This document shows, piece by piece, positions 1-28,685 of a stretch of 28,685 nt of DNA. The notes beneath the pieces are model-generated. The model was not told the origin of the DNA, ran no database searches, and saw only the letters and a program-made list of their open reading frames with translations. The stretch's first letter is position 1, and every line of letters begins with the position of its first letter. Source of the DNA: a virus. A program made the translations under genes and the position numbers. The stretch covers positions 1 through 28,685 of the IMG/VR virus record IMGVR_UViG_3300008117_000410. The stretch is one strand, 5' to 3'.

Positions 1-481
1 TCTCAACTACGCTGCGGTGCATTAGGATAAATCCAAACCCTGCAGCATCTACCTTAATCAGTTTATTCTCAGGTAGTGGATGTACTCTGGATAATCCAAA
101 GCCACCATCTCCATTGTTAACAAAACTAAATACTGTGGGCATTGGAATCATTAAAGGTTCCTCAGGATTATCTGTAGTAAAATATACTCCAGTAACTAAA
201 GGACGTTCTTTAACATCCTTGTTATCCCATAATAATCTAAACTTTTCTGGACTAATTACTACATCTGAGTCTACCCATAGTAGCCATTCGTAATCAGTCT
301 TATCATACCAGTAATCAATTACTGTCTGTCTTTGTCTAGCAATTTGGTTGCCTTGGCTGCGTAATGTTGTAGCAAATTCTACGCCAGACTTTAACATTAC
401 ATCTGCTACGCCTTGCATAAACTTGCCATCTACCATTCCGTTATCACACCATACTAGTGCCACAGAATCTTTTTTGCTCAT
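1..481 (-). CDS. Glycosyltransferase-like protein (GT-A fold), 3' part off window
   Basis: Leftward gene that runs off the left edge; 160 residues are visible from ATG at 481. The start follows a GGGGACT ribosome-binding site. The N-terminal half reads like a nucleotide-sugar glycosyltransferase: a strand (SVALVWCDNG, 6-15), a helix with QIARQRQ (46-52), then a hydrophobic strand ending in WVDSDVVI (69-76). The DSD at 71-73 is the position of the metal- and sugar-nucleotide-binding DxD motif of GT-A enzymes. The later TGVYFTTD and DAAGFGFILMHR segments fit the same fold. Phages carry such genes to glycosylate virion proteins or DNA, and its place downstream of the capsid genes fits virion decoration, which is inference. 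It could also be a non-catalytic structural relative. The missing C-terminus prevents checking the catalytic base. Confidence 0.7.
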   Translation of the reverse strand, partial: MSKKDSVALVWCDNGMVDGKFMQGVADVMLKSGVEFATTLRSQGNQIARQRQTVIDYWYDKTDYEWLLWVDSDVVISPEKFRLLWDNKDVKERPLVTGVYFTTDNPEEPLMIPMPTVFSFVNNGDGGFGLSRVHPLPENKLIKVDAAGFGFILMHRSVVE

Positions 482-495
482 AGTCCCCAGTGTCC

Positions 496-891
496 CTATC
501 TGTACTTTGCTGTCTTCTTTGCTATTGATTTAGGTTGCTTTACAAACTGCTTACCTTTTTTCATACCCTCACGTTTAGCCTTACTAGTTGCTGCATATTC
601 AGATGAGGATAATGCTTCTCTTGCTTTCTTAGGTAAATATCTTTCGCCAGTAGCCTTCTTGCCCTGAGTGCTAGGTTTGCCAGACTTGGTGCCCCACTCT
701 TCTTTTGTCCATTTAGATAAAGACTTTTGCTTGCTACTCTTACTACCTGAATAACCACCACCGGACTTTTTATATTCCAATGCTACAAGTTGGGCTTTAC
801 GAGCAGACCATTGTCCAGGCTTGCCGCCTTTAGAACTGGCCATAATACGATTCTTAATACGATTCCTAAGTTCAGGATTAGTATAAGACAT
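496..891 (-). CDS. DUF5872-type small basic phage protein
   Basis: A 131-residue, very lysine/serine-rich protein. It shows the pattern I recall for DUF5872: RNRIKNRIMASSKGGKPGQW followed by SARKAQLVALEY and GGGY near the N-terminus, then LSKWTKEEWGTKSGK, then ERYLPKKAREAL. The function of this family is unknown; it recurs in environmental phages. The start at 891 is chosen because it gives the same TAATG stop/start overlap with the upstream gene as others in this cluster. An ATG two codons earlier (897) lies four bases from an AAGG and is the alternative, adding MV. The strong positive charge suggests nucleic-acid contact, possibly packaged in the virion, which is inference. Confidence 0.75.
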   Translation of the reverse strand: MSYTNPELRNRIKNRIMASSKGGKPGQWSARKAQLVALEYKKSGGGYSGSKSSKQKSLSKWTKEEWGTKSGKPSTQGKKATGERYLPKKAREALSSSEYAATSKAKREGMKKGKQFVKQPKSIAKKTAKYR

Positions 892-1148
892 TACCATTTA
901 ACCTTGTCTGCCCAGTACGCTGCAGACATTTTGCCTTTAGCAATATTCTTAGCGTGACGTGCTTTAAATGATTTTTGTCTAGCAGTAGGTTTTCTATCCC
1001 CAGTTACACCTTGCTGTCCAAATCGAATAGTCTTTACTTGACTACCTTCTTTAGCCACTACTACGTGTGACTTGGTTGGATGATTAGGAGTACGTTTTGG
1101 TTTGTTAAAACCAGATACTCCCGCTCTCTTTAATCTTGAATCTTTCAC
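891..1148 (-). CDS. Small basic phage protein of unknown function
   Basis: An 85-residue basic protein starting at GTG 1148, with the GTG inside a GTGA overlap with the stop of the upstream 47-residue gene. Recognisable segments are NKPKRTPNHPTKSHVVVAKE, IRFGQQGVTG, and a C-terminal SFKARHAKNIAKGKMSAAYW. I recall this pattern (RTPNHPTKSHVV, IRFGQQG, SFKARHAKNI) as a recurrent small protein of aquatic tailed phages, but I know no function. It has no cysteines, membrane segment or catalytic signature. It ends in the TAATG that opens the DUF5872-type gene, so the two are probably translationally coupled. Confidence 0.75.
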   Translation of the reverse strand: MKDSRLKRAGVSGFNKPKRTPNHPTKSHVVVAKEGSQVKTIRFGQQGVTGDRKPTARQKSFKARHAKNIAKGKMSAAYWADKVKW

Positions 1149-1288
1149 TTGCTCCCCTTAACTACTTCTTTTGTCTTAGGGTCAAGGCGGACTTTTTCCG
1201 ACCCATCCTTCCGAAGAATAACAATTACACCGTCCCGCATAATTGATTTATTCCAACCGTCGTGACGCTTACGTTGACCCGATGACAT
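1145..1288 (-). CDS. 47-residue basic protein of unknown function
   Basis: Short gene starting at ATG 1288, whose first A is also the last base of the upstream gene's TAA (TAATG). It ends in TGA overlapping the GTG start of the next gene. The product begins MSSGQRKRHDGWNKSIM and continues DGVIVILRKDGSEKVRLDP, which looks like a small beta-hairpin, and ends in a lysine-rich tail. I do not recognise the family. The overlaps on both sides and the uninterrupted frame are the main reasons to call it a real gene. Confidence 0.6.
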   Translation of the reverse strand: MSSGQRKRHDGWNKSIMRDGVIVILRKDGSEKVRLDPKTKEVVKGSK

Positions 1289-1446
1289 TACTTTTTCTTC
1301 TTTGACATTCCAGCCTGAGATAGGGCAATAGCAACTGCCTGCTTCTTAGACTTTACCATCTTCTTTGACTTGCCAATATTAAGAGTTCCAGCCTTATACT
1401 CTTTCATAACCTTGGAAATCTTTTTCTTTGCTGCTGCTTTTTTCAT
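1288..1446 (-). CDS. DUF6496-like small lysine-rich protein
   Basis: A 52-residue protein from ATG 1446. After a poly-Lys/Ala start it shows KVMKEYKAGTLNIG (13-26), then a lysine-rich linker and SKKQAVAIALSQAGMSKKKK at the end. The order KVMKE(Y/F)K-x-GTL then K(S/K)xxQAxAIALSxAG matches what I recall of DUF6496, a family of unknown function widespread in phages and bacteria. Its stop codon overlaps the next start as TAATG. Twenty of the 52 residues are lysine, so nucleic-acid binding is plausible but unproven. Confidence 0.7.
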   Translation of the reverse strand: MKKAAAKKKISKVMKEYKAGTLNIGKSKKMVKSKKQAVAIALSQAGMSKKKK

Positions 1447-1448
1447 TA

Positions 1449-1652
1449 TTATCTTGTCCCTGGTCTACGAGCAATACGAGTTTCAGGTATATACATTCCT
1501 GGGTATTTTTTCTCAATTGCTTTTTTAGCAGCAGCCTCGGCTGCAGCCATACCTGTATCAGATATTGTCATACCAAAATCTCTAAGAACCTTTTCACGTC
1601 TTTGATTATCCGTTAACTTCTTAGGTTTAGGTGTTGGTTTAGGGGTATTCAT
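1449..1652 (-). CDS. 67-residue protein of unknown function, Pro/Lys-rich start
   Basis: Starts at ATG 1652, one base after the TAA of the upstream gene, and stops two bases before the next start. The product has a TPKPTPKPKKL start, a predicted helix with NQRREKVLRDFG, an alanine-rich helix (GMAAAEAAAKKAIEKKY) and an arginine-rich tail. I do not recognise the family. The opposite strand also has an open frame here, but the tight packing between two supported neighbours favours this one. Confidence 0.6.
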   Translation of the reverse strand: MNTPKPTPKPKKLTDNQRREKVLRDFGMTISDTGMAAAEAAAKKAIEKKYPGMYIPETRIARRPGTR

Positions 1653-1653
1653 A

Positions 1654-1803
1654 TTACTTCTTCTTGCCCATCTTCTTCATACCCTTACGCATTTCCATCA
1701 TCTTCTCTGCTTTTGATTCCATCTTCTCACCCTTAGCATAAGCCTTTGCAGCCTTCTTGCCTTTGGCGGTATATGGGAACTTCTTCTTTCCTACTTTTGG
1801 CAT
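1654..1803 (-). CDS. 49-residue Lys/Met-rich protein of unknown function
   Basis: From ATG 1803 (sharing A with the upstream TAA, as TAATG) to TAA at 1654-1656. The protein starts PKVGKKKFPYTAKGKKAAKA and then has a stretch of KMESKAEKMMEMRKGMKKMG ending in KKK. The KKFPYTAKGKKAAKAYAK segment recurs in many small phage proteins as I remember them; no function is known. Low-complexity, strongly basic and helical, it belongs with the other tiny basic proteins downstream of the capsid gene. Confidence 0.6.
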   Translation of the reverse strand: MPKVGKKKFPYTAKGKKAAKAYAKGEKMESKAEKMMEMRKGMKKMGKKK

Positions 1804-1868
1804 TAGATTTGTCCTATCTCTTTCATTACGGCTGCGGCTTTTTGAGTTATATCTTTAGTCTTAGGCAT
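1803..1868 (-). CDS. 21-residue micro-ORF
   Basis: Encodes only MPKTKDITQKAAAVMKEIGQ followed by I and stop. Its start lies inside the 3' end of the upstream 44-residue gene (22-base overlap) and its stop overlaps the next start as TAATG. It may be a real micropeptide or mainly a coupling device that delivers ribosomes to the 49-residue gene. I cannot tell these apart from sequence alone. The N-terminal MPK-TKDITQKAAAVMKE pattern looks protein-like, with an amphipathic helix. Confidence 0.4.
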   Translation of the reverse strand: MPKTKDITQKAAAVMKEIGQI

Positions 1869-1981
1869 AGTGTCTTATCTGGTATATCTCTTTTAGCATC
1901 TCCAGTATTCATCTGAAGACTTAAACCCTTGCATCCAAAACATCCATCAATTGGTTCTGGATGATGTTCCCAGTGTTTCAT
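1847..1981 (-). CDS. 44-residue phage protein with GCFGCK motif
   Basis: From ATG 1981. The product contains HHPEPIDGCFGCKGLSLQMN followed by TGDA. I recall short actinophage proteins with the same core (xGCFGCKxxSLxxxTGDA), so this is very probably a genuine conserved gene. The paired cysteines (CFGC) plus the upstream histidines could hold a metal, but the protein is too short for a known fold. Function unknown. It lies 7 bases after the 89-residue gene stop. Confidence 0.65.
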   Translation of the reverse strand: MKHWEHHPEPIDGCFGCKGLSLQMNTGDAKRDIPDKTLCLRLKI

Positions 1982-1988
1982 ATATCCC

Positions 1989-2258
1989 CTATATTGCTGT
2001 AAAGTTAGCCTCAGTAATTCCTAAGCCTGCTGCTATTAATGCAGCCTTTGTAGTATCATCTACTGTATGTTCATATCCACCACGATAAAATTCATCATAG
2101 TCGGTTATATCTTCATCTAGTATATATCTTACTTTAGAATAAGTTCCACCACTTTTGGCAATGCTTACACCTTTATCTAATTTATAGAAATAAAACAGTC
2201 TATGTTTTCCAATAGGTGCTTCTTCTACAACTGGTGTTGTAAATGTATAATCTGCCAT
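1989..2258 (-). CDS. Conserved small phage protein next to the capsid gene
   Basis: An 89-residue protein. The start at 2258 is preferred over a longer frame because AAGGAGAACA sits directly before it, a strong ribosome-binding site. The product begins ADYTFTTPVVEEAPIGKHRL and continues with FYFYKLDKGVSIAK, GGTYSKVRYI, YDEFYRGGYEHTV and a C-terminal GLGITEANFTAI. I recall proteins of this pattern next to capsid genes in uncultured tailed phages; a head-decoration or head-tail joining role would fit, but that is inference. It is separated from the capsid gene by a perfect 11-bp hairpin, which may set its expression relative to the capsid protein. Confidence 0.7.
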   Translation of the reverse strand: MADYTFTTPVVEEAPIGKHRLFYFYKLDKGVSIAKSGGTYSKVRYILDEDITDYDEFYRGGYEHTVDDTTKAALIAAGLGITEANFTAI

Positions 2259-2280
2259 TGTTCTCCTTAATGAACTTACT

Positions 2281-2322
2281 GTAAGACACTGCAACGTATT
2301 CGCCGTATAAACAGTGTCTTAC
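2281..2322 (-). other. Perfect 11-bp hairpin after the capsid gene
   Basis: GTAAGACACTG at 2281-2291 and CAGTGTCTTAC at 2312-2322 are exact inverted repeats with a 20-base loop, immediately downstream of the major capsid gene stop. There is no U-run after the stem in the transcript (AGTAAGTTCATTAAGG follows), so it is not a classical terminator. More likely it protects the 3' end of the abundant capsid message, is an RNase processing site, or partly attenuates readthrough. Confidence 0.6.
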
Positions 2323-2332
2323 CGTCAATCAA

Positions 2333-3280
2333 CTAAGCGATTGAAGAACCTGATTCGATTCTGTATAGTGCCTCTTCGCGGTAGCGTGCAAAGCCTAATA
2401 CGCCGTACCAACCCATTGGGCGGTGACGCATCAAGCGGTCAACTACTGGTCCGATAACTACGTGTGGCTCTTCGGCAACTGCCTCAGCCAATGCTTGCTG
2501 TCCTGCTAGGATTGTGCGGTATACACGAGCAGATGAAGAACCATCTGTTGCGTTGTATAGACGTGGAGACTCTACGAAGTATGCACCCTCGTATGTTCCG
2601 ATTTCTCCAGCCCAGATACGGTCTTGTGCAGAGCCGTATTGGTTAGGAAGCAACCATCCTGCAGAACCTGTCTCAGCACGAAGATCGTGTGAAACTTCTG
2701 GGTGGATACCACACCAGTATAGGCTACCCTTACGAGCAACAGCCTTGTTAGCACGTAACTTGGCTACAGCCTTGCGTAGGTTTGCAGATGAAATTGTTGC
2801 AGCAGCAGTAATTGTTGCTGTTGAAGTTGCAGTTGAACCTGAGTAGATTACGTTGTTTCCGCCACGCAATGTTGTCATCGCTACGGAGTCAATAGAATCT
2901 GCAAGGTTAAATGCAATGATGTTAGCAATTGCAGGGTCAACATCTGCAAGAGAGAATAACTCTAATGCACGAGTTACCAACACTGAGTTACCGTACTCGT
3001 TAAGAGTAATGGTTACTGAGGTTGGTGTTGACATTGCTACTGCATCTGGATCAGTTGTTTCTGTCAGGGCAGTAGTTGCTACTGATAGATCAACATAGCG
3101 TTGTAGAACAACTGTTGATCCTGGGATTGCTTGACGGGCTGGACGCTTATCTGCGACTGAACGAATTAGTGGTTCAGAACGGAGAGCGAATTCTAGAAGA
3201 CGGTCATATGCCTTCTGTACTAGACCAGCACCACCAGCGGTTCCGCCTAATGAAGCGGAGTCTGTTGATACGTATGCCAT
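2333..3280 (-). CDS. Major capsid protein, N4-gp56 family
   Basis: A 315-residue protein with the features of the N4-gp56 branch of HK97-fold capsid proteins. It has a short N-terminal arm, an early FALRSEPLIRSVADKRPARQ segment, then PGSTVVLQRYVDLSVATTAL followed by TETTDPDAV, a long helix (LRKAVAKLRANKAVARKGSL), a GIHPEVSHDLR strand-helix and a C-terminal basic segment (RHRPMGWYGVLGFARYREEA). It forms the icosahedral shell. The start is well supported by GGAGG seven bases upstream. The scaffold candidate directly precedes it in transcription. No delta domain or obvious protease site can be recognised by eye. Confidence 0.9.
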   Translation of the reverse strand: MAYVSTDSASLGGTAGGAGLVQKAYDRLLEFALRSEPLIRSVADKRPARQAIPGSTVVLQRYVDLSVATTALTETTDPDAVAMSTPTSVTITLNEYGNSVLVTRALELFSLADVDPAIANIIAFNLADSIDSVAMTTLRGGNNVIYSGSTATSTATITAAATISSANLRKAVAKLRANKAVARKGSLYWCGIHPEVSHDLRAETGSAGWLLPNQYGSAQDRIWAGEIGTYEGAYFVESPRLYNATDGSSSARVYRTILAGQQALAEAVAEEPHVVIGPVVDRLMRHRPMGWYGVLGFARYREEALYRIESGSSIA

Positions 3281-3310
3281 TTCGTCACCTCCAAGTGACT
3301 ATGAACGGAA

Positions 3311-3787
3311 TTATTGTGAGCGAAGTACATCTAATAATGCATCCATTGAATCTGCATTATCGATGCGAAGATTTAAATCCTCTGCTCGGTCTGGGGTCAT
3401 AGCATTTTGAGTAAGAACATCTTGCTGCCTTAGGGCTGCTCTATCTGTTTCACTTACCTTTGGCTCTTCCTTGTCAATCTTAATTCCAAATAGATCAGCG
3501 TTATCTTCGAGCCAGTTATTCACTGTATCTTCGTTAACATCATCTAAGTCTTTAAGAACAAGTCTAGCAGCCTTTGCGTTGACACCCTTCTTTTCTAGGA
3601 CTTCTTTGACAACTCGTTCACGCTGCACCTTGGTTAATCCCTCAAGTTGCTCAGTGAGTTCTTTGATACGTTTTTCATCTGCACGCTTGGCTTTACGTAA
3701 CTTTTTAAGTAAGTCACTTCCATCCATTTGTGTATCTGTATCTGTATCCAGATCGTCGTCTTCGTCTTCCCAGTAGTTGTTGCTCAT
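3311..3787 (-). CDS. Capsid scaffolding protein (probable)
   Basis: A 158-residue, highly charged protein just upstream of the capsid gene in the transcript, the usual place for a scaffold. The N-terminus is very acidic (WEDEDDDLDTDTDTQMD), followed by a predicted coiled coil (LLKKLRKAKRADEKRIKELT and onward), a helical middle (VLEKKGVNAKAARLVLKDLD) and a C-terminal helix (NADSMDALLDVLRSQ) that could bind the capsid protein. I chose ATG 3787 rather than the longer frame at 3820 because MSNNYWEDE is the typical start of these proteins. A weak AAGG lies about ten bases upstream. Sequence identity among scaffolds is low, so the call rests on position and composition. Confidence 0.7.
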   Translation of the reverse strand: MSNNYWEDEDDDLDTDTDTQMDGSDLLKKLRKAKRADEKRIKELTEQLEGLTKVQRERVVKEVLEKKGVNAKAARLVLKDLDDVNEDTVNNWLEDNADLFGIKIDKEEPKVSETDRAALRQQDVLTQNAMTPDRAEDLNLRIDNADSMDALLDVLRSQ

Positions 3788-3909
3788 AGCAACCCACCCT
3801 TCTATTCGTTGTAGTCGCAAGCCTCAGTTCTATTCGGGGAAATAGGCTGGCTCTTGCTATCGGTCTTATACACTGCGCGAGGGCCGATGGATCCGCGTCA
3901 GGATTCTAG

Positions 3910-5217
3910 TTATAGGTTTGTTGTTGTGCTTAGTGCGCCTCTACCAAGACCTGAACTCTTCTTAAATTGTGCTGCTTCGAGTTCTGATATTCTCTGTCTT
4001 CTGCGTGCTGCTGAGGCTAAACCTTGTAGTTGTTCTTGTTCTGCTTCTAATCTTCCGTATTGTTCTTCAGTTTTACCATAGATAGAACTTAACTTCTCCG
4101 CTGTTGGTAATACCTGCGCTATTCTTTGGTATCCTTCTTCAGCCTGAGCCTTAGTTAATCCTTGTCTAGCAAGAACATCTGCGCCTAAAGTACTAGTAGT
4201 TACGTTAGAGTAACCAGCAGTTTTTTCTGGGGTAGTTGCAAGTTCGCTAGCAGTAAGTCCTTGACGAACAGCAGCACCACCAATTTCAGCAGCCTTAACT
4301 TTTTGTTGTAGTGCAGGTAGTTGATTAACGGGATCAAGCATACCAGTTACAATGTCTCCAAGACCTAAAGATGAGTAGAACTTCTTAAATGTAGATAGAA
4401 CAGCATCGTCACCCATTATTCTATCGTATGCTAATTGAACTCTTTCAGTTACTTCTGTTGGATCTGTATCAGAAACAATGAATTTATCGTAATAATCTTG
4501 AGTATTAAACTTAGGTAAATTGTATGCTGTGAATACTTTATTGTATGCTTGCTCTAATTTTAAGTATTCCGCAGGTGATAATACTGGCTTACCAGCCTTT
4601 TGTCTTGCTACGTTAGCAGCAAATCTTTCATTAAACTTAGCATTATATCTAGGATCAAACTGCAATAATGTTAATAGTTCAGCGCTACTAGCCTCTGGAT
4701 ACTCATCACGAATACTTTCTAATACTGAAGCAAGCCCTGTAATCCTATATGATTCAAGGATCTTTTGAATAGTATCATACGCCACATTTGGTATAACTTC
4801 TTTTTTAGCAGCAATAGGTGTAGTTGTGTCTGTAGTAGTTGTTGCTCCACCACCCATACCACCTCCAGCACCATAAGATGCTTCAAAGGCTTGCACATTT
4901 TTTAATATCTCATCTAATCCAGCCTGAACTGCGGCTAACTCTGCATTGATTTGAGCATCTGTTTTAGCGGCAGTTGACTTAGGTGGAGTAGGTACTGGTG
5001 CTGGTTTAGATGCCTTTGCTGCGGCAATAGAGGCAGGTGAACCATAAAGGTTTAATGTTTGAGTTGTGGCTGGCTTTTGTGCCTGACCAAATGGTGTACC
5101 TGTAGCAGCGGGAGCAGCAGTACGAGCAGGAGTAGGGGTTCTATTCTCTCTTTGATTTGCTGCAAATTGCTGACTAGTACTTACTACTCCAGCAGAAGTA
5201 ACTTTAGGTGTCGCCAT
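3910..5217 (-). CDS. Probable structural protein, 435 aa, unknown family
   Basis: From ATG 5217 with AGGAAAACA before it. The first ~90 residues are Pro/Thr/Ala-rich and probably disordered (TPTPARTAAPAATGTPFGQA). Then comes a short helix (DAQINAELAAVQAGLDEILK), a glycine/threonine linker (GAGGGMGGG, then TTTTDTTT), and a mostly helical C-terminal two-thirds with many Q/E/A residues (EQYGRLEAEQEQLQGLASAA near the end). It has no cysteines. It lies between the scaffold and another large helical protein, so a portal-proximal or internal virion protein is likely. I do not recognise the family. Confidence 0.6.
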   Translation of the reverse strand: MATPKVTSAGVVSTSQQFAANQRENRTPTPARTAAPAATGTPFGQAQKPATTQTLNLYGSPASIAAAKASKPAPVPTPPKSTAAKTDAQINAELAAVQAGLDEILKNVQAFEASYGAGGGMGGGATTTTDTTTPIAAKKEVIPNVAYDTIQKILESYRITGLASVLESIRDEYPEASSAELLTLLQFDPRYNAKFNERFAANVARQKAGKPVLSPAEYLKLEQAYNKVFTAYNLPKFNTQDYYDKFIVSDTDPTEVTERVQLAYDRIMGDDAVLSTFKKFYSSLGLGDIVTGMLDPVNQLPALQQKVKAAEIGGAAVRQGLTASELATTPEKTAGYSNVTTSTLGADVLARQGLTKAQAEEGYQRIAQVLPTAEKLSSIYGKTEEQYGRLEAEQEQLQGLASAARRRQRISELEAAQFKKSSGLGRGALSTTTNL

Positions 5218-5225
5218 TGTTTTCC

Positions 5226-6482
5226 TTATCCTATGTTAAATGCTTTTAGTAGTGTTTGCATATCGGCCAAAGAACGTTCCTTGTAGGCATCTGTCTTTTT
5301 AAACTCTGGACTCTTGTACAATTGTTTCTTGTAGTCTTGAATAGATATTGGTGTAGCACCTGATCCTATATCATACATATCTGATACCTTGATTTGATCT
5401 GCAGGTATACCAAGTACCTGTGCCCTAGTATTTATCCAAGGAGATAGTACCTCTCTAGCATTCTTACCTTGAGCAAACAGGTCCTTAAATGCTGGCATAA
5501 TTGTGCTAGCCTGCATCGTTACACCATCAATTACATTTTTATAAGCATCAGCACTTCTTAAAGATTGAACTGCTTTATTGTATATATCCTTCTCATTGAT
5601 AGGTATACCGTTATCTTCATAGGCTGTTCTAATACTTCTAACAGTTCTGCCCAAAGCACCTTTGTTTGTAGCGCCAGGAACTAGACTAGTTTGGCCAAGA
5701 TTGTATAATTCATTTGCTTTTTTCTGTATATACTTTAAAAGAATGTCTTCTTTTTGCTGTGCGCTAACTGATTTAGACTTAGATTCAAGAGTATTAATCT
5801 CTTTTATATAGGCTTTTGCTAGTGCAGGATCTGCTTGAGATTCAAATAAGTCTAAGAATTTATTGTTTAATTCCGCCTCTAGTGCTGCAGGTGATGTAAC
5901 TGCTTTAGGAGTTGCAGATACTTTACCAAAAAATTGCTGCGCTAAAGCAGGATTATTAGCAAATTTAATTACAGTATTAGTAGGTGTATCGGCAGACCAA
6001 TCAGCAATTGCTGCTATTTTATCAAGCGCTTTAAGGTCCGCATCTCTAGGGATTACGTTACCATCTCTTAACATCTTGTTAATAAAGTCTGGGTTAGGAG
6101 CCATTCCTGATGAATATAAACCAGGTATACGTCCCATATTTGCCAGCAGTGCTGCACGTTCAGTAGGTGTTAGATTAGCAAGTACTTGTGCTCCGGCGCC
6201 TCTTTCAAACTGTGCTTTTCCAGCGCCAGATATTTCAAAACCTTTTGGTAATCCAGAAAGAGTCAATCCGCCATCAGTTTGTCCTACAGTTATTCCACTC
6301 TTGGCTGCCTCTATTTGATCGGCTGGTCGAATTGCTGTTGTTTTTTTATCGGCAGGCTTACTGTCATTGCGAATTGTATTGATACCAACTGCGGCTGCGG
6401 CTGCTGCCGCTACCTTTCCAACTGTTGTCTTAGGTATAACCTTTTTAACAACCTTCTTGGTAATAGGCGCAAGACTTGACAT
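5226..6482 (-). CDS. Probable structural protein, 418 aa, unknown family
   Basis: ATG 6482 lies two bases after the stop of the giant gene. It begins with a basic segment (PITKKVVKKVIPKTTVGKVA) followed by an alanine run and then mostly helical sequence. It contains several GxPxD/NP elements but no catalytic signature. The N-terminal lysine/alanine helix resembles that of other small proteins of this cluster, perhaps for packing against DNA or membrane. Its size, position between the giant protein and the 435-residue protein, and lack of enzyme motifs suggest a virion component, possibly part of an internal core or ejection complex. Confidence 0.55.
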   Translation of the reverse strand: MSSLAPITKKVVKKVIPKTTVGKVAAAAAAAVGINTIRNDSKPADKKTTAIRPADQIEAAKSGITVGQTDGGLTLSGLPKGFEISGAGKAQFERGAGAQVLANLTPTERAALLANMGRIPGLYSSGMAPNPDFINKMLRDGNVIPRDADLKALDKIAAIADWSADTPTNTVIKFANNPALAQQFFGKVSATPKAVTSPAALEAELNNKFLDLFESQADPALAKAYIKEINTLESKSKSVSAQQKEDILLKYIQKKANELYNLGQTSLVPGATNKGALGRTVRSIRTAYEDNGIPINEKDIYNKAVQSLRSADAYKNVIDGVTMQASTIMPAFKDLFAQGKNAREVLSPWINTRAQVLGIPADQIKVSDMYDIGSGATPISIQDYKKQLYKSPEFKKTDAYKERSLADMQTLLKAFNIG

Positions 6483-6484
6483 AT

Positions 6485-9400
6485 TTAATTACCTTCCAAC
6501 TCTGTCTTAAAGAACACATAGAATACTTTTTGAAATTCTGGATTTCTCTTAATGATTTCTAGTGCTTGTTCTGCCAAATAAGCACGTTGCGTTTCAAATC
6601 CTTTAGCACTCAAACTATCATTTGGTTTTTTACCATTAAGTTCAAGGGTGCTATCTCTTAAATACAGGTAGTCTCTTATACCGGCAACTGCCTCAGAGTT
6701 TAAGAATCTTTCATCTTGACTTGCTTCACGCAACTGATTTAAAATTCTATCTTCTTTAGATGCATCATATACAGTTTTCTTACCAATTAAATTAAAACTA
6801 TCTCTTAAGTTAGATAGGACGTTAGCAGTATATTTACTGCTCCAACCCTCTGCTACAGAACGAGTTAGTGCTCTATCTTGAGCAGCAGCAAAACGTATAT
6901 TAGTTGCTCTATCTATAATTTCTTCAGTAGATAGGCGCTCTGTTCTACCTTTTCTTTCTAACCAGTTTCTTAGTTCCATTGAGAACCCACCATTAGGATA
7001 GAAGTACCCAAAGGTATCTTTGTATTTATCTGCTACAGATGGGTCTTTAAGAATCATTTTATATGTAAACAAGTTGGTTGGATTAGAACCACTCCAGGTA
7101 CTGGTAAGGGCGAATACTTGTTCTGGACCATATAGATCTAAGAAGTCTGCATAGGCTTTATTCCTATCACCACCAGCGGCAATTTCAAGTTTCTTAAAAT
7201 CATTCCAAAGAGCAGAAGCAAGTAAAGTATCACCACTCTTATCTTTAACGAGATCTTCTTGTGCGGTGGCAAAAGGACTGGCTAGACCAAATATACCTCT
7301 AAATGCAGAGAATGTTCTTGAGAATCTATTGGTATCCTGTATCAATCTATTTTGATCGGCTGGATCATCAAGATTATATTCTCCACTACTTGCTAAGTAA
7401 TTCATTACTGGAGCAAATGATGCAGCATAACCCTCTTCAAAGTTAAATAATCCACTGCCTACTATTCTTGATATATTAGGAGTAGTTAAAGCCTGTAATG
7501 CTCCAGCACCAGTAGACAGGTTAGGTCTACCGTATGGATAAAATACTTTCTCAGCAAACTCTCTCATAGATGGAGGTAGCATTTGCGTAGGATCTAAACC
7601 AAAACCCTCTAACATATTTAAAGATATGGTAAATCCAGGACCAAAACCAGGAATAATTCCGCTACCTAAAGCAAAGTTAAATGACTGTGGTGTACCCTTA
7701 GAACCAAAAGGTCCACTTACATCAAACTGTCCCTTGGTGAAAAGATTAGTCATAAAGTTCATACCAGTTGACATAAATGGTACATAGAACTGACGTGTTC
7801 CATACTGAGGATCCGTAAAGAAAAATCCTTGGTTTGGATCATAGTAATCTCTAGCATCAGTTAGTTGATATAACGCTGAAGACTCTGGGGATTTAAGCCA
7901 ATCTAGTGCACGAACAACTTTATAAACTTCTCCTGGATTATTAAGCGATAATTTACCCCACTTGGTAATAGTATCTGCCCAGGCTTGACCGAATGGTGCA
8001 ACTAATCTAAGTTGATGCCACAATAGACGCTTCTTAGATGCGTTATAAAATAATTCTTTTACGTGTTGGCTAGCAACTCTACTTGCATACTCGTGAATTT
8101 CTTCTTTAGTCATAGTTCCTGAGCCATCAGCCTTTTTAGCATTAGCCCAAAAGCCGTGAGTCTTTCCTAAAGGTTTTGTTCCGTCAGCACTTAATAGTGG
8201 AGCAAGGGATTTAGGTGCAATCTTGCTGATTTGCTCTAGTGCTGGTGCGTCTGCTGCGTAAATAACATCACGCACAACATCCCAGTACTTCTGGCGCCAC
8301 TCAGGACCCATACTTGTGGTTTTTTCAAACTGAACTGCGTGGTCAAAAAAATTTTCAATCGCTAAATTTATCTTAGATTGTCTGTTCTTTTCTATAATAG
8401 CAACTTCTTTAGGTATTTTCATAGCAACATTGTCCCAATTTGCTACACCTTCAAATACTTTTTTAAGTTGATCTGCAAATTCTTGATTTACATCTTTGAT
8501 TTTCTTGCGACCAGAGGTAACTTCCTTAGCATTCTTCAAAGAATTAAGGGCCTCATCTGTTTCTTTAGGAACTCTCAGGGAATACCCAGGAGTTTCTATG
8601 AATCCATCACCAATTAACTTTCTAATTGAGTCAGCAGATGCTCCATTTTGTCCAGCAACTTGTTCAATACGGGCCTGCAAAGATACTAATTGACCAGAAG
8701 AATTTTTACCTGTGAACAAGAACGCCATAGCGCCTTCAAATGTATCAAAGATATCTCTAGTTTCTTTATTTTCAATGCCGTTTAGGAATCTATCCCAGGC
8801 TGGTCTACCCTCACCAGATAATAAGTAAGCGACTGTGTCAGCCTCTTTTCCTGGAGCAGTTCTAGCAACAGCCTTTCCTAAATTACTAGCGCTAAGTATT
8901 CTGATTTCATTTGCTAATCCAAGATACCAGTTATTATCCTTAGGATAAACTAATTGATATCCACGCATTACAGAAACTTTGTTAACCTCTTGAGCAGCAC
9001 CTTGTGACATATTTGACATAAAGTCTAGATAGTCATTTTTGTTAGCAACGGCTAAAGACTCGTAAGATAATTCATCGGCAGATTTAGCCAACTTCATCTC
9101 TTGACCTAATACATTGTGTCTGTAGTCATCAAATGAGTTAAGAAGTTGTTTCCACTTTGGGCCACTGCTTCGTCCTTGCCACATAGCAATTGCAGCCAAA
9201 GGATTATTGTAGAAAGAAATATGACCATTGAGCATAATACGTATTTGCTCTTCGCCTATGTTTCTGATAACATATGCTGGTCTTGTTAATAAGACTTTCT
9301 TCCAAAAATTATTAGTAAATGTATCAACCGCATTTAGGGCACCACCTGCTAGTTTATTTCTATAAACCGCACCAAGTTTTCCAACCTTAGAAATTTCCCT

Positions 9401-11344
9401 AAGTAGTTCCTCTGGTGGTGGGAAATACAGCATAGAATTTAATCGCTCAGATTCTAGGTGTGGACCATTGAATCTTACCTTTTGCCCATTAACAAAAACA
9501 AAATCTAAATTAGCACCATTTCTGTGCATCTCTGCCCAGTACATAGCCTGTTCGTCAGCATTCTTTTTAAAGAAGGTTGTAAGATCTTTAAGTTTATCTG
9601 CACCAATTCCGGCCTTCTGAAAGGCAGCAGCATTTGCTTTAAATACCTCATCGTAAACTTTAGTTGTTGCTTGGAATGCAGACACACTAGGATCTATGTT
9701 AAAAGCAACTTCATCGACTAACTTTCTTACAGTAGTCTCATCTACTTTTAAGGCTCTAGCAAAGTTAACAACTACATCTACTAATGCATCTTTATCTTCG
9801 TAGTGTACTAATGTGCCACTTCTAGGAATATATGTTGTATAGTTTTTGCTTATACCGTTATATAGTTTTTCAGCATAAGGTAGTTTTTTAATTCCACTAG
9901 CAGCACGTCCAGCAACGAATTGTGCAGGTCTGGCTACAGGTCCCTTGACAATACCACTAAGCGCTCTAGATGTTACTGTCCCGGTTTCTAAAATATTTTG
10001 CGCTACAGTTCCACCAGCAATATATGGTGCTAAAACCTCTAAGACTTCATCTCTACTTTTAGCGCCAGCAAGTGCCTTAGCCTGTTCTATTGTAAATCCA
10101 CCACGACCATTACGTCTACTTAATTGCCAGATGTCAAAGTAGTCATCCATTTCTGCAATCTCATTTAATATTGGTCTAGCAGAAGCACCATTTAAAAACT
10201 TCTCAATTGCATCGTAATCTAACCCTTGCTTAAGGGCTTGAGACTCAGCATCTAATCTGACTTTTTTAGCGACAGCATCATTGTATGTTTTTTGAAATTT
10301 TAATAATTCACTATCTGCAACTGGAACGCCAGCATTGACGGCCCGTTCAACTAGCCCTAGGTCTTCTAATGCTTTAACTGTATCATCGGCACTAGCAGCA
10401 ATTTGAGATTCTAAAACTGTAAGTTTCTTTAAATCTTCAGCAGATGCTCTACCCTTTTGATAGGCTTCAGATTTTAATATAGCATTTTTGGCTTTAACAA
10501 CTTTATTTACTTTAGTTAAAGGATCTGCATAGATCATAAAACCAATTTCACCAATTGCGTTTATAAGTCTAGCGTTACCACTTTCTAGGTTTCCGCCGGT
10601 CATAACATAAGAAATTGGATCAATTGCTGAGTAAGGTCTGTATAAAGGGTTTCCCTCTTTATCTACAACTTGATTACCTTCTCCATCCAATACTGCTATT
10701 TTACCTAATTTTAATTTTTCTTGACGAACCTTAAACCCGACGCCAGATTCCTCGTTAACAAAGAAACCTGATCCTGTGTTTAGTTCTCCAGTGCTAACAA
10801 ATTCTTTAATCATTTGCACAGCGTAGGTTTGATCTATACCTTCCCACACTGCATTTTCTTTTGGCCGAGCAAGTCCACCACTAGCAAGTTGTGCAACAGT
10901 ATTGCTAATAGAGTTAAATAAAGATTCTACTGGGAAAAGAACACCAGCAGTTGCTACTCGGCTAACGCCTTTAATAGATCTCCAGATGTTGTATGGGATT
11001 CCATACATCTTACTTTTGAATGTTTCTTCGGCAGCCTTTTGCTGTTCCTTTAATTGATCTAATTCTCTTTGCGCTTTTGTTTGTTTATCAATTTCAATAA
11101 AGGTATCAACTAATGCGCTTTGACCAATGGACCCGTTTTTATAAAGACTAGAAATAACTCCAGCGGAAGCAGTAGGATTTGAAGAAATACTTTTCCTCAG
11201 GTCAATTCCTTGCTGGCCACCAAGAACTTCTGCTTGTTGTTGGATGTCAATATAATCTAATTGTTGTTTTTCAAAAGTTTTATTTAAAGAACCTTCAACA
11301 ATATAATTACCACTAGCATCCTTTTTAATTTTAGGATAATCCAC
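6485..11344 (-). CDS. Giant virion-associated protein (1619 aa), possible DNA-ejection protein
   Basis: The longest gene of the window. It starts at GTG 11344, whose G is also the last base of the upstream TAG; AGGA lies just upstream. The product is mainly helical with few cysteines. Landmarks: a hydrophobic/amphipathic stretch near 115-155 (IPYNIWRSIKGVSRVATAGV), an aromatic block near 680-710 (VLLTRPAYVIRNIGEEQIRI), and a second near 1090-1130 (LLWHQLRLVAPFGQAWADTI) leading into PFMSTGMNFMTNLFTKGQF and a Gly/Pro-rich part. Giant helical proteins in the structural region of podoviruses often act as internal or ejected proteins. That role is inference. I see no transglycosylase or polymerase motif, which some such proteins carry. 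Confidence 0.6.
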   Translation of the reverse strand: MDYPKIKKDASGNYIVEGSLNKTFEKQQLDYIDIQQQAEVLGGQQGIDLRKSISSNPTASAGVISSLYKNGSIGQSALVDTFIEIDKQTKAQRELDQLKEQQKAAEETFKSKMYGIPYNIWRSIKGVSRVATAGVLFPVESLFNSISNTVAQLASGGLARPKENAVWEGIDQTYAVQMIKEFVSTGELNTGSGFFVNEESGVGFKVRQEKLKLGKIAVLDGEGNQVVDKEGNPLYRPYSAIDPISYVMTGGNLESGNARLINAIGEIGFMIYADPLTKVNKVVKAKNAILKSEAYQKGRASAEDLKKLTVLESQIAASADDTVKALEDLGLVERAVNAGVPVADSELLKFQKTYNDAVAKKVRLDAESQALKQGLDYDAIEKFLNGASARPILNEIAEMDDYFDIWQLSRRNGRGGFTIEQAKALAGAKSRDEVLEVLAPYIAGGTVAQNILETGTVTSRALSGIVKGPVARPAQFVAGRAASGIKKLPYAEKLYNGISKNYTTYIPRSGTLVHYEDKDALVDVVVNFARALKVDETTVRKLVDEVAFNIDPSVSAFQATTKVYDEVFKANAAAFQKAGIGADKLKDLTTFFKKNADEQAMYWAEMHRNGANLDFVFVNGQKVRFNGPHLESERLNSMLYFPPPEELLREISKVGKLGAVYRNKLAGGALNAVDTFTNNFWKKVLLTRPAYVIRNIGEEQIRIMLNGHISFYNNPLAAIAMWQGRSSGPKWKQLLNSFDDYRHNVLGQEMKLAKSADELSYESLAVANKNDYLDFMSNMSQGAAQEVNKVSVMRGYQLVYPKDNNWYLGLANEIRILSASNLGKAVARTAPGKEADTVAYLLSGEGRPAWDRFLNGIENKETRDIFDTFEGAMAFLFTGKNSSGQLVSLQARIEQVAGQNGASADSIRKLIGDGFIETPGYSLRVPKETDEALNSLKNAKEVTSGRKKIKDVNQEFADQLKKVFEGVANWDNVAMKIPKEVAIIEKNRQSKINLAIENFFDHAVQFEKTTSMGPEWRQKYWDVVRDVIYAADAPALEQISKIAPKSLAPLLSADGTKPLGKTHGFWANAKKADGSGTMTKEEIHEYASRVASQHVKELFYNASKKRLLWHQLRLVAPFGQAWADTITKWGKLSLNNPGEVYKVVRALDWLKSPESSALYQLTDARDYYDPNQGFFFTDPQYGTRQFYVPFMSTGMNFMTNLFTKGQFDVSGPFGSKGTPQSFNFALGSGIIPGFGPGFTISLNMLEGFGLDPTQMLPPSMREFAEKVFYPYGRPNLSTGAGALQALTTPNISRIVGSGLFNFEEGYAASFAPVMNYLASSGEYNLDDPADQNRLIQDTNRFSRTFSAFRGIFGLASPFATAQEDLVKDKSGDTLLASALWNDFKKLEIAAGGDRNKAYADFLDLYGPEQVFALTSTWSGSNPTNLFTYKMILKDPSVADKYKDTFGYFYPNGGFSMELRNWLERKGRTERLSTEEIIDRATNIRFAAAQDRALTRSVAEGWSSKYTANVLSNLRDSFNLIGKKTVYDASKEDRILNQLREASQDERFLNSEAVAGIRDYLYLRDSTLELNGKKPNDSLSAKGFETQRAYLAEQALEIIKRNPEFQKVFYVFFKTELEGN

Positions 11345-11796
11345 TAGATCCTGCCTTCAGCGCTCAAATACTCCAACATACGCCGAACATCTTCATTACT
11401 TGGATCTTGAAGATATAATGCTTGAATTAATTTTGCTGAGTCATCATTTTGAACTTGAGGAACTGCTGCTGGCAATGCCAGGGCTTCAGATCCTGCACCA
11501 GGTCCCATATCTATACCAGTTGTAATTGGCACATCTGGTCTTTGTGTTGGTGCATCAATTGGTGTAACTTGTGGAAGTTGCGGTGCGGCAGCCATAGGTT
11601 GTGCAGCGGCAACAGGATTACCAGCCATAGGTGCTGCAGTCTGTTGTTGCATCTGTGCTTGACCTTGTCCATAGGCTAAACCTGACATATAACGTGCTGG
11701 CTGTGTTCCAGACTGTCCTGCTCCACCAGTTGCTGATACATTTGCAGGATTGTTCTGTGGTGCAGTTGGACGGTAACCGCCTCTGTTCTCTGCCAT
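11344..11796 (-). CDS. Pro/Gln/Ala-rich protein, unknown
   Basis: A 150-residue protein with a strong AGGAGG five bases before ATG 11796. About 115 residues are low-complexity and probably disordered (PQNNPANVSATGGAGQSGTQ, then QAQMQQQTAAPMAG and similar). They are followed by a short helical tail with KLIQALYLQDPSNEDVRRML, which could bind a partner. It sits between the Ntn hydrolase and the giant virion protein and its stop overlaps the giant gene's start. A disordered adaptor or protease substrate is conceivable but unsupported. Confidence 0.55.
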   Translation of the reverse strand: MAENRGGYRPTAPQNNPANVSATGGAGQSGTQPARYMSGLAYGQGQAQMQQQTAAPMAGNPVAAAQPMAAAPQLPQVTPIDAPTQRPDVPITTGIDMGPGAGSEALALPAAVPQVQNDDSAKLIQALYLQDPSNEDVRRMLEYLSAEGRI

Positions 11797-11804
11797 AGTT
11801 CCTC

Positions 11805-12347
11805 CTACTTAATTTTTCTAGGTTGTTCTTTTGATATGTATGGGCCTGCTGTAAACGCTGTAAGTTTAGATGCAATCTCCATTGCTTGGTATGCATCTGC
11901 TCCAGCGTATAAAGCGCCTAGTGCGTAATTTGCACCTGAGCCTGCAGCATATACTCCATCTGCAGATTTGCTTATTGACAACTCTTGGTCAACATCAAAT
12001 ATTTCTCCACCTACAGCCATTATAAACTGGAAGCGAGATTCTTTTGTATCTTCATCAAAGTTATAACCATTCTCTATCATACACTTACGTAGAGAAGGCA
12101 TAGCCTTTACAATCATAAAATGATATAAATCTTCTTTGTCTTGCTTGGTAGGAGTTGGTGGCTCCCAAATGTGTTGCGCTATATCACAGGCTAATGTTTC
12201 TCCAGATCCTGCAATTAAAAACATACCACTCTCTGAAATCTTTTTAACCTCAGGGTGAGAATATATTCTACCATCAGCATCAGTAGTCTGGCTATCAGCA
12301 ACTATAAAACAGCGGTCTTTGTGTTCTAATCCAATAATTGTTGTCAT
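11805..12347 (-). CDS. Proteasome/HslV-like Ntn hydrolase; prohead protease candidate
   Basis: A 180-residue protein from ATG 12347 (TAGGGG upstream). After removal of Met it begins with Thr-Thr-Ile, as HslV does. Counting the first Thr as 1, D17 lies in FIVADSQTT, matching the catalytic Asp of proteasome beta subunits (xxAADSRxT). A lysine pair follows in HPEVKKI where Lys33 is expected. FLIAGSGETLACDIAQ matches the beta-subunit xMAGxxADC region, and YAAGSGANYALGALYAG matches the conserved GSGxxYAxG segment. The size equals HslV. Such enzymes are N-terminal-nucleophile peptidases. Its place directly after the portal gene, where prohead proteases often lie, suggests capsid maturation. No ATPase partner (HslU/Mpa-like) is seen. 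Host-protein degradation or a non-proteolytic Ntn amidase are alternatives. Confidence 0.78.
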   Translation of the reverse strand: MTTIIGLEHKDRCFIVADSQTTDADGRIYSHPEVKKISESGMFLIAGSGETLACDIAQHIWEPPTPTKQDKEDLYHFMIVKAMPSLRKCMIENGYNFDEDTKESRFQFIMAVGGEIFDVDQELSISKSADGVYAAGSGANYALGALYAGADAYQAMEIASKLTAFTAGPYISKEQPRKIK

Positions 12348-12361
12348 TGTCCCCTACTTAA

Positions 12362-14149
12362 TTATCGTCGTCGAATAGTTCTTACGCTTGCGTTTGCTTC
12401 TCCACCTGATGTTAGGCTAGATAAAAGACTTTGAATATCTGGTGCAACCTCTGCTGGTGGTAACTCTGCCATACCTTGTTCTGGTGTAGGACCTCCTACT
12501 GGGGCAGCAGCGGGAGCAGGGGACGTTTGCTCAACCTGAGATTGTGCGCCAGCAGGAGGAACTTGTTGCGCTTGAGGCGCGAATATTTCTTCAATTGCAT
12601 CCTCTATTGCTTGTCCCTTTTGTCGTGACTTAATAACGTCAGCGATTTTCTTAACAATATCTGAAGGATCTTGTCCAGCAGCAGCCATCTGCGGAATTGC
12701 TTGTGTGTAAGCCTGAAGTGAACCGATAAGAGCATTACGCATATCTTCAACTTCAATTTTCTCTTGCTCTTGTGTGACATTAACATTGAATGGTAACTCC
12801 CTCATTGCCATATCCTTGGAGATTAACTTGCCTCCAAGAGCCTGTAGCATAAAGATAAGACCTTGTGCTGGATTAAGACCAGCAAGCATACCATAACGAA
12901 CATCAGCAGAATAATCTTTCTTGATGTCTTTGCTTGGTTTATACTCTAATGCATATGGAGAACCAGCATCTACGCCGCGAATTGTTTTAATTTCATCAAA
13001 AAACATCTCATCAACTTCAAAGCAAAGGCTAATAACATCACGAAGTGCTGTAGCAAAGATTGCTTGCGCTGATTTAACTTGGGTATCAAAAGCACCCATA
13101 AGAGCCTGCACGCCTTGACCAGTAACAATGGAAGCGTCGATGTTACCAGTACGTCCCTCTGGATAACGAGCACCGACGCGTAACTCTTGATTTAATAATT
13201 GTTGTTCAGTAAATGCACCTTGTGGCAAAGTAAGTTCTACACGACGAACACCTGCTGGATTAGATGTACGGATAACCGCATCTCCACCAAGTTGCAACTC
13301 TTGTACATCTTGAGGAAGTACAATAGGAGCCTGTACAGATTTCTCTGCAGCCTCCATAGCCAACATAGCAAATCGGTTACGAAGTAATTGAATTCCTAAT
13401 ACATCATCAAATTGTCCACGCATCTCACCGTCAACAGATGGGCGTTTTGCTACAACAACCATCATCTTACCAAGAGGATTCTTGGCTTGAGACAAAACTA
13501 AATTTTGTCTAGATGGTATGTATACAACAGATTGGTCTTTGTCATAGTAGCGGATAATTTCAACTAAGTTATTGATATCTTGTTTGAATCCAGATGGGCC
13601 AAGTAATTGGCTTTCGTACTCTGGGAACTGTGCTACTAACTCACCAAGTGTAAGTGTGTATCGCTTTGCAAATGCAATGCATCGTCCATAGCGATCAAAT
13701 TCAGGATAAGCCATCCTTGGGTTTTCTAGGCGGATGCGAGGCAGTTTTGCTTCCTGATCCAATTCAATTACGAATGGCAGGAATCCATATGTTATATAGT
13801 GGTCCGCCCCCGTGTACATAGAAACTTGTAAGTCGGAATGATTAAAATAATTAGAAGCAATGCGAGTACGATTGTCAGCAAACCTACGAGCACGATCATT
13901 GATCTGATTAGCGGACGAGCAGTTAACCGCTGGAAGTGGCGCCATAACCTCAGAAAGATCCCTGGCAACGATATCAATAAAATTTGCCACGACATTTGTA
14001 TCTACACCCTCTGGAAAAAAGTCAGGATAAACTTCAGAGATTTTACCTTGACGCACAGCAAGGACATCGCCTGCTCGAGCATCACGCTCAGAAGCACGGT
14101 ACTTGAGTGACTCAACCCGTGATGCAATTTGGTCTATTGATAAAGCCAT
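12362..14149 (-). CDS. Portal protein
   Basis: A 595-residue protein in the gene position expected for the portal (two genes after the large terminase). It forms the ring at one vertex through which DNA is packaged and to which the tail attaches. Seen in the sequence: an N-terminal helical region, a beta-rich wing (KLPRIRLENPRMAYPEFDRY), a central stem/crown stretch (FAMLAMEAAEKSVQAPIVLP, then YPEGRTGNIDASIVTGQGVQ), and a Pro/Gln/Ala-rich disordered C-terminal tail from about residue 515 ending in RTIRRR. The size fits portals of podovirus-like phages. AGGA lies five bases before ATG 14149. The call rests on context plus the GRTGNIDASIVTGQGVQALM segment, which I associate with such portals. 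Confidence 0.82.
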   Translation of the reverse strand: MALSIDQIASRVESLKYRASERDARAGDVLAVRQGKISEVYPDFFPEGVDTNVVANFIDIVARDLSEVMAPLPAVNCSSANQINDRARRFADNRTRIASNYFNHSDLQVSMYTGADHYITYGFLPFVIELDQEAKLPRIRLENPRMAYPEFDRYGRCIAFAKRYTLTLGELVAQFPEYESQLLGPSGFKQDINNLVEIIRYYDKDQSVVYIPSRQNLVLSQAKNPLGKMMVVVAKRPSVDGEMRGQFDDVLGIQLLRNRFAMLAMEAAEKSVQAPIVLPQDVQELQLGGDAVIRTSNPAGVRRVELTLPQGAFTEQQLLNQELRVGARYPEGRTGNIDASIVTGQGVQALMGAFDTQVKSAQAIFATALRDVISLCFEVDEMFFDEIKTIRGVDAGSPYALEYKPSKDIKKDYSADVRYGMLAGLNPAQGLIFMLQALGGKLISKDMAMRELPFNVNVTQEQEKIEVEDMRNALIGSLQAYTQAIPQMAAAGQDPSDIVKKIADVIKSRQKGQAIEDAIEEIFAPQAQQVPPAGAQSQVEQTSPAPAAAPVGGPTPEQGMAELPPAEVAPDIQSLLSSLTSGGEANASVRTIRRR

Positions 14150-14178
14150 TTATATCCTAACGATTAAAGGAAAGTTAT

Positions 14179-14574
14179 TTATTTAGAACGTTTTAAGTTA
14201 CTATTAATTTTAATAACTTTTGGATCACCTGTTTTACCAGATAATATTTTATTAAAATTATTTTGTTCAATCATCTTAATAGCAGATTTGGCTTGTGAAC
14301 CAGATTTTAATCCAGCGGCAGTTTTGCTTCTAAATTCATTCACTTCTTTAACAAATTGTTTTTTAGGTTTACCTAATGCTGCTGCTTCTTTTTCTGCATA
14401 GTATACTTTTTTAACTGAATTTTTTGCAATGTCTTTAGTTTGATTGCTAATATTACGATATACTGGGTTTACCTGCTTTGCTCCAGCGCCGACAATTCCA
14501 CCTGCTGCTCTTGTTGCAAGTTTCTTTGCTACTGCTCTAGCAGCAATACCTGCTGCAATCATTGGAAGTGCCAT
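14179..14574 (-). CDS. Small basic protein between terminase and portal
   Basis: A 131-residue lysine/alanine-rich protein with AGGA before ATG 14574. It starts with an alanine/glycine-rich hydrophobic helix (ALPMIAAGIAARAVAKKLAT, then RAAGGIVGAG), which could be a membrane-active or packing helix. It continues as a basic helical domain (KDIAKNSVKKVYYAEKEAAA). No catalytic motif or cysteine is present. Its position, between large terminase and portal, and its composition fit a minor virion protein, perhaps an internal or ejected one. I do not recognise the family. Confidence 0.55.
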   Translation of the reverse strand: MALPMIAAGIAARAVAKKLATRAAGGIVGAGAKQVNPVYRNISNQTKDIAKNSVKKVYYAEKEAAALGKPKKQFVKEVNEFRSKTAAGLKSGSQAKSAIKMIEQNNFNKILSGKTGDPKVIKINSNLKRSK

Positions 14575-14583
14575 AGTGTTTTC

Positions 14584-16440
14584 CTATCCGTAAGTTTCTT
14601 GCCATTGCTCTGCAAAGGCTTCATCTAGATTGATTCCGTATCTTTTATCTTTTTGTGCTCTAGTTGCCCAACGATTGTTGGCAAACTTAGTAGCATATGA
14701 TGATTGCTGCATAAGTTCACGGACTTTAATGATAGCAAACCATAGTGCCATCACTGTATCTGTTGGGTTTTTAGTATCAGGTTTCCAAGTAATTAATTGC
14801 TGTACTAAGGACTTCAAGCCCTCAGAGCCTTCATTAGAAGGAAGTTCAATTAGATTATTATCTTGGAAACGAGAATCTCTTGTTGTCCCAAACAGTGAGG
14901 CCATAGATGCCACACCAAATCCTGTATCCCATTTGTTCTTACCTGTGAAGTGAGAGTTAAGGGTACAGCCGTGAGCCGCCAACCAGTTACGTAGATCATC
15001 ATCTAAGGCGTAAGCCTTCTGGTGGGCGTTAATTTCTATTCGGATCTCTTGGGGTTTGTATTTGATAACCCATTCTTCTATGAGATCTCTAATTCTTTGT
15101 GGGGTAGTATCTGTCATATTGACGCAGTCTAAGACATAAATCTTACCATCAGAGCGGTTGTAGGTAACTACTACTGCTCCTGTTGCTCCCGCCATAGCGG
15201 GGTCGAGGCCGATAACGGTATAAGAGCCATCAATATGTTTTGGATGGCCTGGGACTCCAGCCTTGAGTGGGCCTCTCTTTCGCATTCCGTTGACACATCC
15301 AGCGACAACAGTTGGCGAGAAGATCGAGTCTTCCATAACATCTTCTTGCTGGTAGACCAGCGCCCATACTGAGGGAGCGACTTCAGACCTTCTAGTAAAT
15401 AACGAGGGTCCATCCCACTTGGTGTATAATCCGTCTTTGTCTGGCTCATCTTGTTCCCCCTCAGGCCTATCAGTCTTGGGCCATAAGGTTTTCCAGTTGG
15501 TAGGCTTCTCATCAAATTCTAATACGGCTGGTTGACTAAAGTAAGTGAATGGAGATTTGCCACCAGTCCATTGGGCAGGATCTCTCATCATTTTATAAAG
15601 ATCAATAGGTGCGACACGGGTTCCTACAATAAGTAGTTTTCCGTGTCGACCCAAACGGGTGATGACTTCTTTTTGAAGCCATTCAATTTGCTTCTCCCAC
15701 TCGTGGGCATTTGCATTCATCACCACATCGTCAAGGATAATCAGATCAGCACGTGCTCCGTAGATCTGAGATCCAAATCCTAATGCTTGTACAGTTGGGT
15801 CTTTCTCGCCAGAGTCACGGCCTGAACCTAGGTAGATCATATCAGCAGACCAAGTGTTGGAGTCTGCCTTGTATCCACCCTGTGGGCCAAAGGCTACCTG
15901 CAACTTAGTCCAGTTAGGATGGCTAAGGCGGGTCTTGATGGCTGAAAGAAACTTTCGGGCCATACCCTGGGTTTTTGAAACAATAATGATTCTGACGTTA
16001 GGATCTACAGCAAGGCGGTAGGTAACGTAGTTGATTGTGATAACTGTTGACTTGGCGTGTTCAGGTGGTACGTTAATCAGGATACGATTAGTAGCAGCCT
16101 GCTCATAGGTCATAGATGGGTGTAACCACCTAGGCTCCTTGCCCTCTACCAGATCCACCCAGTCAAGGTGGTGGGGAAAGAGTGAGGTATCTAAGAACTC
16201 CTTAGAGAAATCCTCAAATGAAATATCTTTAAGTTCGGCTAGGTCGGTCTTTACACCCTTAGCCTCTAGCCTAGCCTTGTCAGCCTGTTCTTTAAAACTT
16301 GGCTCAGTAAGGGTCCATTGGCGGAAAGCGGCCTCAGATCGGCCAACCGACTCCATAGCCATCTTGATGGTCTGACCCTGTTTAAGTTGGGTGAGAACCC
16401 TGAACTGGGCCTCTTCCTTGGTAAGGTTCTGCTTTGCCAT
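14584..16440 (-). CDS. terL: Terminase large subunit with TerS-like N-terminal domain
   Basis: A 618-residue DNA-packaging motor. Residues 10-58 look like the helix-turn-helix of small terminases (QTIKMAMESVGRSEAAFRQW, then TEPSF). The ATPase follows: a Walker-A-like PPEHAKST (125-132), IIIVSKT (151-157), Walker B DLIILDD (232-238) and the coupling motif IVGTR (271-275). The C-terminal RNase-H-like nuclease has acidic residues D413 (VIGLDPAMAG), E469 (IRIEIN) and D561 (NPTDTVMALW). The Walker A is the deviant form (no GKS/T) seen in many phage TerL proteins. AGGGG lies seven bases before ATG 16440. No separate small terminase is visible in the window, so DNA recognition may reside in this fused domain. 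Confidence 0.93.
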   Translation of the reverse strand: MAKQNLTKEEAQFRVLTQLKQGQTIKMAMESVGRSEAAFRQWTLTEPSFKEQADKARLEAKGVKTDLAELKDISFEDFSKEFLDTSLFPHHLDWVDLVEGKEPRWLHPSMTYEQAATNRILINVPPEHAKSTVITINYVTYRLAVDPNVRIIIVSKTQGMARKFLSAIKTRLSHPNWTKLQVAFGPQGGYKADSNTWSADMIYLGSGRDSGEKDPTVQALGFGSQIYGARADLIILDDVVMNANAHEWEKQIEWLQKEVITRLGRHGKLLIVGTRVAPIDLYKMMRDPAQWTGGKSPFTYFSQPAVLEFDEKPTNWKTLWPKTDRPEGEQDEPDKDGLYTKWDGPSLFTRRSEVAPSVWALVYQQEDVMEDSIFSPTVVAGCVNGMRKRGPLKAGVPGHPKHIDGSYTVIGLDPAMAGATGAVVVTYNRSDGKIYVLDCVNMTDTTPQRIRDLIEEWVIKYKPQEIRIEINAHQKAYALDDDLRNWLAAHGCTLNSHFTGKNKWDTGFGVASMASLFGTTRDSRFQDNNLIELPSNEGSEGLKSLVQQLITWKPDTKNPTDTVMALWFAIIKVRELMQQSSYATKFANNRWATRAQKDKRYGINLDEAFAEQWQETYG

Positions 16441-16460
16441 TTAACGCCCCTAAGACTAAT

Positions 16461-16481
16461 CTAACGGTAGTTGCCTAACGG
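16461..16481. repeat. Tandem CTAACGG repeat in the terminase leader
   Basis: CTAACGG occurs at 16461-16467 and 16475-16481, fourteen bases apart, between the AT-rich promoter-like tract and the terminase start at 16440. In the leftward transcript it lies in the 5' leader. It could be a regulator or leader-RNA binding site, or chance. Confidence 0.35.
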
Positions 16482-16524
16482 CAGACCTATCCCATTATAT
16501 ATATTATATTATATAAATACTATA

Positions 16525-16557
16525 GGAGATTCCGTAGTCCAAAACGGAGGAATCTCC
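16525..16557. other. 9-bp inverted repeat, divergent region
   Basis: GGAGATTCC (16525-16533) and GGAATCTCC (16549-16557) are exact inverted repeats with a 15-base loop, about 85 bases upstream of the terminase start and flanked by AT-rich DNA. It could act as an operator, as a hairpin in the leftward leader, or as part of an origin. Leftward of it the AT-rich tract would place runs of A/U after the stem, so weak termination of leftward RNA is also possible. Confidence 0.45.
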
Positions 16558-16739
16558 GTATATGGAATATTATATATTACATATATAGATAACCTGTGAA
16601 TAACTGAAAAGCGAACAACTTAGGGTGATATTTCTTATAAATGTCCGTTTTGTATATATATTAACGGGCCTAACATATATTTTTAGGTAAGACATATATA
16701 TATTACCGCACGAAAATTAAAGAAGTCTGGGTCAAAGTT

Positions 16740-16755
16740 TTGTCGATTTGTCGAT
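16740..16755. repeat. Tandem TTGTCGAT repeat
   Basis: Two back-to-back copies of TTGTCGAT (16740-16747 and 16748-16755). A partial inverted copy, ATCGACA, lies at 16944-16950, on the other side of the SOS boxes. The arrangement is suggestive of a binding site for a phage repressor or initiator, but no protein can be assigned. Confidence 0.35.
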
Positions 16756-16804
16756 ATATCTACTTACCGATTTAGATATTTTCCTACCCTCTACCTCTAC
16801 TTGA

Positions 16805-16824
16805 TACCTGAGAACTACCTGAGA
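16805..16824. repeat. TACCTGAGA repeated one helical turn apart
   Basis: TACCTGAGA at 16805-16813 and 16816-16824. The copies start 11 bases apart, so a protein would meet both on the same DNA face. The pair lies just left of TATATT/TAAAAT hexamers and 23 bases left of the first SOS box. It may be an activator or repressor site. Confidence 0.4.
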
Positions 16825-16846
16825 GATATATTAAAATCCAAATATG

Positions 16847-16860
16847 CGAACACTTGTTCG
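16847..16860. promoter_or_regulatory. SOS box 1 (LexA-type operator)
   Basis: CGAACACTTGTTCG: six-base arms around a two-base centre, matching the Gram-positive/actinobacterial LexA box CGAAC-N4-GTTCG exactly. Compared with the mycobacterial-type TCGAAC-N4-GTTCGA it differs only at the first base (G for T). It lies 48 bases from an almost identical second box. Binding by host LexA, or by a phage repressor using the same site, is inferred. Confidence 0.75.
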
Positions 16861-16894
16861 AACTATCTCCCCGACCTATTCCGCCACCGGTATT

Positions 16895-16908
16895 CGAACA
16901 TTTGTTCG
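16895..16908. promoter_or_regulatory. SOS box 2 (LexA-type operator, perfect)
   Basis: CGAACATTTGTTCG, extended by T and A to the full TCGAAC-N4-GTTCGA consensus at 16894-16909. Seven-base arms are exact inverted repeats. Two such boxes 48 bases apart (between four and five helical turns) in a phage control region are very unlikely by chance and suggest DNA-damage-responsive control of at least one of the divergent transcripts. Confidence 0.8.
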
Positions 16909-17191
16909 ATTATCCCCTAAGCACACTTTCCTAAAATCTTCAAATCGACACACCGAGAACCCGAAAGTGTTCACCTATTGTTCACTTAGGGTGTGATGAG
17001 CCTCACAAAAAAACTTTCAAAAAACCCTTGTTTTGGCTTGTAATCGGTTTTGACCTATGGTTCAATTCTCCTATCGGTTGGACGAGTGGGAGTAAAATCC
17101 CCCGAACTTCGATCTCGATAAAGTTCGACTAGGCAACTAGTTAAGAACCTAGCAAAACGAGAGAGATTTGCCCGATCACCGAGAGTTCTTG

Positions 17192-17204
17192 AACCCTTCG
17201 GGTT
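17192..17204 (+). other. Leader hairpin 1 (AACCC/GGGTT), followed by T-rich DNA
   Basis: AACCC (17192-17196) and GGGTT (17200-17204) form a tight hairpin with a three-base loop, followed by the T-rich TCTTGTATCTCTGCTCTTT. It is short for a terminator but could cause pausing or weak termination in the leader of the rightward operon. Confidence 0.4.
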
Positions 17205-17222
17205 TCTTGTATCTCTGCTCTT

Positions 17223-17240
17223 TATTCGGTTGCCCGAATA
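17223..17240 (+). other. Leader hairpin 2 (TATTCGG/CCGAATA)
   Basis: TATTCGG at 17223-17229 and CCGAATA at 17234-17240 are exact 7-bp inverted repeats with a four-base loop, TTGC. It is one of at least five hairpins between 17190 and 17401, ahead of the first rightward gene. Confidence 0.5.
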
Positions 17241-17310
17241 TATCAGATAGAACCCTGAACCTAGTAAAGTTCGCTAAATCACTCGATAAATAAATTAACC
17301 CCCTGCGAGT

Positions 17311-17327
17311 TCGACCTTGTAAGTCGG
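17311..17327 (+). other. Leader hairpin 3, anticodon-arm-like
   Basis: TCGAC (17311-17315) pairs with GTCGG (17323-17327; one wobble) around a seven-base loop CTTGTAA. The stem-loop has the dimensions of a tRNA anticodon arm (loop U at position 33, UGU in the anticodon position), but the D arm and acceptor stem of a tRNA are missing, so no tRNA is called. Confidence 0.4.
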
Positions 17328-17330
17328 GCA

Positions 17331-17367
17331 AGTTGAGGGTTCGGGTAGGCGGGGTTCAACTCCCCGC
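17331..17367 (+). other. Leader hairpin 4 with two mutually exclusive pairings
   Basis: GCGGGG (17349-17354) pairs with CCCCGC (17362-17367) around the seven-base loop TTCAACT, which looks like a tRNA T-loop. The same loop bases TCAACT (17356-17361) are an exact complement of AGTTGA at 17331-17336, so an alternative longer stem can form. Such exclusive pairings occur in attenuators and riboswitches. Whether this one switches is unknown. Confidence 0.45.
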
Positions 17368-17376
17368 TTATCCGCT

Positions 17377-17401
17377 TATCGGGCAAGGTGTCCGATATTT
17401 T
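17377..17401 (+). terminator. Attenuator-like hairpin with TTTT just before the first gene
   Basis: TATCGG (17377-17382) and CCGATA (17392-17397) are exact inverted repeats followed by TTTT (17398-17401), only 11 bases before the start at 17413 and directly upstream of its AGGGAG ribosome-binding site. The stem is short (six pairs), so it may be a weak terminator or attenuator, or may simply shield the ribosome-binding site. Confidence 0.45.
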
Positions 17402-17412
17402 AGGGAGATAAG

Positions 17413-17703
17413 ATGAGTTCAATTATGACCGCACCCCGCAAGGTGCTAAAGAATAGAACTATGAACACTCGCCAAATACCATCACCAATCACCATCACTA
17501 AAAGTAATGGTGAAGTGATAGTTATTGACCCGACTAGCAAGGTCGTTAAACCTAAGCGTAAGGTTAAGGTTAAGCGTTCTAGTCGCAAGGTAATACCACT
17601 TACTCAGAGGGTATCTGAGCAAGATCAGCACGCAATAGCACTACAAGAACGGATTGATAAGTTCGTGAGAGAGAACCAAATCAAGGCTCTCCCTTACCTA
17701 TAA
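17413..17703 (+). CDS. First gene of the rightward operon, 96 aa, unknown
   Basis: From ATG 17413, with AGGGAG five bases upstream. It is a basic protein: an N-terminal segment with TRQIPSPITITKSNGEVIVI (a likely beta-hairpin), then a lysine/arginine-rich stretch (KVVKPKRKVKVKRSSRKVIP) and a C-terminal helix with QDQHAIALQERIDKFVREN. I do not recognise the family. Small and basic, and encoded behind a long structured leader and SOS boxes, it could be an early DNA- or RNA-binding regulator, which is inference from position only. The minus-strand frame over this gene has no ribosome-binding site and is taken as a shadow. Confidence 0.65.
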   Translation: MSSIMTAPRKVLKNRTMNTRQIPSPITITKSNGEVIVIDPTSKVVKPKRKVKVKRSSRKVIPLTQRVSEQDQHAIALQERIDKFVRENQIKALPYL

Positions 17704-17709
17704 TTACTG

Positions 17710-17768
17710 GACTATCTAGCAGGGTTATTCCTTCCCCCTGCTAGGTGGTCTAGCCATTAGAGGCTAGA
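17710..17768 (+). other. Two-hairpin intergenic RNA element, copy A
   Basis: Begins GACTATC. Stem 1 is CTAGCAGGG (17716-17724) with CCCTGCTAG (17736-17744), extendable by three pairs including wobbles; the loop is TTATTCCTTCC. Stem 2 is TCTAGCC (17749-17755) with GGCTAGA (17762-17768) and loop ATTAGA. A second copy with compensating base changes lies at 18034-18089, in the next intergenic gap. Both copies sit just after a stop codon and before the ribosome-binding site of the next small gene. Confidence 0.75.
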
Positions 17769-17787
17769 ACTAAAGAAGGGTGATAAT

Positions 17788-18027
17788 ATGTCTAAGGGTA
17801 AGAAGTTCAGACTAGACGCCTTCGACCCACAAGGTCGGTTAATCGCTAGTTGTTCTGACCACTACGCTTCGGCTCTACTAATGAGCCTTAACGGAGAGGG
17901 TTCAACTATCAGATATAAGAACGCTGTCTTATGGATAGAAGGTGCTGACGGAGAGGGTGCTGAGAGTTATGATGGCACTATCGCTAAAGTCTATGATAGA
18001 CTTGGCACTATGGTAAAATTAGTTTAA
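17788..18027 (+). CDS. 79-residue protein of unknown function
   Basis: From ATG 17788 with GAAGGG seven bases upstream. The product looks like a compact alpha/beta protein: FRLDAFDPQGRLIASCSDHY, a helix YASALLMSLNG, then GSTIRYKNAVLWIEGADGEG, and DGTIAKVYDRLGTMVKLV. I do not recognise the family, and it has no catalytic or metal-binding signature. It is flanked on both sides by copies of the two-hairpin element, suggesting its expression level is set separately from its neighbours. Confidence 0.65.
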   Translation: MSKGKKFRLDAFDPQGRLIASCSDHYASALLMSLNGEGSTIRYKNAVLWIEGADGEGAESYDGTIAKVYDRLGTMVKLV

Positions 18028-18033
18028 TGGTAT

Positions 18034-18089
18034 GACTATCAAGCAGGGCACTTCCCTTCCCTGCTTGGTAGCCTAATCATTAGATTAGG
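18034..18089 (+). other. Two-hairpin intergenic RNA element, copy B
   Basis: Begins GACTATC like copy A. Stem 1 is CAAGCAGGG (18040-18048) with CCCTGCTTG (18059-18067), extendable by three more pairs; the loop is CACTTCCCTT. Stem 2 is CCTAATC (18072-18078) with GATTAGG (18083-18089) and loop ATTA. Relative to copy A, stem 1 changes T-A to A-T and stem 2 changes several pairs on both strands while pairing is kept. This is evidence for selection on RNA (or cruciform) structure. Confidence 0.75.
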
Positions 18090-18102
18090 AGATGGAGATA
18101 AG

Positions 18103-18255
18103 ATGGAGATAATCCAAGAGTTTAGCGTGGATAGCGTTGCTACCTACCTAAGCACTTACTTCGGTGAGATATGGCTACCCCATAGAACGCTGATAATCCT
18201 AGCGATTATTGGTATCACCCTAAGAAGTATCAAGTTATTCAGAGAACGCAAGTAA
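18103..18255 (+). CDS. 50-residue single-pass membrane protein
   Basis: ATG 18103 follows GGAG-rich sequence (GGAGATGGAGATAAG) just after the two-hairpin element. The product has a polar N-terminal half (EIIQEFSVDSVATYLSTYFG), then RTLIILAIIGITLRSIKLF, a likely transmembrane or membrane-surface helix, and a basic tail (RERK) that would stay in the cytoplasm. It could be a holin-like, superinfection-exclusion or membrane-anchoring peptide. No family is recognised. Its stop is followed one base later by the next start. Confidence 0.55.
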   Translation: MEIIQEFSVDSVATYLSTYFGEIWLPHRTLIILAIIGITLRSIKLFRERK

Positions 18256-18256
18256 T

Positions 18257-18439
18257 ATGGATAACTTGGTAATGGTTGAACTAACTAGAGATGAACTAGA
18301 ACTTATTAGAACTTCTCTAAGAACGCAAGCAAACTGGTATGATAGGGGCGACTTCAAAGGTATGGCTTTATCTACCGACCAATTAAGGAATAAAGTTAGT
18401 GATATAATAATCGAAATATCAGGTAAGGTAAGGAGTTAA
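18257..18439 (+). CDS. 60-residue helical protein of unknown function
   Basis: ATG 18257 lies one base after the upstream TAA. The product reads MVELTRDELELIRTSLRTQA, followed by WYDRGDFKGMALSTDQLRNK and a C-terminal helix. Small two-helix proteins of the form LTxxELxLIxxSL are common in actinophages as I recall, without known function. ATG at residue 6 is an alternative start. AAGGAG for the next gene lies within its last codons, so the two are coupled. Confidence 0.6.
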   Translation: MDNLVMVELTRDELELIRTSLRTQANWYDRGDFKGMALSTDQLRNKVSDIIIEISGKVRS

Positions 18440-18440
18440 A

Positions 18441-18590
18441 ATGCCTGATGATAAGTGCTTAGAGTGTGGCAAGTCAATGATAAGCGAAGGCTTTATCGGA
18501 GATGATATATTATTATGCCACGCTTGTTATGATAATCTAACCCTAAAGAAGTGGGGTTATTTAATTCAGATTGGAAGTGATTATGTCTGA
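18441..18590 (+). CDS. 49-residue zinc-ribbon protein
   Basis: ATG 18441 follows AAGGAG at six bases. The product carries CLEC (6-9) and CHAC (26-29), a minimal two-knuckle zinc ribbon, then a basic helix (NLTLKKWGYLIQIG). It overlaps the start of the zinc-knuckle amidoligase by eight bases, so both are probably translated together. It might be a detached zinc module of the same system or a small transcription-factor-like protein. No specific family is recognised. Confidence 0.65.
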   Translation: MPDDKCLECGKSMISEGFIGDDILLCHACYDNLTLKKWGYLIQIGSDYV

Positions 18591-19776
18591 TGAGATAGAA
18601 CCAGTTGAGTGTAGTAGTTGTTCGGGGAACTTCCTTCCTGACGATATGGCTACCACTAGAGGCGGTGATACACTATGCGAGGATTGCCGTATCTATTGTG
18701 AGCATTGTAATAACTTTGATTATTCCGAGAGTTCTCGATATGTTCAGGGTTATGGTGTCTATTGCGAAGTATGTGCCGATAACTATACCTTCTGGTGTGA
18801 GAGTTGCGAGGATACTTACTCAGACCAACACTCTAGTTATGAGATAGCAGATATTGGTGTGTATTGGTGCGAGGATTGTTGCTCTAATAATGCCAACTGG
18901 TGTGAGAATTGCGATATGTATAACCGAGATAGTTGCGAGAACTGTGAGGGTGGTAGGTTAATTAACCAATACTCTTACAAGCCTGACCCTATATTCTATG
19001 GTGAGGATAAGAATAAACTACACTTCGGTATAGAACTAGAGATGGAGATTAGAGATAATAACCTACACGATAGTGCCGAATATGTTAGCGAGATGTTAGG
19101 CGGGTTCGTGTATCTTAAAGAGGATAGTAGTATAAGTAGTGGCGGGTATAAGGGGTTCGAGATGGTATCTCACCCTGCTACTCTCGACTTCTTTACTAAC
19201 CATAAGAACTTATGGACTACGCTAGATTATCTACGCAGAGTTCATACTGCTAGGAGTTGGGACGCCAAGAGTTGCGGACTACATATCCATATAAGCAGGG
19301 CAGGGTTCAAGGGTGGTGCTCACACCCATAGGTTCTTATCACTTATCTATAAGAACTCTGATAAGATGATGAAGTTAGGTGGGCGCAAGTCTAACTATGC
19401 TAAGTTCAATGATGTGTGGCAGTATGATGAGTTCGATAGACCATACTTCACACTAGCACACAAGGTTGCTCACCCTAGTAGTGCTATGACCGAGAGATAT
19501 TCTGCGGTAAATACGCAGAACCAATACACCTTAGAACTTAGGTTCTTTAGGGGAACTATGAACCCCGAAGGTGTGCTTAGTGCTATACAATTAGCACACG
19601 CAACAGTAGAATACACACGCAACCTAACCCTATCAGATGTAAAGATGGGTGCGTTAAGTTGGGCGTGGTTCTCTGATTGGATACAAGCCAACAATGGTTT
19701 ATATCCTGAACTCTATATGCGTATGAGTAGAGTGGATAAGTTAGTAATCGATAGTAATGAGTTAGTCAATGCGTAA
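18583..19776 (+). CDS. Zinc-knuckle / amidoligase fusion (amidoligase_2-like)
   Basis: A 397-residue protein. ATG 18583 is preferred to a start four codons earlier because the shorter form gives the natural MSDEIEP start. Residues 10-121 hold eight CxxC knuckles (C10/13, 32/35, 39/42, 61/64, 72/75, 96/99, 107/110, 118/121), enough for about four zinc sites. The C-terminal two-thirds shows the signatures of the glutamate-cysteine-ligase-like amidoligase family: FGIELEME (148-155), KEDSS (179-183), GFEMVSHP (191-198), CGLHIHIS (231-238) and YTLELRFFRGT (315-325). The Glu and His residues of these motifs are those expected to hold Mg-ATP and substrate. Such enzymes join a carboxylate to an amine using ATP. 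The substrate is unknown. The adjacent glutamine amidotransferase probably supplies ammonia. Confidence 0.88.
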   Translation: MSDEIEPVECSSCSGNFLPDDMATTRGGDTLCEDCRIYCEHCNNFDYSESSRYVQGYGVYCEVCADNYTFWCESCEDTYSDQHSSYEIADIGVYWCEDCCSNNANWCENCDMYNRDSCENCEGGRLINQYSYKPDPIFYGEDKNKLHFGIELEMEIRDNNLHDSAEYVSEMLGGFVYLKEDSSISSGGYKGFEMVSHPATLDFFTNHKNLWTTLDYLRRVHTARSWDAKSCGLHIHISRAGFKGGAHTHRFLSLIYKNSDKMMKLGGRKSNYAKFNDVWQYDEFDRPYFTLAHKVAHPSSAMTERYSAVNTQNQYTLELRFFRGTMNPEGVLSAIQLAHATVEYTRNLTLSDVKMGALSWAWFSDWIQANNGLYPELYMRMSRVDKLVIDSNELVNA

Positions 19777-19787
19777 GGGGGTAAAGT

Positions 19788-20657
19788 ATGTGTCTACTAG
19801 TGGTGTGTAATCCTAATTCCACACCAAATAAAGATGACCTAAAGATGGGTGCGTGTAAGAACCCACACGGCTTTGGGTTTGCGATAGATACTGGTGATGG
19901 TATTATATCTGAACGCAGTATGTCTGCTAAGAAGTCTATCGCTAGGTTCTTAGAATTGCGTGAGCAGTATCCTAATGGCTATGCTATGTGGCACGCTAGG
20001 TATGCTACTCACGGAGTTAAGAACGAACTAAACTGCCACCCATTTAAGGTAAAGGGTGAGGAGTATGATACTTATCTAGCGCACAATGGCGTGCTAGATA
20101 TTCATATACCTAAAGGTGATAAGCGTAGCGACACTAGAATTATGGCAGAGGAATTACTGCCACAGTTAGGCGGTGTGTCTGCGCTAGATAACGATTATGT
20201 ATATGATATGATAAGTGCGTGGTCTAGAGGTAGCAAGATTGCGGTTATGACTAATGACCCTAGCGCACAATACAAGATTTATATTATCAATGAGAACGCT
20301 GGTAGTTGGGACGATAATGGTATATGGTGGAGTAATACTTCATACAAGCCTGTAGTATCCACGCCACGCACCGAGAGTTATACTTATACCTATGGTGATG
20401 AGCCTAGTGTGTATGATATAGTAGTAGGACAAGAGAGTAATGGGTTCGAGGATAATACCTTCGAGTGTCCTAATTGTAATGCGCTAGTAGATTTATATGA
20501 GAGCGAACTCTATTGTGTGATGTGTGAGTGTTGCTTTGATTGTAGCGCACAGTTCTTAGATTGCCTATGCTATAACCCTAGCACCAAGAGTATGATAAGA
20601 GATGAGTATGGATTTATTGATAACAGGTGGTACAGTAAAGAACCACTTGACTTCTAG
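19788..20657 (+). CDS. Class-II glutamine amidotransferase with C-terminal zinc ribbon
   Basis: A 289-residue protein starting Met-Cys; AAGGGGG lies seven bases upstream. After Met removal Cys2 would be the N-terminal nucleophile. The order of motifs matches GlmS/PurF-type glutaminase domains: NPHGFGFA (25-32), MWHARYATHG (67-76, compare HTRWATHG in GlmS), CHPF (83-86), LAHNGVL (97-103, Asn-Gly of the oxyanion hole) and SDTRIMAEEL (114-123). It hydrolyses glutamine to glutamate and ammonia. No synthase domain follows. Instead residues 227-261 carry CPNC, CVMC/CECC and CFDC knuckles, like its neighbour. It starts 11 bases after the amidoligase stop, so the two proteins probably form an ammonia-dependent amide-forming system. 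Confidence 0.88.
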   Translation: MCLLVVCNPNSTPNKDDLKMGACKNPHGFGFAIDTGDGIISERSMSAKKSIARFLELREQYPNGYAMWHARYATHGVKNELNCHPFKVKGEEYDTYLAHNGVLDIHIPKGDKRSDTRIMAEELLPQLGGVSALDNDYVYDMISAWSRGSKIAVMTNDPSAQYKIYIINENAGSWDDNGIWWSNTSYKPVVSTPRTESYTYTYGDEPSVYDIVVGQESNGFEDNTFECPNCNALVDLYESELYCVMCECCFDCSAQFLDCLCYNPSTKSMIRDEYGFIDNRWYSKEPLDF

Positions 20658-20675
20658 AATTGGTAGTGATATAAT
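20647..20675 (+). promoter_or_regulatory. Near-consensus sigma70/sigmaA-type promoter
   Basis: TTGACT (-35, 20647-20652), a 17-base spacer, then TATAAT (-10, 20670-20675). It lies across the end of the amidotransferase gene and would start RNA near 20682, ahead of the 69-residue gene and the WhiB gene. This is the clearest host-type promoter in the window. Its -10 is in the centre of a perfect palindrome, suggesting repression. Confidence 0.75.
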
Positions 20676-20716
20676 CACTATCGATACCAACAGATACCAC
20701 TTGGTAAATTGCCAAG
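20660..20716 (+). promoter_or_regulatory. Operator-like palindromes over and after the promoter
   Basis: TAGTGAT-ATA-ATCACTA (20664-20680) is a perfect 7-bp palindrome centred on the -10. TTGGTA (20660-20665) and TACCAA (20685-20690) flank it, and TACCA-CT-TGGTA (20695-20706) follows, giving four TGGTA/TACCA half sites and a direct GATACCA repeat (20683, 20693). CTTGGT/GCCAAG (20700-20705, 20711-20716) forms a further hairpin before the ribosome-binding site. This is a dense regulatory site. The WhiB protein, another phage regulator or an RNA switch may act here. Confidence 0.6.
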
Positions 20717-20740
20717 CGGATAACAATGAAAGGTAATACA

Positions 20741-20950
20741 ATGACAACCACGACAGCACGAGTATATGAGGACTACTTGGCTAGCATATCAATGACACTC
20801 GCTGACTTACCAACACAGTCTAGGTTCAAGCCTAAGTCTATGTGGGTATCTCTAGGCAACGGCAAGTATCAACACTTGACTGGTGAGAAAGGCTTAATCG
20901 CCAAGCACTCACGCTTAGAAGGTTATACTACTGTAGTATTCCGCCCATAA
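20741..20950 (+). CDS. 69-residue protein under the strong promoter, unknown
   Basis: ATG 20741 is chosen because AAAGG lies seven bases upstream; an in-frame ATG at 20726 overlaps that ribosome-binding site and is unlikely. The product begins TTTTARVYEDYLASISMTLA, then SRFKPKSMWVSLGNGKYQHL, and ends in EGYTTVVFRP. It is a small mixed alpha/beta protein without cysteines. I do not recognise the family. Being the first gene after a consensus promoter, it is probably made in quantity early in infection, as host-takeover factors often are, which is inference. Confidence 0.65.
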   Translation: MTTTTARVYEDYLASISMTLADLPTQSRFKPKSMWVSLGNGKYQHLTGEKGLIAKHSRLEGYTTVVFRP

Positions 20951-20967
20951 TAAACTAGTTAATTGTG

Positions 20968-20987
20968 GGTGGGGTAATCGCCCCACC
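20968..20987 (+). other. GC-rich hairpin between the 69-aa gene and whiB
   Basis: GGTGGGG (20968-20974) and CCCCACC (20981-20987) are exact inverted repeats with loop TAATCG. No T-run follows (TACACC), so it is not a typical terminator. It may stabilise the upstream message or reduce readthrough into the WhiB gene. Confidence 0.5.
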
Positions 20988-21015
20988 TACACCAACATAG
21001 AGAGGAGGCTAGTAA

Positions 21016-21408
21016 ATGGCTAAGAGTTCTATTGATTTATATTTTTCCAATGATAAAGATTTAGATATAAGTAATGGTCTATGTGTTAAGCACGACGACC
21101 CTGACTTATGGTTTGCTGGTGAGGTAGACTTAACCGACCCAAACAGTAGCGTTAATACTAATTCACAAGCAACCAAACTAGAAGTAGAGAAGGCTATCAA
21201 AGCACTATCTATATGTGATAACTGTCCTGCTAAAGATAACTGCCTAGAGTTAGGCAAGCGTGGCGAACAGATATACTTCGGTATATATGGCGGCACTATG
21301 GCAGGTGAGAGATTACTTATGGTAGGTAGGTCTATGAAAAACTCTACCAATAAAAACAAGTTAGCGTTTGCTCGTAAGGTTAGACGCCTTATGGGAGAGA
21401 GGATATAA
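21016..21408 (+). CDS. whiB: WhiB-family transcriptional regulator (Wbl)
   Basis: A 130-residue protein with a strong AGGAGG eight bases before ATG 21016. It has the four cysteines that bind the 4Fe-4S cluster in WhiB proteins: C23, then C67-x2-C70-x5-C76 (CDNCPAKDNC). GIYGGTMAGERL (89-100) matches the conserved G(I/V)WGG turn, and a basic C-terminus follows (KNKLAFARKVRRLM). WhiB proteins bind the primary sigma factor and redirect or repress transcription in Actinobacteria. Phage WhiB copies (such as the one of mycobacteriophage TM4) can interfere with host WhiB function. This is also the main evidence for the host phylum. Confidence 0.92.
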   Translation: MAKSSIDLYFSNDKDLDISNGLCVKHDDPDLWFAGEVDLTDPNSSVNTNSQATKLEVEKAIKALSICDNCPAKDNCLELGKRGEQIYFGIYGGTMAGERLLMVGRSMKNSTNKNKLAFARKVRRLMGERI

Positions 21409-21584
21409 TGGAAGTTAAGCAATACAAGATTACCATTAAAGTGCCAGCAGAACTTGTCTATTATGTATCGGAGTATGATATAGATAGAGCAATAGAGTTA
21501 GCGATTGACGCGCCCTATCGGGAGTGGGAAGTCTCTGACTTTGATATGCCAACAGGCAAAGATGTAATAGCAGAGGAGATCTGA
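21408..21584 (+). CDS. 58-residue acidic protein, unknown
   Basis: ATG 21408 overlaps the WhiB stop (TAATG), with GAGAGGATATA as ribosome-binding region. The product has KQYKITIKVPAELVYYVSEY and REWEVSDFDMPTGKDV, looking like a small ferredoxin-like or two-strand/one-helix domain with an acidic end. Short proteins with the plan beta (YxITIKVPA), helix (AIExAI), beta (WEVSDFD) are familiar as phage proteins of unknown function. Coupling to WhiB suggests co-regulation. Confidence 0.65.
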   Translation: MEVKQYKITIKVPAELVYYVSEYDIDRAIELAIDAPYREWEVSDFDMPTGKDVIAEEI

Positions 21585-21621
21585 GAGAGGTGTAAAGATA
21601 CTAAAGTTTATAGGATTTAAT

Positions 21622-21717
21622 TTGGTAGTTGGTTTGCTATTCATAATGGGTGGCGCAACCATACCATATACCCTTATATTTCTTTTAGTTCTATACTTTA
21701 TAGGTGCTTTATTATGA
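21622..21717 (+). CDS. 31-residue hydrophobic membrane peptide (TTG start), holin candidate
   Basis: An open frame with TTG at 21622, AGGA five bases upstream, and its TGA overlapping the next gene's ATG (ATGA), which supports translation. The peptide is almost all hydrophobic: VVGLLFIMGGATIPYTLIFL followed by LVLYFIGALL, which is one or two membrane segments. No other start codon fits well, so the start is uncertain. Its position directly before a lysozyme-like gene suggests a pinholin/holin-like or other lysis-timing role. It is too short to confirm. Confidence 0.45.
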   Translation: MVVGLLFIMGGATIPYTLIFLLVLYFIGALL

Positions 21718-22115
21718 GACGAGAAATTATGTTATTACTTACTGCAAGTTTATTAGTGATAGTAAGTATCAGATTTGCTACACCTGTGTCCAACCCAACG
21801 ATAAGCGAAGAGCCTGAGATTGAATGGACAATAAAGGATAGCAAAGCATATGCACAAGATAAACTTTACGAGTGGCAACATAAACAATGGACGTGCCTTA
21901 ATAAATTGTGGACTAAAGAAAGCAATTGGAGACCCAACGCATACAATAAAATAAAGGTTATGGGTAAAAATGCTGGAGGTATTCCACAGATATTAGGGCT
22001 TGACCCTAAGACTCCTGCGCCAATACAAATTGACAGAGGGTTGTCTTATATCTACAATAGGTATCAGACCCCTTGCTTGGCGTGGGAGTTCTTTACTAAG
22101 AAGGGATACTACTAA
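21714..22115 (+). CDS. Secreted or membrane-anchored lysozyme-like protein (SLT-type)
   Basis: A 133-residue protein from ATG 21714. Residues 6-20 (MLLLTASLLVIVSIR) form a signal peptide, membrane anchor or SAR-type helix. The rest matches the small transglycosylase-like domain common in Actinobacteria and their phages: KAYAQDKLYEWQHKQWTCLN, LWTKESNWRPNAYN with the presumed catalytic Glu69, AGGIPQILG (88-95) in place of the usual GIPQ, and a C-terminal QIDRGLSYIYNRYQTPCLAW. Cys61 and Cys121 could form a disulphide outside the cell. It would cut peptidoglycan glycan strands. Its place outside the virion block and next to a tiny membrane peptide suggests a lysis cassette. An entry-associated or superinfection role is also possible. 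Confidence 0.75.
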   Translation: MRREIMLLLTASLLVIVSIRFATPVSNPTISEEPEIEWTIKDSKAYAQDKLYEWQHKQWTCLNKLWTKESNWRPNAYNKIKVMGKNAGGIPQILGLDPKTPAPIQIDRGLSYIYNRYQTPCLAWEFFTKKGYY

Positions 22116-22165
22116 TCAATAACCGAAAACATATCACAGAACTTAAGCCTGATTACAAATCTGCT

Positions 22166-22342
22166 ATGGACATACGTGGTAGAGCCACTACCATATGTCC
22201 TTGCGGTTGTAATATATGGAACTTAAAGACTATCTTTGATGAGGAGACTGGTGATATAGATATGTACTTCTTAGATATGGAGTGTGCTTTATGTGGCACT
22301 CTTGCAACAGCACCAACACCAGACGATAGTGAGGAACTGTAA
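22166..22342 (+). CDS. 58-residue zinc-ribbon protein
   Basis: From ATG 22166, with stop overlapping the next start (TAATG). It has CPCGC (11-15) and CALC (40-43) separated by an acidic strand-rich middle (WNLKTIFDEETGDIDMYFLD), then ATAPTPDD. I recall small actinophage proteins of this pattern (CPCG...WNLK...YFLDMEC..CGTLATAPTP), so it is a real conserved gene of unknown function. No good ribosome-binding site lies before this ATG and the frame is open 50 bases further up without a normal start, so the true N-terminus is uncertain. Confidence 0.65.
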   Translation: MDIRGRATTICPCGCNIWNLKTIFDEETGDIDMYFLDMECALCGTLATAPTPDDSEEL

Positions 22343-22518
22343 TGCCAACCTATTCATACAGATGTCTAGACGATAAGACACTAACAGAACTAAGTCGTAG
22401 CGTTGATGAACGTGATGACTTGGTTGAGTGTCCGCAATGCAATAGAGAAATGACAAGAGAATATCAAGCCAACCCAGTTCATTTCAAAGGGACAGGGTTC
22501 TATTCAACAGGAGGATAA
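22342..22518 (+). CDS. FmdB-like small zinc-ribbon protein
   Basis: A 58-residue protein from ATG 22342 (TAATG overlap). It has the layout of FmdB-type putative regulators: PTYSYRC at the start, a CPQC knuckle at 30-33, and HFKGTGFYSTGG at the end, typical of that family (xxFKGxGFYxT). The first knuckle is reduced to a single Cys8 instead of CxxCG, so only three cysteines remain and zinc binding may be weakened. Function in phages is unknown. AGGAGG in its last codons serves the next gene. Confidence 0.75.
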   Translation: MPTYSYRCLDDKTLTELSRSVDERDDLVECPQCNREMTREYQANPVHFKGTGFYSTGG

Positions 22519-22930
22519 TGAACGAAGAACAACTCTTTAGTATGCTTAAAGATGAATACTATCCTGACCTTACAATGGTTAGCGATGAGTATTCTAATTA
22601 TGATTGCGTGTCAGAGCGTGATGATTTATATATTGAGTTGAAGTGTAGGCATACACACTACAAGGTGTATGGGAGTTTAATCTCGATACCTTCAGTATAA
22701 AGTGGGAAGATAAAGATAACTTACCCAAGACTACTGAGTTCGAGGACGTCGAAAAAGTAGTTAAAACCGTAGGTTTTCTGCCCATTTCTAAGGGTAAGAA
22801 ATTGTTTGCCGATCTATATGATGATGAAGAGATAGAAGATTTTGCTATGAACGATAGCGAATATGATCTATGGTCTGATGGAGAGAATGAGTTTGATCCT
22901 GATGACGGATACTATTCTTCAACCTCTTGA
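22518..22930 (+). pseudogene. Broken PD-(D/E)XK nuclease-like gene (frameshift/deletion)
   Basis: ATG 22518 is well supported (AGGAGG, TAATG). The 60-residue frame has DEYYPDLTMVSDEYSNYDCV and DDLYIELKCRHTHYK, the D...ExK core of a small nuclease family, then stops at TAA 22698. The other half continues in the -1 frame, open from a TAG just upstream to TGA 22930 without a nearby start: VWEFNLDTFSIKWEDKDNLP, then KTTEFEDV, VGFLP and a very acidic tail. In homologues as I remember them, about 25-30 residues lie between ELKxRxTHY and the xWEFNL part. This looks like an internal deletion that also shifted the frame. Programmed frameshifting or a sequencing error are alternatives. Its end overlaps the convergent sigma-like gene by 19 bases. 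Confidence 0.6.
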
Positions 22931-23559
22931 TCTTCAGCACTAACAGTATCGACATCGTGATAAGGTTTGTATCCACCTATCTTATTGATGAGCCTACGAA
23001 TGGCACGCTTAAGTCTCATTCGTGCAGCACTATCAGTACCAAGTTCCAAGTAGTTTGCTATCTCGCCGAAGTCTAGGTTCTCTGCATAACGTAGGAATAT
23101 AATTCTTCTATCTTCCTTGTTTAACTTCCAGTAACCTGAGTCAACTTCTAACATCATTATAGTTAAGTTGCCACCTTCGGCGGGAGCAGACGGCCTACCC
23201 GGTCTACCAAGATTTAACTTATGTGTAACACCATACTCACCACGTAATACTGGTGGTAGTAATGCTTCAACTATTTCTGATTCATAATAATGTAAGTCAC
23301 CAACATCATAGCCAATAGACTTAGCCTTCCAACGTTGGCAATAATCTAATGCTTGATTACGAAGTGAACGATAGATAAGATTCTTTGCATCCTTCTCACC
23401 TATTGCTTCCCAATCCTTAAGTTTGTTTGGGTGCTCGGCAAACCATTGATACAGCGATTGTCTTATGTCCTCTAACTCTACCATAGAAAACTTTCTATGA
23501 TACTCTGAGGCAACCGCTGTTACAATGTAGTCCCACTTCTCAATGTTATCCCAATCCAA
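22912..23559 (-). CDS. RNA polymerase sigma factor-like protein
   Basis: A 215-residue protein starting at TTG 23559 directly after the upstream TAA, with GGAAG before it. The first half resembles sigma region 2: MVELEDIRQSLYQWFAEHPN and AKNLIYRSLRNQALDYCQRW. A linker with GRPGRPSAPAEGG follows, then a region-4-like helix-turn-helix, LNKEDRRIIFLRYAENLDFG, with EIANYLELGTDSAARMRLKR recognising DNA. It probably directs RNA polymerase to phage promoters, perhaps those of the virion genes, together with WhiB. The N-terminal domain is divergent, so an anti-sigma-like or pure DNA-binding role cannot be excluded. Confidence 0.75.
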   Translation of the reverse strand: MDWDNIEKWDYIVTAVASEYHRKFSMVELEDIRQSLYQWFAEHPNKLKDWEAIGEKDAKNLIYRSLRNQALDYCQRWKAKSIGYDVGDLHYYESEIVEALLPPVLRGEYGVTHKLNLGRPGRPSAPAEGGNLTIMMLEVDSGYWKLNKEDRRIIFLRYAENLDFGEIANYLELGTDSAARMRLKRAIRRLINKIGGYKPYHDVDTVSAEDQEVEE

Positions 23560-24300
23560 TTACTTCCACACCTTCCCATCAAATACAAATGAACCATCCA
23601 TATTGACTGGAACAAGATGTGGTATAACTTTATTTCCTTCTACGTATAAGACACCGAAACCTTTGTGCCACGTAAACAATCCACCCTTAACATACTTCGC
23701 AAACTTAAAGTCCATTAAACAACCAACTTCTAATCCCCAAATAGTTTTAGGGTGACCACCAAAGTATGACTGAGTGTAATGTGTCAAGCCCATACGATGC
23801 GTATGACCACAGACTACAGACATACCAGCACGTTTGGCTAGTCCAAGTGCGGTAGCACCAGCAGTAGGTTGCACATTACCCTCGTCACCGTGCAATAGCA
23901 ACCAGTTAGGTGCTAGTTCATATGGTTTTTCGTGGTAAGTAATGCCTAAGTTATCAAGTCTTAAGAAGTTCTTTAGTTCTAATTCAGGCAGACCAGCAAG
24001 TCCCGGTGCCCTCATCTTAATAGTATTAAATAATCTATCAGTATGGTTAGATCGAATCATATGTTTAATCTTTAATGATTCAAGTACACGATATGTTTCA
24101 TCTCTATCTCTAGCAATAGACTTCTCGTGTTCAAGATCTGTACCCTTACTCCATTTGGATATAGTCTGCATATCCATTTCGTCCCCAACAGATACTACCT
24201 CGTCAGGTTTATATTGTTTTATAAACTTAGACAGTACGGATACTGCCTTTCTATCGTGGTACGGTACCTGCAAATCAGATACGCAGACTATAATTTTCAT
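23560..24300 (-). CDS. Calcineurin-like metallophosphoesterase
   Basis: A 246-residue protein. ATG 24300 gives an ATGA overlap with the upstream gene; a GTG at 24309 is a possible alternative start. All blocks of the family are visible: SDLQVPYHD (8-16), GDEMDM (39-44), RSNHTDR (83-89, in place of GNHD), LHGDEG (137-142, in place of GH) and CGHTHRMG (164-171). They bind two metal ions and hydrolyse phosphodiesters or phosphomonoesters. Phage members can act on DNA ends, RNA or nucleotides. The position in a replication operon fits nucleic-acid processing, but the substrate is unknown. Confidence 0.88.
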   Translation of the reverse strand: MKIIVCVSDLQVPYHDRKAVSVLSKFIKQYKPDEVVSVGDEMDMQTISKWSKGTDLEHEKSIARDRDETYRVLESLKIKHMIRSNHTDRLFNTIKMRAPGLAGLPELELKNFLRLDNLGITYHEKPYELAPNWLLLHGDEGNVQPTAGATALGLAKRAGMSVVCGHTHRMGLTHYTQSYFGGHPKTIWGLEVGCLMDFKFAKYVKGGLFTWHKGFGVLYVEGNKVIPHLVPVNMDGSFVFDGKVWK

Positions 24301-24662
24301 TTGTTCCACTTTCCTCTAAGAACTAACAACCCTATGATTGCATAGTTCGCCATATCCTTGAAGGAATCTTCAATGGATTCGTGCTCTGGATTCTTACCGC
24401 TATCTACTAAGTTATTTATACGTGCTAACTTGTCGTGCATACGAACACGCAACCCATTGACGGCACCACCAGGTGCATCAGCAATGTTCTTTGGTCCGTA
24501 ATCTTTATGTTTAGATAGTAATAGATCTAATAGTTCTTGGAATGTTTGTGCTACTGCTGACTCAAAAGAGGTACTGTCAGGGTAACTACGAGTTGGCCAT
24601 CCCTCTTCTGTATCTGACTTATATGGAAACCTTGTTCCTCCAAGTGGATTATAATCTGCCAT
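24297..24662 (-). CDS. DUF1599/MazG-like nucleotide-metabolism protein
   Basis: A 121-residue protein from ATG 24662. After a polar start it shows a helical core: FQELLDLLLSKHKDYGPKNI, then LRVRMHDKLARINNLV, and ESIEDSFKDMANYAIIGLLV. KHxDYGxxN, the DKLARI helix and the (E)DSxxDxANYAIIG helix are the signature of the DUF1599 (Nmad1) family, related to all-alpha NTP pyrophosphatases of the MazG/dUTPase type. It would act on a nucleotide substrate with Mg, either in nucleotide pool sanitation or DNA base modification. The exact reaction is unknown. It overlaps the metallophosphoesterase start, suggesting a joint task. Confidence 0.75.
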   Translation of the reverse strand: MADYNPLGGTRFPYKSDTEEGWPTRSYPDSTSFESAVAQTFQELLDLLLSKHKDYGPKNIADAPGGAVNGLRVRMHDKLARINNLVDSGKNPEHESIEDSFKDMANYAIIGLLVLRGKWNK

Positions 24663-24665
24663 TCT

Positions 24666-25004
24666 TCACTTCCCCTCTTCAAGTAATTGCTTGAGTTCAT
24701 TATCTATTTCCATCATCTGCGATTCAATTATCATCTCTTCTACTATATCTTTGATTGCTTCGGGCTGTGTCTCTGCCGTAAACAATGTCATATATGTAGA
24801 CTGGGTTATAGTCTTTATCTGATCTGGTTTGTTTGCATATTTATACAGACACCTAAGTAAAGAACCTATCATTAATCTAGCACCATTAGGTAAGACTAGT
24901 GCTGGATCAAACTCTTCGTTATCTTCCAGCAAATGATCTGTTGCCTGAAATACATTCTCAAAATGTTCACCACATTCAGGGCAGGGTGGTATACTTCTAT
25001 CCAT
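24666..25004 (-). CDS. 112-residue protein with N-terminal CPECG, unknown
   Basis: ATG 25004 lies inside the end of the primase TOPRIM gene (8-base overlap). It begins RSIPPCPECGEHFENVFQAT followed by DHLLED, a C2H2-like arrangement with C8, C11, H14 and H24. The remainder is helical and acidic, with LMIGSLLRCLYKYANKPDQI and a C-terminal DNELKQLLEEGK. I recall similar small proteins in actinophages next to primase genes without function. It may be a primase or helicase accessory protein, which is only positional inference. Confidence 0.6.
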   Translation of the reverse strand: MDRSIPPCPECGEHFENVFQATDHLLEDNEEFDPALVLPNGARLMIGSLLRCLYKYANKPDQIKTITQSTYMTLFTAETQPEAIKDIVEEMIIESQMMEIDNELKQLLEEGK

Positions 25005-25620
25005 CTAGTCCCGCCTTCTCCCTAATATAATCAGCACCAAACTTTACATATGAACTATTCACATCTTCTCCGTCTGGCATTTGCACGATTGTGACTGGCA
25101 GTTCTCTTGCCAGACTTGTTGCAAATTCTTTTCCTGGTTGATCTCCATCTGCAAATACAAATACTCTTTCAAAGTCAGCGAGCAATCTCGTGTAGTGCTT
25201 CTTCCAACTATTAGCCCCAGGTACACCGATACAAGGGATGCCAACACAACTAGATAAAGTAACTGTGTCCAATTCACCTTCACACACTCCTATAAAATCG
25301 CCTGCTTTTTCTATGTCTAATACATTATACATTCTAGTTTCAGCCCCAGTTAAACCCATATACTTAGGTTCAACAGCAGGATGAAGGCTGCGAAAACGAA
25401 GATCGACAACACCACTCTTGGTAATATACGGTATGGATAATCTTCCTTTGTATTGTTCGTGTCCAATTTCAGGCTCCCCTACTACGCCGAATCGAGCCAG
25501 CCGTGCTGCTTCTATTGTTATACCCCTGCTTCTGAGGTAATCTTCTGCCTGATAAATGTTTGCCGCGTACTTCTGAGTTGCTTGACCCAGTAATTCTTTC
25601 TGCGATGTGCTTTGCCTCAC
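24997..25620 (-). CDS. DNA primase, TOPRIM/catalytic part
   Basis: A 207-residue protein from GTG 25620, with AAAGGG ten bases upstream. The N-terminal AEDYLRSRGITIEAARLARF followed by GVVG is the DnaG-type linker. KGRLSIPYITKSGVVDLRFR belongs to the N-subdomain. The TOPRIM domain follows with CEGELDTVTL (113-122, Glu114) and FVFADGDQPGKEF (154-166, Asp158/Asp160). It would make RNA primers with Mg ions. The zinc domain is encoded in a separate upstream frame that overlaps by 152 bases, so the primase is either two polypeptides or joined by a +1 frameshift. No C-terminal helicase-binding domain is seen. Confidence 0.85.
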   Translation of the reverse strand: MRQSTSQKELLGQATQKYAANIYQAEDYLRSRGITIEAARLARFGVVGEPEIGHEQYKGRLSIPYITKSGVVDLRFRSLHPAVEPKYMGLTGAETRMYNVLDIEKAGDFIGVCEGELDTVTLSSCVGIPCIGVPGANSWKKHYTRLLADFERVFVFADGDQPGKEFATSLARELPVTIVQMPDGEDVNSSYVKFGADYIREKAGLDG

Positions 25621-25858
25621 GTATGTCTACCCTTTCTTGTTGTGCGATAATTTGTAGACTGTTACCTTGGACTCCGCAGGCGAAACAGATGAATAAGTTA
25701 TCGTCGAGATCAGCGCTTCCTGATTGGTGAGTGTCCGAATGGAAAGGGCACTTGATGTTAGCCTGCCCGTGTCCTTGTCGTACACTTGCTCCGTAATGGA
25801 TGAGTACTTCTCGTATGTTTGGTAAGTCATTTTCCCGCCCTCTTAGTCCATTGTTCAA
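25469..25858 (-). CDS. DNA primase zinc-binding part (CHC2-type)
   Basis: A 129-residue frame with the CHC2 zinc finger: CPFHSD (37-42) and FICFACGVQGNSLQI (56-70), with C37, H40, C58 and C61. This is the template-binding domain of DnaG-type primases. The last ~40 residues (from about residue 90) are Ser/Arg-rich and read through the start of the catalytic part in another frame, so they are probably not selected. The start is uncertain: TTG 25858 is used here, overlapping the resolvase-like gene by 32 bases. An ATGA at the resolvase stop is in the wrong frame. A shift into the +1 frame near codon 85-90 would give a full-length primase. Confidence 0.75.
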   Translation of the reverse strand: MNNGLRGRENDLPNIREVLIHYGASVRQGHGQANIKCPFHSDTHQSGSADLDDNLFICFACGVQGNSLQIIAQQERVDIREAKHIAERITGSSNSEVRGKHLSGRRLPQKQGYNNRSSTAGSIRRSRGA

Positions 25859-26180
25859 AATCTTCCACCACCCAAGCCTTATCTATTCCTGCCTGTCTAC
25901 GTTTAACTATCACGAACTTATATGGTACTTCTTTTAATCCTCTAGCCTTAGCATAATTCTCTGCCTCAACCTCAGCCTCACGCCAGAACTGTGGTAAGTC
26001 TAATTTCTTTGTTGCTTTTAATTCTAGTATGTTAGCCGCTCCTTCCAAGAAAGCAACCACATCACCCTCATCTTTAGCGCCAGCCTTGGTTAATCTTTCC
26101 GCTAGTATATCTCTTGACCTTAGCCATTTGACTACACTAGTTTCAAAGGTAGCACCTTTACGTTTACCATAACTACTCAC
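25827..26180 (-). CDS. Holliday-junction-resolvase-like PD-(D/E)XK nuclease
   Basis: A 117-residue protein. GTG 26180 is chosen over a longer frame because it overlaps the upstream stop neatly and gives the usual start SSYGKRKGATFE. Nuclease residues: E13 (ATFE), GD40 in KAGAKDEGDVVAFLEG, and E53/K55 in NILELKATKKL, the D-x(n)-ExK core, followed by a Q-containing helix (DLPQFWREAEVEAENYAKA). The N-terminal basic GKRKG and the SRDILAERLTKAGAK segment fit archaeal Hjc-like/RecB-family resolvases common in actinophages. It probably cuts branched DNA during recombination or before packaging. Confidence 0.8.
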   Translation of the reverse strand: MSSYGKRKGATFETSVVKWLRSRDILAERLTKAGAKDEGDVVAFLEGAANILELKATKKLDLPQFWREAEVEAENYAKARGLKEVPYKFVIVKRRQAGIDKAWVVEDFEQWTKRAGK

Positions 26181-26376
26181 GCCAGTCCACCTTCGGATAC
26201 TTAGTAAAGTTAATAAAGAAAAATAAGAAATCAAATCTATTTATCCAGGCAACTACCTGAACTGGATAGCCAATCTCCATATCTAATATCGGATATCTTT
26301 CATATCCAATTCCAAAACAATGTATAGTATTAAGTCCAATTGTTATAGATCTTCTACCTATATCTTTAGTTGGCAT
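26173..26376 (-). CDS. 67-residue protein of unknown function
   Basis: ATG 26376 begins one base after the helicase stop and the gene ends eight bases inside the resolvase-like gene. This spacing supports the shorter start over a frame extending to 26430. The product is MPTKDIGRRSITIGLNTIHC, then YPILDMEIGYPVQVVAW, and aromatic-rich FDFLFFFINF followed by a charged end. It is probably a small beta-rich protein; the FFF stretch is too short and mixed for a membrane helix. I do not recognise the family. Confidence 0.55.
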   Translation of the reverse strand: MPTKDIGRRSITIGLNTIHCFGIGYERYPILDMEIGYPVQVVAWINRFDFLFFFINFTKYPKVDWRE

Positions 26377-26377
26377 A

Positions 26378-27160
26378 TCAATGGTTCTCTGGGATATCAT
26401 CAACAAACATATACTCAGGATTAAATGCAATCCAAGTCATCAGTCCACCACCTGCGTCGGCTTTTCCATATCTGTTTTTGACTGGAGCCACACCCATTGA
26501 ACTTCCGACAACACCAAGTGTACATATAAGCGCTGGAAGTTGTGCCACTTTACCCTGGATAGCAGAGCGTGGCTGACACGGAGACCCAAGCACAGCCTCA
26601 CTAGTGTGATGAAGAACGACAACAGCCGAATTAGTAGCACGAGCAAGATACTTCAACTCCTTCATAATCGCTCTCATTGAAGCGAACTCTTCGCCACCAT
26701 CTGTGGCTACATCCATTAAGTTATCCACTATGATAAGCGTAGGAGAGCAACCCCATAATTCTTCAAAGGCTTGGACTTCTTCATCAATATCTTGTAGTGT
26801 TGGTGCTGATTCAAATGACCAGACTATATGGCTACTCTTGGATAGAGTAGCCTTAGTCCAACCAACATCAGAATGTAGCATCCCCTCTACATCTGTTTGG
26901 TTTTTTCCAGAAATCATAGACGCTAGTCGCATAGCCATTGTATGTGCATTAGTATCTGCTGAGATATAAAGTGTTGGCACTTTCATCTTTAACGCTAATG
27001 CTAATGCTAGTGTGGATTTTCCGACACCCGGTGCTGCTGCGAACATAGAAACTTCGGAGCGACGGATGATGATCTTGTTTGATTCGAATGCTTTAAAGCA
27101 AGATGGTAATGGTTCCCCACCAATGCTAGCACGACCAACTGATCTGACAAGTGTACGCAT
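26378..27160 (-). CDS. RecA-fold replicative helicase/ATPase (DnaB/RepA-like)
   Basis: A 260-residue protein; AAGGA lies six bases before ATG 27160. Walker A is AAPGVGKST (42-50), followed by LYISADTNAHTMAMRLAS (64-81). Walker B is TLIIVDNLMD (141-150, Asp146). A sensor segment VVLHHTSE (181-188) and KVAQLPALIC...PVKNRYGK complete the RecA-like core seen in DnaB and RepA helicases. There is no N-terminal primase-interaction domain, so it is a short form. It probably unwinds DNA at the phage fork with the primase encoded downstream, though a recombinase-like (Sak4/RAD55-type) role is also possible for proteins of this size. Confidence 0.82.
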   Translation of the reverse strand: MRTLVRSVGRASIGGEPLPSCFKAFESNKIIIRRSEVSMFAAAPGVGKSTLALALALKMKVPTLYISADTNAHTMAMRLASMISGKNQTDVEGMLHSDVGWTKATLSKSSHIVWSFESAPTLQDIDEEVQAFEELWGCSPTLIIVDNLMDVATDGGEEFASMRAIMKELKYLARATNSAVVVLHHTSEAVLGSPCQPRSAIQGKVAQLPALICTLGVVGSSMGVAPVKNRYGKADAGGGLMTWIAFNPEYMFVDDIPENH

Positions 27161-27203
27161 CCAGGTTCCTTTCTAGTTCCGAAAAAAGATTTGTGCCAGT
27201 TTT

Positions 27204-27593
27204 TTAGTTTACTGGTTTGCATTGGTCAGGTGTTCCCTGTGGTGCAGGACAAGACCAGAATGCATATGGTTTACCACTAGCCTTGCTGATTCCCTCTCGC
27301 CATATACGTGCCCCGTGTTTGCATACGGGTGACGCTGTACCTGACGCTGCTGAGACTGGGGTTGGTGCGGAGTAGTTCGAGGGCCTTGTGCTTGTAGTGG
27401 AACTCGACGTTGATGACGGGTTTAGAGCATAAGAACCTACTATCTTTTGCTGAGTAGCAGCGATCTGTGTGGAGTAATCTCCTACGCCTTCTAACAATAC
27501 TGATAGTTCATCAGCAGTATTAGCACGTATGTTTATCATATCACCTGATGGTGTCTTGTAGGAAACTTGTAGTTTCCAGTCTTCATTTGCCAT
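27204..27593 (-). CDS. 129-residue protein with C-terminal zinc-binding tail
   Basis: ATG 27593 is preferred to a longer frame because MANEDWKLQVSY is a natural start. The N-terminal domain reads WKLQVSYKTPSGDMINIRAN and ADELSVLLEGVGDYSTQI. The middle is a Ser/Thr-rich linker (NPSSTSSSTTSTRPSNYSAP), and the end holds CKHG, SGKPYAFWSCP and QCKP, with three cysteines and one histidine that could bind zinc. I recall this family in actinophages between a Cas4-like nuclease and helicase. A single-strand-binding or nuclease-accessory role is plausible but unproven. Confidence 0.6.
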   Translation of the reverse strand: MANEDWKLQVSYKTPSGDMINIRANTADELSVLLEGVGDYSTQIAATQQKIVGSYALNPSSTSSSTTSTRPSNYSAPTPVSAASGTASPVCKHGARIWREGISKASGKPYAFWSCPAPQGTPDQCKPVN

Positions 27594-27601
27594 TGTTTCT
27601 C

Positions 27602-28207
27602 TCATTTCTTCGAAGTGAACTGACAGTGTTCTGTTAGTCCACAACGATTGCAGTTGTTTGTATTAGGAATAAATATACCAGCCTTACGTGCCTTATCAAA
27701 GGAGGCGACAAGGTACTCAAGTTTCTCCTCGGTGTAATCACTAAGATCAACCATAGCAGAGGTACCTTCTTGTCTAGCCATCCAGTATGCGCCATACTTA
27801 ATGTCCACACCTAAGACTTGCTTGAGTCCTAGTTTGTAGAAGCCAAGTTGTAAGGTAGAAGTTGGGGTCTGTTGTGAAGTCTTGAGGTCAACCACGACCA
27901 ACTCACCATCGACTTCAAACACTCTATCAAGAACCATCTTTACTGGTACGTTAGCAAAGACTGGAGTTAACCCCAACTCTACGGCAGGTGCGCCCTCAGG
28001 AGTGTGCCAAATTTTCCAGTTATAATTAGCCTTGCGCCAATCAATGTAAGACTGAACCCACTCAGGTCCTGTCTGTTGCCAGAAATCTATGTTCTCTCTA
28101 TTAGGAAATGCTTTAGATGTTCTACCACCAACACGAGCAAATGTTAAGTCAATACCTTCAGACTCTTTAGCCCAAGCCTTATCCCATAAACTTTGAGCGG
28201 TGCTCAC
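27602..28207 (-). CDS. Cas4/RecB-like nuclease, C-terminal catalytic part
   Basis: A 201-residue protein starting at GTG 28207 with an ideal AAGGAGG six bases upstream. It contains the PD-(D/E)XK core of Cas4/RecB-type exonucleases: D94 in VKMVLDRVFE, VVVDLKTS with D107 and K109, and the QxxxY motif LQLGFYKLGL (119-128). C186, C189 and C195 (NNCNRCGLTEHC) form three of the four cysteines of a Cas4-like 4Fe-4S site. The usual N-terminal part (first cysteine and GG...FHTA helix) is missing and is encoded by the separate 63-residue gene at 28412-28603. It would resect DNA ends for recombination or replication. Confidence 0.82.
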   Translation of the reverse strand: MSTAQSLWDKAWAKESEGIDLTFARVGGRTSKAFPNRENIDFWQQTGPEWVQSYIDWRKANYNWKIWHTPEGAPAVELGLTPVFANVPVKMVLDRVFEVDGELVVVDLKTSQQTPTSTLQLGFYKLGLKQVLGVDIKYGAYWMARQEGTSAMVDLSDYTEEKLEYLVASFDKARKAGIFIPNTNNCNRCGLTEHCQFTSKK

Positions 28208-28415
28208 TTAGTGCCTCCTTAAGTGCTAGTTTAGCAGTAAGTAATCCAACCAATTCAGTTTCATCCATAGTCTTGTCAAGAAGAGTATCAATAGCACCGA
28301 CAGCAACAGCCCAAGTTTCTTGTAGTCCATCAAGGTAACGTTCACGCATAATAGTTTTATAGGTGTCCCACTCCATAGTGGTAATGCCACCTTCTTCGTT
28401 AACAACATTAATCAT
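28179..28415 (-). CDS. 78-residue helical protein lying between the two nuclease parts
   Basis: ATG 28415 overlaps the stop of the nuclease N-terminal part (ATGA) and the gene runs 29 bases into the catalytic part in another frame. The product is MINVVNEEGGITTMEWDTYK, then RERYLDGLQETWAVAVGAID and TLLDKTMDETELVGLLTAKL, mostly helical and acidic, with no metal or catalytic motif. I do not recognise it as any part of Cas4/RecB proteins, so it appears to be an extra gene between the nuclease halves. An unusual inserted domain of the nuclease is the alternative. Confidence 0.55.
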   Translation of the reverse strand: MINVVNEEGGITTMEWDTYKTIMRERYLDGLQETWAVAVGAIDTLLDKTMDETELVGLLTAKLALKEALSEHRSKFMG

Positions 28416-28603
28416 AGGTTATCCAAGTCCCACATCTCAGTAGCCGTATGAAATGATGAACCGCCTACCGACCATACGGATGGTTGCTCAGGTAGGCTAA
28501 GTAATCGACCTAGATAATACTGATATCCACAGTCAATGAAGGTAGTAAATGCTGAGTAAGATATATGCTCAGGTAAAATATATTCATTCAGTTGTATAGT
28601 CAT
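28412..28603 (-). CDS. Cas4/RecB-like nuclease, N-terminal part
   Basis: A 63-residue protein from ATG 28603 reading ISYSAFTTFIDCGYQYYLGR, then WSVGGSSFHTATEMWD and stop. The S-x-S-x(6)-DC...YYL segment with Cys25, and the GGSSFHTATE helix with His52, are the standard start of Cas4/RecB-family nucleases, where the Cys binds the Fe-S cluster together with three C-terminal cysteines. In this genome the remainder is a separate gene starting at 28207. The two lie in the same reading frame but are separated by stops and another gene. A functional two-piece enzyme or a decayed gene are both possible. Confidence 0.7.
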   Translation of the reverse strand: MTIQLNEYILPEHISYSAFTTFIDCGYQYYLGRLLSLPEQPSVWSVGGSSFHTATEMWDLDNL

Positions 28604-28605
28604 AG

Positions 28606-28661
28606 GAGTATCTTATCATACTCAGTAGGGATTGCAGGTAGGCAGGATAAGGTCGCCTACC
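28606..28661 (-). other. Two hairpins ahead of the replication operon
   Basis: GAGTAT (28606-28611) with ATACTC (28618-28623) and GGTAGGC (28637-28643) with GCCTACC (28655-28661) are exact inverted repeats (six and seven pairs) directly upstream of the nuclease N-terminal gene. The first ends three bases before the ATG and covers the ribosome-binding region. They may control translation or end an upstream transcript. No clear promoter hexamers are seen in the last 80 bases. Confidence 0.5.
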
Positions 28662-28685
28662 ATCAATCAAAATTCCTATGTGTAT

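Follow-up and report, generated by a model that had tools for sequence, protein, structure and literature searches.

A zinc-fused amidoligase and a class-II glutamine amidotransferase as a probable glutamine-dependent amide synthetase of phages

A 28,685-base IMG/VR virus record, referred to here as the window, carries a gene for a cysteine-rich amidoligase followed immediately by a gene for a stand-alone class-II glutamine amidotransferase (GATase), which raises the question of whether the two proteins act together and on what molecule. An earlier sequence-only reading had proposed an amide-forming pair with its target left open, and this proposal is well supported by profile matches, conserved residues, and co-occurrence of the two genes. 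The features of the locus are given in Table 1.

Table 1. Features of the amidoligase/GATase locus (positions in the window)
Feature	Position	Strand	Extent or location	Basis
49-aa zinc-ribbon ORF	18441-18590	+	overlaps amidoligase start by 8 bases	sequence
Amidoligase	18583-19776	+	397 aa, start ATG 18583	Amidoligase_2, PHROG, dN/dS
Two tandem LIM-like zinc units	18610-18945	+	residues 10-121	conserved Cys, LIM profile and Foldseek matches
Glutamine-synthetase-fold ligase domain	19006-19773	+	residues 142-397	AlphaFold2 model, VIA-align
Ribosome-binding-site-like AAGGGGG	19775-19781	+	overlaps amidoligase stop, 6 bases upstream of GATase ATG	sequence
Stand-alone class-II GATase	19788-20657	+	289 aa	GATase_4, PHROG 25883, conserved residues, model
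C-terminal Cys-rich tail of GATase	20466-20570	+	residues 227-261	conserved Cys
WhiB-like gene	21016-21408	+	same rightward cluster	PF02467, 28.8 bits (cut-off 23.6)
Transglycosylase-like gene	21714-22115	+	same rightward cluster	PHROG 12661 'transglycosylase', E 4.5e-18

The reading frames, the 11 bases between the amidoligase stop codon (19774-19776) and the GATase start codon (ATG 19788), and the overlap with the upstream 49-aa ORF were all as the earlier reading had described them. The tabulated amidoligase start is likely to be the correct one; the mechanical ORF list had instead begun at TTG 18571. The gap between the two genes measures 8 to 15 bases at nearly all related loci, 11 being the commonest value. 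The WhiB-like gene downstream, present in 34 of 35 compared loci, suggests that the phage infects actinobacteria. At positions 20647-20675, where the GATase gene ends and before the next gene, lies a strong match to an extended sigma-70-like promoter (TTGACT-17-TATAAT, with TG before the second hexamer), although the number of such matches in the region is near the chance level. Searches for an RNA element or a tRNA found none.

The 49-aa zinc ribbon that the earlier reading had set beside the pair is real and overlaps the amidoligase start, but it does not belong to the conserved unit. Of 35 near relatives, only 6 have a recognizable counterpart adjoining the pair, although a few of the other 29 contigs start too close to the pair to reveal one, and we therefore ruled out this ORF as a third component; its match to the LIM-like profile was weak (E 0.012, under the cut-off). 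No PADLOC model fits the amidoligase, the GATase, or the 49-aa ORF, and a known defense system was ruled out on this ground as the identity of the pair.

Ligase and glutaminase subunits and their zinc parts

The 397-aa amidoligase matched Amidoligase_2 (PF12224) at 29.3 bits (E 1e-6), above the curated cut-off of 22 and also recovered in a search of the virus record itself, as well as the unnamed family PHROG 22302 (E 2.7e-33) and PHROG 2443, 'amidoligase enzyme' (E 1.2e-7). An AlphaFold2 model of the protein had a mean pLDDT of 87.5, and its residues 142-397 aligned by VIA-align with YbdK (Z 13.2, rmsd 4.0 over 226 residues) and with glutamine synthetases, the best of which was Gln1 (Z 12.3, rmsd 3.3 over 186 residues); gamma-glutamylmethylamide synthetase and Dop/PafA were also among the Foldseek matches of the model. 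The domain contains the motifs GIELEME (E151, E153), FE (E193), CGLHIHIS (H234, H236), ERYSAVN (R305, N310), and TLELR (E318, R320). Residues E151, E153, D181, E193, H234, H236, R239, R305, N310, N313, E318, and R320 are invariant in an alignment of 26 phage rows (A1), and all 12 stay invariant or conserved in at least 90% of rows once bacterial sequences are added (alignment A4). We take these residues to be the acidic, HxH, and RxExR-type sites of glutamine synthetase, an assignment made by motif rather than by coordinate superposition. As modeled, the ligase subunit carries a glutamine-synthetase-like catalytic fold with an intact active site. The gene evolves under purifying selection, with dN/dS of 0.17-0.24 against near relatives and 0.14-0.24 across both genes of the pair. 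In the phage lineage the ligase nearly always ends in Asn-Ala or Glu-Ala, although the tail that precedes these two residues varies.

The downstream protein matched GATase_4 at 25.8 bits, above the cut-off of 23, and fell slightly under the cut-off of 27 for GATase_6 (26.7 bits). It also matched the unnamed family PHROG 25883 (E 1.9e-38), while NCBIfam matches to GlmS and PurF were weak and far under the cut-off. Residues C2, N25, H69, R71, T74, H84, N100, G101, and D115 are invariant or nearly so in the alignments, and H75 and G76 occur in at least 90% of rows. The conserved set includes C2, the N-terminal nucleophile after Met1, the glutamine-binding residues R71, T74, and D115, and the oxyanion pair N100-G101. 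The motif set is complete, as the earlier reading had stated. The modeled core (pLDDT mostly 89-98) resembles GlmS (Z 14.0) and EgtC (Z 13.3). After a low-confidence linker follows a tail in which C227, C230, C243, C246, C259, and C261 are found in at least 90% of rows and which probably binds zinc; model pLDDT is 70-79 at residues 221-260. Profile matches above cut-off, named beforehand as a test of the sequence-only reading, were thus obtained for both families, and both proteins retained their catalytic residues on alignment.

The N-terminal part of the amidoligase contains eight CxxC motifs and no more (CSSC, CEDC, CEHC, CEVC, CESC, CEDC, CENC, and CENC), the exact number that had been counted before. 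Their spacing is that expected of four zinc sites arranged as two tandem double units. Unit 1 uses cysteines 10, 13, 32, and 35 and then 39, 42, 61, and 64 (C-X2-C-X18-C-X2-C-X3-C-X2-C-X18-C-X2-C), and unit 2 uses cysteines 72, 75, 96, and 99 and then 107, 110, 118, and 121 (C-X2-C-X20-C-X2-C-X7-C-X2-C-X7-C-X2-C). These cysteines are present in at least 90% of alignment rows, and most of them also in the phage and bacterial alignment A4. Compared with the LIM pattern C-X2-C-X16-23-(H/C)-X2-C-X2-C-X2-C-X16-21-C-X2-C/D, unit 1 has Cys in place of His and a linker of 3 and otherwise fits. A profile built from 51 relatives matched PINCH LIM1 first among solved structures (E 3.9e-4), together with other LIM domains, although Cys-rich sequences may give inflated profile matches to one another. 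LIM proteins also appeared, weakly, among the Foldseek matches of the ligase model (E 0.1-0.17), and Pfam LIM was not among the profile matches of the single amidoligase protein. The double-unit spacing and the LIM matches by profile and Foldseek make 'LIM-like' preferable to the term 'knuckle' used in the earlier reading. LIM domains mostly bind proteins. The catalytic cores evolve more slowly than the zinc part and the glutaminase tail; among near relatives, identity is 0.61-0.73 for the zinc part versus 0.88-0.90 for the ligase domain.

Pairing of the two genes in phages and bacteria

Loci fetched by the ligase alone had the glutaminase just downstream in 35/35 cases, and among the matches listed, loci fetched by the glutaminase alone had the ligase in 79/80, with a contig end accounting for the other one; some contigs are common to both sets. 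To keep selection independent of the pair, relatives were also fetched by their terminase, from the matches listed. Among the 28 with a right-side flank, 20 had both genes, 7 had neither, none had a single gene, and one (L404) was too short; the 7 without the pair reach past the slot into the WhiB or transglycosylase region. Treating the relatives as independent gives a probability of about 1 in 888,000 that no single-gene case occurs, a figure that their kinship makes indicative only (L384 and L385 are near-identical). The both-or-neither pattern marks the pair as accessory, and in phages the ligase and GATase are inherited as an obligate accessory unit. The co-occurrence that the sequence-only reading had set as a test was observed in related phages, and it was seen in bacterial loci as well.

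The interval between the terminase and WhiB genes (window positions 16440-21016) is a variable slot. Relatives L348, L361, L384, L385, L396, L398, and L402, with ~80% identical terminase, hold other small genes there, among them short zinc proteins (MTKDICQFCGWEI...) that resemble the 49-aa ORF. In L037, L050, and L066 the zinc part and the glutaminase are window-like but the ligase domain is only 55-58% identical, which likely reflects recombination inside the ligase gene. A divergent ligase (~58% identical) beside a near-identical GATase in some sub-lineages indicates that the subunits are not strictly co-adapted. The co-divergence of ligase and GATase (r 0.86) is unusable as evidence of interaction, since shared phylogeny gives the same value. 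A 3.3-kb contig with an 88% identical ligase that is binned as a Rhodobacteraceae MAG (L120) is probably a wrongly binned phage contig.

A scan of bacterial contigs yielded 80 relatives (a count that includes the phage-like L120), mainly from Oscillospirales, Ruminococcus, and Coriobacteriia. A class-II GATase lies directly downstream of the zinc amidoligase in 76 of the 80; two loci are cut by contig ends and two (L165 and L180) have none. The bacterial ligases (L121-L199) share with the window the zinc units and the amidoligase domain at 26-33% identity, whereas many of their partners belong to another class-II subtype, GlmS/PurF-like, with GATase_6/7 matches above cut-off. This difference in subtype points to a need for a glutaminase as such.

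The bacterial flanks include DUF960 in 28/79 loci and a recombinase-like family in 34/79, an example of which reads as a serine recombinase. The recurrent order is DUF960, zinc amidoligase, and class-II GATase, often with the recombinase-like gene and sometimes with DUF3846. Three Ruminococcus-type loci (L123, L151, and L155) have two tandem zinc amidoligases followed by one GATase. A Collinsella pair (L121:452-5164) adjoins AbiD and a GajA/GajB (Gabija) set, and a R. flavefaciens pair (L176) adjoins a type II methyltransferase and a helicase; these defense-gene neighbors show shared neighborhoods only. The ligase-GATase fusion of Atopobiaceae L124 was discounted as functional proof, because the near-identical L121 has two overlapping frames and the fusion looks like an indel.

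Relation to described phage pairs

The same gene order is found in phages Marvin, MEP401, ctgrD200, LUZ24, and phiEco32 and in the Mycobacteroides plasmid pGD21-2. In Marvin (gp105-gp106) and its cluster (19 records), an amidoligase is followed by a class-II GATase with a C-terminal Cys-rich tail like that of the window. The Marvin proteins are ~33% (ligase) and ~34% (GATase) identical to those of the window over 72% and 91% of the query, respectively. The Marvin ligase differs in its shorter N-terminal zinc part (the match begins at residue 107 of the window protein) and its long C-terminal extension, and 79 bases separate the Marvin genes versus 11 in the window; the two LIM-like pairs are a feature of the window. 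The OM43 (Methylophilales) phages MEP401/402 and Podoviridae ctgrD200 have the same two genes in the same order at 23-30% identity. These pairs are very divergent from that of the window, and the MEP401 ligase has another, longer N-terminal extension. The cassette of phiEco32, LUZ24-like, and RIO-1-like phages likewise combines an adjacent amidoligase and class-II GATase, the latter with a Cys-rich C-terminus as in the window, but the phiEco32/LUZ24 ligase has no zinc units and is missed by the window-family profile. That set adds an ATP-grasp protein, a second COOH-NH2 ligase, and a gamma-glutamyl cyclotransferase, none of which was seen among the neighbors scanned in the 28.7-kb record, possibly a fragment.

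Such pairs have been annotated and discussed before. The genes of the OM43 phages were annotated as PF12224 and PF13522 GATase (PMC10580990), and the same paper cites earlier proposals of cell-wall modification for phiEco32 and of metabolite synthesis for Marvin. A seven-gene cassette of RIO1-like phages was described as peptidoglycan modification (PMC5498523), and amidoligase/GATase genes were listed in a LUZ24-like phage (PMC3890496). The novelty of the locus is thus lower than the sequence-only reading had assumed. Phage amidoligase/GATase pairs have long been predicted, and our search of largely open-access literature found no measured substrate for them, no biochemistry for this subfamily, and no description of the LIM-like version. 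The window pair is well supported as a zinc-fused, widely spread addition to the already predicted pairs, and its interest rests less on newness than on its being compact, widespread, and testable. The subfamily comprises two genes in 2.1 kb and has a putative docking module, natural relatives from which the pair is missing as a whole, and a cultured cousin in phage Marvin, which together make the amidation target directly testable.

Proposed reaction, alternative readings, and targets

We consider it probable that the amidoligase and the GATase are the two subunits of a glutamine-dependent amide synthetase, an accessory system that alters a host molecule during infection. The glutaminase would release ammonia from glutamine at Cys2, and, judging from the protein families, the ammonia would be transferred to the ligase, where a carboxylate would be activated at the expense of ATP, probably by conversion to an acyl phosphate; reaction of the activated carboxylate with ammonia would give a carboxamide. 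Docking, whether between the subunits or with the molecule that bears the substrate, may be the role of the LIM-like units and of the glutaminase's Cys-rich tail. The folds, the intact active sites, the purifying selection, the obligate pairing, and the accessory status are computed results, and it is the profile and fold matches, the conserved residues, the dN/dS values, and the pairing in both phages and bacteria that argue for the amide-synthetase reading. Counting against it, EgtC, which is a hydrolase and does not donate ammonia, fits the glutaminase fold almost as well as GlmS does; the lack of strict co-adaptation between the subunits and the contribution of synteny to the pairing are further points on that side.

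The EgtC match would suit a different scheme, in which an amine receives a gamma-glutamyl group or another amino acid through the ligase and an amide is cleaved afterwards by the Ntn-hydrolase partner, as in EgtA/EgtC or PuuA/PuuD. In its favor, the ligase model has YbdK and plant glutamate-cysteine ligase among its best structural matches, and gamma-glutamyl cyclotransferases accompany the related phiEco32/LUZ24 sets. We nevertheless regard this scheme as unlikely, given that the bacterial cousins use GlmS/PurF-like GATases, which suggests the need for a glutaminase, and that neither a cyclotransferase nor another pathway gene was seen adjoining the pair in the window. The presence of Dop and PafA among the significant Foldseek matches and the general tendency of LIM-like domains to bind proteins would fit a protein modifier that couples an amino acid or peptide to a LIM-recruited protein, or deamidates it, with the glutaminase as an auxiliary. 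However, identity to Dop/PafA is ~10%, glutamine-synthetase-fold enzymes of every kind match the model, and the glutaminase is almost never absent, so we give this alternative a low probability. Synteny among related phages does account for part of the pairing, and ancestry alone would give the observed co-divergence within a lineage of common gene order. That the two genes are neighbors by descent only and serve unrelated pathways is nonetheless very improbable, since they are present or absent jointly, as a unit, and the same pairing recurs in unrelated phages, a plasmid, and bacteria with different flanks.

With regard to the target of the presumed amide synthetase, the candidates remain tentative. 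The LIM-like units lean toward a protein, which is a possible but doubtful substrate, and a small metabolite has a similarly low standing. A nucleic acid, one of the docking targets suggested in the earlier reading, may be a further candidate, although units of this type usually bind proteins. A more speculative and rather improbable picture is that of a mobile two-gene system, common to phages and to the mobile elements that unrelated bacteria carry; its LIM-like units would aim the glutamine-dependent amidoligase at particular host proteins and the phage would amidate their carboxylates, turning a defense off or taking a process over. A cell-envelope peptide is a somewhat better, though still uncertain, candidate. 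The amidation of peptidoglycan glutamate by MurT-GatD of Staphylococcus aureus (PMC3267633) resembles the reaction proposed here in being a two-gene, glutamine-dependent amidation of a carboxylate. It serves as an analogy only: unlike the proteins of the window, MurT is related to Mur ligases and GatD is a GATase of the class-I type. The transglycosylase-like gene, which is present in 35/35 compared phage loci and immediately precedes the pair in the rearranged locus L115, leans weakly toward the cell wall, although this hint is weakened by the occurrence of the same gene in relatives that do not carry the pair.
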